Shown here one piece after another: positions 1 through 64,000 of a DNA stretch of 64,000 nucleotides (within the stretch, counting starts at the first letter, position 1; the number at the start of each line of letters is the position of its first letter). The position numbers and the translations under genes are program-made. This DNA is from Exiguobacterium acetylicum (GTDB lineage: Bacteria; Bacillota; Bacilli; Exiguobacteriales; Exiguobacteriaceae): contig NZ_CP082333.1 of NCBI RefSeq assembly GCF_019890935.1, forward strand, positions 336,001 through 400,000, written 5' to 3'. A model generated the notes under the pieces. The model was not told the DNA's origin. It made no database searches and saw only the letters and a list, made by a program, of their open reading frames with translations.

Positions 1-358
1 CTTTAGAGAAAGAAGATACATAGTCACTCGTGACGGCATGCAGTTCGAACGTCTTTAAGAGTCGTTCGGTATAGGCATGATCTGTCTCGTGGAGCGAGGC
101 GACCAGCTCAAGATGCTCGGCGAGCGTCAAATATTCGTAATAGGTTGGCTGCTCCGGAATATAGGCAAGTGAGACCGGTAAATCGATCTCTCCTTCGACC
201 CAAGGTAGCGTACCGAACATCGCTTGAATCGTCGTACTTTTTCCTGCACCGTTCGTCCCGATCAAACCGGTGATGGATCCAGGGTGTAAGGAAAACGTGA
301 TCTCTTGTAAGACGGGCTGACCGACGTCATAACCGGCTTGTTGAATGGATACATGCAT
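1..358 (-). CDS. ABC transporter ATP-binding protein (5' part only)
   Basis: The reverse strand encodes the N-terminal 119 residues of an ABC ATPase; the rest lies beyond the window edge. A Walker A motif GTNGAGKST is visible around residues 35-43, after a short strand-rich start, and a Q-loop-like YIPEQPTYYEYLTL segment follows. The ATG at 358 sits behind a GAAAGGAG ribosome binding site. This is the layout of an export-type ABC ATPase that partners a separate permease, which would lie to the left. The substrate cannot be told from this fragment. The family call is firm. Confidence 0.88.
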   Translation of the reverse strand, partial: MHVSIQQAGYDVGQPVLQEITFSLHPGSITGLIGTNGAGKSTTIQAMFGTLPWVEGEIDLPVSLAYIPEQPTYYEYLTLAEHLELVASLHETDHAYTERLLKTFELHAVTSDYVSSFSK

Positions 359-507
359 GTGAAACATCTCCTTTCACTACATCTACTGATAGAAGAAGAA
401 AAATGTTTCACAGCAACAGAAATCAGCAGAACCATAGTAAAAAATGTAACAGGTTAAAAATAACAAATGGACTATAATGGAAATATCAATTTTAGAGGAT
501 GATCACG

Positions 508-945
508 ATGCAAACAGTCGAGCGAATTTATTTTCGGGAGTCCGACATGGGAAGAGGACAGACGTTTTGGTGGGATCGTACAAGTCGAACGCTTCGTGCG
601 GAAGATGAGGAAAGACGATTATCCGGATGGTGGTTTCAAGAACTAAATTTACCAGAGGAATTGAATCCGTTACTGATAGAACTGACAGAAGAGGACATCT
701 ACTTAATCGACATGTGGTCGGATCGGTTCGATGCAGAAGTTTGGCGAAACTATCCGCATCCTGAAGGCGTTATGATTTGTGACGGCACGGATTGGGAAAT
801 TCATGTGACGACAGAAAATGGTACAGAGAAACTTTCAGGATCAAATATCTATCCACCTGGATGGTGGATGATTCGGGAACTCTTATACGGTTACTACGAT
901 GCCGGGAGTAACCGAAAAGACGAAGAAGGGGAGGATGAACAATGA
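508..945 (+). CDS. Hypothetical acidic, tryptophan-rich cytoplasmic protein
   Basis: The predicted protein has 145 residues with many Trp and acidic residues and no signal peptide or membrane segment. The start at 508 is preferred over an in-frame ATG at 499 because AGAGGA (494-499) overlaps that earlier ATG and is well spaced for 508. A TATAAT box is visible at 473-478, though no good -35 pairs with it. The gene overlaps the next by four bases (ATGA), so the two are probably translated together. I do not recognise the family and infer no function. Confidence 0.7.
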   Translation: MQTVERIYFRESDMGRGQTFWWDRTSRTLRAEDEERRLSGWWFQELNLPEELNPLLIELTEEDIYLIDMWSDRFDAEVWRNYPHPEGVMICDGTDWEIHVTTENGTEKLSGSNIYPPGWWMIRELLYGYYDAGSNRKDEEGEDEQ

Positions 946-1286
946 AAAGAGCACTATTGTATCTGATTCCGTTTGCGTGGCTAGGACCTTACCTCGATTG
1001 GAAAACGGGTTCGATATTAGGGTATGTCTTATTTTTGTTTGGACTTGGTGTACTATCGTATTCACTTGCACGGAGTGGAAAACCGAAATACATCGTCATC
1101 GGCAACATGGTTTCGTTTGCGATTTCGTACGGGATCGCACTCAGTGTAGGGGAAGAATACGGCGAAGGATACTTCAAGCCATTGACAGCCAGTCAACTGG
1201 TTCTTGGAATGAGTGTCTTGAATCTGGTCGTGCAAATACCGATTGTGATGAATGCGATTCAAAACAAAGTGATGAAAAGGAGTTAG
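942..1286 (+). CDS. Small membrane protein, unknown function
   Basis: This 114-residue protein has about four hydrophobic segments (near residues 5-20, 25-43, 50-68 and 83-106) with short charged connectors, so it should sit in the cytoplasmic membrane. Its start codon overlaps the stop of the upstream acidic protein (ATGA), which suggests a two-gene operon. There are no catalytic motifs. Base composition matches the core genome, so it lies just outside the A+T-rich block that begins about 90 bases downstream. Confidence 0.7.
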   Translation: MKRALLYLIPFAWLGPYLDWKTGSILGYVLFLFGLGVLSYSLARSGKPKYIVIGNMVSFAISYGIALSVGEEYGEGYFKPLTASQLVLGMSVLNLVVQIPIVMNAIQNKVMKRS

Positions 1287-1292
1287 AAGGAC

Positions 1293-1379
1293 ATGACGGA
1301 TGAGAGCCAGCAGTTACTTGATGTAATTTAGCGAATCCTAGAATTACAATCGCCACTCGACTTAATAGATAGTTATTAA
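1293..1379 (+). pseudogene. Broken gene start at the island edge
   Basis: A good ribosome binding site (AAAAGGAG, 1276-1283) precedes an ATG at 1293 and 12 codons (MTDESQQLLDVI). A TAG stop follows at 1329. The same frame then continues with protein-like codons (RILELQSPLDLIDSY) to a TAA at 1377, where composition turns A+T-rich. I read this as the front end of a third operon gene cut off when the island inserted and then decayed. It could instead be a genuine 12-residue peptide. Confidence 0.45.
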
Positions 1380-1551
1380 CGAGTGATTCGTAAGCAAAGT
1401 CTATATATAGTTTGTTTTATGACGAAAATAAGAATTATAAAATAACTAATTTTGAAAGATTTAAAAAACAATAGTATGCAATTTATATCTCAAAATAATA
1501 TAATGAAATTAATATAAATTAAGTTAACTTGTTTGCATAAAGGAGTCATAT

Positions 1552-2525
1552 ATGGAAAAAAATATAATGATTTTATTGAGTTGCTTTCTTCAAAGTATCT
1601 AGAAGATATTTTTAAAGTTAATTCAATAAAACTACCTGGCTTTAGAATCAACGGTCCAAATAATCCTGTAAAAATAAAAAAAATGAAAAATATATTATTA
1701 GAAGATATTCAATTGAAAAGCAAGTTACTTAAAACGATTGAGTATTATAAAAAAAATTACAATAAAGATTATACGTGGTCTTTAGTTACAACAATTCCTG
1801 ATGATTTAATTGATCAACTGATTCAAAAATATAGTGTTGAGGAAGTTATGTTGGGACTGATTAATGGTGATCATGAAGAAAAATTGTACGAGGTATCATA
1901 TAGATTTAATGAAAAAAATGTTAAATGATCCTAATTTGTTAGTGGACAATAAAGAAGTAAATGAGAAAGATAATGATATTATGAATTTGCGAGATATTGT
2001 TAAAAAGTTAGAAAAAGAAGTTCATAAATATAAAGTTAAATATACTGAAGAAAAATCAAAAAATAATGAGATATTAAAAGCTCATAATCAATTAATAGAA
2101 AAAAATAAAAAAGATAATCAAATTATAGTAAATGAAAAAACGAAAATTATTGAAATTAAAGAATTATATGAAAAAAAGATAAATAAAATTATTGAAGATA
2201 AACAAATAGAAATAGATAAAATACTTAGTGAATATAATAAAGTAAAAAATAACCTGGAATCAAAAAAAATGAAGAAATACTAGTTGTTGGAAACGAAGTT
2301 TATGAAAAATATTTTGATAGTAACTTTAAAAGAAATAATTATATATACGTAGAGAATCTTTTAACTGTTAAAGATTTAAAACAGTATAAAAGAATAATTA
2401 TTTTAGAATTTACGTATAACAAAAACGAAAATGAAAAAAATCAAAATGCTATTTTACATTTCGATAATGTAATTACAATAAAGTCTACTGAAGAACTAAT
2501 TAATATGACAAAAAGGATGATATGA
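1552..2525 (+). pseudogene. Coiled-coil protein gene upstream of mcrBC, interrupted by three poly(A) frameshifts
   Basis: No single frame is open, yet one continuous protein appears if three A runs are changed by one base each: A7 at 1556-1562 (+1), A7 at 1912-1918 (-1) and A8 at 2262-2269 (+1). The corrected frame runs from ATG 1552, behind AGGAG, to TGA 2525: 325 codons, abutting the McrB-like start at 2526. It would have an N-terminal domain of about 130 residues, a Lys/Glu-rich coiled coil (roughly 145-240) and a C-terminal alpha/beta domain of about 80 residues. Uncorrected, the open pieces are about 1533-1928 (TTG start), 1909-2283 and 2284-2525. Sequencing error, decay or slippage could each explain it. 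No family was recognised. Confidence 0.6.
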
Positions 2526-4493
2526 ATGAGTAGTGTGTCGGATGCTAAATTTATAGGTGAATTAAGAAAAGGAAGTAGTATTACTCTAGTCAATAATGAT
2601 CAAGCTTTAAAATACGATATAAAAATTGTTTCAAATCCTTCAGAGAACTTACCTAAAGATGCTACAAATTATTTAAATGGTTTTTCAACAGATTTAAGAA
2701 ATTTAGGATTCATAGATGATGTAAATGAAACTAATGAAAATAGAATAAAAAATTTAGAAAAATTCTTAGAAATTCATTACTTAATATTTAAAATTAAATA
2801 TAAAACAGCTGATGAGAATAATAGAAAATTTTATAATGCAATTGACATAGAAGTTGTAAGAAGGGAAAGTGATAAGGATTTTATATTTTATCCAATCCCT
2901 ATAATAAACCGTGATAAATATGAAGTTAAAAATGAACTGGAAAAGTTATTTAATAATGAATATATCAATGAAACTTTTGATATATCTAAAAGTGAAGATG
3001 ATTACCCATCATTTATAATAATTAATGAAAGTAATAATAATAAAAATGAAATAAATCAAAATGATGAATTAACTATTTTTGGACCGATAAATAAATTAAT
3101 TTCTTCAAAAGAATATGGAATTAAATTTGTTACAGAAAACGAATATAGTCATTTTTATAAAATAAACCTTAAAGATTTAGGAGAATCGTATCTCACTAAA
3201 AATTTGATTTTTGTTTCTCAAGAAGTTGACGATAAAATGATTGAACTATTGAAAAAAGGAGAAAAAATATTACCAGAAAAAAATAAAATAAAAGTCGAAG
3301 AAAGTGCAGAATTAGAATTTATTGAAATTTTTAAGACAGTAGCATTAGAGAAAAAGCTTTCTTACAGAGATCAGGATTTATTAAACTTTCATACTTCGAT
3401 GAAAACTCAAGGATTGGTTATTCTATCGGGATTAAGTGGAACAGGTAAATCTAAAATTGTTCATTGTTATCACGAAGCATTAAATAGGTTTTCAGATAGA
3501 ATTGAAAATAAAAATATAATAAATCACTCTAATGAATTGTATCCTAAGGAAAGAGCAAAGTTATTGTTTGTTCCAGTACGTCCATTTTGGCAAGATGATT
3601 CGGATTTATTAGGATATATGGATAATAATAACGGAATCTATAGACCTGGTGAGTCAGAATTAATAGAGTTTATTCTTGAAGCTAAAGATAATAAAGATGA
3701 GTGTTATATAGTTTGTCTTGATGAAATGAATTTAGCAAAAGTTGAACATTATTTTTCTCAGTTTTTATCTATTCTTGAAAAAGAGCATTCTGAAAATCGT
3801 ACTTTAAATATCTATAATTCTAAAATAGAAAATAGAGTGTATAATTCTAAGGATTATCCACCAACTATTTTACTTAGAGATAATTTATTTTTTGTTGGAA
3901 CAGTTAATATAGATGAATCGACTTTTCAATTTTCAGATAAAGTTCTTGATAGATCAAATGTAATAACCATGGAAGTTTCAAACTTTAATCAAATAAGAAA
4001 TAGTATTTTAAAATTTAATAATGATAATCATATTAAGAGTGAAGAGAAAAGTAGTATGGGAATTAAAGAACCACTAAAAACTTTTAGTAAGCTTAAAAGC
4101 ATGATGAGGAATGAAAAAGTAAATGTTTTGACAGATGATGAAGTAAATTTAATATGGAATATACACAACTTACTTCATAACGCCAACAAACAATTAGGAG
4201 TAGGTTATAGAGTATTGTCACAAATTGAGAAGTATATTGCCAATTTACCTGTTTCTGAAATTTACGATAGAGAAATGGCATTTGATTATCAAATAGTTCA
4301 ACGAGTTCTAACAAAAGTCAGAGGTTCAAAATCACAATTAGAAGAGTTACTAGGTAGTAGTAACGATGGTAAGTACCTACCAGGTTCCCTTTATAAGTTA
4401 TTAGAAGAATCTAATATTTCTAATTTTGACGAATCGAAAAACACTATTATTCAATTATCTAAGGAGATTGAAGAATATGGACATACCATTTGA
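2526..4493 (+). CDS. McrB-like AAA+ NTPase of a type IV restriction system
   Basis: The 655-residue protein has an N-terminal region of about 270 residues with no recognised domain, presumably for target recognition, then a McrB-type AAA+ domain. Visible motifs are Walker A GLSGTGKS (302-309), Walker B CLDEMN (D399, E400), and the signature N461-I-D463 followed by a conserved LDRSNVI segment. Classical McrB has NxxD; here it is the shorter NxD form. In the family, McrB hexamers hydrolyse GTP to drive the McrC nuclease. The gene abuts the broken coiled-coil gene and overlaps the nuclease gene by 17 bases. Codons are strongly A/T-ending, unlike the core genes, which points to transfer. Confidence 0.85.
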   Translation: MSSVSDAKFIGELRKGSSITLVNNDQALKYDIKIVSNPSENLPKDATNYLNGFSTDLRNLGFIDDVNETNENRIKNLEKFLEIHYLIFKIKYKTADENNRKFYNAIDIEVVRRESDKDFIFYPIPIINRDKYEVKNELEKLFNNEYINETFDISKSEDDYPSFIIINESNNNKNEINQNDELTIFGPINKLISSKEYGIKFVTENEYSHFYKINLKDLGESYLTKNLIFVSQEVDDKMIELLKKGEKILPEKNKIKVEESAELEFIEIFKTVALEKKLSYRDQDLLNFHTSMKTQGLVILSGLSGTGKSKIVHCYHEALNRFSDRIENKNIINHSNELYPKERAKLLFVPVRPFWQDDSDLLGYMDNNNGIYRPGESELIEFILEAKDNKDECYIVCLDEMNLAKVEHYFSQFLSILEKEHSENRTLNIYNSKIENRVYNSKDYPPTILLRDNLFFVGTVNIDESTFQFSDKVLDRSNVITMEVSNFNQIRNSILKFNNDNHIKSEEKSSMGIKEPLKTFSKLKSMMRNEKVNVLTDDEVNLIWNIHNLLHNANKQLGVGYRVLSQIEKYIANLPVSEIYDREMAFDYQIVQRVLTKVRGSKSQLEELLGSSNDGKYLPGSLYKLLEESNISNFDESKNTIIQLSKEIEEYGHTI

Positions 4494-6243
4494 TTTAAAA
4501 TTTATAGAAACTAAAAATGGTAAAAAATATTTTAATAATATAGTTGATTTCACTGATTCTTTAGAATCTCTTATGAATAATAAGGAAAACTACATCAATG
4601 AAGTAAGTGAGCTAATTGATTTAGAAATTTACTTTAATTCTGAGAATAAATATCTCAAATTTAAAATTGAATTTTTAGATATATTGCCGGAAAATGAATT
4701 TAAAAGTGATGAAGATTACTTTTTTACTCCTGACGATAATAATAGAACAATATATATGAATGATTCGAGAAATGGTCACAATTACACTTCGTTAATACCA
4801 GGAGATTATATTATTGAAGTAAGTGAAAATGATAATAAGTTCATGACATTTTTAAAAGTGAACCCTAAAAATGTTGATTTTAATCAGTTAAATAGTATGA
4901 AAGAGGAGATTGAGACAGTTATTAAGGGTTTATCTAAGGAAATTTCTTTAAAGCGAAATGCTGTAGTTAAAGAATCTGAGTTAGATATTCTTGGGAAAAT
5001 TGCATTTTTCTCCTCAGTATCACAAGAAATAATTTTTTATTTGATGAAAATCAAAAAAGATCCGAAATTTCAAATTGAGAAAAACTATTTTGTTACTATA
5101 GATAAAGGGAAAAACAATGATTTATATACACAAAAAATGAATCAATATATTGGTAAACCCTCAAAAAAGGTTAGTTTTAGAAGAGAAATTTCTTTTGATA
5201 ATAATTTAAATCAAGGAATTCTATACATAGCTGACTATTTTAGTAAGGAGATCCAGTATCTAATAAAATATCTTCAAGAAAAATTAAGATTATTAAAAAC
5301 CGAATATGAAATTCAAAAAAGATATAAAAATAATAATTTTGATATTAATTCAGAAATTAATAAATTTGAAATAATGAAAGAAAAACTGAACAAAGTATTA
5401 AAAACATTAAATCTGTTTATTAGTTCTGACCAACTTCAAAATCTAAAAAAGAGCGGGAAAAATCTTCAGTTATTAAGTAGATATTCAAACTATAGAATTT
5501 TGAGTAAGTTTTATTTTCTTTATACTAATAATGATTTTTATGATAAATTGAACGGGTTTTCTAGATATCATTATATATACAAAGAAAGCTCTAAATTGTA
5601 TGAAATATGGGGATTTATTAAGATTTTAATGTTAATTAAAAATAGTAAATATGAATTTCAAGAAGTTAAAGGTTGGATTTTCGATGGAGATGGAGATAAA
5701 GATTTTCCGATTTTAAAACAAGGAGAAACTATAGTATTTACAAGTAAAAACAGTTTAAAACTTATATTGAAATACGATGCATTTATACCTCGTGGTGTAA
5801 ATAAAATTAGTGATGATACTGAACCTCTATTTACTATAAGAGAAAACAATAGACCAGATTTTAGAATCGATATTTATAAAGAGGAATTGTTCAAAGGTAG
5901 TATTATTGGAGACTTTAAGTATAGACCACTAAATAATATAGGAAATTTAAATACGTATTTAAATAACCATGTGTACAATAGTGGCTTTAAAGTTTACAAG
6001 CAACTTTTAAATTATAGTAGTGCTCAATCATATTTTTTGAATAGTAAAGTTAAGAAAAGAACACCCAAATCAGCTGTTGAACGAGTATTTTGCTTCTATC
6101 CTGTAGTTCAAAATAAAACACAATTTAAAATAGATGAAAATACTTGTATAATCAGATATTCGTTAAGTCCCGACGAACAAAATTTAAATGAATTGGAACA
6201 AATTCAACAAGAAATTTATAAAATAATCGACGATCTAGAATAA
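4477..6243 (+). CDS. McrC-like DUF2357 nuclease subunit
   Basis: This 588-residue protein pairs with the McrB-like NTPase. The long N-terminal half resembles DUF2357 proteins. Near the C-terminus a PD-(D/E)xK nuclease core is visible: R459-P-D461, then G478-D479-F-K481, followed by Tyr-Arg. ATG 4477 is chosen because AAGGAG lies at 4461-4466; a longer frame upstream lies inside the NTPase gene without a site. Coupling by a 17-base overlap supports a two-subunit restriction complex. The target (modified DNA, phage DNA or RNA) cannot be told from sequence. Same A+T-rich composition as its partner. Confidence 0.8.
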   Translation: MDIPFDLKFIETKNGKKYFNNIVDFTDSLESLMNNKENYINEVSELIDLEIYFNSENKYLKFKIEFLDILPENEFKSDEDYFFTPDDNNRTIYMNDSRNGHNYTSLIPGDYIIEVSENDNKFMTFLKVNPKNVDFNQLNSMKEEIETVIKGLSKEISLKRNAVVKESELDILGKIAFFSSVSQEIIFYLMKIKKDPKFQIEKNYFVTIDKGKNNDLYTQKMNQYIGKPSKKVSFRREISFDNNLNQGILYIADYFSKEIQYLIKYLQEKLRLLKTEYEIQKRYKNNNFDINSEINKFEIMKEKLNKVLKTLNLFISSDQLQNLKKSGKNLQLLSRYSNYRILSKFYFLYTNNDFYDKLNGFSRYHYIYKESSKLYEIWGFIKILMLIKNSKYEFQEVKGWIFDGDGDKDFPILKQGETIVFTSKNSLKLILKYDAFIPRGVNKISDDTEPLFTIRENNRPDFRIDIYKEELFKGSIIGDFKYRPLNNIGNLNTYLNNHVYNSGFKVYKQLLNYSSAQSYFLNSKVKKRTPKSAVERVFCFYPVVQNKTQFKIDENTCIIRYSLSPDEQNLNELEQIQQEIYKIIDDLE

Positions 6244-6249
6244 ATATCT

Positions 6250-6302
6250 AATATGACAATAAGTCCTCATTTTATTATTTAATGAGGACTTATTGTCATA
6301 TT
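6250..6302. terminator. Perfect 22-bp inverted repeat between convergent genes
   Basis: Arms 6250-6271 and 6281-6302 are exact complements around a 9-base T/A loop. It lies between the nuclease gene (+) and ridA (-), so it probably ends transcription from both sides, although no long T run follows. It also marks the right edge of the first A+T-rich block. Confidence 0.7.
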
Positions 6303-6308
6303 GAGTTG

Positions 6309-6698
6309 TTAAAATAGTCCTAAGATCTCGACTTCAACTAATGCACCTTTTGGCAGTTCCTTCACAGCGATACAAGACCGAGCTGGGAAGTGATTGTGCG
6401 GTGCGAAGTAATCGGAGTAGATCGTATTAAAAGAAGCGAAGTGTTCCATACTCGTTAAATAGCATGTCGTCTTGACGACGCGGTCAGGTGTCAGTCCTGC
6501 CTCTTTCAGGATGGCATCGACATTTCGCATGACTTGTTCCGTCTGCTCCGTGATTCCGCCTGGTACGAGTTCACCTGTTGCCGGATCGATCGGGATTTGA
6601 CCGGAAGCATAGAGTGTACCGTTCGCGATGAAGCCTTGCGAGTAAGGACCGATCGCAGCAGGGGCGTTCGTTGTGTCGATCTGTTTGAATGTAGACAT
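6309..6698 (-). CDS. ridA: RidA family reactive enamine/imine deaminase
   Basis: The 129-residue protein has the family hallmarks: IGPYSQG near residue 17, GQIP near 34 and FPARSCIAV near residue 103, whose Arg binds the substrate carboxylate. RidA trimers hydrolyse 2-aminoacrylate and related enamines made by PLP enzymes, protecting the cell. The start ATG at 6698 follows AGAGGAGG. Composition is core-like. It is divergent from the MazG-like gene and convergent with the restriction genes. It is probably a housekeeping gene trapped between the two A+T-rich blocks rather than a defence gene. Confidence 0.93.
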   Translation of the reverse strand: MSTFKQIDTTNAPAAIGPYSQGFIANGTLYASGQIPIDPATGELVPGGITEQTEQVMRNVDAILKEAGLTPDRVVKTTCYLTSMEHFASFNTIYSDYFAPHNHFPARSCIAVKELPKGALVEVEILGLF

Positions 6699-6788
6699 GA
6701 AAAGAACCTCCTCTTATAAAAATACATATGTACGATACCGAGTGATTCGACTCGGATATCCCTCAACCCTTCTAAGGAGTGAATTGAA

Positions 6789-7112
6789 ATGCCACTTTAT
6801 CATAAATTAGTTCGAGACGCGATTCCAAATATCATCGACCAAAACGGAAAAAAAGCAACGTTCCGAACGCTGAATGAACATGAATTCCTAGTGGAAGCGA
6901 AAAAGAAATTACATGAAGAACTGGCTGAATATGAGGAAGCGACGACGGACGAAGACGCTGTCGAGGAGTTAGCCGACTTACTGGAGCTGATCCAAGCGTT
7001 AGCGAAGACACATGGCGTGACAGTCGATGAACTGGAAGCCGTCCGGGCGAAGAAACAGCAACAACGCGGCGGCTTCGAAGAACGCCTCTACCTGATCGAG
7101 GTCGAGAATTGA
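6789..7112 (+). CDS. MazG-like nucleoside triphosphate pyrophosphohydrolase
   Basis: The 107-residue all-alpha protein begins PLYHKLVRDAIPNII and carries the metal-binding pattern EELAEYEEA ... EELADLLELIQ (about residues 39-68), typical of MazG/HisE-type enzymes that remove pyrophosphate from NTPs. It is not HisE, because no histidine genes are near and the RDAIP start marks the stand-alone MazG-like group. Its TGA overlaps the TTG start of the PLD-helicase gene, so the two are translationally coupled. That coupling suggests nucleotide control linked to a nuclease-helicase, as in some phage-defence loci; this role is inferred. Confidence 0.85.
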   Translation: MPLYHKLVRDAIPNIIDQNGKKATFRTLNEHEFLVEAKKKLHEELAEYEEATTDEDAVEELADLLELIQALAKTHGVTVDELEAVRAKKQQQRGGFEERLYLIEVEN

Positions 7113-9424
7113 TCCCGGAAGCGAAGCTGACGACGCATCATTTATATGACTCACTCGTCGAGGCCATTGATCAGGCAGAGGAAGTCTATATCGTCGCAGC
7201 GTTTGCTCAGAAATCAGGCGTCGCCTTGCTCGTCCCAGCGTTTCGTCGTGCCTTGCAACGAGGAGCCGAGATTCGGCTGTTGATTGGCGACTATCTACAC
7301 ATCACCGATCCAGAAGCACTGGCGCAGTTGCTTGCGCTTGATGGGTTGTCAGTTCGCTTTTACCGGTCAGGCGGACGTTCCTTCCATCCGAAAGCGTATC
7401 TGTTTCGAAACGCAGAGACTGGTTTATCAATCGTCGGTTCGTCGAACATCTCGAACAGTGCGCTTCGGTCCGGTATTGAATGGAACGTTCATTTACCACA
7501 AGCCGTCGCACCACAAATCCTTGATGATGCAATCGATGCCTTCATGGATCTTTACCTCAGTGAATCGGCAGAAGAACTGAATCCGATTGTCTTAGATGCT
7601 TACCGTCAAGAGTACGCGGCACGTCAATATGTCGCGGAACCAGAAGTCGAGTATGACGAAGGAACCGTCGTCGTTGCACCAGAAATCCTACCACACCGGG
7701 TGCAGGAAGAAGCGCTCCAAGCATTACGGGAAACGATGGAAGAAGGGCGGACACGTGCGTTGGCGGTGCTCGCGACTGGATTAGGGAAGACTTACCTCAG
7801 TGCGTTCTTTGCGGGAGATTTTACACGAGTTCTGTTTCTGGCACATCAAAAAGAACTATTACTGCAAGCAGAGCGTTCGTTTCAAAAAGTCAATCCGGCG
7901 TGGAAGACCGGCTTTTATATCGGCAGTGACCGGACCGTCACGGAGACGACGGAGATCGTCTTCGCTTCCGTCCAGACGTTGGCGCAAAAGCGTCACTTGG
8001 ACCGTTTTGCAACGGATCAGTTTGATCTCATCATCGTCGACGAGTTCCATCACGCGGCAGCAACGAGTTACAAAAAAATTATCGATTATTTCACGCCCCG
8101 TTTTTTGCTTGGTCTGACGGCGACACCAGACAGGATGGACGGTGCGGATGTCTATGCGATCTGTCACCATAATGTTGCGTTCCAGATGCACTTCACGGCA
8201 GCGATTGCTGAAGGCTTTTTGACGCCGTTTCATTATTACGGTATTCATGACACGATCGACTATTCCCAGATTCGACGAATCGGTAGGACCTATGATGCGT
8301 CGCAGCTCGAGCATCGACAACTTGATCGAGACGTCGCAGATAATATCTATCATTCGTGGGAGAAGCATCGGCAAACGAAGACGATCGGCTTTTGTTCGTC
8401 AATCAAGCAGGCGGAGTATCTGGCGCAAGTATTCCGGGAAAAAGGAACGACGACATTTGCACTGACTGGGCAGACGACCAATCGCACAAAGTACATGCAA
8501 GCATTTGAGCAAGGAGAAATCGACGTCCTCTTTACCGTCGATTTGTTCAACGAAGGTGTCGATATTCCGAAAGTGGATACACTCCTGTTCTGTCGTCCAA
8601 CCGAGTCGGTCGCCATCTATACGCAACAAATCGGACGTGGCTTACGTTTAGCGCAAGATAAATCGCACTGTGTCATCATTGATTTGATCGGGAACTATCG
8701 TAACGTTGAGACGAAACTGAAACTGCTCGGGACGATGAAAGAATCGTTCAAGCGAGGCGAAATAGAACCGATTACGCCACCGCCCGGCTGTGTGATTGAG
8801 TTCGATACGCGAGCACTGGAATTGATTCATCGACTACGACAACCAAGCCAGCGGAAGTTACGACTGATTGAACAATATGAGCAAATCAAATATGAACTCG
8901 GTCGTCGACCATCGTATGCTGAGATCGGGGAATATGCGGCAATTCCGCAAGGCTATAAACAAGAATGGGGCTCTTACGTTGGGTTCTTGAAAGAGCGTCA
9001 GGAGTTATCAGGCGAGGAGATTGAGGCGTACGATTCTAATCGAGAATTGATCGAACAGGTCGAAAAGACAATTATGAATCGAAGTTATAAGATGGTTGTT
9101 CTGTTAGCGATGCTTGAGCGGGGAGAAGAGCGTTGGATGGAGCCGATTACGGCCGAAGAAGTAGCACCATTCTTTTATGAGTATCTGCATGCGGAGAAGT
9201 ATCGGGAATTGAAAGATGCACAAACGGCAGAGTTAAAAGGAGCATTTAATAAACATAAAATAGAGCGCTTATTAATAAAACAGCCAATGTCTAAAATTGG
9301 ACCACCATTTGTCTATAAAAATTATCATTTATCAGTTTTAGTTTCATTAAAATTCCCAAATGAAATTTACAAAATAATACAGGGGATAATTAATTATAGA
9401 TTAACAAATTACTTTTTTAATTGA
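7109..9424 (+). CDS. PLD-nuclease / superfamily 2 helicase fusion (DUF3427-type)
   Basis: The 771-residue protein has an N-terminal phospholipase D-like nuclease domain (H-x-K around residue 93, GSSNIS near 111), then a superfamily 2 helicase: Walker A ATGLGKT (about 222-228), DEFH near 310, LGLTATPDR near 331, and motif VI QQIGRGLRL near 512. A DUF3427-like C-terminal region follows. The TTG start at 7109 overlaps the MazG-like stop. The last 60 or so codons (after about 9240) turn sharply A+T-rich while the rest is core-like. So the 3' end may have been replaced by recombination; the PMSK motif near the end could still belong to the family. Confidence 0.82.
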   Translation: MIPEAKLTTHHLYDSLVEAIDQAEEVYIVAAFAQKSGVALLVPAFRRALQRGAEIRLLIGDYLHITDPEALAQLLALDGLSVRFYRSGGRSFHPKAYLFRNAETGLSIVGSSNISNSALRSGIEWNVHLPQAVAPQILDDAIDAFMDLYLSESAEELNPIVLDAYRQEYAARQYVAEPEVEYDEGTVVVAPEILPHRVQEEALQALRETMEEGRTRALAVLATGLGKTYLSAFFAGDFTRVLFLAHQKELLLQAERSFQKVNPAWKTGFYIGSDRTVTETTEIVFASVQTLAQKRHLDRFATDQFDLIIVDEFHHAAATSYKKIIDYFTPRFLLGLTATPDRMDGADVYAICHHNVAFQMHFTAAIAEGFLTPFHYYGIHDTIDYSQIRRIGRTYDASQLEHRQLDRDVADNIYHSWEKHRQTKTIGFCSSIKQAEYLAQVFREKGTTTFALTGQTTNRTKYMQAFEQGEIDVLFTVDLFNEGVDIPKVDTLLFCRPTESVAIYTQQIGRGLRLAQDKSHCVIIDLIGNYRNVETKLKLLGTMKESFKRGEIEPITPPPGCVIEFDTRALELIHRLRQPSQRKLRLIEQYEQIKYELGRRPSYAEIGEYAAIPQGYKQEWGSYVGFLKERQELSGEEIEAYDSNRELIEQVEKTIMNRSYKMVVLLAMLERGEERWMEPITAEEVAPFFYEYLHAEKYRELKDAQTAELKGAFNKHKIERLLIKQPMSKIGPPFVYKNYHLSVLVSLKFPNEIYKIIQGIINYRLTNYFFN

Positions 9425-9509
9425 AAGATAATAAGATAAAATTCAATTATTAAAGTTCTATAAAATTTTTAATCGTTATGATAAATAAAACGTAATTGAG
9501 GAGAAAAAA

Positions 9510-11312
9510 ATGAACATAAACCCTGAATCAAAGCCCATTTCTGAAATATTTTCTATTGAAGGAAGAACAATATATAAAATTCCGATATACCAACGCAATT
9601 ATTCATGGAATGACAGTAATATCGAATCACTTTACAATGATGTAATCAACGAAGAATCTGGATACTATCTAGGGAATTTACTTGTAACTCCTTCTCAAAA
9701 TAAAAATGAATTTGATGTTGTAGATGGTCAACAGAGGCTTACAACAATTGCTCTGTTTTTATTAGCGATCTATGAAGAACTAAATAATATTGATGACAAG
9801 AACTCTTCAAAAGTACAAAGAGAATCTATTTATTCTTTAAAAACAGATATTAAACGAAAACTAATAGGTTATGAAAATAAACCAAAATTAAAATTACTTG
9901 AGCCGGATGCCGGAATTTTTATGAATTATCTTCGAGTGTTTGAAGATAAAGATAAGGGTAAATTCGGAAATAGAACCTTTGGAAAACGTTACAAATTTAT
10001 TCAAAGTCTTATAAGTATTGGTAGTATAAATGATTTGGATGAAATAGAAAATTTCTACAAAAAGTTAAATAATATAGAACTATTAAGAATCACAGTCAAT
10101 GATTTAACCGATGCTTACTCAGTTTTCATTTCTTTAAATGCTAAAGGACTTCCTTTGACACTAGTTGATTTATTAAAGTCATATTATCTAAGTGAAGCAG
10201 TCGAAGATATTGGAGATAGTAACGCTTTAGAAGAGTGGAATAAGCTAATTCATATTTTTTCTAATGAGAATGGAGAAACAAATATTCCTTCAATAACACA
10301 ATTTTTCCAAAATAATTATGATACTTTTGAGAGTGATTCTACGTCTTCAATAACTAAACAAGCTTCCCTTAGAAAGTATGAGAAATTATTCAAAGAAAAG
10401 AAGTATAAATATATGCAGACATTATTAATTAACGCAAAAATTTTCTCTAATATTATTCCTAAAATAAAAAGTAGCGATGAATTATTTTTTAATGAGAATC
10501 TCCAAATTAAAATCAAACAATTATCTAAACTTGAAACATCTCCAATATACCCTTTAATGCTATTTTTATTAAAAAAGCTAACTGAGAATAAAATTTCTGA
10601 GAATACATTAACTTCTATTTTTGATTATTTAGTGAGTTACTATGTTCGTAGAAATATTGTGCTAAAACCTAAATCTTCAAACATTCGTGCAAAAGCAATA
10701 CAGACTGTTCGCCAACTTGAGAAAATCGAAGATAACTTAGATAATATTGCTTTACTCACAATAAAAAATATTCTAAATCCTATAAAAGTAAGTGACGAAG
10801 AATTTTTAGTGAGATTAGATGAATCTGTATATGATACTTCACCACAAACAGTTCGATTCATCTTAATAGAAATTGAAAGAAAATATGGAAACTTATTTAA
10901 TAAACAATATAAGGATACATTAGATGATTATGAGAATGGGAAACCTATTTGGACGCTAGAACACATCTTACCGCAAAATATTAATCTTAAGAAATCATGG
11001 AAGCAAATGATTGCTCCGGATAATATAGAAAACGCTGAAAATCTTCAAAAAGAAAATATGCATAGAATAGGAAACATTACTCTTACTGGTTATAACTCTG
11101 AATTGAGTGATAATGATTTTATAGAAAAGCGTGACTATAGGCCAAAAGGATCTCAAGAGTATACAGGATTACGTACCAAACTATTTATAAATAAATCTAT
11201 CATTACTGATGAATTAACAGGAAATTTAAAAACATCTTGGACCATACAGGATATTGATATTCGTACAAAAAAATTAGCGGATTTAGTGTTAAAAGTTTTT
11301 TCTATTGATTAA
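9510..11312 (+). CDS. GmrSD-type modification-dependent endonuclease (DUF262/DUF1524)
   Basis: The 600-residue single-chain protein begins with a DUF262 (GmrS) domain: IPIYQRNYSW near residues 24-33 and VDGQQRLTT near 72-80, a ParB-like NTP-dependent fold. It ends with a DUF1524 (GmrD) HNH-type nuclease: LEHILPQ near 484 and HRIGNITLTG near 525. The family cleaves phage DNA carrying glucosylated hydroxymethylcytosine, using NTP. The start at 9510 follows GAGGAG. The gene is very A+T-rich, stands alone on the + strand and ends in a bidirectional terminator. The exact modified base recognised is unknown. Confidence 0.88.
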   Translation: MNINPESKPISEIFSIEGRTIYKIPIYQRNYSWNDSNIESLYNDVINEESGYYLGNLLVTPSQNKNEFDVVDGQQRLTTIALFLLAIYEELNNIDDKNSSKVQRESIYSLKTDIKRKLIGYENKPKLKLLEPDAGIFMNYLRVFEDKDKGKFGNRTFGKRYKFIQSLISIGSINDLDEIENFYKKLNNIELLRITVNDLTDAYSVFISLNAKGLPLTLVDLLKSYYLSEAVEDIGDSNALEEWNKLIHIFSNENGETNIPSITQFFQNNYDTFESDSTSSITKQASLRKYEKLFKEKKYKYMQTLLINAKIFSNIIPKIKSSDELFFNENLQIKIKQLSKLETSPIYPLMLFLLKKLTENKISENTLTSIFDYLVSYYVRRNIVLKPKSSNIRAKAIQTVRQLEKIEDNLDNIALLTIKNILNPIKVSDEEFLVRLDESVYDTSPQTVRFILIEIERKYGNLFNKQYKDTLDDYENGKPIWTLEHILPQNINLKKSWKQMIAPDNIENAENLQKENMHRIGNITLTGYNSELSDNDFIEKRDYRPKGSQEYTGLRTKLFINKSIITDELTGNLKTSWTIQDIDIRTKKLADLVLKVFSID

Positions 11313-11331
11313 TTCAATTGAATATTTAAGC

Positions 11332-11390
11332 ACAATGAAAAAATATAGCTAGGATAATAACGAGCTTTTAGTGCTATATTTTTTCATTGT
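11332..11390. terminator. Bidirectional terminator hairpin
   Basis: Perfect 18-bp arms at 11332-11349 and 11373-11390 contain A6/T6 runs around a 23-base loop. It lies between the convergent GmrSD and second MazG-like genes. Confidence 0.75.
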
Positions 11391-11446
11391 TAGTTTTTAT
11401 ATGATCTTTAAAGAAAGTATTATAAGTGTAATGAATTTATAGAATT

Positions 11447-11758
11447 TTACTCCATTTTATCGATCTTATACTTTATTTTATTTTTATTGATTTTTTCTAA
11501 GATAATATCTTCAATGTTTAAATTTAACTCGCTACATAATGTCAGCGCGTAAATCAATACATCAGCAATCTCTTCTTTAATATTTTCTTCATTTTCTTCC
11601 CAAGCTTCTTCACTTGTCTTCCACTGAAAAGCCTCCAATAACTCAGACGCTTCGATAGATAAAGAAATTGCTAAGTCTTTAGCGTTATGGTATCGCCTCC
11701 AATTCCTTTCATCCCGAAAGTCATCGACTTTTTTTATTAAAGATTCAATTTCATTCAT
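11447..11758 (-). CDS. Second MazG-like nucleotide pyrophosphohydrolase
   Basis: The 103-residue helical protein matches the dCTPase/XTP3-TPA-like branch: RDERNWRRYH near residue 15, EASELLEAFQW near 36-46 and EEIADVLIYAL near 62-72, which supply the acidic metal ligands. It should hydrolyse (d)NTPs to monophosphate and pyrophosphate. ATG 11758 overlaps the TGA of the upstream GIY-YIG/DUF2075 gene by four bases, so the pair is one translational unit. It is not closely similar to the MazG-like protein at 6789, so the two pairs arose separately. Confidence 0.87.
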   Translation of the reverse strand: MNEIESLIKKVDDFRDERNWRRYHNAKDLAISLSIEASELLEAFQWKTSEEAWEENEENIKEEIADVLIYALTLCSELNLNIEDIILEKINKNKIKYKIDKME

Positions 11759-13389
11759 GAGTCATTCTCCTTTAGCTGTAATAGACATTTTCGCAATTGC
11801 AGATTTGTAGCATAAAGATAAAGTCCTTTTACGCCTCGCTTCATCAAAACATTTAATGAGTTTAAAATGATGTCTTCTTTTGCCTGTTCATTTTCTGATT
11901 TACTTAAGTCCTGACGCGAAATAAAGGCGCCTTTATCCTTATAGTGCGTAGAATCAATGACTAGCTTCTGAGTCTCTTCGTCATATTGAATGGAAGGACC
12001 AAGCACAACACCTACGTAATTTAAATCAAATCCTTGAATTGTATAGATTGATCCAATTTCATTTATCGTTTCGGGTTGTTCTGCCCACGTTATATTTGAA
12101 TAACTACGATTCCAGGGAAGGTTGATGCCATCCTCGTCTACGTAATAGTCAGCACCATCTTTTTTATGAAGATAATCAAAGGTTGATACCATTCTTGAAA
12201 GTCCATATTTTTGATCTTTTTGAAAAATTGCTTGTTTGAATGCTTCGGGATCTTCGAAGATTTGAAAGTCATAGTTAGAGTCTGATGGTAGTGGTAGAAT
12301 CTCTCGTTCTACAAAACGATTGATCCAATGTAATGTTTTTTGACTAGCTTGCATTCGAAATTGCTTGGATAATCGTAACGTTTTCGTTGCAAAGGGACCT
12401 ACGATTTCCTCAAGAGTAGTACGTCCCCAGTGGCTCTTGATTTTTAATACTTGTTTAGGATCAAAAATTAGAATAGTGACTTTACTACGTGTAATGATTT
12501 CGTTCAGCTGATTTTTTTGATGAAAGTTGTTATACGTATCTTCTTTTGTTAAGAGTAGGTGTGCTTCATCAATTAGTACAATGTCTACCATTGTGTTTTG
12601 ATTACTCAATGTATTTATGAATGGTGTAGGTTTTTGAAATTGTTTTTTCTTCAGGTTCGGTAAGCTTCCCGCAATCGATTTATACGTTTTTAGCATTTCA
12701 CTATGATTAACAAGTAAGTAATTGTCTGTTTGATAAAGAGCGGAACTTGTATCTTTCGACAGGTCCTGGATTGTATTGAATAAAGAACTAAGCAAAACAC
12801 TTTTGCCTGTCCCGGCATCTCCTTCAACAATAAATACATGATGTCCTGATTGTGTAATATTTATTTTGCAGTATTCTAGTATTTCTTGTTTTACTTCGAG
12901 TTGTTGCTCAGACAATTCACGATATGGAGAAAGTTTATAAACATCTTTATTGCGTAGGTGTTCAAGTGTTCCTTTAGCAATGCTTTCTTCACGCAATCGT
13001 TGCCAAATGTTTTCGAAGACCGTCTCATTAAAAAAGGACTTTTGATAATAATTATGAGTATAGCGAGAGGCTGTTTGACTGACGTTCTGCAACTTATAAT
13101 GGCCGTCAGCAATCAGAAAGTTGATCAAATTAGACTCTATGTTATAAGTGGCTGATTGGTTAAACTGCTCGTGTCCAATTAAAATTGTTTGATCAAGTTG
13201 TTTACGTCGAGAATCTTTTAAATGGGATTTTAATCTTTGGTTTTTTTGAACCGTTTGCCCTACATATGCTTGTTCTTTAGTTGAATTGTACAATAGGTAA
13301 ACGATTGGATAATCGTCTATAAAATGCGAACGTGTACTGATTACGTCACTATAAGTAAATTTAAGTTTTTCGAAATAAAGATTTTTCAC
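11755..13389 (-). CDS. GIY-YIG nuclease fused to DUF2075 helicase-like NTPase
   Basis: The 544-residue protein starts with a GIY-YIG endonuclease domain (VYLLY ... AYVGQT at about residues 30-46, Arg and His near 53-56, catalytic-type Glu near 85). A DUF2075 P-loop domain follows: Walker A EGDAGTGKS near 189-197, Walker B VLIDEAHLLL near 270, and a late TIQGFDL motif typical of superfamily 1-like DUF2075 proteins. GTG 13389 is preferred over a TTG at 13407 because AGAGG precedes it at a proper distance. It overlaps the MazG-like gene. A DNA-processing defence role is inferred from domains and context. Confidence 0.82.
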   Translation of the reverse strand: MKNLYFEKLKFTYSDVISTRSHFIDDYPIVYLLYNSTKEQAYVGQTVQKNQRLKSHLKDSRRKQLDQTILIGHEQFNQSATYNIESNLINFLIADGHYKLQNVSQTASRYTHNYYQKSFFNETVFENIWQRLREESIAKGTLEHLRNKDVYKLSPYRELSEQQLEVKQEILEYCKINITQSGHHVFIVEGDAGTGKSVLLSSLFNTIQDLSKDTSSALYQTDNYLLVNHSEMLKTYKSIAGSLPNLKKKQFQKPTPFINTLSNQNTMVDIVLIDEAHLLLTKEDTYNNFHQKNQLNEIITRSKVTILIFDPKQVLKIKSHWGRTTLEEIVGPFATKTLRLSKQFRMQASQKTLHWINRFVEREILPLPSDSNYDFQIFEDPEAFKQAIFQKDQKYGLSRMVSTFDYLHKKDGADYYVDEDGINLPWNRSYSNITWAEQPETINEIGSIYTIQGFDLNYVGVVLGPSIQYDEETQKLVIDSTHYKDKGAFISRQDLSKSENEQAKEDIILNSLNVLMKRGVKGLYLYATNLQLRKCLLQLKENDS

Positions 13390-13534
13390 TGTATGAAATC
13401 CTCTCAAGGTAATGATAAATGATTTGAATCACATGTAATATAATGTAATTTACATAATTGAATAATACTATAAATTGTAATCTATATAGCATTTGAATTT
13501 TAAACATGCTATTTATTCAGGAGGAAAAGGACTA

Positions 13535-14386
13535 ATGACAAAATTATTTATAGTCGAAGGACTTCCAGGTTCAGGCAAAACAACAACAGCTGAAGCATTA
13601 ACTCGTTTACTACAAGAGAAAAAAATAAACACGTGTCTTCATATAGAAGGAGATCTCAACCATCCTGCAGATTATGAGAGTGTCGCTTACTTAACGATGA
13701 ATGAATGGATAGACTTTCAAAGTAAATACGCTTCACTCGATGTCTTACGATTTGCTGAGTTGTTCAATGACTACGTGCTAATATCGTATCGTCAGTGGCA
13801 GTCAAAACAGGATGTTCCTGAAGCAGTACTTGCGTTTCTGCAAGCAAGAGATATCTATGAACTACCATTTGAGTTACATCAGTCATTGATCTTTAAAAAG
13901 TGGGAAGAATTCGTCTCTCAAGCGTTAACGATGGATACAACATATGTTTTTGAGTGCTGTTTCTTACAAAATCCATTGACGATGGGGCTCATCAAATACG
14001 ATCTACCGGAAGCGACGTTGCGAGCGTATATTGAACGCATAGCGACGATTATCGCACCGTTACAACCCGTTCTCGTTTATGTTGATCAAACGGATGTAGA
14101 AAATAGCTTTCGTAAAGCATTAAACGAGCGTCCGACAGAATGGGCGGATGGATTTGTATCCTATTACACTGAGCAAGCATATGGTGTGAATCATTCGTTA
14201 TCAGGAGTGGAAGGGACGATTATGATTTTACAGGTACGGCAAGCACTGGAGCATCAGTTGTTCGAATTACTTCCATTAAGAGTAGAGGTATTCGGAAATA
14301 AAGATTTTTCAGTAGAAGCAAGACAAGCTTGGTTAAAGCAGTTGATTCAGTCAACTGTAAGTTCGACTTCTTTAAGCGAGAGCTAA
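13535..14386 (+). CDS. P-loop kinase-like protein of unknown substrate
   Basis: The 283-residue protein opens MTKLFIVEGLPGSGKTTT, with a Walker A GLPGSGKT in a fold like nucleoside and shikimate-type kinases, and has a later YVDQTDVE segment that may be a lid or base-contact region. ATG 13535 follows CAGGAGG. It stands alone between the divergent GIY-YIG/DUF2075 gene and a convergent unknown gene, with composition between island and core. Phosphotransfer to a small molecule or nucleotide is inferred from the fold only. Confidence 0.7.
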   Translation: MTKLFIVEGLPGSGKTTTAEALTRLLQEKKINTCLHIEGDLNHPADYESVAYLTMNEWIDFQSKYASLDVLRFAELFNDYVLISYRQWQSKQDVPEAVLAFLQARDIYELPFELHQSLIFKKWEEFVSQALTMDTTYVFECCFLQNPLTMGLIKYDLPEATLRAYIERIATIIAPLQPVLVYVDQTDVENSFRKALNERPTEWADGFVSYYTEQAYGVNHSLSGVEGTIMILQVRQALEHQLFELLPLRVEVFGNKDFSVEARQAWLKQLIQSTVSSTSLSES

Positions 14387-14388
14387 CT

Positions 14389-14421
14389 AAAAGGCGATTC
14401 CAAGTCACGGAATCGCCTTTT
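14389..14421. terminator. Bidirectional terminator
   Basis: AAAAGGCGATTCC (14389-14401) pairs exactly with GGAATCGCCTTTT (14409-14421), loop of 7, between two convergent genes. The flanking A4 and T4 serve both directions. Confidence 0.85.
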
Positions 14422-14425
14422 ATCA

Positions 14426-14893
14426 TTATGACAAGTTCTCGATTTTTTCGAGTAAATCATCCTCGTATTTTTGATCAGACATCACCTCGACGAGCTGATA
14501 AAAAGATAAAGCTGCTTGTTTAAAAGCTTGAATGAAGTCTGATGTATTATAGACTGCTTCTTCTTGATCAATAGTTAATGATAATCGATTGTTATTTACT
14601 TTTTTCAAACACACTTCAATAGGTGTGTTCGGGAAATAGAAGGTAGCAGATCCATCCTCTAGACAGTTTTTCAAAGCGTCTGCATAGTACTGCCACAGTG
14701 GTGCAAGTTCATCTGAGTGATCGGCTCCTTGTATGATTTCATTCTGGGCAAAAGAAATTGTACCGTCTAAATTTAAAAAGCCATCCTCTAACCAATCCTC
14801 TTTTTGCTGAATGTACACTTGAATGCGATCTTGTTCTGTGATGTTCACGTGTTTCTGTTCATTTTCTAAAAAGATAAAGGTTTGGATATCCAT
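14426..14893 (-). CDS. Hypothetical acidic protein
   Basis: This 155-residue acidic protein has no signal peptide or membrane segment and alternates predicted strands and helices; its C-terminus is rich in Asp/Glu/Lys. The ATG at 14893 is preceded by GGAGCG. It resembles small immunity- or SMI1-like proteins in size and charge, but I see no diagnostic motif and do not assign it. It lies at the right end of the defence island and converges with the kinase-like gene. Confidence 0.65.
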   Translation of the reverse strand: MDIQTFIFLENEQKHVNITEQDRIQVYIQQKEDWLEDGFLNLDGTISFAQNEIIQGADHSDELAPLWQYYADALKNCLEDGSATFYFPNTPIEVCLKKVNNNRLSLTIDQEEAVYNTSDFIQAFKQAALSFYQLVEVMSDQKYEDDLLEKIENLS

Positions 14894-15006
14894 AAAGTAC
14901 GCTCCTTAATTCATTAGAAGTATCCTCTTCATTTTAATCCATAAAAAATTTATTGTAGAAATTTGAATGGATAGAGAGAGTGGGGCGGTATGTTACTCAT
15001 GGAAAA

Positions 15007-15031
15007 GACGACTTTTGTAATAAAAGTCGCC
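15007..15031 (-). terminator. Terminator of the VOC protein gene
   Basis: On the reverse strand GGCGACTTTT, a 5-base loop, then AAAAGTCGTC is followed by TTTT, 9 bases past the stop codon. Confidence 0.8.
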
Positions 15032-15039
15032 TGAAAATA

Positions 15040-15471
15040 TTAAGTGGTAGGCACTTCACTCACTACATGATTGACTTGCCACTGGACACCAAATGCATCT
15101 TCGACGATTCCGTAGGCTTCACTCCAGAATGTCTTTTGGATCGGCATGATGACGGTGCCGTCTTTTGCGAGTTGATCAAATGTCTTCTGTAACAGATCCA
15201 CGTCAGATAAGTGGAGTGCCAAGGTAACATTCTGACCAATCGTGACCGGATCATGTGGCATTGCGTCTGAGAACATTAAGCGGGTACCATGAACGATCAG
15301 TTCAGCATGTAGAACAAGTGACTGCATCTCTTCTGGATAGGGCTGACCGTCAGGACCGGGACCGGGTCCGAACTCCATGATCTCCGGTAGTTCTTGACCG
15401 AAAACGTGTGCATAGAACGTCAGTGCCTCACGCGTGTTGCCGTTAAAGACAAGATACGGATTAATGGGCAT
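15040..15471 (-). CDS. VOC family protein, PhnB-like
   Basis: The 143-residue protein has the paired beta-alpha-beta-beta-beta layout of the vicinal oxygen chelate superfamily: PYLVFNGNTREALTFY at the start, GTRLMFSDA in the middle and DAFGVQWQVN near the end, as in PhnB/'3-demethylubiquinone methyltransferase-like' proteins of Bacillota. These are usually single-gene proteins without an assigned substrate. The ATG at 15471 follows GAGAGGAG. It has its own terminator, and composition is core-like, so it lies outside the island. Confidence 0.88.
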   Translation of the reverse strand: MPINPYLVFNGNTREALTFYAHVFGQELPEIMEFGPGPGPDGQPYPEEMQSLVLHAELIVHGTRLMFSDAMPHDPVTIGQNVTLALHLSDVDLLQKTFDQLAKDGTVIMPIQKTFWSEAYGIVEDAFGVQWQVNHVVSEVPTT

Positions 15472-15580
15472 GGGAAAGCTCCTCTCTTTAAAAAGGCGAA
15501 GTAAGTTTCTTTAAGTATACCAAACATTTGTTCGCGTTAAAAGAAAAATCGAACTCTTTCTGCATTGAATTCGGTATAAA

Positions 15581-15594
15581 TGATAACGTTTTCA
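15581..15594 (+). promoter_or_regulatory. CcpA cre box upstream of the laminarin regulator
   Basis: TGATAACGTTTTCA matches the cre consensus TGWNANCGNTNWCA at every defined position. It lies about 100 bases before the LacI gene, predicting catabolite repression by CcpA-HPr(Ser-P). Confidence 0.7.
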
Positions 15595-15658
15595 TTTTTT
15601 CTGATATTTATAAAAAAATAGGTTGCAACTTCCAAAGAGAGTTCGTATACTAAATTTA

Positions 15659-15674
15659 TCGAAAGCGCTTTCGG
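15659..15674 (+). promoter_or_regulatory. LacI-family operator (autoregulatory)
   Basis: TCGAAAGCGCTTTCGG is a near-perfect palindrome 19 bases before the repressor start. It matches the operator at 16828 at 15 of 16 positions. Confidence 0.75.
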
Positions 15675-15692
15675 TGAAATGGAGTGAGTAGC

Positions 15693-16706
15693 ATGGGAAC
15701 AATTTATGATTTAGCGAAGATGACCGGTTTTTCGATTACAACGGTCTCAAAAGCCTTAAATAATTATTCGGATGTCAGTGAAAAGACGAAAGCAAAAATC
15801 GTCCAAGCAGCAGCCGAGATGGGATACTTACCGAACGCGCACGCCCAGTCGCTCTCGACGAAACGTTCGTGGACGATCGGTGTCATGTTCTCGGAAGCAC
15901 ATGGCGTCGGAATGATGCATCCGTTCTTCAACGCGATCATTGAGAGTTTCCGAAAAGCAACAGAACAACAAGGGTATGACCTCATCTTCGCATCGCGGAA
16001 CTTACGCAATCGTGATATGAGCTACCTCGAGCATTTCCGACACCGGGCAGTCGACGGCATTGTCGTCATCTGCTCCGATCAGATGGACCAGCACGTCCAG
16101 GAGTTGATTCAAAGCACGATTCCAATCGTCGTCGTCGACATGGACAGTGCCGATTGTAGTGTCGTCTACTCGGATAACATCACCGGTGGCACACTCGCCG
16201 TCAATCATTTGCACGAACTTGGTCATCGGTTGATTGCCCACATTGCAGGGGATACGTCGACAGATGCCGGAAGAGCGCGGATTGAAGGCTATCAGCAAGC
16301 GATGGAAAAACTTGATTTGCCGATTCCGGGCGGTTATCTCGTCAACGGCGGATTCTTTTCCGGGGAAGAAGGAAAGCGGGCAATGAACGAGTTGCTGGCA
16401 TTACCTGAACGACCGACAGCAGTCTTTGTTGCTGGGGATGAAATGGCAATCGGTGCGATTGAGGCGATTCATGAAGCCGGGTTACGGATTCCGGAAGACA
16501 TCTCAGTCGTTGGGTACGATGATATCTACATGTCGCAGTACATCACACCGAAGCTGACGACGGTCCGACAAGATACGGAAACGATCGGTCAGCATGCAGC
16601 ATCAGTCTTGATTGAACAGATCGTCAACAAAAAACGGGTCACGACACGCGATGTCATTCCGGTCAATTTGATGGTTCGTCAATCGACAGGTCCAGTACCT
16701 GAATAA
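15693..16706 (+). CDS. LacI family repressor of the beta-glucan locus
   Basis: The 337-residue protein has the N-terminal LacI helix-turn-helix (TIYDLAKMTGFSITTVSKAL, residues 3-22) with a hinge around residues 45-60, then a periplasmic-binding-type sugar sensor domain. ATG 15693 is used because GGAG lies at 15681-15684; an upstream in-frame GTG overlaps that site. The operator at 15659 suggests autorepression, and two similar palindromes precede the binding-protein gene. Family logic predicts release from DNA on binding a beta-glucan oligosaccharide; the exact inducer is unknown. Confidence 0.92.
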   Translation: MGTIYDLAKMTGFSITTVSKALNNYSDVSEKTKAKIVQAAAEMGYLPNAHAQSLSTKRSWTIGVMFSEAHGVGMMHPFFNAIIESFRKATEQQGYDLIFASRNLRNRDMSYLEHFRHRAVDGIVVICSDQMDQHVQELIQSTIPIVVVDMDSADCSVVYSDNITGGTLAVNHLHELGHRLIAHIAGDTSTDAGRARIEGYQQAMEKLDLPIPGGYLVNGGFFSGEEGKRAMNELLALPERPTAVFVAGDEMAIGAIEAIHEAGLRIPEDISVVGYDDIYMSQYITPKLTTVRQDTETIGQHAASVLIEQIVNKKRVTTRDVIPVNLMVRQSTGPVPE

Positions 16707-16717
16707 CACAATCGTTG

Positions 16718-16781
16718 TTTCGGAATCGCTCTCGCTCGTTGTCAGTGAGGAAAAGCGAGAGCGATTTCGAAATCATTTTTT
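16718..16781 (+). terminator. Terminator after the LacI gene
   Basis: A 19-bp stem (16718-16736 with 16754-16772, one wobble) is followed by a T-rich run. It separates the regulator from the transport operon. Confidence 0.85.
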
Positions 16782-16791
16782 ATCACTTTTT

Positions 16792-16807
16792 CCGAAAGGG
16801 CTTTCGG
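16792..16807 (+). promoter_or_regulatory. LacI-family operator copy 2
   Basis: CCGAAAGGGCTTTCGG is an imperfect palindrome of the same type as 15659 and 16828, 36 bases from the third copy. The spacing could allow two dimers on the same face of DNA. Confidence 0.6.
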
Positions 16808-16827
16808 GAATTTTCTTTAAAGCCTTT

Positions 16828-16843
16828 TCGAAAGCGCTTTCGA
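16828..16843 (+). promoter_or_regulatory. LacI-family operator copy 3
   Basis: TCGAAAGCGCTTTCGA is a perfect 16-bp palindrome about 70 bases before the binding-protein gene, in the likely promoter region. Confidence 0.75.
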
Positions 16844-16861
16844 TATTTTTGGATAACAAAT

Positions 16862-16875
16862 TGAAACCGCTTACC
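16862..16875 (+). promoter_or_regulatory. Second cre-like box
   Basis: TGAAACCGCTTACC matches the cre consensus except the last base. It lies between the third operator and the transport genes and may act as a CcpA roadblock. Confidence 0.5.
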
Positions 16876-16910
16876 TATAAGCGGAATACTTAACAAAAGG
16901 ATGAGATGAG

Positions 16911-18218
16911 ATGAAGAAGCAATTAGTTAGCGTGTTAACAGTCGGTGCGTTAACAGCAAGTGTCCTTGCTGGATGTTCAGGTAGCAGCGAAGAAAAGACG
17001 AGCGGCGGGAAAGACGTCTTAAAAATCTGGTCGTTCACAGATGAGTTAAAAGAGCCCATCAAAAAGTTCGAAGAGAAAAACGGTGTCAAAGTCGAATTGA
17101 CGATCGTGCCGATCGCCGATTACCCGACGAAATTGAAACCAGCCCTTGAGAGTGGCGTTGGAGCACCAGACATCTTCACAGGTGAGATCGCGTTCCTCAA
17201 ACAGTGGGTTGATGCCGGATACTGGGCGAACCTCTCTGAAAAACCGTTTAACGCAGACGAAGTCAAAGATGACTATATCCCGTACGTCTATGACATGGGG
17301 AAAGATAAGGACGGCAACGTGCGTGCGCTGTCATGGCAAACGACACCAGGTGGCGTCTACTACAAACGCAGCATCGCGAAAAAAGTCCTCGGCACAGATG
17401 ATCCAAAAGAAATCGGCGGCATGATGGACTCGATGGACGGCGTCTTCGAAGTCGCTGAAAAAATGAAGAGCAAAGGCTACAAGATGTTCCCGGATGAAGG
17501 ATCAATCCGTTGGTTCGCACAAGGAAACGACCCACAACCTTGGGTCAACGATAAGCAAGAGCTCGTCTTGACGCAAGACAAGAAAGATTACATGGATTAC
17601 GCAAAAGAGCTTCGGACGAAACAATACACAGCACTTGCACCAGAATGGTCACCATCATGGTTCGCAGGCATGGATAAACCGGTCAAAGTCAAAGAAAACG
17701 GTAAAGAGACTGAAACAGAAGTCTTCTCTTACGTCCTCCCGACATGGGGTCTTCACAGTGTCCTCAAAGAAAACGCGAAAAAATCAGCGGGTGACTGGGC
17801 GGTCACAAGCGGACCGAGCCCATACTTCTGGGGCGGTACATGGTTAGGTGTCTACAAAGATTCGAAGAAACAAAAGCTTGCGTATGATTTCGTCAAGATG
17901 ATGACGCAAGACGAAGCGTTCTTAACAGATTGGGCAAAAGAAACAGGTGACGTATTAGCGTACAAACCAGTTACTGAAAAAATCAAGACAGACTTCAAAG
18001 ATGAGTTCCTCGGCGGACAGAACAACTATGAGTTCTTCCTTGATCAAGCAGATAAGATCACACCAGGGATTGTCACGAAGTATGACCAACAGCTCGATAC
18101 ATTGTACGGTGCATCGGTCATGGAATACGTCCAAGGTAAAAAATCAAAAGACGAAGCACTTGCTGAGTTCTACAAAAAAGTCAAAAACGCGTATCCGGAC
18201 GTAAAAGTACCGGAATAA
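16911..18218 (+). CDS. Sugar ABC transporter binding lipoprotein
   Basis: The 435-residue protein starts with a lipoprotein signal; the lipobox is LAGC with Cys22 as the lipidated residue, so it is anchored on the outer face of the membrane. The body is a cluster-1 (MalE-like) solute-binding fold. The next genes encode two matching permeases, a beta-glucosidase and a secreted beta-glucanase, so the cargo is probably a laminari-oligosaccharide. The ATG at 16911 follows AAAGGATGAGATG. No ATPase gene is in the locus; a shared MsmK/MsmX-type ATPase elsewhere is inferred. Confidence 0.9.
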   Translation: MKKQLVSVLTVGALTASVLAGCSGSSEEKTSGGKDVLKIWSFTDELKEPIKKFEEKNGVKVELTIVPIADYPTKLKPALESGVGAPDIFTGEIAFLKQWVDAGYWANLSEKPFNADEVKDDYIPYVYDMGKDKDGNVRALSWQTTPGGVYYKRSIAKKVLGTDDPKEIGGMMDSMDGVFEVAEKMKSKGYKMFPDEGSIRWFAQGNDPQPWVNDKQELVLTQDKKDYMDYAKELRTKQYTALAPEWSPSWFAGMDKPVKVKENGKETETEVFSYVLPTWGLHSVLKENAKKSAGDWAVTSGPSPYFWGGTWLGVYKDSKKQKLAYDFVKMMTQDEAFLTDWAKETGDVLAYKPVTEKIKTDFKDEFLGGQNNYEFFLDQADKITPGIVTKYDQQLDTLYGASVMEYVQGKKSKDEALAEFYKKVKNAYPDVKVPE

Positions 18219-18225
18219 GGAGAGT

Positions 18226-18250
18226 AGGTGGGGCGATCCTCGCCTCACCT
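18226..18250 (+). terminator. Intercistronic attenuating hairpin
   Basis: AGGTGGGGCGA (18226-18236) pairs with TCGCCTCACCT (18240-18250), tri-nucleotide loop, followed by CTTCTTG. It sits just after the binding-protein stop. This is a common way to make more binding protein than permease. Confidence 0.6.
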
Positions 18251-18278
18251 CTTCTTGTTTAAGAAAGGGGTTTGACCT

Positions 18279-19175
18279 GTGAAAAAACTTGATCGCCATG
18301 GGTATCTGTTCATCGCACCGTTCTGGATTGTCTTCTTGATCTTCAGCATCTATCCGGTTGCCTTGACTTTCTATTACAGCTTTACGAACTACACGGGCGC
18401 TGAAGGCGAACAACTCGTCGGACTCGCGAACTATACGCGGTTACTCGGGGATACGTACTTCATCGAAGCGTTCTTTAACACTCTGAAGATTTGGGGGCTG
18501 AACTTCATCCTTCAGATCGGCGGCGCTTTACTACTCGCCTTATTGTTCTCGGATCTCCAGTTGAAACTAAAAGGACTTGCCTTCTTCCGGGCGACGTTCT
18601 ACTTACCGAACTTGATCACGATCAGCTCGGTCGCCTTATTGTTCGGTATCTTGCTCGACTGGCAGCATGGTTCACTGAACATGATGTTGATGAAAATCGG
18701 AATCATCTCGGAGCCGATCAACTGGTTGACGCAACCGGTGACGGCACAAATTTCCGTCTCGCTCATCCTGACATGGATGTGGCTCGGGCACTCGTTCATC
18801 GTTGTCATGGCAGGCGTATCTGGGATCTCGAAGGATTACTTCGAAGCAGCCTTGATTGACGGAGCGACACGTTGGCAAATCTTCTCACGCATCACGTTGC
18901 CACTCTTAAAACCGATTTTGCTCTACATCATGATCACGTCCTTGATCGGTGGTCTGCAATTGTTCGACCTGCCGATGTTGATCACGGATGGTGTCGGTGC
19001 GCCAGACGGTGCCTTGAACACGATGGTGCTCTATCTCTATAACCAAGCTTTCAAATACAACAACTATGGCTACGCCGCTGCTGTCGCATACGGACTGTTT
19101 GCCATCACGCTCGTCTTTTCAATCATCGTCTTCAAAGGGATGTTCCGAAAAGAACGTTCGCCGAAAGGAGCCTGA
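18279..19175 (+). CDS. Sugar ABC permease, MalF type
   Basis: The 298-residue protein has six membrane helices and a BPD_transp_1 domain with an EAA loop (EAALIDGATRW, about residues 189-199) that contacts the ATPase. It forms a heterodimer with the next gene's product for uptake of the sugar delivered by the lipoprotein. The GTG at 18279 follows AAGAAAGGGG. A gap of three bases separates it from the second permease. Confidence 0.92.
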   Translation: MKKLDRHGYLFIAPFWIVFLIFSIYPVALTFYYSFTNYTGAEGEQLVGLANYTRLLGDTYFIEAFFNTLKIWGLNFILQIGGALLLALLFSDLQLKLKGLAFFRATFYLPNLITISSVALLFGILLDWQHGSLNMMLMKIGIISEPINWLTQPVTAQISVSLILTWMWLGHSFIVVMAGVSGISKDYFEAALIDGATRWQIFSRITLPLLKPILLYIMITSLIGGLQLFDLPMLITDGVGAPDGALNTMVLYLYNQAFKYNNYGYAAAVAYGLFAITLVFSIIVFKGMFRKERSPKGA

Positions 19176-19178
19176 CCG

Positions 19179-20102
19179 ATGGAACGAAATGCAGAAGCAC
19201 GTCGGATCGTGCCACAAACGGAGGAACAACCGGAGCGTTCCGAACGCCCGCTCAAGTTGACGCCACCACCGAAACAAAAGAAAGCCTGGTTCGGCAAAAG
19301 TGTCATCTATATTGGTCTCGTCGTCTTAACGATCGCTTGTATCATCCCGTTTTTGATGATGATCATCAACGCGACGCGCTCGAACGAAGAAGTCTTGTCC
19401 GGGTTCTCGTTGATTCCGGGGAACTCGCTTGCTGAGAACTACGCCGCACTCAGTTCGTACGTCAACATCTGGTCCGGTTTCAAGAACAGCTTGATCATTG
19501 CCGTCCTCGTCACCGTCTTATCGGGGTATTTCTCGGCGTTGACAGCATTCGGATTCGCCTTCTATCAGTTCAAAGGGAAGAACGCGATGTTCGTCTTCAT
19601 GCTCATCATGATGATGGTTCCGGGTCAACTCGGTTTGATCGGGTTCTACGAACTGAGTAAGAACCTTAATTTACTTGATAGCTACATCCCATTGATTGTT
19701 CCGGCGATCGCGAGTCCGTTCACGGTCTTCTTCGTCCGACAATATGTCCAGACCGTCCTGCATCCGAGTTTGATCGAGGCAGCACGGATGGACGGAGCGA
19801 GTGAGTTCCGGATCTTCCATACGATCGCTTTACCGATGATGATGCCGGCGATCGCAACGATGTCAATCTTTACGTTCATCGGTTCATGGAACAACTACAT
19901 CATGCCGCTCGTCTTACTCTTCTCTCCAGAGAAGTATACGCTCCCGGTCTTGATGGGCTTCTTAAAAGGATCACAAGTCGCAGAGAACTTAGGCTCGCTC
20001 TATCTCGGGATCGCGATTTCCGTCGTGCCGATCATGATCGCCTTCTTGTTCCTCTCGAAATATATCGTCAGCAGTATCTCGGCAGGTGCCGTTAAAGAAT
20101 AA
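19179..20102 (+). CDS. Sugar ABC permease, MalG type
   Basis: This 307-residue permease has a polar N-terminal extension of about 38 residues rich in Glu/Pro before the first helix, six membrane segments, and an EAA loop (EAARMDGASEF) near residue 205. It pairs with the MalF-type permease upstream. ATG 19179 follows GAAAGGAG, which lies inside the end of the previous gene. The extension is longer than usual for MalG-like proteins, and its purpose is not clear. Confidence 0.92.
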   Translation: MERNAEARRIVPQTEEQPERSERPLKLTPPPKQKKAWFGKSVIYIGLVVLTIACIIPFLMMIINATRSNEEVLSGFSLIPGNSLAENYAALSSYVNIWSGFKNSLIIAVLVTVLSGYFSALTAFGFAFYQFKGKNAMFVFMLIMMMVPGQLGLIGFYELSKNLNLLDSYIPLIVPAIASPFTVFFVRQYVQTVLHPSLIEAARMDGASEFRIFHTIALPMMMPAIATMSIFTFIGSWNNYIMPLVLLFSPEKYTLPVLMGFLKGSQVAENLGSLYLGIAISVVPIMIAFLFLSKYIVSSISAGAVKE

Positions 20103-20125
20103 GTAGCTTAAAGGAGATTACACAT

Positions 20126-21472
20126 ATGAAATTTGCACCGAACTTCGTATTCGGAACGGCAACATCGTCGTATCAAATCGAAGGAGCCCACAACGAAGGC
20201 GGACGTACGCCTTCGATCTGGGATGCCTTCTGTGATGAGGACGGAAAAGTCTTCAAAAAACATAACGGTGATATCGCATGTGACCATTACCACCGTTATG
20301 AAGAGGACATTCAGCACATCAAACGTCTTGGCGTCGACACGTACCGCTTCTCGATTGCCTGGCCACGGATCTTCCCGCAAAAAGGGGTCTACAATCCGGA
20401 AGGCATGGCGTTCTACAAGAAACTCGCGACACGTCTGCGGGCAGAAGGTATCAAGCCAGCCGTGACGCTGTATCACTGGGACTTACCACTTTGGGCACAT
20501 GAAGAAGGCGGCTGGGTCAATCGAGCATCGGTCGACTGGTTCCTCGACTTCGCCCGCGCGTGTTTTGCGGAACTCGACGGGATCGTCGATTCATGGATCA
20601 CACATAATGAACCGTGGTGTGCCGGGTTCCTCAGCTACCATCTCGGGCAACATGCACCGGGGCATACGGATATGAACGAAGCCGTTCGTGCCGTGCACCA
20701 CCTGTTGTTATCACACGGAAAAGCAGTCGAGCTGTTGAAGGGTGAGTTCAAATCGGTCACACCGATCGGTATCACGTTGAACTTGGCACCGAAGTATGCG
20801 AAGACGGATTCCGTCAACGATCAGCTGGCTATGAACAATGCAGACGGATATGCGAATCGGTGGTTCCTCGATCCAGTCTTCAAAGGTCAGTATCCGGTTG
20901 ACATGATGAACTTGTTCTCAAAATACGTCCATTCCTACGCGTTCATCGAAGAAGGCGACATGGAGACGATTTCCGTCCCGTGTGATTTCTTCGGGATCAA
21001 CTTCTACAGCCGAAACCTCGTCGAGTTCAGTGCTGCGAACGATTTCCTGCAGAAGGATGCGTACTCGGATTATGACAAGACAGGCATGGGCTGGGATATC
21101 GCCCCGAGCGAATTCAAGGACTTGATTCGTCGTTTGCGTGCCGAGTATACGGATTTACCGATCTACATCACGGAAAACGGTGCCGCATTCGACGATGAAT
21201 TGGTCGATGGTCGCGTCGCTGACCAGAACCGGATTGATTACGTCGCACAACACCTGCAAGCCGTGTCTGATTTAAACGAAGAAGGGATGAACATCCAAGG
21301 CTATTATCTTTGGTCACTGCTCGACAACTTCGAGTGGAGCTTCGGCTATGATAAGCGCTTCGGAATTCTCTACGTCGATTTCGAAACACAGGAACGGATT
21401 TGGAAAGACAGCGCCCACTGGTATGCGGGCGTCATCGAGCAACATAAGGCAACGATTCCGCAAGAAGCGTAA
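20126..21472 (+). CDS. bglA: GH1 beta-glucosidase (intracellular)
   Basis: The 448-residue protein is a full-length glycoside hydrolase family 1 enzyme without signal peptide. The N-terminal FVFGTATSSYQIEG signature, acid/base THNEPW (E162) and nucleophile ITENG (E350) are all present. It should split imported beta-glucosides or laminari-oligosaccharides to glucose in the cytoplasm. Since uptake is by ABC transporter rather than PTS, non-phosphorylated substrates are expected. It sits 23 bases after the permease behind AAAGGAG, in the same operon. Confidence 0.95.
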   Translation: MKFAPNFVFGTATSSYQIEGAHNEGGRTPSIWDAFCDEDGKVFKKHNGDIACDHYHRYEEDIQHIKRLGVDTYRFSIAWPRIFPQKGVYNPEGMAFYKKLATRLRAEGIKPAVTLYHWDLPLWAHEEGGWVNRASVDWFLDFARACFAELDGIVDSWITHNEPWCAGFLSYHLGQHAPGHTDMNEAVRAVHHLLLSHGKAVELLKGEFKSVTPIGITLNLAPKYAKTDSVNDQLAMNNADGYANRWFLDPVFKGQYPVDMMNLFSKYVHSYAFIEEGDMETISVPCDFFGINFYSRNLVEFSAANDFLQKDAYSDYDKTGMGWDIAPSEFKDLIRRLRAEYTDLPIYITENGAAFDDELVDGRVADQNRIDYVAQHLQAVSDLNEEGMNIQGYYLWSLLDNFEWSFGYDKRFGILYVDFETQERIWKDSAHWYAGVIEQHKATIPQEA

Positions 21473-21477
21473 CAAAG

Positions 21478-21512
21478 GAGGCAAGGTCGAACATTCGTCC
21501 TTGCCTCTTTTT
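21478..21512 (+). terminator. Terminator/attenuator between bglA and the glucanase gene
   Basis: GAGGCAAGG (21478-21486) pairs with CCTTGCCTC (21499-21507) and is followed by T5. It suggests reduced or separate transcription of the secreted glucanase. Confidence 0.7.
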
Positions 21513-21533
21513 GACTAAGAGGAGGAAACAGAC

Positions 21534-23891
21534 ATGAAGACATGGGTAGCACTAGCGGTCGGGACCGGTTTATTGCTGAGCGGTCAAGCGGTCGACGCGA
21601 AGGCAGACAAAAAAGAGACGAAGTGGAAGCTCGTCTGGTCGGATGAGTTTCAGGCAAAACAACTCGACCGGACGAAATGGACCTATGATACGGGGAACTG
21701 GATCAAGGATGCGAACGGACAACCGGTCTCACCGGGTTGGGGCAACAATGAAAAACAATACTATACGACGAAGCAGGACAACTCGTTTATTCGCAACGGG
21801 AAACTCGTCATCAAGGCGAAGCAGGAAAAGACGACGGATGATCTCGGTACATACGATTACACGTCAGCGAAGCTGAAGACGAAAGGGTTGTTCAGTAAGA
21901 CGTACGGTCGTTATGAGATCAAAGCGAAGCTGCCGACCGGAAAAGGGCTTTGGCCTGCGTTCTGGATGTTATCGGAGCAAGATAAATACGGGGCGTGGGC
22001 AGCGTCCGGTGAGATTGACGTGATGGAAGCTTGGGGCAGTCAGCCGGACAAGGTTGCCGGAACGATTCACTACGGAGAAAACTGGCCGAACAATAAATAT
22101 ACGGGGAAAGACTATCACTTCCCAGACGGACAGCGGATCGACCAATGGCATACGTACGCGGTCGAATGGGAGCCGGGCGAACTCCGCTGGTACGTTGACG
22201 GCAACCTCTATCAAACACAAAATGATTGGTACAGTAAAGGCTTGAACGCAGCAACGAACTATAGTTATCCGGCACCGTTCGACCAAAACTTCTATCTCGT
22301 CATGAATCTCGCGGTCGGCGGTTGGTTCGATGGAGATGTCGATGCGACGACGAAGTTCCCAGCCGAGATGGAAGTCGACTACGTCCGGGTCTACGATTTA
22401 AAAAATCGAGCGTACCGCGAACCGGTCGAACCGACCTACGAAAATGTGACATTACCGGACGGAGCCAAACAACCGATCGACGGCAACCTCGTCTACGACA
22501 CAGCGTTTGAAAAACCGGTCACGATGATCACTGGGAATCAGTCGTTTGATCCGCTGTACTGGAACTACGTCACGCTCCCAGACTTCGGTGGCATAGGAAG
22601 CCTTGCGATCATTGAAAAAGAAGGGCAACGGATGGCAGACGTCACGATTGATCAGCCTGGTTCACAGACGTATTCTCACCAACTGATTCAAAACGTATCC
22701 CTTGCGCAAGGTGGACGTTACCAAGTCAGCTTTGACGCGAGCAGCACAGCAGACCGGAAGATGATGGTCAAAGTCGGCGGTGGGGTAGAGCGTGGCTACA
22801 CGAAATATTCAAATGAACAGTCGATTGCTCTGACACCAAGCGTCAAACGGCATACGTTCACGTTTGATATGGCGGCAGAGACGGATCTCGCAGCGCGTCT
22901 TGAGTTCAACCTCGGACTTGAAAAAGCGGGTGTTCAGATCGGGAACGTCCGTGTCGAACAGATTCCGCGCGGCGTCATCGATGAAGATGCAACGAAACCG
23001 GCACTACCAGACGGGAATCTCGTCTATAACGGGACGTTCGATCAAGGGGCGATGGATCGTTTGACGTATTGGCACTTCAACGGTAGCAAGCGAACGACAG
23101 GGTCTGTTGATCCCGAGTCACGTGATTTCCGTTATGAAGGACATGGTCAAAAAACGACGGCACGTTTAACGCAAAAGGGACTTCAACTGGAAGCTGGGCA
23201 TGCGTATCAGATTCGATTCACAGCAGGTGCGAAAAAAGCGAAATCACTTCAGGTGAAAATCACGGGAGCACAAGAGCAATTGAAACAGACGACTGTACCG
23301 TTGACGAAACAAGCAACGACTGTCGACATTCCGTTCACAGCTACACAAACGGCAGACGACAATCAGCTTGTGTTTGACTTCAGTGGACAAGCCGGAAAAA
23401 TCTCGCTCGATGATGTGGAATTGATCGATGTGACACCAGTGCCGGTCGATCCGTCACCACTGAAGAACGGTTCGTTCACAAACGGATTGACGTCGTGGTC
23501 GTCATACGTCCACTATGATGCGCAAGCCGCTATCGAAGCTGTCAATGAAACAGCACGCATCCAAATCGGAGCGGAAGGACAAGAACCGTGGAGTGTCTTG
23601 CTCGAGCAAGGAAACTTGTCGCTCGCGAAAGGCAAAACATATGAGTTGAGCTTCACAGCATCGTCGACTGTACCGCGTCCGATCGAAGTAACAATCGAAA
23701 ATGCTTCGTACACACGTTACTTCAGTCAAGTCGAACCGATCACGACAACACCGAAAACGTACAGCTATACCTTTACGATGGAACAAGCCGATACAGGGGC
23801 GTTGAAGTTCTTGATGGGACACGCGGAAGGTTCGCCGTTCGCCGCCCATGATGTGACGATTGATGATGTGAATCTTAAAGTGAAGGAATGA
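21534..23891 (+). CDS. Secreted GH16 endo-beta-1,3-glucanase with C-terminal carbohydrate-binding modules
   Basis: The 785-residue protein has a signal peptide (about residues 1-23), a GH16 catalytic domain (about 30-290) with the E-I-D-V-M-E active site (E160 nucleophile, E165 acid/base), and three CBM4/9-like jelly-roll modules (about 310-460, 495-640, 645-785). Two modules open with a similar PDGNLVY segment, which suggests duplication. Family knowledge predicts attack on laminarin or mixed-linkage beta-glucan outside the cell, feeding the adjacent transporter and GH1 enzyme. The ATG follows AGAGGAGG. Confidence 0.92.
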   Translation: MKTWVALAVGTGLLLSGQAVDAKADKKETKWKLVWSDEFQAKQLDRTKWTYDTGNWIKDANGQPVSPGWGNNEKQYYTTKQDNSFIRNGKLVIKAKQEKTTDDLGTYDYTSAKLKTKGLFSKTYGRYEIKAKLPTGKGLWPAFWMLSEQDKYGAWAASGEIDVMEAWGSQPDKVAGTIHYGENWPNNKYTGKDYHFPDGQRIDQWHTYAVEWEPGELRWYVDGNLYQTQNDWYSKGLNAATNYSYPAPFDQNFYLVMNLAVGGWFDGDVDATTKFPAEMEVDYVRVYDLKNRAYREPVEPTYENVTLPDGAKQPIDGNLVYDTAFEKPVTMITGNQSFDPLYWNYVTLPDFGGIGSLAIIEKEGQRMADVTIDQPGSQTYSHQLIQNVSLAQGGRYQVSFDASSTADRKMMVKVGGGVERGYTKYSNEQSIALTPSVKRHTFTFDMAAETDLAARLEFNLGLEKAGVQIGNVRVEQIPRGVIDEDATKPALPDGNLVYNGTFDQGAMDRLTYWHFNGSKRTTGSVDPESRDFRYEGHGQKTTARLTQKGLQLEAGHAYQIRFTAGAKKAKSLQVKITGAQEQLKQTTVPLTKQATTVDIPFTATQTADDNQLVFDFSGQAGKISLDDVELIDVTPVPVDPSPLKNGSFTNGLTSWSSYVHYDAQAAIEAVNETARIQIGAEGQEPWSVLLEQGNLSLAKGKTYELSFTASSTVPRPIEVTIENASYTRYFSQVEPITTTPKTYSYTFTMEQADTGALKFLMGHAEGSPFAAHDVTIDDVNLKVKE

Positions 23892-23911
23892 CCGAAACAA
23901 GAATTTGACTC

Positions 23912-24069
23912 AAAAAAGAATGACTCATCGTTGCACGCCCTTTCCTCAGGCGAGACACAAGCCAGTTTTCCTGCTTCATCCAAGCAGGAAAGCGGGTCTT
24001 GTTTGTCTCTGACAGCGCAAAAATGCGCTTCTTCCTGTAGGAGTGGCGTGCAACGCGTCATTCTTTTTT
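23912..24069 (+). ncRNA. Candidate structured RNA / palindromic element, multibranched
   Basis: In 377 gene-free bases (23892-24268) lies a 158-nt element. Its closing stem pairs 23912-23924 with 24057-24069 (13 bp, A6/T6 ends) and 23929-23939 with 24045-24055 (11 bp). Inside are an arm of GAGACA/TGTCTC and CAAG/CTTG capped by a 10-bp hairpin (23967-23976 with 23982-23991), and a second 6-bp hairpin (24014-24019 with 24024-24029, AAAA loop). It could be an RNA, a 3' stabilising element or an interspersed palindromic repeat. No known class was recognised. Confidence 0.5.
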
Positions 24070-24072
24070 ACG

Positions 24073-24115
24073 AGATAAGGGTGGCAGATCATCATTCTGC
24101 CACCCTTATCTTTTG
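24073..24115. terminator. Strong bidirectional terminator
   Basis: A perfect 16-bp stem (24073-24088 with 24096-24111) has a 7-base loop and a T-rich tail, directly after the structured element. The remaining bases to 24268 hold nothing recognised except a ribosome binding site. Confidence 0.9.
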
Positions 24116-24268
24116 TATAGACTGACTGATGAGTTAGCCCTTGTTGTAGTGTCATCAGCTTAAACAAAAAAGCCGAACTATTTTTCGTGATGAAAAAGGA
24201 ATAAAACCCATCATATGGAATATACAACGTAGAAGTGACATCTATTCGTTTTCAGAGGAGGAAACGTC

Positions 24269-24742
24269 ATGCGTCAGAGGTACATACCGTATCGACTCAT
24301 CTTCATCGTAGGTTTACTTGGCATGATCGGCATCAATGGATGGTCTGCCTTACTTCATCCGGACGGCGCGATTAACGGCTGGCAAAGCATCGCTTCCGTC
24401 GTTTGGCTCGTTAGTCTAGTCGGATCGCTATTTTATATGAAGGATGACAAAGCGCTTCGCCTCGTGATCTGGTATATCCGGATTGGTTTCGCTGCAGCAT
24501 TATTCATTTATGGTGTTTCGTTACTCGAAAGCGCATTTTCTGAAACGATTTGGTTTGATGCATTGGCGAGTGTTCAGTTCGTGTTCTACTTTCTCTTCGT
24601 TGTCCCATTGTTTGGATTAAATGCCTGGACGGATGTCTTGTTTGGTGAGTTTTCATTATACATGAGTGTCTTGTACGGTATTGCGCTGATCACGCTCCAC
24701 GTAAAGGTTTGGAATGATACATCACGGCATTTGCATTATTAA
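24269..24742 (+). CDS. Hypothetical membrane protein
   Basis: The 157-residue protein has four to five hydrophobic segments with short loops and no catalytic motifs, so it is placed in the cytoplasmic membrane. The ATG follows AGAGGAGG. It is 18 bases upstream of a 53-residue membrane peptide gene, and both share the terminator at 24922, so they may be one operon. I do not recognise the family. Confidence 0.7.
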   Translation: MRQRYIPYRLIFIVGLLGMIGINGWSALLHPDGAINGWQSIASVVWLVSLVGSLFYMKDDKALRLVIWYIRIGFAAALFIYGVSLLESAFSETIWFDALASVQFVFYFLFVVPLFGLNAWTDVLFGEFSLYMSVLYGIALITLHVKVWNDTSRHLHY

Positions 24743-24760
24743 GTAGAAAAGGTGAATGGT

Positions 24761-24922
24761 ATGTTAAGTCCCGTAAATGAGCGCGAAGAACGGACGGGGA
24801 AACGTGAACGCCGAAAACAACGGAAAATCGATGTGGGATGCGTCACGATCGTCGGCATTCCATTACTTTTCATCGTTCCGTTTCTGTTGATCATCCTTAT
24901 CTTAATGAAGTCTGTTCCATGA
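24761..24922 (+). CDS. Small single-span membrane protein (53 residues)
   Basis: An ATG at 24761 behind AAAAGGTGAA opens 53 codons: a basic, charged N-terminus (about residues 7-24, many Arg/Lys/Glu) and one hydrophobic helix (about 27-48). The stop lies directly at a terminator stem. The strong ribosome binding site, typical core codon use and a terminator make it a likely real gene, with a type N-in membrane topology. Function unknown. Confidence 0.6.
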   Translation: MLSPVNEREERTGKRERRKQRKIDVGCVTIVGIPLLFIVPFLLIILILMKSVP

Positions 24923-24949
24923 AAAGGTGACCTGGTGTCACCTTTTTTT
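24922..24949 (+). terminator. Terminator of the small membrane operon
   Basis: AAAAGGTGAC (24922-24931) pairs with GTCACCTTTT (24937-24946), with seven T in a row in all. Confidence 0.88.
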
Positions 24950-24957
24950 GTTGTGTC

Positions 24958-24984
24958 GTCAACTTTTTTCTCGACTCGCCCGTC
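24958..24984 (+). promoter_or_regulatory. Candidate ECF (SigV-type) promoter
   Basis: GTCAAC with T6 after it, 17 bases, then CGTC resembles the ECF pattern (-35 ending AAC, -10 CGTC). It lies about 50 bases before the sigma factor gene, fitting autoregulation. Confidence 0.4.
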
Positions 24985-25031
24985 TTAATGATGTATACAC
25001 AGAACGATATCGAAAAAAGAAGCCGCGGCCT

Positions 25032-25550
25032 ATGACCTCTCGTCAAATGAGAAAACGGGAAAAAGCATTCGTCCGTTTTTTAAAGCAATACAAACCGAAT
25101 CTCTACTGGTTAGCCTACAGTTATATGAAAAATGAACAGGATAGTCTGGATGTCATACAGGACAGCATCCAAAAAGCGTTACAGTCGCTCGATCGACTCG
25201 AGGATGAGGAACGGATGAAAGCCTGGTTCTATCAAATTTTGACACGAACAGCGATTGATGCAATCCGGAAACGACAGCATAGTATCAGTTACGACACGGA
25301 TCGACTGATCGAACTCGTCGCGACAAAAGAAGATACATATCCGGATTCCGATTTACGACAGGCGCTCGAGGAGCTACCGGTCATGTACCGGGAAGTCGTC
25401 ATCTTACACTATTTCGAGGACTTGATCTTAAAAGACGTTGCGACGATTTTAGAGCTGAATTTAAGTACGACCAAGTCCCGGCTGTATAAAGGGTTGACCT
25501 TACTGAAAATGAAATTGAATGGAGATGATTTAGATGTCGAACAAACTTGA
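25032..25550 (+). CDS. sigV: ECF sigma factor, SigV-like
   Basis: The 172-residue protein has sigma region 2 (about residues 15-85: YKPNLYWLAYSYMKNEQD, then DVIQDSIQKAL) and region 4 (about 105-165: LEELPVMYREVVILHYFEDL). ATG 25032 gives the normal ECF length; longer upstream starts would run into the promoter and terminator. No ideal ribosome binding site is seen. It overlaps the rsiV-like gene by 17 bases, the usual sigma/anti-sigma coupling. In Bacillus, SigV is released when RsiV binds lysozyme. Confidence 0.85.
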   Translation: MTSRQMRKREKAFVRFLKQYKPNLYWLAYSYMKNEQDSLDVIQDSIQKALQSLDRLEDEERMKAWFYQILTRTAIDAIRKRQHSISYDTDRLIELVATKEDTYPDSDLRQALEELPVMYREVVILHYFEDLILKDVATILELNLSTTKSRLYKGLTLLKMKLNGDDLDVEQT

Positions 25551-26388
25551 TGATCTGAAACAGGCATACCAACAACCACCGGTTCCAAAAGAACTCGATG
25601 AAATGATTGCCCGAGTCGAGCACCGGACGCGTCCTTCGCGGACGAAGCGATCCGTATTGATTACAGCCGCCGCCATCACGTTATTCGTTGGCGGATTAAA
25701 TAGCAGTACATCATTTGCGGACGCGATGGCGAAGGTGCCGGTCTTTGGTCAACTGACCGAGATCGTGACGATCGACTGGAAAGAGACGAAGACACAACAG
25801 TCGGCTGATATCAAAGCCCCTCAAGTGACGTTACCGGACAAAGCACTCGAGCAACAATTGAACGAAAAGTATATCGCGGAAGGACAAGCACTCTACGAAA
25901 AGTTCAAACAGGAGACGAACGGACAGGGAGGGGCATTTGCCGTCGATAGCCGCTACGACGTCAAGACGGATACGGACGACTTGTTGTCAATCGGTCGAAC
26001 CGTCACCGAAACACGGGCAAGTGCATCAGAAAGCGTCCAGTACGATACGATCGATAAGAAGCAACAACTTGTCCTGACGTTACCATCCTTGTTCAAGGAT
26101 GACGGATATATCACGACAATCAGTGATTACCTAAAAGAAGAAATGCGTCGCCAAATGAAAGCAGACGAAGGAAAGGTCTACTTCGTCGAAGGAACACCGG
26201 ATGTACCAGAGGACGAACAGTTCAAGCACATTTCAGCGAAGCAAAACTTCTATATTACGGCAGATCACAAATTAGTTCTGTCGTTTGATGAGTACAGCAT
26301 CGCTCCAGGATATATGGGCATCGTCGAATTCAAGATCCCGACGTCGATCTTAAAAGATGACCTCGTCAGCTCGTCCTATATTCGTTGA
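25534..26388 (+). CDS. rsiV: RsiV-like anti-sigma factor / lysozyme sensor
   Basis: The 284-residue protein has a cytoplasmic N-terminus (1-40), one membrane helix (about 42-62) and an extracellular DUF3298/DUF4163-type domain ending in NFYITADHKLVLSFDEY then the IAPGYMG motif, as in RsiV. Length is nearly identical to Bacillus RsiV. By family, lysozyme binding exposes it to signal peptidase and RasP cleavage, freeing SigV to switch on lysozyme resistance. ATG 25534 follows GGAGATG and lies inside the sigma gene's last codons. Confidence 0.82.
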   Translation: MSNKLDDLKQAYQQPPVPKELDEMIARVEHRTRPSRTKRSVLITAAAITLFVGGLNSSTSFADAMAKVPVFGQLTEIVTIDWKETKTQQSADIKAPQVTLPDKALEQQLNEKYIAEGQALYEKFKQETNGQGGAFAVDSRYDVKTDTDDLLSIGRTVTETRASASESVQYDTIDKKQQLVLTLPSLFKDDGYITTISDYLKEEMRRQMKADEGKVYFVEGTPDVPEDEQFKHISAKQNFYITADHKLVLSFDEYSIAPGYMGIVEFKIPTSILKDDLVSSSYIR

Positions 26389-26502
26389 TTGTCAGATTTT
26401 AAAAATCATTGATGTAAAAATGAAAAAAGAAAACAATTTTTTAAAATGACCTCTTATAATCAAAAGACAAATTGTCGTTTTTTGAAAAAAGGAGGAAGCC
26501 TT

Positions 26503-26799
26503 ATGAAAAAATGGAGTCGGCTTGTACTAGCGGGTGTCGTCAGTCTCGCCTTGATCCATGTTCCAGCAGCCAGTGAAGCGGCGACGAAAGCAAAAGCCTT
26601 TAAGAACTGTACGGAAATGCAGAAGACGTACAAAGGCGGCGTCGCGAAAAAAGCGGGTCTAAAAAATCGGACCGGGTATGACAAGAACGGAAAACCGATC
26701 TACAAAGCAACAAAGTACAAGGCGTACGTGAGCCTTGCGACGTATAACTTAAACACGAAGAGCGACCGGGATAAAGACGGCATCGCGTGTGAACGTTAA
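26503..26799 (+). CDS. Secreted excalibur-domain protein
   Basis: The 98-residue protein has a signal peptide (about 1-26, ending ASEAA) and a C-terminal excalibur calcium-binding motif: FKNCTEMQKTY at its start and DRDKDGIACER at its end, the two Cys probably forming a disulfide. These domains resemble the EF-hand loops of extracellular nucleases and surface proteins. ATG 26503 follows AAAGGAGG; an upstream in-frame ATG at 26446 has no site. It has its own terminator. Confidence 0.85.
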   Translation: MKKWSRLVLAGVVSLALIHVPAASEAATKAKAFKNCTEMQKTYKGGVAKKAGLKNRTGYDKNGKPIYKATKYKAYVSLATYNLNTKSDRDKDGIACER

Positions 26800-26808
26800 A
26801 TGAGTAAG

Positions 26809-26846
26809 AGTAGTCTTTCTCGAGCGAGAGAAAGACTACTTTTTTG
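26809..26846 (+). terminator. Terminator after the excalibur gene
   Basis: AGTAGTCTTTCTC (26809-26821) pairs exactly with GAGAAAGACTACT (26828-26840), then T6. Confidence 0.9.
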
Positions 26847-26952
26847 TAGATGTTGGTTGTTCCTTTCAATTATGTAATCCTTAGAAATCATTATGTATGG
26901 TAGTGTTGTAGCGACAAAAGACGACAAATACGTATTGAGTAGGAGGACTACG

Positions 26953-27132
26953 ATGCGAAAACGAGATTATCTAATTTTCTTCATTTTATTTTTTATTCTG
27001 AACCTTATTAATTTCTTAGGAACACTAGGCATGCAGGATATTTTAGCGATTGTAGTCGTCGCTATGATTGAAGCAGCGATAGCTGGAACGATTACGAATC
27101 TGTTCACCCGTATCTTTTTTAAGAAAAGTTGA
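26953..27132 (+). CDS. Small two-helix membrane protein
   Basis: The 59-residue protein has two hydrophobic helices (about 7-24 and 28-50) separated by a short GTLGM turn, with basic ends. ATG 26953 follows AGTAGGAGG; a longer frame from 26893 lacks a site. It ends near a bidirectional terminator. Unknown function; size and layout resemble many small uncharacterised membrane proteins. Confidence 0.65.
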   Translation: MRKRDYLIFFILFFILNLINFLGTLGMQDILAIVVVAMIEAAIAGTITNLFTRIFFKKS

Positions 27133-27170
27133 GACGGATTGAAGTAGTATCCTAAATCAGATCGATACAT

Positions 27171-27206
27171 AAAAAAATAACCTGACGCCGCAGCGTCAGG
27201 TTATTT
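27171..27206. terminator. Bidirectional terminator
   Basis: AAAAATAACCTGACGC pairs with GCGTCAGGTTATTTTT around a 4-base loop, between the small membrane gene (+) and the thioredoxin-like gene (-). Confidence 0.9.
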
Positions 27207-27210
27207 TTGC

Positions 27211-27534
27211 TTAGTTGAAGTTTTGCTTTAAGAATGCTGTAACTTCTTCTGGTGTTTTGGCATTTGCACTGTGCAAGTGCGCTAATTTTTCATTGTTTTT
27301 GAAGACGAGCAAGCTTGGGATCCCCATGACATCGTGGTTCGATGCGATTTCAGGGAACTCATCCTTGTCGATCGTGTGGATTGGTAAGTGTTCGAATTGT
27401 GACTCGACGTCCGGCATGAAGTAATCCATTCGTTTGCAGTCCGGGCACCAGTCTGCTTCGAACTTGATGATGACCGGTGCATCACTTGAAATCAATTCCT
27501 TGAATGTTTCTTCACTCTTAATGAATTCTGCCAT
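27211..27534 (-). CDS. Thioredoxin-like protein (YtpP type)
   Basis: The 107-residue protein has a thioredoxin fold with active site W-C-P-D-C (Cys31 and Cys34) and the cis-Pro loop MGIPSLLVF near residue 70. The CPDC dithiol differs from classical CGPC thioredoxin and matches YtpP-type proteins of Bacillus, thought to help thiol redox balance. The ATG at 27534 follows AGGAGGAG. Single-gene unit ending in a shared terminator. Confidence 0.9.
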   Translation of the reverse strand: MAEFIKSEETFKELISSDAPVIIKFEADWCPDCKRMDYFMPDVESQFEHLPIHTIDKDEFPEIASNHDVMGIPSLLVFKNNEKLAHLHSANAKTPEEVTAFLKQNFN

Positions 27535-27833
27535 TGTGAGAACTCCTCCTCTTGGTGTTGTACCTTTAGTCTACCGATTCCCTTCAGAACTTGCACGAAT
27601 TATGTTCGTCAAAGAGTCTGACAAGTCAAAAAAGTTGGTTGCTCTTTAAGGTAATGTTGCTGATTTTCTTCAAAAACGCCACATGGCTCTATTGAACCTG
27701 TTTTGTCGTAGGGAAACATTATTGCGCTTTTGTTAATTACCTAGTTCGAAACAAAATGATTTCTCTAGACCCACTCGATTTCCGACTGGTACGATGAGGT
27801 TTGCTAATCGCAGAGAAAGTGGGGGCGACGAGA
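27535..27833. other. Gene-free stretch before the cation exporter
   Basis: About 300 bases hold no ORF, tRNA or structured element that I can support. A GTGGGGGCG purine-rich run just before ATG 27834 probably serves as ribosome binding site. No clear sigma-A promoter or metal-sensor operator could be assigned. Confidence 0.5.
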
Positions 27834-28703
27834 ATGGAACAACAAAAATACGATAATCTAAAACGCGGCGAACGCGGTGCAATGATCAGTATCGCAGCCT
27901 ATATCTTGTTATCATCTTTAAAATTAATCATTGGGTATACAGCAGATTCTGCCGCACTCCGGGCCGACGGTTTGAACAACGCGACCGACATCATCGCGTC
28001 GATCGCTGTCTTGATCGGCTTACGGATTTCACAACGTCCGGCAGATGACGATCACAAGTACGGACACTGGAAAAGTGAGACGATTGCCTCGCTCGTAGCT
28101 TCCTTCATCATGATGGCAGTCGGTCTTCAAGTCTTGATCGATACAATCTCGACATTGTTCGAAGGCAAACAGGAGTCACCTGATATCCTCGCGGCATACG
28201 TCGGAATCGGTTCAGCCCTCGTGATGTACTTCGTCTACCGCTACAATAAGAAGTTATCCGAGGAGATTGAAAGCAAAGCCGTCATGGCAGCGGCGAAAGA
28301 TAATCTATCCGATGCGTGGGTCAGTGTCGGAACGACGATCGGGATCGTCGGATCACAGTTCGGCATGCCATGGCTCGATGTCGTGACCGCGATCATCGTC
28401 GGCTTCTTGATCTGTAAGACGGCATGGGACATCTTTACGGAAGCCTCACACGAACTGACGGATGGCTTCGATGAGAAGAAGCTGAAGATGTATGAAGATG
28501 TCATTTTCGATCTCGAAGGTGTCAAAGGGATCAAGTCAATTAAAGGACGCAACTATGGAAACAATGAAGTCGTCGATGTCGTCATCCTCGTCAACTCCAC
28601 CTTGAATATCCATCAGGCGCACGATATTGCGACACGTGTTGAAGATACACTGACGGAAGAATATGGTGTCTATGATATCCATGTACACGTCGAACCGGAA
28701 TGA
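27834..28703 (+). CDS. Cation diffusion facilitator transporter
   Basis: The 289-residue protein has about six membrane helices and a cytoplasmic C-terminal metal-sensing domain (about 205-289). Family residues are visible: DGLNNATDIIAS in helix 2, HKYGHWKSE after it, and AAAKDNLSDAWVS in helix 5, the D-N-x-x-D metal site. It should export a divalent cation (Mn, Zn or Fe) using the proton gradient. ATG 27834 is chosen over a TTG at 27801 because of the nearby purine-rich run. Ends in a bidirectional terminator. Confidence 0.9.
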   Translation: MEQQKYDNLKRGERGAMISIAAYILLSSLKLIIGYTADSAALRADGLNNATDIIASIAVLIGLRISQRPADDDHKYGHWKSETIASLVASFIMMAVGLQVLIDTISTLFEGKQESPDILAAYVGIGSALVMYFVYRYNKKLSEEIESKAVMAAAKDNLSDAWVSVGTTIGIVGSQFGMPWLDVVTAIIVGFLICKTAWDIFTEASHELTDGFDEKKLKMYEDVIFDLEGVKGIKSIKGRNYGNNEVVDVVILVNSTLNIHQAHDIATRVEDTLTEEYGVYDIHVHVEPE

Positions 28704-28707
28704 ATCG

Positions 28708-28750
28708 AAAAAACGTCTTTTCTAATGTAAGCGTAGAAAAGACGTTTTTT
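28708..28750. terminator. Bidirectional terminator
   Basis: A perfect 17-bp stem (28708-28724 with 28734-28750), A6 at one end and T7 at the other, lies between the exporter and the ASCH gene. Confidence 0.92.
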
Positions 28751-29091
28751 TATGGTTCTAATACGATCGTCAGAGCCAGTGCCCCGTACTGTTGCTCGGC
28801 TTCCGGTGAATAGATCGAGTAAGTCGACGTCACGAGTTCGTCGAGCGACCAACCGACACAGTCGATAGCTTCGTTTGGGATCTGTTCATAAAGCGCTCGG
28901 AAATCAGGAAAGACTTGTCGTTTTGTTACACGAACAAGTAGTGTCTCGCTCGTTTCCGTATGCGTGAACCGAATCTGATCACCGACTTGTACCTGTTGTC
29001 GTTTTGGATCATTTAGTCGGATCTCGACGGTCTTTCGTCCTTGTTCGATCGAACGAAACGGTTCTTCGAATAAGCCCATTTTATGTCTCAT
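28750..29091 (-). CDS. ASCH domain protein (YqfB-like)
   Basis: The 113-residue protein matches the ASCH fold, a PUA-like beta-barrel: the start RHKMGLFEEPF, the conserved GRKTVEIRLND near residue 18-28 and VGDQIRFTH near 36. ASCH proteins are RNA-binding or amidohydrolase-like (YqfB acts on N4-acetylcytidine); which applies here is unknown. The ATG at 29091 follows AAGGAG. Core-like composition, single gene. Confidence 0.85.
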   Translation of the reverse strand: MRHKMGLFEEPFRSIEQGRKTVEIRLNDPKRQQVQVGDQIRFTHTETSETLLVRVTKRQVFPDFRALYEQIPNEAIDCVGWSLDELVTSTYSIYSPEAEQQYGALALTIVLEP

Positions 29092-29200
29092 CTATGCTCA
29101 CTCCTTGTCTTTCTTGAGCATAACAAAACTATGTGATTTTTCACATTGCCTTTTCGTTGACAATCAAAAATAATCGGCGTAATTTAATTCATATAAGTAA

Positions 29201-29233
29201 TTGTTCTTTTTGGAACGATTTGAAATGGAACAA
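29201..29233 (+). promoter_or_regulatory. Possible MarR operator
   Basis: TTGTTC (29201-29206) and GAACAA (29228-29233) form an inverted repeat just before the ribosome binding site of the MarR gene. It may be the autoregulatory site; this is only a pattern match. Confidence 0.3.
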
Positions 29234-29247
29234 GGAGGCGACACAAG

Positions 29248-29733
29248 ATGGATCAAACGGAAACGACCCGTTCGACTGCGATGATGCAGTCGTTTTGGAA
29301 CGTGCAACGACACCTCGTCCGAGCAGCGCATCAGACGGCGCAGGAAAACGGACTCAGTTTACCGCAATTTCATAGTCTGATGACGATTGCACCGCGTGGA
29401 CCGATCTCGCAAAAAGAGCTCGCTGCACATACGCACTTACCGAAAAGTACGCTCAGTCAGTCGATTGAAGGACTCGTCCAATCGGGCTGGGTCATTCGCG
29501 AGACAAACCCTGACAATCGACGGGAAGTCGTTTTGATGCTCAGTGATCAAGGGCAGCAATTCGTCACCGACATCAAGGAACAAGAGAAGGGGATGCAACG
29601 TCAACTGGAGCAAGTGCTTGCAACGATTGACCCGGACGCATTCGAACAAATGCTTGAAACACATGCAGTGATTGCTGAGGGAATCGGTCAGATTTTACGT
29701 CCAGATCTGAAAGGAGGATGTTCGGATGATTAA
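29248..29733 (+). CDS. MarR family regulator of the ABC exporter
   Basis: The 161-residue protein has a winged helix (about 40-100: SLPQFHSLMTI, ISQKELAAHTHLPKSTLSQSI, DNRREVVLMLS) and flanking helices for dimerisation. It overlaps the first exporter gene by eight bases, so regulator and pump form one transcript and the regulator probably controls its own operon. By family, binding of a small molecule lifts repression. The ATG follows AAGGAGG. Confidence 0.9.
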   Translation: MDQTETTRSTAMMQSFWNVQRHLVRAAHQTAQENGLSLPQFHSLMTIAPRGPISQKELAAHTHLPKSTLSQSIEGLVQSGWVIRETNPDNRREVVLMLSDQGQQFVTDIKEQEKGMQRQLEQVLATIDPDAFEQMLETHAVIAEGIGQILRPDLKGGCSDD

Positions 29734-31450
29734 GTTACTCAAACGGTTGACGGTCTATAAATGGGCGGTCCTTGCTGTGCTCGTATTGGTTTTCGCGCAG
29801 TCGATGTCCGATTTGTATTTACCGACACTGATGGCGGACATCATCGATAAAGGCGTCGTTACCGGGGATACCGCGTATATCTGGAAAATTGGTGCCGTCA
29901 TGCTCGGGATAACCGGTGTCGGGGCGTTAGCTGCCGTTGCCGCCAGTTATTATTCATCGAAGGCGTCGATGGGACTCGGACGGGATATCCGTCGCCAAGT
30001 CTTCAACCATGTTGAACGGTTCTCCCTGCAAGAGTTCGACCAAGTCGGAACGGCGTCATTGATTACACGGACGACGAACGACATCACGCAAGTCCAACAA
30101 GTCGTCATCATGATGTTACGGATGGTCGTCAGTGCACCAATCATGTTCATCGGTGGATTGATCATGGCCGTCTCAAAAGATGCCAAGCTCTCACTCGTCA
30201 TCGTCGCGGCGATGCCGGTCCTTGTGATTTCAATCCTGTTGATTCTGTGGAAAGGGGTTCCGTTGTTTGGGAAGGTTCAAAAACGACTCGACCGTCTGAA
30301 CCTCGTCCTGCGGGAGAACTTGACGGGAATCCGTGTCATCCGTGCTTTTAACCGGGAACGTGATGAGCAGGTCCGGTTAACGAAAGCAAACGCGGATTTA
30401 ACAGAAGTCTCGATTAAGGTCAATAAAATCATGGCGTTCTTGATGCCGTTCATGATGCTCGTCATGAACTTAACCGTTGTCGGTGTCATCTGGTTCGGGG
30501 GCATTCGGATCGATAATGGTGGTATGCAGATCGGGGATTTGATGGCGTTCATCCAGTACGTCATGCAAATCATGTTCGCGCTCGTCATGGCGTCGGTCAT
30601 GTTCGTCATGATTCCGCGGGCAGCCGTCTCGGCGAAACGGATCAATGAAGTTCTCGAGATGACACCAACGATGACAGATGAGGGGACACAAACCGCTGAC
30701 CGTGAAAAAGGAACGCTCGTCTTTGATCGTGTCACGTTCCGTTACCCAGGTGCTGAGACACCCGTCTTATCCGACATCAGCTTTGCGGCACGACCAGGTG
30801 AAGTGACAGCTGTAATCGGGGGAACGGGTTCCGGTAAATCAACGCTCGTCAATTTGATTCCTCGTTTTTATGACGTGACGGAAGGGAGCATCCGGGTCAA
30901 CGGTGTTGATAGCCAGGATGTACCGCAAGAGGAACTGCGGTCGAAAATCGGCTTCGTTCCTCAAAAGGCGCTACTGTTCACGGGTACGATCGCTGAAAAC
31001 ATTCGTTTCGGGAAAGAGGACGCGACAGACGAAGAAGTCGCGCATGCGGCGCAAATCGCACAAGCGACCGATTTCATCGAACGGATGCCGGACGGTTACG
31101 AAGCACGGATCGAACAAGGTGGATCGAACGTCTCTGGTGGGCAAAAACAACGGTTGTCGATTGCGCGAGCACTCGTTCGTCGACCAGATTTATATGTCTT
31201 TGATGACAGTTTTTCAGCGCTCGACTTTAAAACTGATGCGGCACTTCGGAAAGCCTTACGGGAAGAAACACGCGAGGCAACCGTCTTGATCGTCGCTCAG
31301 CGTGTCAGCACCGTCATCGATGCCGATCAAATCATCGTCCTGGATGAAGGGAAAGTCGCTGGAATCGGAACGCATGATGAATTGTTTGCTGACAATGCCG
31401 TCTATCAAGAAATCGTTAAGTCACAACTATCAGAGGAGGAAATCGCATGA
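29726..31450 (+). CDS. Heterodimeric ABC multidrug exporter, subunit with degenerate catalytic site
   Basis: The 574-residue half-transporter has six membrane helices (about 1-310) and an ATPase domain (about 335-570): Walker A GGTGSGKST, canonical signature SGGQ, and Walker B FDDSFSALD in which the catalytic Glu is Asp. That substitution is typical of one partner in heterodimeric exporters such as BmrCD, YfiBC or TM287/288. Its own SGGQ would complete the active site formed with the other subunit. It overlaps the next gene by four bases. Confidence 0.92.
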   Translation: MIKLLKRLTVYKWAVLAVLVLVFAQSMSDLYLPTLMADIIDKGVVTGDTAYIWKIGAVMLGITGVGALAAVAASYYSSKASMGLGRDIRRQVFNHVERFSLQEFDQVGTASLITRTTNDITQVQQVVIMMLRMVVSAPIMFIGGLIMAVSKDAKLSLVIVAAMPVLVISILLILWKGVPLFGKVQKRLDRLNLVLRENLTGIRVIRAFNRERDEQVRLTKANADLTEVSIKVNKIMAFLMPFMMLVMNLTVVGVIWFGGIRIDNGGMQIGDLMAFIQYVMQIMFALVMASVMFVMIPRAAVSAKRINEVLEMTPTMTDEGTQTADREKGTLVFDRVTFRYPGAETPVLSDISFAARPGEVTAVIGGTGSGKSTLVNLIPRFYDVTEGSIRVNGVDSQDVPQEELRSKIGFVPQKALLFTGTIAENIRFGKEDATDEEVAHAAQIAQATDFIERMPDGYEARIEQGGSNVSGGQKQRLSIARALVRRPDLYVFDDSFSALDFKTDAALRKALREETREATVLIVAQRVSTVIDADQIIVLDEGKVAGIGTHDELFADNAVYQEIVKSQLSEEEIA

Positions 31451-33303
31451 GTGAGAAAAAACGACCTGCCGGCGGTCCTCCGCCTGGTGGTCCCGGTGGC
31501 GGAAATATGATGATGCTCGGAGAAAAACCAAAGGATTTCAAAGCAACGTTCCGTCGTCTGCTTCGGTATCTGCGTCCGCGTCGAACGGCACTCGTTGGTG
31601 TATTCCTCGCAGCCATCCTCAGTACGGTCTTCATGATTGCCGGTCCGAAAATCATGGGGACGGCAATCACGGAATTATTTGAAGGGGCATATGCGAAGTT
31701 CCAAGGTGTGCCGGGAGCGGCGATCGATTTTACGAAAATCGGACAGATCCTGCTCTGGCTCGCTGGACTGTATATCATCAGTAGTCTGTTCAATTACTTG
31801 CAACAGTATTTAATGTCAGGTATCGCTCAAAAAACAGTCTACGATTTACGCGAAGACGTCAATCATAAACTCGAACGCCTGCCGTTGAAGTACTACGATG
31901 GCCGTCCGAACGGGGAGACACTCAGCCGCGTGACGAACGATATCGATACGATCGGCAGTACGTTACAACAAAGTGTGACATCGTTCATCACCTCAATCGT
32001 GACGATCGTCGGGATTCTGATCATGATGTTGACGATCAGTCCGCTGTTAACGCTGATTTCGCTTGTCTCGTTGCCGGTTTCGATCTTTGCGATCCGACCG
32101 ATTTTGAAACGTTCTCAAAAGTATTTTGCTGACCAACAACGGACACTTGGCCAATTGAACGGTCACGTTGAAGAGATGTATACCGGACATTCGGTCGTCA
32201 AGGCGTTCGGGCATGAACGTAAAGCAGTTGAACAGTTCGATGCCGTCAACGAAGAGTTGTATGAAGCAGGACGTAAAGCACAGTTCATCTCCGGGATCAT
32301 CATGCCGATGATGATGTTCATCGGAAATATCAGTTACGTCCTGATCAGTATCGTCGGCGGGATTCTCGTCACGCAACGGGCAATCTCGATCGGGGATATC
32401 CAAGCGTTCATCACCTATACACGCCAGTTCACGCAACCGATCACACAAACAGCGAACATCGCGAACATTGTTCAATCAACGGTCGCAGCAGCGGAACGTG
32501 TCTTTGAATTACTAGATGAGGAAGAAGAAATCAAGGAAGTGACGACACATCGTCTCACGCAAGCTGAAGGAGCGGTCGCGTTCGAACACGTTGATTTTGG
32601 TTACGGAAAGGATCTCTTGATCGAGGACATGAACATCGATGTCGCACCGGGACAAACGGTCGCGATCGTTGGACCGACGGGTGCCGGTAAGACGACGATG
32701 ATCAATCTATTGATGCGCTTTTATGAGTTGAACGGAGGGACGATCCGGATTGACGGTATCGATACCCGCGAGATGTCACGCGAAGACTTACGGACGACGT
32801 TCGGGATGGTCTTACAAGATACGTGGCTCTTCAATGGTACGATCCGAGATAATCTTGCTTATGGTAAAAGTGGGGCGACCGAGGAGGAAATCATCGCGGC
32901 AGCCAAAACGGCGCACGCTGATCACTTCATCCGGACGTTGCCGGACGGGTATGATACGGTCTTGAACGAGGAAGCCTCAAACATCTCGCAAGGTCAAAAA
33001 CAGTTGTTGACGATTGCTCGGGCCGTTCTTGCTGATCCTCCGATCATGATTCTCGATGAAGCGACCTCTAGTGTGGATACACGGACAGAGGTCTTCATCC
33101 AGCAAGCAATGCGTCGCTTGATGGAGGGACGGACAAGCTTCGTCATTGCCCATCGTCTCTCGACGATCAAGGATGCCGATTTGATTCTCGTCATGAATCA
33201 AGGAAGTGTCATCGAACAGGGCACACATGAAGAATTACTCGAGGCAGATGGTTTTTATGCGGATCTGTACAACAGTCAATTCTCTGAAAAAGAAGTCGTT
33301 TGA
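31447..33303 (+). CDS. Heterodimeric ABC multidrug exporter, catalytic subunit
   Basis: The 618-residue half-transporter has a Pro/Gly-rich N-terminal tail of about 40 residues, six membrane helices and an ATPase domain with Walker A GPTGAGKTT and Walker B MILDEATSSVD containing the catalytic Glu. Its signature reads SQGQ instead of SGGQ, the matching defect to the partner's Asp, so one site is active and one degenerate. The ATG overlaps the partner's stop. Closest layout is Bacillus YfiC. Drug export is inferred from family. Confidence 0.92.
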   Translation: MSEKKRPAGGPPPGGPGGGNMMMLGEKPKDFKATFRRLLRYLRPRRTALVGVFLAAILSTVFMIAGPKIMGTAITELFEGAYAKFQGVPGAAIDFTKIGQILLWLAGLYIISSLFNYLQQYLMSGIAQKTVYDLREDVNHKLERLPLKYYDGRPNGETLSRVTNDIDTIGSTLQQSVTSFITSIVTIVGILIMMLTISPLLTLISLVSLPVSIFAIRPILKRSQKYFADQQRTLGQLNGHVEEMYTGHSVVKAFGHERKAVEQFDAVNEELYEAGRKAQFISGIIMPMMMFIGNISYVLISIVGGILVTQRAISIGDIQAFITYTRQFTQPITQTANIANIVQSTVAAAERVFELLDEEEEIKEVTTHRLTQAEGAVAFEHVDFGYGKDLLIEDMNIDVAPGQTVAIVGPTGAGKTTMINLLMRFYELNGGTIRIDGIDTREMSREDLRTTFGMVLQDTWLFNGTIRDNLAYGKSGATEEEIIAAAKTAHADHFIRTLPDGYDTVLNEEASNISQGQKQLLTIARAVLADPPIMILDEATSSVDTRTEVFIQQAMRRLMEGRTSFVIAHRLSTIKDADLILVMNQGSVIEQGTHEELLEADGFYADLYNSQFSEKEVV

Positions 33304-33310
33304 GTCAGGA

Positions 33311-33342
33311 CAGTGTCGTCATTTTGACGATGCTGTTTTTTT
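33311..33342 (+). terminator. Terminator of the exporter operon
   Basis: CAGTGTCGTCA pairs with TGACGATGCTG (33325-33335) with wobble pairs, then T7. Confidence 0.75.
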
Positions 33343-33365
33343 GTGTGCATTTTTCTTGAACTTAT

Positions 33366-33381
33366 ATACGGTAGGGGGTAT
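33366..33381 (+). promoter_or_regulatory. CstR-type operator
   Basis: ATACGGTAGGGGGTAT has half-sites ATAC and GTAT with a G run between, like the operators at 44108, 44471 and 45691 read on the other strand. It lies 52 bases before a rhodanese gene. Confidence 0.6.
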
Positions 33382-33432
33382 ATTGAATTCAACAACTTTA
33401 CAGCCGCGAGGCATCTACTAGGAGGAATCTTG

Positions 33433-33726
33433 ATGAAACAGATGACGACAACACAATTACAGCAGACGTTAACCGAAAGTACGATCCAATTGATTGATGT
33501 TCGTGAAATCGATGAATATGAAAGCGGACATATCGCTGAAGCCAAAAACGTTCCATTGTCCGAGTTGACAGAGCGAACGGATGAACTCGACGCGTCACGT
33601 CCGGTCCATATCATCTGTCTATCTGGTGGTCGCAGCATGAATGCGGCGATGTACTTGGAGCAAGCAGGATTCGATGTGACGAATATCAGCGGCGGCATGA
33701 TGAGCTACGAAGGAACCATCGTTTAA
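33433..33726 (+). CDS. Single-domain rhodanese
   Basis: The 97-residue protein is one rhodanese domain with active-site loop CLSGGRS (Cys about residue 62), so it should carry persulfide sulfur. It ends in GGMMSYEG, shared with the rhodanese at 45395, so the two are paralogs. ATG 33433 follows AGGAGG. It is followed after 22 bases by the CstB-like gene, and a CstR-type operator lies upstream, so both likely respond to polysulfide. Confidence 0.9.
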   Translation: MKQMTTTQLQQTLTESTIQLIDVREIDEYESGHIAEAKNVPLSELTERTDELDASRPVHIICLSGGRSMNAAMYLEQAGFDVTNISGGMMSYEGTIV

Positions 33727-33743
33727 TACACTAGAGGGGGTAT
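33726..33743 (+). promoter_or_regulatory. Possible second CstR-type site before cstB
   Basis: ATACACTAGAGGGGGTAT has the same half-sites with an 8-base spacer. It overlaps the ribosome binding site, so the G run may be only that. Confidence 0.35.
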
Positions 33744-33748
33744 ACACA

Positions 33749-35140
33749 ATGTTATTACGATATTTCTATGATGAAAAATTAGCTCAGGCATCATACATGG
33801 TCGGGTGTCAAATGACAGGAGAAGCGATCGTCATCGATCCTGCACGGAACATTACACCGTATCTAGAGGTGGCTAAAAAAGAAGGTCTCCGGATTACTGC
33901 TACAGCAGAAACGCACATTCATGCAGACTTCGTCTCGGGCACACAAGAGTTTGCAAAACGATACGACACGACGGCTTACCTGTCAGATGAAGGAGACGAA
34001 AACTGGAAATATCAATTTGTCTCGGATATTCACCATGAACTTGTCAAAGATGGTGACCGGTTTAAAGTCGGGAATGTGACGCTAGAAGTCATGCATACAC
34101 CAGGGCATACGCCAGAACATATCTCCTTCTTATTATTCGACCGAAATCAACAAGTACCGATGGGCATCTTTACAGGCGATTTCGTCTTTGTTGGTGATAT
34201 CGGTCGTCCCGATCTACTCGAAGAAGCAGCTGGTATCAAAGGAACGACAGCCGTTGGAGCGAAGCAGATGTTTGCTTCGTTAAAGCGTTTCAAGGAGCTA
34301 CCTGATTTTGTCCAAGTTTGGCCGGGGCATGGTGCCGGCAGCGCTTGTGGGAAAGCGCTCGGAGCTGTTCCGACATCGACGGTCGGCTATGAAAAAGCGA
34401 CGAACTGGGCGTTGCAGATGGAAGACGAAGATGCATTCATTCGGGAACTAACGACGGATCAACCAGAACCACCGAACTATTTCGCGATGATGAAACGCGT
34501 CAATAAAGAAGGAATTGCTTTGACGACGGAGAATCCTGAACTCGTGACGAGCGAGGATCCGACAGCGTGGACGTCTTCGATACAGATCGTTGATACGCGA
34601 GATGGTCAGTCGTTCCGGAATGGACATCTTCCAGGTACGATCAATATTCCGTACGATGGCAAATTCGTTACTTGGGCTGGTTGGTTACTCGATTTTGACC
34701 ATGACATCGCGATTCTGTCGACGCCGGAACAGCGTGAAGATATTCAACGGGATCTTCAATCGATTGGACTCGATCGGGTCACTTACTGGGCAGATCATCA
34801 AGCAGTACCAGCATCGATGCTAACGGAACGTTATGAGGACTGGACGGCAGAAGAAGCGCTAGCAGCTGCAGAGCGACAAGAAGTCTACGTCCTCGACGTC
34901 CGGAACAAAACAGAGTGGGACAGCCAACATTATGATCAAGCACGACGGATTCTTTTAGGAAAGCTAGTGGCTCGTCAGGAGGAATTACCGACCGATCGTC
35001 CGCTTGCCGTGCACTGTGCATCCGGTGTTCGTTCTCGAATGGCGGTCAGTGTACTACAGTTACTCGGATTTAAGGATGTCGTTAACATTGAAGGTGGATA
35101 TGCAGCGATGCGCACGATTTTGAATCAACAAACATCATAA
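33749..35140 (+). CDS. cstB: CstB-like persulfide dioxygenase-rhodanese
   Basis: The 463-residue protein starts with an ETHE1-like non-heme iron metallo-beta-lactamase domain (about 1-235): THIHADFVSG, HTPGHTPEH, TGDFVFVGDIGRPDL and PGHGAGSACGK. Two rhodanese domains follow: one inactive (about 265-350, no Cys in its loop) and one active (about 365-463, loop CASGVRS). This is the layout of Staphylococcus CstB, which turns persulfides into thiosulfate with O2. Forms an operon with the upstream rhodanese and ends in a strong terminator. Confidence 0.92.
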   Translation: MLLRYFYDEKLAQASYMVGCQMTGEAIVIDPARNITPYLEVAKKEGLRITATAETHIHADFVSGTQEFAKRYDTTAYLSDEGDENWKYQFVSDIHHELVKDGDRFKVGNVTLEVMHTPGHTPEHISFLLFDRNQQVPMGIFTGDFVFVGDIGRPDLLEEAAGIKGTTAVGAKQMFASLKRFKELPDFVQVWPGHGAGSACGKALGAVPTSTVGYEKATNWALQMEDEDAFIRELTTDQPEPPNYFAMMKRVNKEGIALTTENPELVTSEDPTAWTSSIQIVDTRDGQSFRNGHLPGTINIPYDGKFVTWAGWLLDFDHDIAILSTPEQREDIQRDLQSIGLDRVTYWADHQAVPASMLTERYEDWTAEEALAAAERQEVYVLDVRNKTEWDSQHYDQARRILLGKLVARQEELPTDRPLAVHCASGVRSRMAVSVLQLLGFKDVVNIEGGYAAMRTILNQQTS

Positions 35141-35148
35141 GACGACGG

Positions 35149-35180
35149 ACTGGATGGCAGCATATGCCATCCAGTTTTTT
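35149..35180 (+). terminator. Terminator of the cstB operon
   Basis: ACTGGATGGC pairs with GCCATCCAGT (35166-35175), loop of 7, followed by T6. Confidence 0.88.
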
Positions 35181-35221
35181 GTATGGAACACAAGAAACAC
35201 CACATTCTGGTACGGGTAAGG

Positions 35222-35248
35222 GTTTAATAAATCCTTTACCTGGGGAAA
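35222..35248 (+). promoter_or_regulatory. Sigma-B-type promoter
   Basis: GTTTAA, 14-15 bases, then GGGGAA/GGGAAA closely resembles the general stress consensus GTTTAA-N12-15-GGGTAT. It lies about 55 bases before the TM-helix-repeat gene. Confidence 0.6.
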
Positions 35249-35301
35249 TTAAAGAAGTGTCAGAAATATATAATTTTATTTAGGTGAAGGAGCGTGGCAG
35301 G

Positions 35302-37098
35302 ATGAATAACATTTGGAACGGAACGTCGTTGAACTTGAACGGCATTCTCGGATCACTCGGCAACTTGCTTGGAGCGATCATCATTTTCTTGATTGGATGG
35401 CTCATTGCCAAGCTGATCGCGAACGGAGTTCAAAAAGCGTTAGAGAAGTCTGGGGTCGTCAACAAGTTGTCACCTCAAAAAGAGGGTACGCCACCAAAGA
35501 AGAAAAAGTGGACACCTGAAAAAATCATCGGGACCGTCGTCTTTTGGGTGCTCATGGTCTTCGTTCTTATCTTGGTCTTCAACATCCTTGATCTGAATAT
35601 CATTGCTGGACCACTTGCGGATACGATGAGTACATTACTCGCGGCAATCCCGAACATCTTGAAAGCAGCGCTCATCCTTCTCTTGGCATACGTCATCGCG
35701 GTCGTTCTCCGCATGATCATCGTCAAAGCAGGAACGAAGCTGATGGCGAACGACAAAGTACGTTCGAACAAGATGCTTCAAGGTCAGACGGATCTTTCAG
35801 CTTATCCAAAAGTAGCAGGGGAGATCGTCTTCTACCTCGTCTTACTTCTGTTCCTACCGGGTGTACTCGGTGCCTTGAACATTGAGAGTGTCTCACAACC
35901 GTTCAGCCAATTGTTATCGTCATTCCTTGGATTCATTCCACGCTTGATTGCTGCGGCAGCCATCTTCTTCGTTGGTTTCCTCGTAGCGAAAATCGTCCGC
36001 GATATCGTGACGAATTTCCTTCATGCTGTTGGAACGGATAAATTTGCAGCTCGCTTCAACCTTGGATCAACGGATCAAAAAGATGCGAAATCACTTTCGT
36101 CGATTCTCGGAACAGTCGTCTTCATCTTGATTCTGATTCCAATCACGATTTCAGCACTTGATCAATTGAACATTAAAGGAATCACAGGACCAGCGATCAA
36201 CATGCTGAACGATGTCCTCGGTATGATTCCGAACATCATCGTTGGTATCGTACTGATCCTTGTCGGTCTTTATGTCGGACGTTTCGTTAAGAAATTCGTG
36301 ACGGATCTCTTATCACGTCTTGGTTTCAATAACCTGACACGTCACTTGAAAATCGGTACGTGGGATGCAAACCAAGCTTCTACATCACCAGCTTCGATCG
36401 TAAGTGCACTCGTTGAGATCGTCATCGTCGTTCTCTTCGTCGTCGAAGCCTTCAACTTGATTGGTCTTGACTTCATGGTCGACCTCGGTCGCGCCGTCCT
36501 TGCGTTCTTACCGAGCGTCCTGACAGCGATCATCATTCTCGCAATCGGGATCATTGTCAGCAACCTCGTCAAACGTACGATGGACAGCTTGTTCGGCAAC
36601 TCTGAACTAAAAGTCCTCTCAAGCGTTGCGAAGTACGCAATTCTTGCACTCGCTGTCTTCATGGCACTCGATCAGCTAGGTGTTGCGGATACGATCGTCA
36701 ACTCAGCCTTCATCTTGATTTTGGGAGCACTTGCGCTTGCTTTCGGTCTTGCTTTTGGTCTCGGTGGACGTGATAATGCATCGCGTTACCTCGATCGTCT
36801 ACAAAAGAAAGCAGAGAACACGGAAGTTGACACATCGAACCTTCCAAGTAAATCAGCATCGACTTCATCATCACCGAGCTTAAAAGATGCAGCAAAAGGT
36901 GCAGCTTCACAAGCAGCTGATGATGTCACACCAGATCGTGCACCACGCTCAGCGCGCTCTTCTTCAACAGATGAGACGACACATGGTACACCAAAAGGTG
37001 CGTTGCCAGAAAACGATTTAGCACAACAAGATGATTACCCGATCAATCCAGATGATCATAAAGGTCCTAACCTCGATCATCCAAACGATCGTCCGTAA
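35302..37098 (+). CDS. Mechanosensitive-channel-like protein with TM-helix repeats
   Basis: The 598-residue membrane protein contains at least five similar units of 'P/L-x-x-hydrophobic helix-Gly-Trp/Phe-hydrophobic-K/R' (near residues 10-45, 105-145, 205-245, 305-340 and 395-430), the conserved TM-helix of PF05552-type proteins related to MscS channels. The last 90 residues are polar, rich in Ser/Asp/Pro and probably disordered. ATG 35302 follows AAGGAG; an in-frame GTG lies upstream at 35284. The sigma-B-like promoter suggests a role in general or osmotic stress. Confidence 0.85.
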   Translation: MNNIWNGTSLNLNGILGSLGNLLGAIIIFLIGWLIAKLIANGVQKALEKSGVVNKLSPQKEGTPPKKKKWTPEKIIGTVVFWVLMVFVLILVFNILDLNIIAGPLADTMSTLLAAIPNILKAALILLLAYVIAVVLRMIIVKAGTKLMANDKVRSNKMLQGQTDLSAYPKVAGEIVFYLVLLLFLPGVLGALNIESVSQPFSQLLSSFLGFIPRLIAAAAIFFVGFLVAKIVRDIVTNFLHAVGTDKFAARFNLGSTDQKDAKSLSSILGTVVFILILIPITISALDQLNIKGITGPAINMLNDVLGMIPNIIVGIVLILVGLYVGRFVKKFVTDLLSRLGFNNLTRHLKIGTWDANQASTSPASIVSALVEIVIVVLFVVEAFNLIGLDFMVDLGRAVLAFLPSVLTAIIILAIGIIVSNLVKRTMDSLFGNSELKVLSSVAKYAILALAVFMALDQLGVADTIVNSAFILILGALALAFGLAFGLGGRDNASRYLDRLQKKAENTEVDTSNLPSKSASTSSSPSLKDAAKGAASQAADDVTPDRAPRSARSSSTDETTHGTPKGALPENDLAQQDDYPINPDDHKGPNLDHPNDRP

Positions 37099-37105
37099 TA
37101 CGAAT

Positions 37106-37143
37106 ACACCCTTTCCTCTCATTTTGGAGGAAAGGGTGTTTTT
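37106..37143 (+). terminator. Terminator after the TM-helix-repeat gene
   Basis: ACACCCTTTCCTC (37106-37118) pairs exactly with GAGGAAAGGGTGT (37127-37139), then T5. Confidence 0.9.
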
Positions 37144-37170
37144 GCGTTGACGCATCAAAGCGTTGTCGTC

Positions 37171-37204
37171 TTTTCACAAAAGTGGTTTGACCACTTTGTG
37201 AAAA
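37171..37204 (+). other. Hairpin upstream of the permease gene
   Basis: Arms of about 15 bp (TTTTCACAAA..GTGGT with ACCAC..GTGAAAA, one bulged A) surround a TTG loop, about 110 bases before the permease start. It has no T tail, so it is not an obvious terminator; it may be a leader structure or protein-binding site. Confidence 0.35.
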
Positions 37205-37315
37205 AATACAGAAAAAAAGACTTATCGAACCTGACATCGTTTGTTATGATTAGAAAGTCAATTACCTCAATGATTTGAATATTCAGAAAAAAGAGAAAAG
37301 TTCGGAGGATGAAAC

Positions 37316-38704
37316 ATGAGTTTGCTTCGCAAGAAAGATGTCAGTGTAATGATGGACATGAAACAACATTCTAAACTGGCACGTCATTTATCAGGGTTTG
37401 ACCTTATTTTACTCGGAATCGGTGCCATCATCGGAACCGGAATTTTCGTTCTGACAGGAACGGGCGCTCTTTACGCAGGACCTGCTTTACCGATCTCATT
37501 CATTATTTCCGCTGTCGTCTGTGCGCTCGCAGCCCTTTGTTATGCTGAATTTTCGTCGATGATTCCCGTCTCAGGCAGTGTATATACGTATACATATGCA
37601 ACGATCGGGGAAGTCGTGGCTTGGATCATCGGCTGGTGTCTCATTTTAGAATACGGACTCGCTTCAAGTGCCGTTGCCACCGGCTGGTCAGGGTACTTCC
37701 AGTCACTGTTAGCAGGCTTTGGTCTCCATTTACCGACAGCTTTAACAGCTGCTCCAGGTGCTGTACCAGGGAGCGAGACGTTCTTTAACTTACCGGCGTT
37801 CTTGATTCTGATGGTCATTACGCTTTTACTCTCACTCGGTATTAAAGAGACGAAACGCGTCAATAACATCATGGTACTCATCAAAGTTGCTGTCGTCGTC
37901 TTGTTCATCGTCGTCGGGATCTGGTACATCGAACCAGGCAACTACAAACCGTTTGCGCCGTTTGGTATGAGCGGTGTCTTGCAAGCATCAGCGATTGCCT
38001 TCTTCGCTTATCTTGGATTCGATGCCGTTACATCGGCAGCAGAAGAAGTCAAAAACCCGGGACGTAACTTACCGGTTGGGATTCTAGGATCGCTTGCGAT
38101 CGTTACCGTTTTGTACGTCGTCGTCTCTGCTATCATGGTCGGAATCGTTCCATTCAAACAGTTTGAAGGTGTTGATAGCCCAGTATCCCTTGCCTTAAAA
38201 GTGGCAGGTCAAGACTGGGTCGCTGGATTCGTCGATTTAGGAGCCATCGTTGGTATGACGACGGTCATCCTCGTCATGACATTTGGTCTTGTCCGTCTCT
38301 TGTTCGCGATGAGCCGTGACGGATTATTACCGAAAGTCTTCTCAGACGTCAATGAAAAGTCACATACACCAGTGAAAGCAACTTGGATTCTCGGAACGAC
38401 TGCTGGTTTAATCGCTGGATTCGTGCCGCTTGGTACACTGGCTGAACTGATCAACATTGGAACACTGGCAGCCTTCTCGCTCATCTCGATCGCGGTCATC
38501 GTCCTACGCCGGACGCGTCCTGATTTGAAGCGTGCTTTCAAGGTTCCGTTCGTCCCAGTCTTACCGATCTTGTCAGTCCTTGCTTGTATCATGCTCATGT
38601 TCAACTTACAACCATTCACGTGGATTGCCTTCTTTATCTGGACAGCCATTGGATTACTGTTGTACTTCGGATATGGACGCAAGCGTTCGAAACTCCATCA
38701 ATGA
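37316..38704 (+). CDS. APC family amino acid permease
   Basis: The 462-residue protein has 12 hydrophobic segments and the APC superfamily start: a basic tail, then GIGAIIGTGIFVLTG in helix 1 and SFIISAVVCALAALCYAEF in helices 2-3, as in cationic amino acid transporter (CAT/YfnA) permeases. It should import an amino acid by symport; the substrate is not clear. The ATG follows CGGAGGATG. It stands alone between two terminators, with a leader hairpin upstream. Confidence 0.9.
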   Translation: MSLLRKKDVSVMMDMKQHSKLARHLSGFDLILLGIGAIIGTGIFVLTGTGALYAGPALPISFIISAVVCALAALCYAEFSSMIPVSGSVYTYTYATIGEVVAWIIGWCLILEYGLASSAVATGWSGYFQSLLAGFGLHLPTALTAAPGAVPGSETFFNLPAFLILMVITLLLSLGIKETKRVNNIMVLIKVAVVVLFIVVGIWYIEPGNYKPFAPFGMSGVLQASAIAFFAYLGFDAVTSAAEEVKNPGRNLPVGILGSLAIVTVLYVVVSAIMVGIVPFKQFEGVDSPVSLALKVAGQDWVAGFVDLGAIVGMTTVILVMTFGLVRLLFAMSRDGLLPKVFSDVNEKSHTPVKATWILGTTAGLIAGFVPLGTLAELINIGTLAAFSLISIAVIVLRRTRPDLKRAFKVPFVPVLPILSVLACIMLMFNLQPFTWIAFFIWTAIGLLLYFGYGRKRSKLHQ

Positions 38705-38711
38705 ATCGACG

Positions 38712-38738
38712 AACACCCTTGGCGACAAGGGTGTTTTT
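38712..38738 (+). terminator. Terminator of the permease gene
   Basis: AACACCCTT pairs with AAGGGTGTT (38727-38735), loop of 6, followed by T-rich bases. Confidence 0.85.
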
Positions 38739-38797
38739 GTATGCAGGAAATGAGGCGAACGAAAGCGAAACAGCTCAGTGGAAAAGGAGGTTTTTCG

Positions 38798-39577
38798 ATG
38801 ATTCACATTCAACGCGCACCTGACGTAAGGACAGCGTACAAAGCGATGCAGGATGGGTTCCAAGATTATTTGATTCCACTGCATTTATCGGAAGCAGAAT
38901 TCCAAGAGCGCATCATCGAACGAGACGGGAACCAACTGGAGCATTCGTTCGTTGCCTATCATGGAGAAATACCAGTCGGTCTCTGGCTGAACGGTTGGAA
39001 GGAGATCGAGGGTCAACGCATCATGCGGTGTGGGGGACTGGGGATTTCACCACAGTATCGTCGTCTTGGGATTGCGAAAGCCTTATATCAGGCACAACTG
39101 AGCCATGCCAAAGAAATCGAAATGGATGGTCTGATGCTTGAAGTCATTCAAGGGAATGACCCAGCGATTCGCTTGTATGAATCGCTTCATTACACGATCG
39201 TTGGAGAAATCGGATATTTTCATTTAACAGATGAACGCCAAGAGGCCGCTCTACCGACAATCGAAGAAGTGGAGTTTTTGAAACAATACCATGGACAAGG
39301 GGAGTACATCTGGCAGCAAGATCCTCATGTCATGCAGCAATTACAAACGGATTATTATCAATTAGAAGCAAGTGTAGTGGCAGTAGCCGGATCATCTCTC
39401 TTGTCAGTCGTCGGTCCAGCAGAACAAAAAGCACGACACGCAACAGAAGTCGTGCGTCGTTTACCGGGCACGACCTACCATTATCAATCAACAGATGTGC
39501 AGATCTGGGAGGCGTTACGTTCTGAAGGGTGGACTCAGCGGGATTTGAAACAATACATCATGCGTCAGTCGCTATAA
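38798..39577 (+). CDS. GNAT acetyltransferase
   Basis: The 259-residue protein has a GNAT domain in its N-terminal 150 residues with acetyl-CoA motif A (ISPQYRRLGIAKAL, about residues 82-95) and a following LYESLHY motif. The C-terminal 100 residues form a second, less conserved part, as in several two-domain Bacillota acetyltransferases. ATG 38798 follows AAAAGGAGG; an upstream in-frame start lacks a site. The acceptor is unknown. Convergent with the Nudix gene. Confidence 0.85.
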   Translation: MIHIQRAPDVRTAYKAMQDGFQDYLIPLHLSEAEFQERIIERDGNQLEHSFVAYHGEIPVGLWLNGWKEIEGQRIMRCGGLGISPQYRRLGIAKALYQAQLSHAKEIEMDGLMLEVIQGNDPAIRLYESLHYTIVGEIGYFHLTDERQEAALPTIEEVEFLKQYHGQGEYIWQQDPHVMQQLQTDYYQLEASVVAVAGSSLLSVVGPAEQKARHATEVVRRLPGTTYHYQSTDVQIWEALRSEGWTQRDLKQYIMRQSL

Positions 39578-39581
39578 ACAA

Positions 39582-39614
39582 AAACCGCTGCTATTCATTT
39601 AGCGGCGGTTTTTG
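39582..39614. terminator. Bidirectional terminator
   Basis: AAAAACCGCTGCTA pairs with TAGCGGCGGTTTTT with wobble pairs, between the acetyltransferase (+) and Nudix (-) genes. Confidence 0.85.
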
Positions 39615-40045
39615 TAGTCTTCAATCATTCGAGCGTGAGAGCCGACTAAATGATCAGGTAAGTCATCAAGCGGTACGAACTGAAGCTTGATACTTTCATC
39701 ACTTTGTTTTAACATTCCGATCGGATGTTCACCGATATAGGCGAGGGTGACGCTTTGAAAGACGTCTCCGTTCGCTAACGTCGTCACGTACTGCGGACCG
39801 GAGTAGACATCGAGTAACGTTAATCGTTCCACCTCTAAGCCAGTCTCTTCTTTAAGCTCTCGACGCGCGGTCTCTTCCGGTGATTCGGCCCATTCCATCA
39901 ATCCTCCTGGTAAACCAAAGCGGGCTTGTGTTTCGTTTCTTTGTTCGAGCAAAATGTGTTCATTTTGTACGACGAGGACGACGGAACCGACGAGAATGAC
40001 TGGGTCATGACCGATTTTTTGACGTAACTGTTCGACATAATTCAT
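39599..40045 (-). CDS. Nudix hydrolase
   Basis: The 148-residue protein carries a full Nudix box: G-G-L-M-E-W-A-E-S-P-E-E-T-A-R-R-E-L-K-E then ETGLEV (about residues 46-71), the Mg-binding pyrophosphohydrolase motif. Substrate is not predictable (MutT-like or ADP-ribose-like). Its ATG overlaps the stop of the nitric oxide synthase gene by four bases, so both are made from one message; that coupling is the only clue to its job. Its last codons form part of the terminator. Confidence 0.92.
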   Translation of the reverse strand: MNYVEQLRQKIGHDPVILVGSVVLVVQNEHILLEQRNETQARFGLPGGLMEWAESPEETARRELKEETGLEVERLTLLDVYSGPQYVTTLANGDVFQSVTLAYIGEHPIGMLKQSDESIKLQFVPLDDLPDHLVGSHARMIEDYKNRR

Positions 40046-41136
40046 TTCAGTGCTCCTTGGTGAAACGGACAGCCGGTCACAGGTGCTGTTTGTGTTGATT
40101 TTGGAAAGAAGTTCGGTCGTTTGATTTCCGGGTCGTAATCCTTATGGAACATATGCGTCGTTGCCCCACTCATCGGTGGCACGAGCCAGGACCATTCCCC
40201 GGTGACATCACGACCGCATGCCGCTTCGTTTTTTTCAAAACGAGCGAACTGTTTGGCAGCCGTATGGTGATCGACAATCGTAACACCGGCACGTTCGAAC
40301 GATTCGAGTACGGCAACGTTCAGTTCGACGAGCGCTCTGTCTTTCCAAAGCGAACGTTCACGCGAAGTATTCAGACCGAGTTGTGTCGCGACGAGCGGTA
40401 ACAGATCGTAACGATACGTATCGGCAAGGTTACGAGCCCCGATTTCTGTTCCCATGTACCATCCGTTGAACGGGGCACACGGATAGACGATGCCACCGAT
40501 TTCAAGCTGCATGTCAGAAATCATCGGCACAGCATACCAGCGGACTTCGCGACCACCGAACAGATCATAGTCAGGATGTGTGATGCTGACTTCGAGTACG
40601 AGCTCATCTGGAATCGGATGCAGGCTGACTTGTCCATCGAGTTCAATCAAGAGGGGCAGAATATCAAAGGGTGTACGCGCTCCGGTCCAGCCAAGTGCTT
40701 CACATTGTCGCGTCAGTTGGATCGAAGCCGGATCACCGATGATTCCTGTTACGGTCTCATAACCAGCGTAGCGAATCAGTTGGTGATTATGCAGTCGGAC
40801 ACGTGTCGGATGGAAAATCGTGATCGTCGAGCGAATTCGTCCCTCGTTCGTCGCGAACCGGATATGCTCAAATAACGCGTCGCGGACCGCTTCAACGGTC
40901 AACGCATCCCGCGCGTCAAAGACATGGAGTTGTTCCCAAAAGAGACGTCCGACACAGCGGTTACTGTTCCGCCAAGCGAGCTTGGCACCGAACGCTAGCT
41001 CGGAAGCCGTCTGTTCGTACGTTCCTGTTGTTTCAATCGAACGGATGACTTCTTGCTGACGTCCGGCCATTTCGGGGTATTGCTCTATATAAGAAGTAAA
41101 GAAGCGTTCTGCTTCGGTTTGAATGAGTGAGTACAC
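40042..41136 (-). CDS. nos: Bacterial nitric oxide synthase oxygenase
   Basis: The 364-residue protein is a bacterial NOS oxygenase domain: the heme-ligand motif WRNSNRCVGRLFW (about residues 55-67), substrate-site WYAVPMISDMQLEIGG and CAPFNGWYMGTEIGARN, and a zinc- and pterin-region C-terminus. It makes NO from arginine using a separate reductase. The GTG at 41136 follows GAAAGGA and gives the length of Bacillus NOS (363); longer upstream frames are not supported. In Bacillales NO protects against oxidants and antibiotics. Confidence 0.94.
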   Translation of the reverse strand: MYSLIQTEAERFFTSYIEQYPEMAGRQQEVIRSIETTGTYEQTASELAFGAKLAWRNSNRCVGRLFWEQLHVFDARDALTVEAVRDALFEHIRFATNEGRIRSTITIFHPTRVRLHNHQLIRYAGYETVTGIIGDPASIQLTRQCEALGWTGARTPFDILPLLIELDGQVSLHPIPDELVLEVSITHPDYDLFGGREVRWYAVPMISDMQLEIGGIVYPCAPFNGWYMGTEIGARNLADTYRYDLLPLVATQLGLNTSRERSLWKDRALVELNVAVLESFERAGVTIVDHHTAAKQFARFEKNEAACGRDVTGEWSWLVPPMSGATTHMFHKDYDPEIKRPNFFPKSTQTAPVTGCPFHQGALK

Positions 41137-41323
41137 GAATCGAAATCCTTTCTGAAAAACAAGCACGATACAATCTCTGTTCCTAGTGTACCCTGCGCAG
41201 AACCGAAGCGCCAAACTTGAATGATGTATAAGGTTGTTATAAGTTCAAAAGACTTCCAAAAGTTTAAAGGAGGTATGAAATGGGGGATAGTGTAGAGAAT
41301 TAGTTGAAAGTGAGGAAATTTGT

Positions 41324-42181
41324 ATGTCTTTAATCAAACCTGTATTTGCCCGTTTTTTTGGTGAAGCCTTTTTTGATAAATCGGCTCAGCTCGCCTATTA
41401 TCTGATGTTGTCCTTATTCCCGTTCTTATTATTCGTAGTTGGGATCGTCTCGTTCTTACCGTTTACGTCCGATAACGTGCTGGATTTAATTCGACCGTTT
41501 GCTCCGGCAGAAACGTACGATTTGATTCAGCGGAACGTCGTTGGAATTTTTGATCAAGGAGGATTCAAACTTGCCTCGATCAGTTTTCTCGCCGCCTTTT
41601 GGCTTGCTTCGATGTCGGTCCAGTCACTTGTCCGCTCGCTAAACGATGCGCTCGAAGTGACACGAAAAGCGCCATTCTGGCGCGGACTGTTGCAAGACTT
41701 CGCTTTTACGATCGGGATGATGATCATCTTACCGATTTCATTGATTGTTCCGATTTCAGAAAAGTTAACACGGCGTTTCATCAACCACTTTGCAATCGTC
41801 GCTGATTTCGTGACGAACTATTCGTGGATCTGGTTCTTATTCCGCTGGGGACTCGGGACGTTGTTCTTACTTGTCTTTTTCATCTTATTGTATCGGATTT
41901 TACCGAGTGTCCGACTAACGGTTCGTCAAGTACTCCCTGGAGCCATTTTTGCGACGATCGCTTGGCAAGTCGTTTCGGAATTCTTCTCTTACTATGCTGA
42001 GTTCGGGAGTTACGATCGTCTTTACGGTCAGCTTGCCGGAATCATCGTCTTGATGACATGGTTCTATTTATCTGCTGTCGTCTTGATGTTAGGGGGATTG
42101 ATGAATGCGGAACGCATGCGTCAGAAAAAAGAGGCAAAAATCATGAAACCACAAAAAATCAAAGAAGAAAGCGTGCGTTAA
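41324..42181 (+). CDS. YihY/BrkB family membrane protein
   Basis: The 285-residue protein has six hydrophobic segments and the YihY signature: a first helix after FDKSAQLAYYLMLSLFPFLLF, a middle SVQSLVRSLNDALEV motif, and YLSAVVLMLGGLMNAE near the C-terminus. Members were once called ribonuclease BN by mistake; they are membrane proteins of unclear role, perhaps in transport. The polar C-terminal tail is basic. Ribosome binding site AGTGAGG before ATG 41324. Confidence 0.88.
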   Translation: MSLIKPVFARFFGEAFFDKSAQLAYYLMLSLFPFLLFVVGIVSFLPFTSDNVLDLIRPFAPAETYDLIQRNVVGIFDQGGFKLASISFLAAFWLASMSVQSLVRSLNDALEVTRKAPFWRGLLQDFAFTIGMMIILPISLIVPISEKLTRRFINHFAIVADFVTNYSWIWFLFRWGLGTLFLLVFFILLYRILPSVRLTVRQVLPGAIFATIAWQVVSEFFSYYAEFGSYDRLYGQLAGIIVLMTWFYLSAVVLMLGGLMNAERMRQKKEAKIMKPQKIKEESVR

Positions 42182-42196
42182 CGATCGAGCACGTAT

Positions 42197-42228
42197 AAAA
42201 GCAGCTGACACATCGTCAGCTGCTTTTT
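42197..42228. terminator. Bidirectional terminator
   Basis: AAAAGCAGCTGAC pairs with GTCAGCTGCTTTT around a 5-base loop, between YihY (+) and the TauE-like gene (-). Confidence 0.9.
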
Positions 42229-42231
42229 CAT

Positions 42232-43080
42232 TTAGGCCGTTTTAAGAATCCGGTAACCGAAGACGCTCAACAGGCTGAGTGTGAACAAAGCGAGTAAGAC
42301 GAGTGACAGATAAGGAAGACCGAACACTTTGACGATGACGCTTAAGGCGACGACACCATAAAAGATTCCTAACGTCTTTTGAACGAACGGTTCATTGAAG
42401 CGATGCAAGAGTGACGCGCCGAGTGGTGAGCCGATGAACGCACCGATGATTAAAGCAATCCCGAGTGATAACGGAGCGCTGGTTCCGGAAGCAATATAAC
42501 TCGTCACTCCTCCAAGAACGATCAATGTCGCAGAGGCGATACTCGTTCCGATTGCTTGTTTGAGCGGGAAGCGAACCCAGGCGAGCAAGAGCGGTGTCAA
42601 CAAGAATCCACCGCTGACACCCATCAATGACGAGAGGATTCCGGCAGCAAGTCCGATGACAGCGAGCTTTACGATCGAAGCATCATGGACGGGAAAAGAC
42701 GAACGTTCCTTTGAACGGGGACGAAGGAACTGAATCGAAAAACCAATCAGTAAAACGATGTAGAGACTCGATAAGACGACATCAGCACCAGCATGACGCT
42801 CGAGCCAAAAGACGACTGGTGTAATCAACGCAGAACCGATGATGCCGGACAGACCAATAATCCCGGCATCACGAAAACGGAATGTTTTTAATCGAAGATG
42901 TGAAAGCGTGCCGGTCACAGTCGATCCGAGTGTCAGTAACAGACTGAGGACGATCGCGGTGCTGGCTTCATAGCCGAGAATCAATAACAGTGGGGTCAGG
43001 ATGATGCCGCCGCCGATTCCGAAAAAGCCAGAGAGTATGCCGATGGTTGCTCCTAACAAAATAAATGAGATATACATCAT
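42232..43080 (-). CDS. TauE/SafE-type sulfite/organosulfur exporter (first copy)
   Basis: The 282-residue protein has about eight hydrophobic helices and the two-fold TauE/SafE repeat: GFFGIGGGIILTPLL near residue 20 and SLMGVSGGFLLTPLL near 155, each a Gly-rich half-site. These proteins export sulfite, sulfoacetate or related anions. It is divergent from a LysR gene, which probably controls it. It differs from the second TauE-like protein at 47790. The ATG at 43080 follows AAGAAGGA. Confidence 0.88.
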   Translation of the reverse strand: MMYISFILLGATIGILSGFFGIGGGIILTPLLLILGYEASTAIVLSLLLTLGSTVTGTLSHLRLKTFRFRDAGIIGLSGIIGSALITPVVFWLERHAGADVVLSSLYIVLLIGFSIQFLRPRSKERSSFPVHDASIVKLAVIGLAAGILSSLMGVSGGFLLTPLLLAWVRFPLKQAIGTSIASATLIVLGGVTSYIASGTSAPLSLGIALIIGAFIGSPLGASLLHRFNEPFVQKTLGIFYGVVALSVIVKVFGLPYLSLVLLALFTLSLLSVFGYRILKTA

Positions 43081-43195
43081 GAAACAGTCCTTCTTTCTAA
43101 TACGTGATACCTTGAGTATGAAAGAGGAATACCAGATTATAAAAATGAATTAATTATATATAAATGATTATGAAATGTAATAAGGAGGGGTATTG

Positions 43196-44044
43196 TTGAA
43201 ATTAACTGAACTGAGAACGTTCGTCACACTCGTTGAAACACGTCACTTTACGAAAACAGCGGAACAGTTATTTCTGTCGCAACCGACGGTCAGTGTTCAC
43301 GTCAAACGACTAGAAGAAGAGATCGGACATTCATTGTTAATACGTGATTCATTCACAATAGGGGTCGAGGTATCGGAAATGGGCTGGATTGTCTATCGCC
43401 ATGCAAAAGAAATTCTTTTCCAGCTCGAACAGATGCAGTCCCAGCTGGATGAATCGGAAGGTGTCTTCCGCGGAACCTTACGGATCGGAGCAACGCATAC
43501 GATTCACGAAATGTTGCTCGATAACATGATTCATCTGTTTTCAAGCGTTCATCCTAAGGTATCACTAGATATCCAGTTAATGAACCATGATCAAGTGGCA
43601 GCAGCTTTACGACATCGTGAGATTGATCTCGGGATGATCGAAGGAGAACTGACACTTGATGGAATCAAACAAATCGTCTTTGCGAAAGATCAACTGCACA
43701 TCATGGGTGCGTCCCACCTTTCGTTAAAAGATGCAACGTGGATCGTTCGTGAAGAAGGATCTGCATCCCGCTATGCGCTCGATCGTTGGCTAGATGCTTC
43801 GTCGATCGTTCCCGCACGAACGATTACAGTCGATGCCAACTATTTAGTGCGTCAACTTGTTTTTAATGGGAGTGGCATTGCAGCCTTGTCGGAACGACTC
43901 GTCACGTCTTTCCCGTTCGAGTCCTTTACGCTTCATGCGAAAGGGATTTCTAAACGAACGTTTCGTTATCTGTTACCAGAGAAGATGCCGACTCGCCTTG
44001 CAGAACATTGGATCACTTTTTTACAGGCGAATTGGAAAGGTTAA
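43196..44044 (+). CDS. LysR family regulator
   Basis: The 282-residue protein has an N-terminal winged helix (LTELRTFVTLVETRHFTKTA, then SQPTVSVHVKRLE, residues 3-40) and a ligand-binding domain (about 90-280). The TTG at 43196 is preferred over TTG 43193 because AAGGAGGGG is then 7 bases away. Divergent transcription with the TauE-type exporter and the sulfur genes around it suggest control of sulfite or sulfur export, as for CysL-type regulators; the effector is unknown. Confidence 0.85.
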   Translation: MKLTELRTFVTLVETRHFTKTAEQLFLSQPTVSVHVKRLEEEIGHSLLIRDSFTIGVEVSEMGWIVYRHAKEILFQLEQMQSQLDESEGVFRGTLRIGATHTIHEMLLDNMIHLFSSVHPKVSLDIQLMNHDQVAAALRHREIDLGMIEGELTLDGIKQIVFAKDQLHIMGASHLSLKDATWIVREEGSASRYALDRWLDASSIVPARTITVDANYLVRQLVFNGSGIAALSERLVTSFPFESFTLHAKGISKRTFRYLLPEKMPTRLAEHWITFLQANWKG

Positions 44045-44100
44045 ATGCAAAAAGATTTCCGGACGTTCTACAATGGCGACAAAATCGGAAATCTTTTCTG

Positions 44101-44129
44101 TTGACTTATACCCCTATAGGTATTATTGT
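44101..44129 (+). promoter_or_regulatory. Sigma-A promoter with CstR-type operator in its spacer
   Basis: TTGACT (44101-44106), a 17-base spacer and TATTGT (44124-44129) form a near-consensus promoter. The spacer holds ATACCCCTATAGGTAT (44108-44123), a palindrome of the CstR/CsoR type, so repressor binding would block RNA polymerase. It drives cstR itself. Confidence 0.75.
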
Positions 44130-44188
44130 ATGAAATGTACCAACGAGGTATGACGCATGTCACATTTAAAAAAGGAGATGGACTTCAT

Positions 44189-44452
44189 ATGGAAAACGGT
44201 TATGAAGATCGCATCATTCATCGGATGAATCGGATTGAAGGACAAATCCACGGAATCGTTCGAATGATGAAAGAAGAGGCGTCCTGTAAGGATGTCGTCA
44301 CACAACTGAGCGCGACACGTAGTGCAATCGATCGCGTCATCGGTCTTGTCGTCAGTGAAAACTTGATCGACTGTGTCCGTCAGGATGATGCGACGGAAAA
44401 TCATGAACAAGCCGTTGCAGAGGCTGTTCAACTCTTAATGAAAAGCAGATAA
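44189..44452 (+). CDS. cstR: CstR-type persulfide-sensing repressor (CsoR family)
   Basis: The 87-residue all-helical protein has the DUF156 layout. Sensor residues are Cys33 (ASCKDV) and Cys62 (NLIDC), while the position of CsoR's copper-binding His is Asn58. The ENLI(D/E)C pattern matches Staphylococcus CstR, which crosslinks its two Cys with polysulfide and lets go of DNA, rather than copper-sensing CsoR. ATG 44189 follows AAAGGAG; a longer upstream frame overlaps the promoter. Its operator lies at 44108, and similar sites precede other sulfur genes. Confidence 0.9.
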   Translation: MENGYEDRIIHRMNRIEGQIHGIVRMMKEEASCKDVVTQLSATRSAIDRVIGLVVSENLIDCVRQDDATENHEQAVAEAVQLLMKSR

Positions 44453-44470
44453 AATTTTTTACGAATTAAT

Positions 44471-44486
44471 ATACCCCTTAGGGTAA
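44471..44486 (+). promoter_or_regulatory. CstR-type operator before the sulfur operon
   Basis: ATACCCCTTAGGGTAA matches the cstR operator in both half-sites except the last base. It lies 22 bases before the DsrE-like gene. Confidence 0.65.
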
Positions 44487-44507
44487 AAACTTGGAGGAAT
44501 TACGTTC

Positions 44508-44987
44508 ATGTCAGATACGAAAAAAACAACCATCGTTTTATTTAGTGGAGAGTACGACAAAGTCATGGCAGCTTATATCATTGCCAACGGTGCAGCCGCA
44601 TACGATCACGAAGTCACGATTTTTCATACCTTCTGGGGTTTGAATGCGATGCGTAAGGATGAACCGATCCAGCCGGATAAAACATTCCTTGAGAAGATGT
44701 TCGGTAAGTTCATGCCACGCGGTGCTGATAAGATGCCACTCTCGAAAATGAACTTCGGTGGTGCAGGTCAAAAAATGATTAAAAACGTCATGAAGAAGCA
44801 CAATGCGATGCCACTTCCAGACTTAATTGAATTAGCGAAAGAACAGGATGTCAAACTCGTCGCCTGTACGATGACGATGGATTTACTCGGTTTAAAACAG
44901 GAAGAATTACACGACGGGATTGAGTATGCAGGTGTTGCCGCCTACCTCGCCGATGCGGAGAACGGAAACGTCAATCTATTCATCTAA
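44508..44987 (+). CDS. DsrE-like sulfur-relay protein
   Basis: The 159-residue protein matches the DsrE2 group of peroxiredoxin-like sulfur carriers: TTIVLFSGEYDKVMAAYII at the start, FHTFWGLNAMR near residue 44, and a conserved CTMTMDLLGL segment near residue 124 with the likely sulfur-carrying Cys. It is first in an operon of rhodaneses and TusA proteins, so it should pass sulfane sulfur among them. ATG follows TTGGAGG. Confidence 0.88.
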   Translation: MSDTKKTTIVLFSGEYDKVMAAYIIANGAAAYDHEVTIFHTFWGLNAMRKDEPIQPDKTFLEKMFGKFMPRGADKMPLSKMNFGGAGQKMIKNVMKKHNAMPLPDLIELAKEQDVKLVACTMTMDLLGLKQEELHDGIEYAGVAAYLADAENGNVNLFI

Positions 44988-45009
44988 TGATCTGAAGGAG
45001 GAATGACGC

Positions 45010-45369
45010 ATGGATGTACTATCGATTATCTTGTTGCTCGTCGTCGGCTATCTTGCTTATAAGATGTTCGCCCCAACAAAAGGCGTCAAGCAAGTGTCGA
45101 CCACGGAACTGAAGCCGTTACTAAACGACCGCAAACGATTTTATCTCGATGTTCGGACACCGGCAGAATTCAAAGGCAATCACATCAAAGGATTTAAGAA
45201 CATTCCGTTACAAACGCTAAACAGTCAGCTGAATCAAATCCCGAAAGACAAAGAAGTTCTCGTCATCTGTCAAAGCGGGATGCGAAGCAAACAAGCCGTC
45301 AAAGTACTAAAAAAAGCTGGTTATTCAAATGTCACGGAAGTCCGTGGCGGAATGAATGCCTGGCGCTAA
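45010..45369 (+). CDS. Membrane-anchored rhodanese
   Basis: The 119-residue protein has one N-terminal membrane helix (about 4-20) and a rhodanese domain with loop CQSGMRS (Cys near residue 88). Anchoring would place persulfide chemistry at the membrane, near the TauE exporter encoded downstream. The ATG follows AAGGAGG, and the gap to the DsrE-like gene is 22 bases, so it is in the same operon. Confidence 0.9.
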   Translation: MDVLSIILLLVVGYLAYKMFAPTKGVKQVSTTELKPLLNDRKRFYLDVRTPAEFKGNHIKGFKNIPLQTLNSQLNQIPKDKEVLVICQSGMRSKQAVKVLKKAGYSNVTEVRGGMNAWR

Positions 45370-45394
45370 ATCGAATCAAGAGGAGGAATTGAAC

Positions 45395-45691
45395 ATGAAA
45401 CGCATGACAGCAACAGAAGTACAGGAAAAAATCGAACGTGGTGAACAACTGAACGTCATTGATGTCCGGGAAGTCGATGAAGTCAAAGAAGGAATGATTC
45501 CGGGAGCGATCCATATTCCACTTGGATTGATTGAATTCAAGGTGAACGAACTCGACAAGAAAAAAGAGTATGTCATGGTATGCCGTTCTGGTGCGCGCAG
45601 TGGTCGCGCAACGACATATCTCGAAGGACAAGGATATGACGTGACGAACATGGATGGCGGCATGATGTCGTACGAAGGCGAAACAAAATAA
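45395..45691 (+). CDS. Single-domain rhodanese, paralog of 33433
   Basis: The 98-residue protein is one rhodanese domain with loop CRSGARS (Cys near 64) and ends in the same GGMMSYEG segment as the 33433 rhodanese, showing duplication. The Cys loop differs, so kinetics may too. ATG 45395 follows AGAGGAGG; an in-frame start upstream overlaps the previous gene. Cytoplasmic, operon member. Confidence 0.9.
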   Translation: MKRMTATEVQEKIERGEQLNVIDVREVDEVKEGMIPGAIHIPLGLIEFKVNELDKKKEYVMVCRSGARSGRATTYLEGQGYDVTNMDGGMMSYEGETK

Positions 45692-45706
45692 TACCCCACA
45701 CCGTAA
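45691..45706 (+). promoter_or_regulatory. CstR-type site inside the sulfur operon
   Basis: ATACCCCACACCGTAA starts with the same ATACCCC half-site and ends GTAA like 44471. It sits directly at the previous stop codon and 14 bases before the TusA-rhodanese gene, so it may control an internal promoter. Confidence 0.5.
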
Positions 45707-45719
45707 AGGAGCGAATTGT

Positions 45720-46295
45720 ATGACTAGGATTAAATCAGATATCGTATTGGACGCTAAAGGTCTCGCTTGTCCGATGCCGATCGTTCGGACGAAAAAAACG
45801 ATCAAGACGTTAGAACCTGGACAAGTCATCGAAGTCCAGGCGACGGATAAAGGATCAACTGCAGATCTCCGTGCCTGGGCAAACAGCACCGGCAATCATT
45901 ATTTAGGCACGATTGAAGAAGGCGAAGTGCTCCGTCATTACGTTCGGAAATCAACAGGTGATGTCACGGAACCAGCAGCATTCGCTCAAACCGTCGATAA
46001 CGCAACAGTCGAAGCAGCACGTCAAGACGACTCGATCACGGTACTTGATGTTCGTGAACAAGCAGAATATGCCTTCGCCCATGTACCGGGAGCCATCAAT
46101 ATTCCGTTAGGCGAACTGGAGACACGCCATGCAGAACTGGATTCAAATCAGACGATTTATGTCATCTGCCGGACAGGTAGCCGAAGTGACATGGCATGCC
46201 GACAGCTCAGTGACAAGGGGTATACGGTCCACAATGTCGTACCGGGTATGCAGGAATGGGCGTCTGAGACGACGACACTCGTTTCAGCGAAATAA
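45720..46295 (+). CDS. TusA-rhodanese fusion (CstA-like)
   Basis: The 191-residue protein has an N-terminal TusA domain (about 6-78; sulfur-carrying Cys in [11 protein letters not shown]) and a C-terminal rhodanese domain (about 95-185; loop CRTGSRS). This is a shorter relative of CstA, which also carries a TusA and a rhodanese unit and a DsrE part; here the DsrE-like unit is the separate gene at 44508. It should pass persulfide sulfur between its two Cys. The ATG follows AAAGGAG. Confidence 0.9.
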
Positions 46296-46330
46296 TACAA
46301 CAGCGTAAAGTAGAGGAGGAACGAGTAGAT

Positions 46331-47467
46331 ATGGCACAAGCAATGACAGCCGCACAAGTTACAAAAAAAATCATTGGACGTGAGTCTCTGTTCATCTTAG
46401 ATGTCCGGAATGAGGATGCGTTTCAAGATTGGAAAATCGAAGGAGAGAACTTCAAGTACCTCAACATTCCGTATTTTGAATTGTTGGATGGTGTCGAGGA
46501 GATTCTCGATCAGCTTCCGACGGATCAGGATGTTCTCGTCGTTTGCGCAAAAGAAGGTTCATCGATTTTCGTCGCCGATATGCTAGAAGAAGCAGGACGA
46601 GACGTATCGTATCTGTCAGGCGGTATGAAAGCATGGAGTGAACATCTAGAACCGATTTCACTCGGAACGCTGAACGAAACAGGAACTGATCAAGGCGAAG
46701 TCGTTCAGTTCGTTCGAATCGGTAAAGGGTGTCTCTCGTATATGGTCATCTCAGAAGGAGAGGCCGTACTCATCGACGCGACACGAATGACAGATGTGTA
46801 TTTGGATTATGCCGCATCACGCAACGTCACGATTAAGCATGTGTTTGATACACATCTTCATGCGGATCATATTTCTGGAGGACGCGACATCGCCGAAAAA
46901 ACAGGCGCGACATACTGGTTGCCGCCAAAAGATGCGACGGATGTCACATTCGATTATGCACCACTTGAAGACGGTAGTACGGTTCAAGTGGGGGATACAG
47001 CGATTGAAGTACGCGCTCTTTATTCCCCGGGACATACGATTGGATCGACTTCATTCATCGTCGATCAGCGTTATTTATTGACGGGTGATATCTTGTTCAT
47101 CGACTCGATTGGTCGTCCGGATTTAGCCGGTCTCGCGGAAGATTGGGTCGGCGACTTACGCGATTCACTCTACAACACGTATCGTGATCTTTCACCAGAA
47201 CTCATCGTCTTACCGGCACATTTCATGATCATTGAAGAATTGAACACGGATGGTAGTGTAGCGGAAAAATTAAGCATCTTGCTTGCGAACAATCATGGTC
47301 TCAACATCGACGATGAAGCAACATTCCGGAAAATGGTCACAGAGAACCTGCCGCCACAACCGAACGCATATCAAGATATCCGTGAAACAAACATGGGGAA
47401 ACAGACACCCGATCTTGAAACACAACGGGAAATGGAAGTCGGACCGAACCGCTGTGCGGTACGCTAA
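46331..47467 (+). CDS. Rhodanese-metallo-beta-lactamase fusion
   Basis: The 378-residue protein has an N-terminal rhodanese domain (about 5-105) with an unusual loop CAKEGSS lacking the normal Arg, then a metallo-beta-lactamase domain (about 120-320) with [34 protein letters not shown] and PAHF. This is the reverse domain order of CstB. The metal site fits an ETHE1-like persulfide dioxygenase. So the cell has two such enzymes with opposite architecture. The ATG follows GAGGAGG. Operon member. Confidence 0.88.
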
Positions 47468-47510
47468 ACCGACGTATAACGAATATCAAATCATTCAGGA
47501 GGAATACAAC

Positions 47511-47738
47511 ATGAAATCAGAACTCGTACTCGACGCAAAAGGACTTGCTTGTCCGATGCCAATCGTAAAAACAAAAAAAGCCATCGCTGGACTCGAATCA
47601 GGTCAAATCCTTGAAGTCCATGCAACGGATAAAGGGGCAAAAAACGATCTTCAGGCGTGGGCGACATCAGGTGGTCATGAACTCGTCAAACATGAAGAAG
47701 AAGCAAGCGTCCTAAAATTCTGGATTCAAAAAGGTTAA
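47511..47738 (+). CDS. TusA sulfur carrier
   Basis: The 75-residue protein is a full TusA domain with [11 protein letters not shown] holding the sulfur-carrying Cys (near residue 13). It is nearly the same as the TusA half of the 45720 protein, so one is a duplicate of the other. ATG 47511 follows CAGGAGG. It ends the main sulfur operon before a terminator. Confidence 0.92.
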   Translation: MKSELVLDAKGLACPMPIVKTKKAIAGLESGQILEVHATDKGAKNDLQAWATSGGHELVKHEEEASVLKFWIQKG

Positions 47739-47743
47739 TTTCG

Positions 47744-47775
47744 AAAAGAGAGCTGATTTACGGCTCTCTTTTTTA
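47744..47775 (+). terminator. Terminator/attenuator after tusA
   Basis: AAAAGAGAGC pairs with GCTCTCTTTT (47763-47772), loop of 9, with T6. The exporter follows after 15 bases, so it may lower its expression. Confidence 0.8.
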
Positions 47776-47789
47776 AGGAGTGATAAACG

Positions 47790-48566
47790 ATGGAATTCGG
47801 TTTTATCGTGACGATTTTCTTAATCGGATTTGTCGGATCCTACATTTCAGGAATGTTAGGAATTGGCGGTTCAATCATTAAATATCCGATGTTATTGTAT
47901 ATCCCGCCGCTACTCGGCTTTGCAGCATTTTCTGCCCATGAGGTTGCTGGAATCAGTGCGATTCAAGTCTTTTTTGCGACGATTGGTGGCGTCTGGGCTT
48001 ACCGAAAAGGCGGTTATTTGAATAAATCATTGATCGTCTACATGGGGGGATCGATTTTAATCGGTAGCTTCATCGGTGCGTATGGTTCAAATATCCTGGC
48101 TGAAGACACAATCAACATCGTCTATGGTGTTCTTGCGTTAACGGCAGCGATCATGATGTTCGTTCCGAAAAAGGGAATCGACGACATTCCACTTGATCAG
48201 GTCCAGTTCAACAAAACCATTGCGGCGGTATCGGCATTCATCGTAGGTGTCGGAGCCGGAATCGTCGGTGCGGCAGGTGCCTTTTTACTCGTTCCGATCA
48301 TGCTCGTCCTCTTGAAAATCCCGACACGGATGACGATTGCTTCGTCATTAGCGATCACGTTCATTTCGTCGATCGGCGCAACGGTTGGTAAAATCACGAC
48401 CGGGCAAGTCGACTGGGGTCCTGCGGCAATCATGGTCGTTGCTAGTTTAATTGCAGCACCACTTGGCGCAATCGCCGGGAAGAAGATGAACACGAAGATT
48501 CTCCAAGTCATTCTTGCTGTCCTGATTTTAGCGACAGCTGTGAAGATTTGGATCGACATCCTGTGA
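47790..48566 (+). CDS. TauE/SafE-type sulfur anion exporter (second copy)
   Basis: The 258-residue protein has about eight membrane helices and the duplicated Gly-rich half-sites ([17 protein letters not shown] near residue 20 and [14 protein letters not shown] near 160). In the cst operon of Staphylococcus a TauE exporter sits beside cstA, cstB and sqr, so this copy is likely the true CstR-linked exporter of sulfite or thiosulfate. The ATG follows TAAGGAG. No sulfide:quinone reductase gene is seen in the window. Confidence 0.88.
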
Positions 48567-48572
48567 ACGAAA

Positions 48573-48628
48573 GAACGCTCTACTTGTATGATGTTTCCTT
48601 TACGAAACAATGTACAGGTAGAGCGTTT
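48573..48628. terminator. Long hairpin between convergent genes
   Basis: AACGCTCTAC pairs with GTAGAGCGTT at the base, with further pairing of TTGTA..TGTTTC segments inside. It separates the exporter (+) from the DUF302 gene (-). Confidence 0.75.
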
Positions 48629-48630
48629 TG

Positions 48631-49017
48631 TTATTGTGTAGCTTGATCGATTACGTGTCGTAACGTATGTTCGACTTCTTTTGCGACAGTTTGAAGTGCT
48701 GCCTCGTCTGCTAAGTCCATCAAGGCAGTTGGTTTTGGCATTCCGACTTTCGTTTGTCCTTTTTCGGTATAGACGACGATTTTACATGGAAGAAAGTAAC
48801 CGGCCCGTAAGTCATGGGAAACGACGCGGTGCGCCTCTTTAGGTTGGCATACCTCTAAAATGTGATAACTTTCATTAAAAGAGAGTTCTTTTTCTTCGAA
48901 TTTGTTTGCTAAATCAAACTCCCATAAGACACCGAACGATGCCTCGGAGAGAGCTTGCTTCAGTTGAGTCATGACGTGATCTAAATCGTGATGTGACGTT
49001 ACAGTGTAATCAAACAT
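48631..49017 (-). CDS. DUF302 protein
   Basis: The 128-residue protein is a DUF302 fold: SFGVLWEFDLANKFEEKE near residue 27 and HILEVCQPKEAHRVV near 52, with a following YFLPCKIVVY strand pair. These proteins often sit with sulfur and CsoR-type genes; function unproven. The ATG at 49017 has a CstR-like half-site (ATACCCC) over its ribosome binding region, so it may share the regulon. Two Cys residues might bind sulfur or metal. Confidence 0.88.
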   Translation of the reverse strand: MFDYTVTSHHDLDHVMTQLKQALSEASFGVLWEFDLANKFEEKELSFNESYHILEVCQPKEAHRVVSHDLRAGYFLPCKIVVYTEKGQTKVGMPKPTALMDLADEAALQTVAKEVEHTLRHVIDQATQ

Positions 49018-49019
49018 AA

Positions 49020-49038
49020 ATACCCCTCCTGGTGTTAT
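49020..49038 (-). promoter_or_regulatory. Possible CstR-type site before DUF302 gene
   Basis: On the + strand ATACCCCTCCTGGTGTTAT shares the ATACCCC half-site, but its AGGAGGGG complement is also the ribosome binding site, so the match is weaker evidence. Confidence 0.4.
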
Positions 49039-49203
49039 TTGATATATAGTCTATTCCCTGATTGGACTTCTTTAATCCGGAAGATCCAATGTGCTCCGTT
49101 TGAGCACATGCTACGACAAGACGGCATGAGCGCGGTACAGTTAAATAAAAGAACATCCAATAGACGTCATGCGACGTAAGCTAAATAAAGGAGGCGAAGG
49201 GAG

Positions 49204-50304
49204 ATGAAGAAACGAATGTGGACGATTGTATCAGTCATCGGTCTCATCGTCATCATGGTCGGGGGATACTTCGTGTTCCAGCAACAGCAGGCAAAATCAA
49301 GCGGCAGTAAGGAATTAAGTTATCAACCGGAAGAAACGGCGATTTTAGCTGGCGGATGCTTTTGGTGTATGGAGCCACCGTTCGAAAGGTTAAAAGGCGT
49401 CAAATCCGTCATTTCTGGTTACACGGGCGGCGATGTTGAAAATCCGACGTATAATCAAGTGTCAGCGGAGACGACAGGTCATCGGGAAGCTGTATTGATC
49501 ACATTTGATCCGAACGTCATCTCGTACAAGCAATTGTTGGATGTCTACTGGCGCCAGATTGATCCGACGGATGCAGATGGTCAATTCGTCGACCGTGGTG
49601 AGTCTTATACGACGGCTATTTTCTATACGAATGAGAAACAAAAAGAAATCGCAGCACAATCGAAACAGGATTTAGAGAAACAACAGATCTTCGATGATAA
49701 AATCGTCACACCGTTGATTGCGGCTGGTCCTTTTTATGAAGCGGAAGCATATCATCAGGATTACTATTTGAAGAGTGAGAAAAAGTATAAGTTTTACCGG
49801 GCAGCTTCTGGACGCGACGACTTCATCAACCGTTACTGGAATGATCAACCAAAGCTTGATCTTCCAACCTATCCAAAATTATCAGACGCAGAAATCAAAA
49901 AGAAATTAACTGCCATCCAGTATAAAGTGACACAAGAGGATGGAACGGAGCCGGCGTTTGATAATCCGTATCACGATTTGAAAGCAGACGGGATCTATGT
50001 CGATCTGATTTCTGGAGAACCATTGTTTTCATCAAACGATAAATATGATTCGAAGACAGGATGGCCAAGTTTCACGAAACCACTCGAGCCAGGTAATATC
50101 ATTGAGAAAAGTGACTTTTCAATCGGCATGAAACGGATGGAAGTCCGGAGTCGTCATGGAAATGCCCATCTCGGACATGTCTTCTCGGATGGTCCAGAGC
50201 CAACAGGGCTTCGGTATTGTATGAACTCAGCCGCTTTACGTTTTATTCCGAAAGAGGACTTGAAACAAGAAGGATACGGTGAATATGTAGCAGATTTTAA
50301 ATAA
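49204..50304 (+). CDS. msrAB: Membrane-anchored methionine sulfoxide reductase MsrAB
   Basis: The 366-residue protein starts with a membrane anchor (about 7-27), then MsrA (about 42-190) with [11 protein letters not shown], then MsrB (about 225-355) with GWPSFTKPL and the catalytic [11 protein letters not shown]. Fused MsrAB on the outer face of the membrane repairs both S- and R-sulfoxides in surface proteins. The usual Bacillota enzyme is cytoplasmic, so the anchor is notable. The ATG follows AAGGAGGCG. Ends before a stem. Confidence 0.92.
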
Positions 50305-50315
50305 TCATTAAAAGG

Positions 50316-50352
50316 CATCCGGTGCTCATATGCATCGGATGCCTTTCCTTTC
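50316..50352 (+). terminator. Terminator after msrAB
   Basis: AAAGGCATCCG pairs with CGGATGCCTTT around a TGCTCATATG-type loop. The tail TCCTTT is only moderately T-rich. Confidence 0.75.
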
Positions 50353-50446
50353 AAAATTGTAAGATACATCCATAAAATAAATATCCATTTTATCCATATC
50401 CTGTTTATAATCAAGAAAGTACATCCATCTTGAAGGAGGAACATGT

Positions 50447-53344
50447 GTGAAGAAACTGATGATTTGGGTCATGCTGAGCTGTCTGATTTTGACGCTTGGA
50501 GTAGGACCTACGACAGCAAAGGCGGAAACAGCCCTTGCTAAAGCAACGCTCTTGAAAGTAGGACAAGAAACGACGCTTGAAACAGGAACGGAAGAAAAAA
50601 ATACATATTGGTACCGCGTCAACCATGAAGCGGGTGTAGAGAAGACCGCTTCACACTTCGAACTATCGATCGATACGGATCAACCTGTTCAAGTAACGGC
50701 GTATCCGAGTGAAGCGATGGCTGCGGAAGACGATACGTTTGATCGTTACCGGACAGAAGCGGAGCCAGATGAAAAAAATCTGACGAAATTAGCTGTTCCA
50801 TATGCATGGGATGGACCGTATTATGTCAAAGTCGAATATTACCCGAACATCGAAGAAGGTAAGACGACGAAAGCTGCTCATGTTAAATTGACGTATAACA
50901 ATGTCAAATTGCCTGTCGAGTATGAGCCGATCAATGACATCAGCTGTATGGCAGAAGAAGCACTCAAACAAACAAAAGAAGAAAAGCCGATGCTTGCACT
51001 CATGCACTCGATCCAAAAGCAAGTGTTGAGCCAATCGGATGCAGGACGTGCTTTAACATCGCTTTACTACAAAGCGTCTCCTTACGTCGTCAAAACGCTT
51101 TTATTCAATAAAGAGAAGCGTCAACAAGCATATGAAGATTTAAAAACATTGAAGCCGGCAATGGAGGCACTCGTACGTGGAACATCGTACACGTTGACGA
51201 AAGCCGATCAACAAGCTGTCGATCGTCTCTACAAATTATCACGTGACGCATCTCCTGCTGTGATTGCGGAAGAGATTGATGGATACGCCAACAAAATGGA
51301 TGTCTCTACATTAAGTGGTAGTTCGTTAAGCGAGACATTCAAGTCAATGGGTATGAACATTCAATCAAAAGAAGCGACACGTTACATCGTTAAATTAAAA
51401 CCAGGTAAGATGAACCGTTCGATGAAGATTGCAGGTGTTCAAGCAAATGATGTGGAACGTTTATCCCTTGGTAATGCGGGAGACTTCGTCATCGTAACGG
51501 AAGATCCAACGGTCAAAGGACAATCAGCGGCAGCATTAAAACAATCACTCAACCGTTCTTCAGCGGTCGAGTACGTTGAAAAAGTTCAGACGTACCGGGC
51601 GACGAATGATATCAACTTCGATTATCAATGGGCTGTCAATAAAAAGACCGTCTTTGAGCAATTTGATAACGTTGGAATTGGCTTTGAAGCGTTCCAACAA
51701 CGTTTCGGTTCGAAGAAGTTAGCGCCTGTGAAGATTGCAGTCATCGATACAGGTGTTGATTATCGTTTGAAGGACTTACAAGGAAAAGTTGATATCGCAA
51801 ATGAAAAGAACTACGTTTCCGTCAACGGTGACGGGGATGCGATTGATGACAACGGTCACGGAACACACGTGGCAGGCGTCATCGCAGCAACGATGAACAA
51901 CGATTATGGTATCCAAGGGATTCATCAATCGGCACAAATCCTGCCGGTTAAAGTCTTGAATGCAAACGGCGAAGGAGAAACAGACGCGATCGCACTCGGG
52001 ATTAAATATGCAGTCGATCATGGCGCCAAAGTCATCAACATGAGTCTTGGTGGCGGTGAGAGCCGGACGATGGCTTATATGATGAAATATGCAGCAGATC
52101 ATGGTGTTACGGTCGTTGCGGCTTCAGGAAACGACTATGACATGATGGTCGGTTACCCAGCGAACTCGGAATATGCGATTTCTGTTGGAGCGACGAACCC
52201 ACTCGGAATGGTTGCTGATTATTCGAACTATGGTATCGGACTTGACGTCGTGGCACCAGGATCAAAAGTCGCTAGTTTAATTCCAGACGGTAACACGGTG
52301 TATATGGATGGAACAAGTATGGCTTCGCCACACGTTGCAGCAGTAGCGGGAATCTTGAAGTCACTGAACCCGAAACTGGCACCAACACAAATCGAACAGA
52401 TTTTGCGTAAGAGTGCAGAACCACTTGCGTTTGAAAATCCAAACGACTGGTTCGACTTCGAAGAAGATGAAGACGGGGAGAAGATGGAACCGGAATTCCC
52501 AGCTTACGTCAGCCCAGTCTCTGGATACGGAAAAGTCAGTATTCCACGTGCGATTTCTCAGTTGAACTTGAACGGGAATGTTAATGACGTCTACGATAAC
52601 CAATTGTTCGTTTCTGGAACAGTCAAGACAGGAACGAAAGTTGAAGTATGGGCAGCACTCGTAACGAAAGATAAGAATGGTAAAGAAACAACAACGAACA
52701 AAAAGCTAGCTACGACAACGGCTCAAGCAGGAAAATACAGCGTTAAGATTCCGCGTCAAAATCAAAAGACGGTCTTGACGGTTCGCTATGCGAATGGATT
52801 AGACGTTACATCGGAACGGACAGAAGTCCTTCCAGGAAAAGCACCAAAAGCACCGAAGGTCAAACCAGTTCTTGCTGGTGCGACGAAAATGACAGGTACA
52901 GCTCTCGCTGGCGGTACGATTACTGTCAAAGATGCGAAACAAAAGAAAATTGCCACAGCAAAAGTTGATGCAAAAGGTCATTTTAGTGCGAAATTACCAA
53001 AACAAGTCGGTGGTTCAAGCTTGATCGTCACAGTGACGGATATTGCTAAACGCACAAGTAAACCGACGATCGTAAAAGTCCTCCCAGCCCCAGCAGCACC
53101 GAAAGTGAAATCCGTCTATGCTGGACAAACGAAAGTAACCGGGACAGCTGAAAAGAAATTGAGTGTTTATGTAAAAGATGCGAAGAAAAAAGTCATCGGA
53201 AAAGGAACGGTTTCTGCAAAAGGCAACTATTCTGTCAAAATTCCGAAGCAAAAAGCAAAAGCGAAGCTTTCCGTCTACGTTAAGAATACACGTGGACAAG
53301 TCAGTCCTGTGACATCTGTGACAGTAAAGAAAGCGAAAAAGTAA
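50447..53344 (+). CDS. Secreted subtilisin-like serine protease with C-terminal Ig-like repeats
   Basis: The 965-residue protein has a signal peptide (about 1-25), a pre-peptidase-type beta domain (about 30-150), a propeptide-like region (about 290-390), and an S8 protease domain (about 420-680) with catalytic Asp434 (AVIDTGVDY), His471 (GHGTHVAGV) and Ser624 (GTSMASPH). Three Big-type beta repeats rich in Lys (about 710-965) end the chain, each with G-T-A and A-K-G-x-[FY] motifs. GTG 50447 follows AAGGAGG. A cell-surface or secreted protease is inferred. Confidence 0.92.
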   Translation: MKKLMIWVMLSCLILTLGVGPTTAKAETALAKATLLKVGQETTLETGTEEKNTYWYRVNHEAGVEKTASHFELSIDTDQPVQVTAYPSEAMAAEDDTFDRYRTEAEPDEKNLTKLAVPYAWDGPYYVKVEYYPNIEEGKTTKAAHVKLTYNNVKLPVEYEPINDISCMAEEALKQTKEEKPMLALMHSIQKQVLSQSDAGRALTSLYYKASPYVVKTLLFNKEKRQQAYEDLKTLKPAMEALVRGTSYTLTKADQQAVDRLYKLSRDASPAVIAEEIDGYANKMDVSTLSGSSLSETFKSMGMNIQSKEATRYIVKLKPGKMNRSMKIAGVQANDVERLSLGNAGDFVIVTEDPTVKGQSAAALKQSLNRSSAVEYVEKVQTYRATNDINFDYQWAVNKKTVFEQFDNVGIGFEAFQQRFGSKKLAPVKIAVIDTGVDYRLKDLQGKVDIANEKNYVSVNGDGDAIDDNGHGTHVAGVIAATMNNDYGIQGIHQSAQILPVKVLNANGEGETDAIALGIKYAVDHGAKVINMSLGGGESRTMAYMMKYAADHGVTVVAASGNDYDMMVGYPANSEYAISVGATNPLGMVADYSNYGIGLDVVAPGSKVASLIPDGNTVYMDGTSMASPHVAAVAGILKSLNPKLAPTQIEQILRKSAEPLAFENPNDWFDFEEDEDGEKMEPEFPAYVSPVSGYGKVSIPRAISQLNLNGNVNDVYDNQLFVSGTVKTGTKVEVWAALVTKDKNGKETTTNKKLATTTAQAGKYSVKIPRQNQKTVLTVRYANGLDVTSERTEVLPGKAPKAPKVKPVLAGATKMTGTALAGGTITVKDAKQKKIATAKVDAKGHFSAKLPKQVGGSSLIVTVTDIAKRTSKPTIVKVLPAPAAPKVKSVYAGQTKVTGTAEKKLSVYVKDAKKKVIGKGTVSAKGNYSVKIPKQKAKAKLSVYVKNTRGQVSPVTSVTVKKAKK

Positions 53345-53355
53345 GAGGGTAGAAA

Positions 53356-53396
53356 GACCTTTTTTCGGGTACATTCCGAGAAAAGGTCTTTTTTTG
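53356..53396 (+). terminator. Terminator of the protease gene
   Basis: AGACCTTTTTTCGG pairs with CCGAGAAAAGGTCT with one wobble/mismatch, followed by T7. Confidence 0.85.
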
Positions 53397-53494
53397 GATA
53401 TCCTAGCTGTTGCTTCGAAAGCGTTTCTATTATATTAAATCTATAGAAACAAATGAAAAAGCATCATTCAACGAATGATGAGGAGGATACATTC

Positions 53495-56065
53495 ATGGTG
53501 AATTGGATTCGGCGACGAATCGGTCGGCAACTGCTGACTGTTTTTTATGCGGTACTGATCGTAGTATCGATTACTTCGTTCTTTGTCTATGACTACATGG
53601 AAGGACGAATCGAAACATCAAAACAGAATCTCGAGACGATCAGTGAACAAAATCGCCGAGCCAATGATTTGTGGGACAATTGGCAAAGGGTTCAGTTCGG
53701 TTTACGCGGATTCGTCATTTTTGGTAATCAGGAACGGTTTGATGAAATCCAAGCGCTCCGAACAGATATCAAAAGTGAGACAGATTGGTTCATGCGAAAC
53801 GCCAAAACGGATGAAGAAGAAGAATTCGCAGCGCAAATGACGAATTTATATGAGTTATACTATGACGCCTTGTTCCCGTTGACCCAGTCTTACGTCAATG
53901 AAAAAAAGGCGAATCGGATCAATGAGGACTTTTTACAAGGAGATAGTCTGTTTTCCTTACCGATTGCGAAACGACTCGTTGAACAAGGACGGTTGAAGCC
54001 GACAGCGGACGGTTCGATTGATATTACGCCAGATATCGAAAAAGCATCTGCCGCACTTGATGAATACCGCACGAATCTCAGCCAACAACAAGAAACTGCT
54101 GTTGGGGAACTGCGGAGTGAAGTGGCGAAGTCACAATGGATTTGGATCTCGAGTATTATTGTTCTCATTGCCTTCATCCTTCTCTTCGTGCACCCGTTTC
54201 TTCGCCGGATGACACGACAATTACTACGCTTAATCGACGATAATCAAAAACTTGCACGGAAAGAACCGATTAAGATTGATAAAGCTGCCGAGCAACGACC
54301 AGACGAAATCGGATTGTTGCGCGCAGCCTTTAATCGGATGGTCGTGACGACAAATGCCCATACGGATGCGATGCAAGGAAAAAATGAAGAGTTGCAGGCG
54401 CAAAGTGAAGAGTTGCTCGCGCAACAAGAAGAATTGCAAGCGCAACAAGAAGAACTCGAAGAAGCGTATCAAACGACGAAAAAGAATGAGGAAAAGCTCC
54501 GATTACGTAGCGAACTGACAGAGGCGCTTGCTGTTCGCGAAACCGTCGAATCGTATCCGGCAATCGTTCAAAAGATGATCGATATCACCTCTTCGGAGTA
54601 CGGTGCTCTATTGCTCTATGAAGAAGGACAGTTCATAGGTGCGACAACGAAGGGGATGACGATGGATTATTTGAAAGTCCTTCTAAAAGATGAGATGTCC
54701 GTCATCAATCGATCGGTTCGGCAGATGGAATTCGTCCAATCGGAAAAACGAGTCACGCGTCAAAAAGACCAACCGTATTCATTCAGCACGCATGAAGCGA
54801 CGATTCCGATTGAAGATCCGGAAACGCATGAATTGATTGCAGCCATCTATCTGGTTCGTTATAAATCTGCCTATAAAGGACAGCAGTTAACGGATATTCG
54901 CGAGTTTGCACAACAGATGACGTTATCGCTCCTGCGTACGCGTTCGTATGAAGGGATGCGTCAAGAAAAAGAAAAGACAGAGCAAGTATTGGACTCCATC
55001 CGGGAAGCGATCATTTATCTTGAAGATGGAAACGGAGAGTTATATGTCAACCGACCTTTGTTTGAATTGATTCCAGAACTTCAGTCGGAATTCACGGTAG
55101 ATCGGACGTTACCATCGAGTGAATATGTCATCGATGTGATGCGCCAGTTGGTGGATGATGTCGAGGCTTTTAATACGTATCTAGATTTGATTCGTTCCGG
55201 TGAGATTTCACCGGAAAAGGTTCGATTTGATATTCGAAACAACACGGCTCATCTGGAGGTCTACGCGGAACGCATTGACGTCGTCGGAGGATGGAAGGGA
55301 ATCATTCTCGTTTTACGGGATATTACCCGGGAAACAGAAGCCGATCGTCTCAAAACAGAACTCGTCTCAACCGTATCGCATGAGTTGCGAACACCGCTCT
55401 CGTCGATTTATGGTTTTACAGAGTTGATGTTGAATCGAAAAATCGATGACTCAAAACAGCAGAAGTATCTGGCGACAATCCATAACGAGACGGAACGTTT
55501 ATCAAACCTCGTCACGGACTTCTTAGACGTTCAACGAATGCAGTCAGGTGGACAGTTATACCAAATGGCACATCTCGATTTATTTAGCCTGACTGAACAA
55601 GTGATGTCCTTGTATGATGATTCAAGTGAACGACACGATCTCCATTTGCAATTGCTCAGCCCGGATCGTCCATTCATTTTAGGAGATGAAGACCGGATTA
55701 AACAATTAATGAGTAACCTGATCAACAATGCAATCAAGTATTCTCCAGATGGTGGGCGTGTTGACGTCTGGATCGATACGAAAGACGATCAAGCTATCAT
55801 TGAAGTGAAGGATGAAGGAATTGGGATTCCACATCATGCCTTTGCCCATTTATTTGATAAATTCTATCGTGTCGATAATTCTGATACACGTCGAATCGGT
55901 GGGACTGGACTTGGGTTATCGATTTGTAAGGAAATCGTCAAAGAACATGAGGGTGTCATTCATGTGGAATCTGAAGTCGGTAAAGGAAGTCGTTTCATCA
56001 TCGTGCTACCGCTCAGTTTAAGTGAATCGATCGAGTCGACAGAAGAGAATCGACGTTCTAGTTAA
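53495..56065 (+). CDS. Large sensor histidine kinase (orphan)
   Basis: The 856-residue protein has a membrane helix near residue 20, a CHASE3-like extracellular region (about 40-215), a second helix (about 220-245), HAMP, a heptad coiled coil of repeated 'EELxAQ' units, a GAF-type domain, a PAS-like part and a kinase core with phospho-acceptor His629 (VSHELRTPL) and N, G1 and G2 boxes (NLINNAIKYSPDGG, DEGIGIP, GGTGLGLS). ATG 53495 follows GAGGAGG. No response regulator lies next to it. Confidence 0.9.
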   Translation: MVNWIRRRIGRQLLTVFYAVLIVVSITSFFVYDYMEGRIETSKQNLETISEQNRRANDLWDNWQRVQFGLRGFVIFGNQERFDEIQALRTDIKSETDWFMRNAKTDEEEEFAAQMTNLYELYYDALFPLTQSYVNEKKANRINEDFLQGDSLFSLPIAKRLVEQGRLKPTADGSIDITPDIEKASAALDEYRTNLSQQQETAVGELRSEVAKSQWIWISSIIVLIAFILLFVHPFLRRMTRQLLRLIDDNQKLARKEPIKIDKAAEQRPDEIGLLRAAFNRMVVTTNAHTDAMQGKNEELQAQSEELLAQQEELQAQQEELEEAYQTTKKNEEKLRLRSELTEALAVRETVESYPAIVQKMIDITSSEYGALLLYEEGQFIGATTKGMTMDYLKVLLKDEMSVINRSVRQMEFVQSEKRVTRQKDQPYSFSTHEATIPIEDPETHELIAAIYLVRYKSAYKGQQLTDIREFAQQMTLSLLRTRSYEGMRQEKEKTEQVLDSIREAIIYLEDGNGELYVNRPLFELIPELQSEFTVDRTLPSSEYVIDVMRQLVDDVEAFNTYLDLIRSGEISPEKVRFDIRNNTAHLEVYAERIDVVGGWKGIILVLRDITRETEADRLKTELVSTVSHELRTPLSSIYGFTELMLNRKIDDSKQQKYLATIHNETERLSNLVTDFLDVQRMQSGGQLYQMAHLDLFSLTEQVMSLYDDSSERHDLHLQLLSPDRPFILGDEDRIKQLMSNLINNAIKYSPDGGRVDVWIDTKDDQAIIEVKDEGIGIPHHAFAHLFDKFYRVDNSDTRRIGGTGLGLSICKEIVKEHEGVIHVESEVGKGSRFIIVLPLSLSESIESTEENRRSS

Positions 56066-56086
56066 AGAACTAGGATACATTCCAAC

Positions 56087-56127
56087 TAAACCGTGTTCAA
56101 TCCGCTAGGTGCGAGCACGGTTTTTTC
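56087..56127 (+). terminator. Terminator of the kinase gene
   Basis: AAACCGTG(T)TC pairs with GAGCACGGTTT across about 16 bases, ending in T6. Confidence 0.8.
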
Positions 56128-56260
56128 TTATGTTTAAAACGAGTAATCTTGTCAAAAAAGATTTCAATAAAATAAAAAAAGAGTGAATAAACAGCAATCC
56201 TGAACCGATATACCTATAGGACAAACGAACTATGGTTAAAAAAGGAAAGGGGGAATCGTC

Positions 56261-57799
56261 ATGTATGAGAAATGGCTGGGAGTCGTTATAGGCTGGTTAC
56301 TGTTTCATATCGGCTGGGTGACGTATGTGGGCACGGATACGGCAATCGGACAAGTCGTCAACAGTCTGTTCACGATCGGTGGTGTAACGATCTCCCTCTA
56401 TTTGATTTGGCGGGCACAGCGACGCCAGATAAGACGCCCTTTTACTTATCGCTTATTTCTTCTATTATTATTTGCTAATGCGATGCTTGGTATCGGCGAA
56501 TGTGGACAGCTCCTATACTTTCTCCAAGGACGTACACGAACGGAACCGTTTGATTGGATTGACTTGATTTTCAGTCTTCAAATCTTGATCTATATCATTG
56601 CTTTCGGTTATTTCCTGCGTAATCGACGACAAGAAGTCAATTTGCGGGTCTTTTTGTTCGATGAGTTCATCATCTTAGTCGTTGCTGGATCTCTTTCGTG
56701 GCACTACTTAGTGACGCCTTATTTAGAAGCAAATGCCTTGCTGACGATTGAAACACTTTTATGGCTTCGTTATCCAATCGGTGATTTATTATTGCTCGGC
56801 GGAATGATTGTCTTATTCTTTGGTTTGATGAAGCGTGGCAATGGCGGCTCGTTATTATTGATTCTACTCGCGTTTCATTTTCAGTTACTCGCTGATCTGT
56901 TGTACGTGGTACTCGAACGATTTGATTATCCATTTCCTTCGAGTTGGCTCGATCCGTTATGGTTGGCGACTGTCATGATTGTCGGGCTTGCGACTTATCG
57001 TTTTGATGCTGAGGAGTCTCTCATTACGCTTGATGTCACACGGAGATGGATCGATGTCTTACGTTTGATCACTCCTTACTTATTCTTATTGATTCTTTTC
57101 GTGACGATGGCACGGCAAACGATTAGTTGGAACGGTTTGACGATTGGGTTGATGATTGCGATACCGTTGTTGATTTCCCGTCAAATTCGGATCGTTGTTG
57201 ACAATCAACGGTTGCGCGAAAATCTCGAAGCGAAGGTGGAAGAGCGAACGGAAGCATTAGCAACTGCCATGGAGGAGATGCGGCACATGGCATACCACGA
57301 TGCCTTAACAGGATTACCGAATCGCTATTTGTTCGCCCGACTGTTCCAGGATGCCTTGTACCGGGCGGAAGCGAGTGGAGGACAAGTCGGCTTATTCTTT
57401 ATCGATATCGATCACTTCAAAGAGATTAACGATACGTACGGACATCGTGTCGGAGATCAACTCATCATCGACGTCACGGCACGCTTACAAAAGAAACTAC
57501 CGCCTAATACGGTCATTTCAAGGCAAGGTGGAGATGAATTCGTCGTCTTATTATTTGACGTTGAACAAGAAGCAGAAGTCGTGCAGTGTGGAGAACATCT
57601 CGTTTCCTTGTTTCGACAGCCGTTTCACCATGGCATCATCCCACTTCCGGTGACAGCAAGTATTGGGGGAGCGATTTATCCGGCGCATGCAGCCTCGCGA
57701 TCGGACTTGATTGAGCAAGCAGACCTAGCGATGTATGAAGCAAAACGTCGCGGGAAGAATCAATTTTGTATGCATGATTCAACGGTAACAAAGATATAA
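56261..57799 (+). CDS. Membrane diguanylate cyclase (GGDEF)
   Basis: The 512-residue protein has eight to nine membrane helices (about 8-320), a linker coiled coil (about 322-345) and a GGDEF domain (about 350-505) with MAYHDALTGLPNR and the active site GGDEF at 423-427. It should make c-di-GMP. No RxxD inhibitory site is seen five residues upstream, so product inhibition may be weak. The ATG follows AAAGGGGG. Lies after the sensor kinase, but separated by a terminator. Confidence 0.92.
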   Translation: MYEKWLGVVIGWLLFHIGWVTYVGTDTAIGQVVNSLFTIGGVTISLYLIWRAQRRQIRRPFTYRLFLLLLFANAMLGIGECGQLLYFLQGRTRTEPFDWIDLIFSLQILIYIIAFGYFLRNRRQEVNLRVFLFDEFIILVVAGSLSWHYLVTPYLEANALLTIETLLWLRYPIGDLLLLGGMIVLFFGLMKRGNGGSLLLILLAFHFQLLADLLYVVLERFDYPFPSSWLDPLWLATVMIVGLATYRFDAEESLITLDVTRRWIDVLRLITPYLFLLILFVTMARQTISWNGLTIGLMIAIPLLISRQIRIVVDNQRLRENLEAKVEERTEALATAMEEMRHMAYHDALTGLPNRYLFARLFQDALYRAEASGGQVGLFFIDIDHFKEINDTYGHRVGDQLIIDVTARLQKKLPPNTVISRQGGDEFVVLLFDVEQEAEVVQCGEHLVSLFRQPFHHGIIPLPVTASIGGAIYPAHAASRSDLIEQADLAMYEAKRRGKNQFCMHDSTVTKI

Positions 57800-57818
57800 A
57801 TGAAGTCATGTCACTAAA

Positions 57819-57869
57819 ATACGTTCGTATACTGATTTAAGTGGATCAGTCATACGAACGTGTTTTTTG
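57819..57869. terminator. Bidirectional hairpin
   Basis: ACGTTCGTATACTGAT pairs with ATCAGTCATACGAACGT (one bulge) and ends in T6, between the GGDEF gene (+) and the FusB-like gene (-). Confidence 0.88.
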
Positions 57870-57876
57870 ATGCCTA

Positions 57877-58515
57877 TCATTTCTTTTGCGTGCGTGCTAA
57901 GAACGTTTCAATGACTTCTGGATTCGTCACAGCTTGATTACATGCATCGCTGTCGATACACATATGATGACCAATCGTCTGGTGCTGTTCAGCTAAACGA
58001 CGTGTCGTTGCGGTTACGAGTGTGATATCACTATACGTGTGGCAAATCGCACAGATTCCTTTTTGGATTGATGGCAGATAGGTTCCCTCGACGCCAATCC
58101 ATTCACCATCCAAAGGATAGACGAAGTATTTTTTTCGATTCCCGGTATCGTTCCAACTTAAAAACGTCGTGTGAGTCCATTCAAAGGAGTGAAGTGGCGG
58201 AACATGTAACTTTTTCGTTTTTTTGAAGAGCTGACGGATCCGTGATTCAGAAATGCTCGGAAACGGTTGGACGAACGGTTCGACATGTTCTAAATACGCG
58301 AGGAGATCTTGTTCGGATTCAGCGTCACGAATGTTCGTCAACAGCTCTTCCTGTTCTGGTGTAAGTACGGGCAATAGATCAAATATCTTTTCAGCAGCAC
58401 TATACCGGACAGCATCACGAACATCCGGATCATGAACGGCAGCGAATTGATGTTGTAACAGATCGACTTGATTCCGAATGAAGTTGTATTGATAGGGCAA
58501 TAAAAATGCTTCCAT
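57877..58515 (-). CDS. FusB-type EF-G binding protein
   Basis: The 212-residue protein has a helical N-terminal domain (about 1-80) and a C-terminal FBP_C treble-clef zinc domain with ligands in CAICHTYSD and GHHMCIDSDAC (about 160-195). Size is that of FusB/FusC, which bind elongation factor G and free it from fusidic-acid-stalled ribosomes. A chromosomal copy may give low-level fusidate tolerance or act in normal translation. The ATG at 58515 follows AAGGAGG. Confidence 0.88.
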   Translation of the reverse strand: MEAFLLPYQYNFIRNQVDLLQHQFAAVHDPDVRDAVRYSAAEKIFDLLPVLTPEQEELLTNIRDAESEQDLLAYLEHVEPFVQPFPSISESRIRQLFKKTKKLHVPPLHSFEWTHTTFLSWNDTGNRKKYFVYPLDGEWIGVEGTYLPSIQKGICAICHTYSDITLVTATTRRLAEQHQTIGHHMCIDSDACNQAVTNPEVIETFLARTQKK

Positions 58516-58638
58516 TCGTGTTCCTCCTTTTCTTTTCATCGTACCGGAATTTGGCAACAGAACAAAGCGACATTTTTGTTTTTCTGCCTCTTGCAGCGGG
58601 AATTGAATAACAGAATGAACGAGGAGGTGAAGAGGGAC

Positions 58639-59373
58639 ATGCAGTATTTAACATTTTTACGCCTCATGAATATAGGAACATTCCTCTTTGCATTGCTAGC
58701 GCGCGTCGTTTGGTCAAATCCGGTCACCCTTCCTACGTTGCCTCTTGTTCCAGCACCTTTTTTTGATGCGATTACAGGTGTCGTGTTCACGACGTTGTTA
58801 ATTTGGTGTATTCGACCGGTTCGTGCCTTTCCTGCAGATCGAGAACTGATTGAAGATATCGGAGGATGGCTCGCGTTATCACTCGTGACGCTTGGCGTCA
58901 GTAGTATGACCGGACCACCATGGGAACTTGTCTGGACAACGATTTCATTCATTAGTCTGTGCTTAGTTTATATGAAAATTCAACACCATCCGCGACGCTC
59001 GCCTTGGATGCGCTCTCCGATTTCAGTCCTGCTCGCCTGGATGAGTACGATGTTGTTGATTTTACCATTTCGGATCTTATCCGATTTTCAGTTCACTTCG
59101 CTATTTGGTCTTTCCGAACAGCAATGGAGTACGCTCGCACTCGTCGTAGCGATTATCGGAGGACTCTTGTTTGTCATCATTCATTCCGACTGGGTGTTTG
59201 GTCTCGCGCTCGTTTGGTATTTGATTGGACTGTTCTTTAACGATCGCCTCGTTCTTGTGCAACAAATCGTAACAGGAACCGGGATCGTATGTGCTTTACT
59301 CTTGTGCTATTACGTCTTCTATAGACGGCAACGTCTTTTTCGACAGCCATCGCCGAAGTCTTCTTCATCCTAG
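58639..59373 (+). CDS. Hypothetical multi-span membrane protein
   Basis: The 244-residue protein has about seven hydrophobic helices, many Trp residues and a Ser-rich polar tail. ATG 58639 is chosen since GAGGAGGTGA (58620s) and AGAGGG lie just upstream; in-frame starts at 58576 and 58618 overlap those sites. It is divergent from the FusB-like gene. No transporter or enzyme motif was recognised. Confidence 0.75.
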   Translation: MQYLTFLRLMNIGTFLFALLARVVWSNPVTLPTLPLVPAPFFDAITGVVFTTLLIWCIRPVRAFPADRELIEDIGGWLALSLVTLGVSSMTGPPWELVWTTISFISLCLVYMKIQHHPRRSPWMRSPISVLLAWMSTMLLILPFRILSDFQFTSLFGLSEQQWSTLALVVAIIGGLLFVIIHSDWVFGLALVWYLIGLFFNDRLVLVQQIVTGTGIVCALLLCYYVFYRRQRLFRQPSPKSSSS

Positions 59374-59375
59374 TC

Positions 59376-59400
59376 ATGTTTTAGACGAATTTGGGGTATA
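59376..59400 (+). promoter_or_regulatory. Candidate sigma-B promoter of the stress protein gene
   Basis: GGGTAT at 59394-59399 matches the sigma-B -10. GTTTTA at 59378 is a possible -35, but the spacing (10 bases) is short. Function fits the general stress product. Confidence 0.35.
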
Positions 59401-59437
59401 TCCCATATAGCTGTTATAAAAGGGGGAGACGTATGTC

Positions 59438-59887
59438 ATGGGAAAAAAACAATGGATTGGTGTCTATCAAAATGAGACGGATTTGATTCGTAAGATTGAA
59501 GACTTACATTTTGCAGGTTATCTAGAAGAGGATCTATACGTTGTATTGCAAGATAAGACCGATATGGCGATGTTACGCGGACAATCAGCGGCGCAACTCG
59601 TCTCCGGTAAACGAACGCTGTTTGAGCGATTTACAGGCAAACCGGCTTCGGCTGAGGAAATTCAAACGGCCTTCACGGAACTCGGATTACCGGAGTCGGA
59701 TATTCGTCAACATGTCTTACGTGTCCAACAAGGTGAGTATGTCCTGTTAGCAGACGAAGCAGGAGCAACACGTCCTGCGCCGGAACCAAAAAGTATTTTG
59801 GAGACAGAGCCAGAAGGAATCGAGGCAGAACGGAAACTCGATCACGAAAACCGTGCCCTCGAAAATGAAAATGACCGGATGCTGTAA
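59438..59887 (+). CDS. General stress protein, YflT / GSP17M type
   Basis: The 149-residue protein has the 17-kDa heat/general stress fold: WIGVYQNETDLIRKIEDLH at the start, YLEEDLYVV near residue 28 and the conserved LGLPESDIRQH near 80. The last 45 residues are acidic and probably disordered. In Bacillus such proteins are made under SigB control; a GGGTAT box lies upstream. The ATG follows AAAAGGGGG; UspA follows 28 bases later. Confidence 0.85.
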   Translation: MGKKQWIGVYQNETDLIRKIEDLHFAGYLEEDLYVVLQDKTDMAMLRGQSAAQLVSGKRTLFERFTGKPASAEEIQTAFTELGLPESDIRQHVLRVQQGEYVLLADEAGATRPAPEPKSILETEPEGIEAERKLDHENRALENENDRML

Positions 59888-59915
59888 GAGAGTCGTGCAG
59901 AAAGGATGATGCTTG

Positions 59916-60365
59916 ATGGAGAGCCAGTATCATACGATTTTAGTGGCAGTCGATGGATCAAAGACGGCAGATCTTGCCTTTGAAAAGGCAGTGAAATTCG
60001 CTAAACTCGATCATGCCAAACTCGTCATCGCTCATGTCATTGATATTCAGACATTTGCTAATGTACGTGCCAATAAGCGTTTCATTGATCAAAACGTCAC
60101 GGAATATGCACAAGGACTGCTCGATCGTTACGAGAAGCGGGCACGAGAAGAAGGCGTCGAGACAATTGAACTGGTCATCGAAAATGGCTCTCCCAAAACA
60201 TTGATTCCGAAGGTCATCGCACCACGTGTCGGTGCTGGGTTGATCGTCTGCGGGGCGGTCGGGATGAATGCGATGGAACGCATCATGATCGGGAGTGTCT
60301 CTGAAAACATCTCCCGTTATGCGAAATGCGATATCTATATCGTCCGTCCGAAAACCTTGAAGTGA
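59916..60365 (+). CDS. Universal stress protein UspA
   Basis: The 149-residue protein is one Usp domain with an ATP-binding loop (G-A-V-G-M-N-A-M-E-R-I-M-I-G-S-V-S near residue 116-132) and the DGS start at residue 13-15. It binds ATP and helps survive stress. ATG 59916 follows AAAGGATG; a TTG lies just before it. Likely co-transcribed with the YflT-like gene, and ends in a bidirectional terminator. Confidence 0.92.
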   Translation: MESQYHTILVAVDGSKTADLAFEKAVKFAKLDHAKLVIAHVIDIQTFANVRANKRFIDQNVTEYAQGLLDRYEKRAREEGVETIELVIENGSPKTLIPKVIAPRVGAGLIVCGAVGMNAMERIMIGSVSENISRYAKCDIYIVRPKTLK

Positions 60366-60369
60366 TAAA

Positions 60370-60402
60370 AAACAGCACACATCAATCGATGTGTGCTGTT
60401 TC
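60370..60402. terminator. Bidirectional terminator
   Basis: AACAGCACACATC pairs exactly with GATGTGTGCTGTT, loop AATC, between uspA (+) and a small membrane gene (-). Confidence 0.9.
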
Positions 60403-60405
60403 ATG

Positions 60406-60597
60406 TCATGTTAAAAAATAATAGAAGATGCCTAATAAAATCAAAATGATCGGAAGAAAAATAAAATACATCCAAGACATGTTTTTGGCCGAAGTTTTAT
60501 GGTCATACTTTTCTTCTGCTGGTTGCTTGGCAATCCGTAACGTAAAGACAAGACCTACAAGACAGATTACTAACGCAATCCAAAACAAAGTCAACAT
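60406..60597 (-). CDS. Small two-helix membrane protein
   Basis: The 63-residue protein has two hydrophobic helices (about 3-20 and 41-62) and a charged middle loop. The ATG at 60597 lies 8 bases from GAGAGGAG; another ATG at 60603 is too close. It ends next to the bidirectional terminator. No family recognised. Confidence 0.65.
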   Translation of the reverse strand: MLTLFWIALVICLVGLVFTLRIAKQPAEEKYDHKTSAKNMSWMYFIFLPIILILLGIFYYFLT

Positions 60598-60672
60598 AAG
60601 CATGCTCCTCTCTTCCTTTATCATACAGAAACTGGTCATGTTCTGCATCGGTAAGTTGTGACAGTTTAGAGT

Positions 60673-60729
60673 TGACAGCCTTCTAGTTGAGGGGCTAAAC
60701 TAATTTCATAAGTTTAGGGGGTAAACTAA
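60673..60729 (+). promoter_or_regulatory. Promoter and direct-repeat operator of the MarR-MMPL operon
   Basis: TTGACA (60673-60678) with TAAACT (60697-60702) after 18 bases forms a sigma-A promoter. GGGGCTAAACTAA (60691-60703) and GGGGGTAAACTAA (60717-60729) are direct repeats overlapping the -10 and reaching the start codon, a likely MarR binding region. Confidence 0.6.
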
Positions 60730-60731
60730 AA

Positions 60732-61175
60732 ATGAAAGACAATTTACGTGAAGCAGTCCTCCTGTTTGAAGAAGTAATGATCCACGGAACCGAACGTGTG
60801 TTGAAGTCGGTCGAAGCACCCGTTTGGCAAATGTATTCACCGGAGCAACTTCATGTGTTGAAGCTCGTCGGAAAATATGAACCGATTTCGTCCGGGCGTC
60901 TCGCGGCAGTGCAGGGTGTTCACAAAAGTGCCATCTCGAACCGGTTGAAAAAGTTGACGGAAAAAGGTCTCGTCATCGTCGAACGTCGAGAAGATGACCA
61001 CCGGACGAAGTACATCTCGTTGACGGAATCAGGTCGGTTAGTGGCAACTGAAGCGGAGCAAGAAATTTATACGTATCTTGAGAATTTGATTGAAGGAAAG
61101 GTCGAGGAAGAAGAAATCATCCAGTTCATTGAAACCTTCAAAAAGATTAAAGAGATTTTGCAGTTGAACGACTAA
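60732..61175 (+). CDS. MarR family regulator of the MMPL exporter
   Basis: The 147-residue protein has a winged helix (about 35-105: YSPEQLHVLKLVGK, VHKSAISNRLKKL, DDHRTKYISLT) and long end helices for dimer formation. Direct repeats overlap its promoter, so it likely represses itself and the RND exporter that follows 31 bases later. The ligand is unknown. Confidence 0.9.
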   Translation: MKDNLREAVLLFEEVMIHGTERVLKSVEAPVWQMYSPEQLHVLKLVGKYEPISSGRLAAVQGVHKSAISNRLKKLTEKGLVIVERREDDHRTKYISLTESGRLVATEAEQEIYTYLENLIEGKVEEEEIIQFIETFKKIKEILQLND

Positions 61176-61206
61176 AGACAGAATTAAAGGAAGAGGAGAA
61201 TCGGAT

Positions 61207-63873
61207 ATGCGACAAATCGTCAAATGGCGTTGGGCAATTCTTGCGTTATTGCTCATCGTCACGGTAGGGTTACTATTTACGGCACCAAACTTGGCTAAAC
61301 AAGCAGAAGAAGCAGGTGCGATTCAGCTTGCAAATGATGCCGATTCACAGCGGGCAGCTGACATTTTAGAAAAAGCGGGGGCAAGTGAAGAAACGATTTC
61401 TCTTGTCATTCCGCTCAAAGACAAAGTCAGCGATGCCGATCGCACATCGATCGGGAAAATCGTTAAGGATTTAGAAGCACTCGATCGTCCCGTCACGGAT
61501 GTACTCGATCCGTTTGAAAACAAAGAGACGGAAGGACAACTCGTCTCAAAAGACAAAAAAACGGTGCTTGTACCGATCACGGTCGACGGTTCGCAAGAAG
61601 AGATCGTCAAACTGGCAAAACAAATCCGGACGGATCTTTTACCAAAGGATCAAACGATTTATCTAACGGGTGAAGCGTTAATCAACGATGACGTTAATAC
61701 GAGCTCGCAAGAGGGACTGAAGCGGACGGAACTGATTACCGTCGGATTGATTTTCGGACTACTTCTGCTCGTCTTCCGTTCAGTCGTCACACCGTTCGTT
61801 CCACTCGTTGCGGTTGGGTTTACGTACCTGATCAGCCAATCACTTGTCGCCTTTTTCGTCGATTGGTTCGGCTTCCCGGTATCGAACTATACGCAAATCT
61901 TCCTCGTCGCCATCCTGTTCGGGATTGGGACGGACTATTGTATTTTGCTCCTGAGCCGGTACAAGGAAGAGTTGACGGCAGGACATGACGTTGAGACAGC
62001 AATCGTCAATACGTATAAGACAGCAGGGCGTACATTACTCATCAGTGGTCTCGCTGTTCTTGTCGGTTTCTCAGCGATCGGTTTTGCGGACTTCCCGATC
62101 TTTAAGTCATCGGTCGCCGTTGCGGTTGGGATTGCCGTACTCTTACTTGTCTTGTTCACACTTGTCCCATTCTTCATGGCCACATTAAAAGAAAAGCTAT
62201 TTTGGCCATCGAAGAAGGCAGCGAGTCACCAGGATAGCAAGCTCTGGGCACATTATGGTGGCTTGTCGATTCGTCGTCCGCTGCTCGCGATGATCATCGT
62301 TGCGATCGTCACGGTCCCGACACTCTTTACGTATGATGACGACCTCTCGTTCAATACCGTCGATGAGATTGGTGCGAAGTATGAGACGGTCAAAGGACTC
62401 AATGCGATCTCGGATGGATTTGGGGCAGGTGAGTCGCTCCCGGTCAATGTCATCCTGAAGAGTGATGATGATTTGATTACTGAAAAAACAGTTCCTTATG
62501 CGGAACAACTCAGTCGTGAACTGGTGAAGATTGATGGGGTCAAATCGGTTCGTTCGATTTCTCGTCCGACAGGCGAAGTCATCAACGATTTCTACGTCGA
62601 TCGTCAATTAAAACAAGTTGCTGATGGCATGAAAGAAGCAACAGCAGGTCTTGGGGACGTTCAGTCTGGTCTGACGACAGTGGAAGATAATTTGAATGGG
62701 ATTACAGGACAGCTACCGGCAGGAGATGCGGCTTCAGCAGGTGCGAGTCAGTTGCAACAAGCAGCAGACGGACTTGGGCAGATCAACCAACAATTGACGC
62801 TCGTCGGTCAAGGTCTACAGTCGACACAAAACATTCCGCAAACTGTTGGAACATTAAATGCCTTGTCTGGTCAATTGAGTCAAGTTCAAGCTGGCATTAG
62901 TCAAGCAGCAAGTGGGATTGCGTCTCAAGGTGCGCAAGCGGGTCAACTCGGAAGTGGGTTGACGCAACTCGCGGATGGTGTCGGTCAGGCAAACGCAGGA
63001 TTAACGAAAATCGAAAGTGGTCTTGAAGACATTTCCGACCTTCTGACCGAGATGGGACAAGCGACATCGATTCGGGGGACTGGTGTGTTCGTTCCAAAAG
63101 ATACGCTGTCGGATAAAGCCTTTAAACCAGCGATTGATCGTTACGCAATCGATCAACAGACGGGATTGAAGTTCGAAGTCATTCTCGAAGATGATCCGTA
63201 TTCACCGGAAGCGATTCAAACGGTCGCTGCCATCAAAGAGACGACAGCGAAGACAATCAAAGGGACACCGTTTGAAGACAGCACCGTTGCATATGGTGGG
63301 ATTTCAAGCGTCAACAGTGATTTAAACGATACGTCGAAAGCCGATTTCAAACGAACAGTGACGGTCATGCTGATCAGTCTCTTCGTGATTCTAGCAATCA
63401 TGTTCCGTTCGTTGATCATGCCGTTGTTCATGATCGGTTCGTTATTGCTGACGTATTATACGTCGATGTCGATCGCAGAGCTGATCTTCGTCAATGGACT
63501 TGGATATGACGGTATCAGTTGGGCCGTTCCGTTCTTCGGATTCGTCATGTTGATCGCCCTTGGTATCGACTACTCGATCTTCTTACTCGACCGATTCCGG
63601 GAAGAGACAATTAACGGACTTGATACGAAGGAAGCGATGTTCCTGTCGATGAAAAAGATGGGATCTGTCATCATCACGGCAGCAATCATTCTTGCAGGAA
63701 CGTTCGGGGCGATGATGCCGTCTGGTGTCTTGAGTCTCGTTCAAATCGCGACGATCGTCATCACAGGTCTACTCTTATATGGTTTGATCGTCTTACCGCT
63801 CTTGATTCCAGCGATCACGGTATCGTTTGGTAAAGGGGTCTGGTGGCCGTTTCGACCAAACGCTAAAAAATAA
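61207..63873 (+). CDS. MMPL family RND-type exporter
   Basis: The 888-residue protein has two halves of six helices. Each half carries the MMPL segment: FLVAILFGIGTDYCILLLSR near residue 235 and VMLIALGIDYSIFLLDRF near 780, with the proton-relay Asp in each (G-I-G-T-D-Y and L-G-I-D-Y). The second large loop (about 480-625) contains Gly/Gln/Leu heptad repeats and is unusually long. It should export lipids or toxic compounds with proton-motive force. In operon with MarR; ATG follows GAAGAGGAG. Confidence 0.9.
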   Translation: MRQIVKWRWAILALLLIVTVGLLFTAPNLAKQAEEAGAIQLANDADSQRAADILEKAGASEETISLVIPLKDKVSDADRTSIGKIVKDLEALDRPVTDVLDPFENKETEGQLVSKDKKTVLVPITVDGSQEEIVKLAKQIRTDLLPKDQTIYLTGEALINDDVNTSSQEGLKRTELITVGLIFGLLLLVFRSVVTPFVPLVAVGFTYLISQSLVAFFVDWFGFPVSNYTQIFLVAILFGIGTDYCILLLSRYKEELTAGHDVETAIVNTYKTAGRTLLISGLAVLVGFSAIGFADFPIFKSSVAVAVGIAVLLLVLFTLVPFFMATLKEKLFWPSKKAASHQDSKLWAHYGGLSIRRPLLAMIIVAIVTVPTLFTYDDDLSFNTVDEIGAKYETVKGLNAISDGFGAGESLPVNVILKSDDDLITEKTVPYAEQLSRELVKIDGVKSVRSISRPTGEVINDFYVDRQLKQVADGMKEATAGLGDVQSGLTTVEDNLNGITGQLPAGDAASAGASQLQQAADGLGQINQQLTLVGQGLQSTQNIPQTVGTLNALSGQLSQVQAGISQAASGIASQGAQAGQLGSGLTQLADGVGQANAGLTKIESGLEDISDLLTEMGQATSIRGTGVFVPKDTLSDKAFKPAIDRYAIDQQTGLKFEVILEDDPYSPEAIQTVAAIKETTAKTIKGTPFEDSTVAYGGISSVNSDLNDTSKADFKRTVTVMLISLFVILAIMFRSLIMPLFMIGSLLLTYYTSMSIAELIFVNGLGYDGISWAVPFFGFVMLIALGIDYSIFLLDRFREETINGLDTKEAMFLSMKKMGSVIITAAIILAGTFGAMMPSGVLSLVQIATIVITGLLLYGLIVLPLLIPAITVSFGKGVWWPFRPNAKK

Positions 63874-63881
63874 GAACTAAC

Positions 63882-63917
63882 CAAACCGGGTTCGTCTTCT
63901 AGATGAACCCGGTTTTG
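63882..63917 (+). terminator. Terminator of the exporter operon
   Basis: AACCGGGTTC pairs with GAACCCGGTT across a GTCTTCTAGAT-type loop, then TTT. Confidence 0.85.
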
Positions 63918-63957
63918 TCATGACGTATACTAAGGGCAGATGATAAGGAGGTAGAGC

Positions 63958-64000
63958 ATGCAACACTTCAAACAACTGACTTCACGGATTTGGTATCAGA
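63958..64000 (+). CDS. Start of a further gene (3' missing)
   Basis: ATG 63958 follows TAAGGAGG and opens 14 codons (MQHFKQLTSRIWYQ) before the window ends. The strong ribosome binding site makes it a real start. The N-terminus resembles stand-alone metallo-beta-lactamase-fold hydrolases, but this is too short for a family call. Confidence 0.5.
   Translation, partial: MQHFKQLTSRIWYQ

Follow-up and report, generated by a model that had tools for sequence, protein, structure and literature searches.

The two MazG-like gene pairs of the window, a 64,000-nucleotide stretch of the Exiguobacterium acetylicum chromosome, are instances of a broader gene arrangement: a nuclease-helicase lies next to, and often overlaps, a small nucleotide-handling enzyme of swappable type. 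Because a partner is often kept while its type is exchanged among relatives, the arrangement suggests that the partner matters to the working of these probable anti-virus nucleases. As to its role, the reading that we favor, with a probability of roughly 0.4, is that the partner would act as a cleaner of modified nucleotides, protecting host DNA from a modification-dependent nuclease.

In pair 1, MazG1 (6789..7112, forward strand), an all-alpha NTP pyrophosphohydrolase-like protein, is followed on the same strand by hel1 (7109..9424, TTG start), a short SauUSI relative of 771 aa with a PLD nuclease and an SF2 helicase. Pair 2 lies on the reverse strand and begins with hel2 (11755..13407), a GIY-YIG nuclease joined to a Schlafen-group-3 (DUF2075) helicase, followed by MazG2 (11447..11758), which is dCTP-pyrophosphatase-1-like (PF12643, 1.2e-16). 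The overlap is 4 nt in both pairs (MazG1/hel1 at 7109-7112, hel2/MazG2 at 11755-11758), and AAGGAG-like sites are present upstream of MazG1 and of MazG2. A sequence-only reading of this DNA had described two MazG-like genes each overlapping a nuclease-helicase, and all four genes were found where it had placed them; gene order is indeed reversed, with MazG first in pair 1 and second in pair 2, and the nuclease and helicase families differ according to Pfam (PLDc_2, ResIII, and Helicase_C in hel1 versus GIY-YIG and PF09848 in hel2). That reading had also called the two MazGs unrelated. They do fall in different branches, the pairwise sequence match not being significant, but the stronger claim is unsupported, as comparison of their profiles gives a match in the EELAD region with 69% probability.

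hel1 was aligned with residues 41-667 of the 953 in SauUSI (PDB 7clg; 3.4e-85) and matches the PADLOC model mREase_IV (3.3e-84), its other PADLOC matches being to weaker helicase models. The PLD active-site residues H93, K95, N113, and E124 are invariant in 12 aligned homologues. Pfam scans of hel1 and of its last 240 aa found no DUF3427, the SRA-like reading domain, so we class hel1 as a relative of SauUSI and not as SauUSI itself. The tail is poorly predicted (residues 669-771, pLDDT <50). A tail of the hel1 type, bearing a "SYKM" motif, has a match in the N-terminal part of a Paenibacillus albidus McrB-like protein with MrcB_N and AAA_5 domains (L201:842-3091; 4.9e-7), and this single match hints at a type IV role. 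In a sister genus, a small gene with a hel1-tail-like domain (L045:3846-4316) overlaps the end of hel1. MazG1 weakly matches PF01503 (5.7e-5), and its AF2 model is a helical bundle (pLDDT 95.6) whose closest structural matches are HisE and E. coli MazG, with weak E-values of 0.14-0.28. Residues K40, E43, E44, E47, E60, D63, and E66 are invariant in 11 aligned homologues, and the motif is kept in 33 of 34 distinct PLD-helicase-linked homologues when a wider spacing is allowed (20/34 with a narrower one).

Among 121 relatives, the short PLD-helicase, counted by hand at an identity of at least 43%, occurs in 46 genomes, and MazG1 lies directly upstream (from overlap to ~15 bp) in 43 of these. In the other three, a HIT gene occupies the MazG1 slot (G055 and G086) or the sequence ends at a contig edge (G114). 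Conversely, hel1 is the neighbor of 43 of the 54 MazG1 matches with E<1e-14; one more (G094) adjoins a GIY-YIG/SLFN helicase, and 10 are elsewhere. The survey of adjacency that the sequence-only reading had proposed thus gives, for pair 1, a conserved and by no means rare association.

The partner slot was then typed more broadly in an even draw of 398 Bacillota genomes, 77 of which contain matches to a PLD-helicase profile (91 rows); seven fragments or contig-cut rows were dropped, leaving 84. The 44 proteins of at most 925 aa have MazG1 alone (16), HIT alone (9), both (7), MazG1 plus a NUDIX shared with a neighbor (1), NUDIX (1, a broken long form), or none of these (10, two of them contig-cut), and six of these last ten share 15-37 bp with an overlapping class I methyltransferase gene. 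The 40 longer proteins have NUDIX in 20 cases (two also with MazG1) and no partner in 20 (two cut). The nearest partner lies at -49 to +62 bp in all cases but one (222 bp). A tree of 107 PLD-helicases, comprising 79 of the 84 typed proteins and 28 added by hand, some chosen with knowledge of their partner, contains a short-form clade of 48 rows (SH-aLRT 94), 46 of which have MazG1, HIT, or a methyltransferase; it is made up of 45 short forms, all partnered, and three proteobacterial plasmid rows, one with a methyltransferase. SauUSI-like long forms on the tree have NUDIX in 24 of 27 cases, and a third clade, mostly of ~1050 aa, holds 29 rows, three of them untyped, with 19 of the 26 typed rows lacking a partner. 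Partner labels change 34 times on this tree against a shuffled mean of 66.5, and partner types are therefore clustered yet often swapped. The genome of the window itself has another SauUSI relative (L107), a long one that includes DUF3427 and is overlapped by a NUDIX gene in convergent orientation.

Such linkage could in principle be hitch-hiking, the adjacency arising from general defence-island clustering or chance. A null drawn from other ORFs in the same loci (38/269) is unusable because those ORFs adjoin the same partner genes, and base rates in the genome of the window, 24 NUDIX genes and 1 HIT gene, were taken instead. The abundance of NUDIX genes would favor hitch-hiking, as would the phage homologues of MazG1, which are often solitary (a PLD-helicase is present on the fetched DNA in 1/80 viral loci, not abutting). 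The gene overlaps and linkage of 43/46, 46/48, and 24/27 speak against it, as does the recurrence of HIT in the slot of other genomes when the genome of the window has a single HIT gene. We strongly disfavor this explanation and regard it as very improbable.

The PLD-helicase-linked partners keep their active-site motifs (HIT 24/24, NUDIX 35/35 distinct sequences). Scanned against NCBIfam, 11 NUDIX partners score best with PRK10546 (pyrimidine dNTP diphosphatase; five), PRK08999 (five), or MutT (one); the curated cut-off is passed by 1/11, and that one is MutT, not NudG. HIT partners weakly match the PADLOC ThsC/ThsC2 "HIT family" model (4e-13), which is a point in favor of signal control, that is, of a partner that makes or destroys a nucleotide-derived ligand switching the nuclease-helicase. 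Signal control would also account for MazG1, HIT, NUDIX, and methyltransferase in one slot, but Pfam and PADLOC recognized no nucleotide-signal synthase in the pairs, and SauUSI works alone (PMC3874153). We therefore consider it rather unlikely.

The second pair tells a similar story of linkage with exceptions. hel2 has a GIY-YIG domain (PF01541, 1.6e-5) and PF09848 (2.4e-100), named DUF2075 in plasmid annotation and SLFN-g3_helicase in the Pfam release used; its residues Y37, Y48, G50, R58, and E91 are invariant in 10 aligned homologues, and PADLOC 2.0 gives weak PDC-S14 and PDC-M16A matches only. The 121 relatives yielded 24 hel2 rows in 22 genomes, two rows being one gene, and among the resulting 23 loci the 1.5-kb flanks hold MazG2 in 19, MazG1 in its stead in one, and no MazG of either kind in three. 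Across the 398 Bacillota genomes, hel2 matches at 16 places in 15 genomes, with MazG2 within 1.5 kb at ten; two of the six matches without MazG2 are fragments. At one of the ten (G504, L129), MazG2 and MazG1 stand in tandem. The adjacency survey thus finds pair 2 conserved as well, at 10/16 in these genomes and also on an archaeal plasmid, and with both adjacencies conserved an outcome that the sequence-only reading had named as fatal to its proposal, a rare and unconserved association, is not what the surveyed genomes show. In Bacillus sp. J37 (L186:7556-12462), MazG2 lies beside hel2, with a MazG1 gene ~4.2 kb further on.

A non-random set of hel2 homologues (106 rows, 105 different), in which 26 loci added by hand supplement the 80 best named ones of the species collection, was divided by size, with manual reassignment of four rows to another bin (L164 and L209, split; L196, broken; L206, helicase-only with a long start). 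N-terminally extended homologues have MazG within 1 kb in 64/88 and lack it in 24/88, and the helicase-only clade has it in 0/18. Ten of the 88 extended homologues form a separate clade, six with MazG2, and no GIY-YIG was found in the five members scanned with Pfam. Rows without MazG are mainly from Planococcaceae, Lysinibacillus, Sporosarcina, and Kurthia and have no constant substitute. MazG as a required core was accordingly rejected, HIT or methyltransferase filling the slot and MazG2 being absent in a group of Planococcaceae and relatives.

MazG2 matches structure-database entries 4qgp (1.5e-21) and DCTPP1 (3e-13). The DCTPP1 pocket is given as His38, Trp47, Glu63, Glu66, Trp73, Glu95, Asp98, and Tyr102 in PMC4491611, and MazG2 keeps seven of these eight (Trp47, Glu63, Glu66, Trp73, Glu95, Asp98, and Tyr102). 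In 64 aligned rows, with the window counted twice, the metal residues are present in all and the His38 equivalent is I or V in all, and the equivalents of Trp73 and Tyr102 are F in three rows each. By its metal-binding and pyrimidine-pocket residues MazG2 is DCTPP1-like, with hydrolysis of dCTP/5-methyl-dCTP as its predicted activity. PMC4491611 also reports a lower Km of DCTPP1 for 5-methyl-dCTP than for dCTP and more genomic methylation after DCTPP1 knock-down.

These observations bear on the mechanism offered by the sequence-only reading, in which MazG drains dNTPs/NTPs on infection while the nuclease-helicase degrades phage DNA. Consistent with a depletion weapon are the retained active-site motifs of the MazGs, the translational coupling, and the placement in a defence hot spot, and dNTP-depleting defences of other folds are known. 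The swap of MazG for HIT or methyltransferase is not obviously pool-draining, however, MazG2 resembles a selective enzyme and is often absent beside intact nuclease-helicases, and neither pair shows a separate sensor gene; we judge depletion unlikely. Of the broader interpretation, a joint design of MazG and nuclease-helicase, the conserved adjacency stands, but MazG as the necessary common part does not, given HIT, NUDIX, or methyltransferase in the slot and 24/88 hel2 homologues without MazG. Its remark that it knew of no named defence system of this design agrees with PADLOC 2.0, which has no match for MazG1 or MazG2 and no multi-gene system matched by both genes of either pair.

The two pairs stand at a variable site bounded by ridA (19/19 genus genomes) and a gene present in 8/19, with MazG1 at most 140 bp from ridA in 13 of the 19, 1.5 kb off in one, and absent in five. 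GC content differs along the site: ridA and pair 1 are of native composition (range 0.47-0.50; pair 1 itself 0.47-0.48), and McrBC-like genes at 2526-6243 (0.25), a GmrSD/DUF262 gene at 9510-11312 (0.28), and pair 2 (0.31-0.35) are AT-rich. The McrB-like AAA and McrC-like PDDEXK genes at 2526-6243 overlap and were probably acquired recently, and the GmrSD/DUF262 gene, for which the best PADLOC models are Orf5 and HEC-06, stands between the pairs. Nine ridA-side regions of relatives (L488 (G001), L489-L496) were sampled by scanning 35 of their 75 ORFs of at least 200 aa; among the matches listed, for the first 25 of 196 families, there is one SspF, and four ORFs match PbeC or DndD models, perhaps the same four. 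Some genomes carry one pair without the other. We attribute the proximity of the two pairs here to a common defence hot spot; a functional link between them was considered and is not needed, given the shared variable site, the differing GC, and the pairs found singly.

Similar loci occur on plasmids, of which 13 regions were examined, the L. plantarum plasmid counting in both helicase tallies. Seven regions with a PLD-helicase have NUDIX in three (L. plantarum, Hymenobacter, S. aureus), an abutting methyltransferase in one (Pseudoalteromonas), and none in three, and seven with a hel2 relative have MazG in three (L. plantarum, L. salivarius, and the archaeon Halalkalicoccus) and none in four. 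In the S. aureus record, labelled a plasmid, the helicase frame is SauUSI over residues 1-656, where it is cut short, with NUDIX directly upstream. On the L. plantarum plasmid, NUDIX, the SauUSI-like helicase, MazG, and GIY-YIG/SLFN follow consecutively; this region (L227:2249-7644) and that of G504 (L282:1917-9620) each bring the two nuclease-helicase kinds and their partners together in a single cluster. On the Hymenobacter plasmid, an HNH endonuclease gene is followed immediately by a HIT gene (L231:574-1959), near the plasmid's NUDIX-PLD-helicase pair, perhaps another nuclease with a HIT partner. In viral contigs, hel1's own patterns found no relative. Scanning them with profiles yielded 80 helicase loci and 2 SLFN loci, and no typed partner is present on the DNA fetched for these; beside the 14 good PLD-helicase and 2 SLFN loci no MazG, NUDIX, or HIT was present on that DNA, some loci ending at the gene. 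A search of 1241 ORFs of at least 350 aa from 496 fetched loci recovered no partner-nuclease fusion, its one match (L481) being a phage protein whose MazG1 domain is accompanied by no named Pfam domain.

In the pool-cleaner reading, the nuclease-helicase would be a type IV-like enzyme cutting invading DNA with modified bases, and modified nucleotides would arise from degraded phage DNA or from phage metabolism. The partner would destroy those modified nucleotides that match the base read by the nuclease, most likely 5-substituted dCTP for MazG2 and NUDIX, and host DNA would thereby not acquire, through salvage, a mark that exposes it to attack by the nuclease. Linked to its nuclease as a cleaner of the pool, the partner would then protect rather than serve as a second weapon. 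MazG1, HIT, and methyltransferase may be included by analogy. The case is built on the linkage rates, the kept partner motifs, the hydrolysis of 5-methyl-dCTP by DCTPP1 and NudG, and NUDIX beside the m5C/hm5C-dependent SauUSI. Orf135/NudG and DCTPP1 are named as 5-methyl-dCTP hydrolases in PMC10742078, and a NudG rate is given in PMC3744803. We also count the absence of MazG beside helicase-only hel2 homologues (0/18), and the activity of SauUSI alone in E. coli, a host that has NudG. According to PMC3874153, SauUSI cuts m5C and hm5C DNA and its single polypeptide suffices for restriction in E. coli; an accessory partner hence fits at least as well as joint attack.

Several observations weigh against the pool cleaner: hel1 is without DUF3427, His38 is replaced in every MazG2 row, a methyltransferase in the partner slot is not a hydrolase, and the sole curated NUDIX assignment is MutT and not NudG. 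Partnerless nuclease-helicases are also numerous, in the third PLD-helicase clade (19/26), among hel2 homologues (24/88), and at the 14 PLD-helicase and 2 SLFN viral loci. The substrate logic is shared by complementary attack, in which the partner destroys the phage's modified dNTPs (e.g., hm-dCTP) and the nuclease-helicase cuts DNA already modified. DCTPP1-like and NUDIX partners fit complementary attack too, and sequence does not separate it from the pool cleaner, but a phage full of modified base would probably swamp a small enzyme, and we hold it to be improbable.

More generally, and with greater reserve than for the cleaner role itself, we tentatively propose that at least two unrelated kinds of modification-dependent nuclease-helicase may be kept safe by a dedicated, swappable, base-matched pool cleaner encoded alongside, averting autoimmunity via nucleotide salvage, a principle absent from the papers searched. 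The search covered open-licence papers, which makes novelty provisional, and returned no description of MazG with either nuclease-helicase and no paper for MazG with DUF2075 or SauUSI with MazG; MazG and Nudix are likewise absent from the text available of a McrBC census (PMC11090510) and a 2025 restriction review (PMC12707154). If true, SauUSI itself would be a two-gene system, and SauUSI-type enzymes could be recast from single proteins to two-gene systems. It would become testable how a modification-dependent nuclease avoids attacking the genome of its own cell as infection adds modified nucleotides to the pool, with a candidate enzyme for each case. Many uncharacterised MazG, NUDIX, and HIT genes could also gain a suggested role, and programs that find defence systems a new signature to look for.

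Parts of the arrangement have known counterparts. NUDIX beside SauUSI matches the PADLOC candidate PDC-S07 (1.1e-55), and a SauUSI-adjacent NUDIX is thus an already listed defence candidate, although PDC-S07 is a single-gene candidate with no MazG or HIT version. NUDIX-SauUSI adjacency is also in print, as Streptococcus MutT homologues beside SauUSI homologues (PMC7641849, Fig. 9 legend), where in the text available it is labelled "DNA repair", without a mechanism and without MazG. MazG2 shares with DCTPP1 (RS21-C6) a sequence match and seven of eight pocket residues as given above, but has a hydrophobic residue for His38 and is encoded with a GIY-YIG/SLFN helicase. hel1 has in common with SauUSI the PLD nuclease, the SF2 helicase, and the coupler region (SauUSI 41-667), and differs in its length (771 versus 953 aa), its lack of DUF3427, and its tail; SauUSI in S. 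aureus has NUDIX directly upstream, and hel1 has MazG1 in its place.
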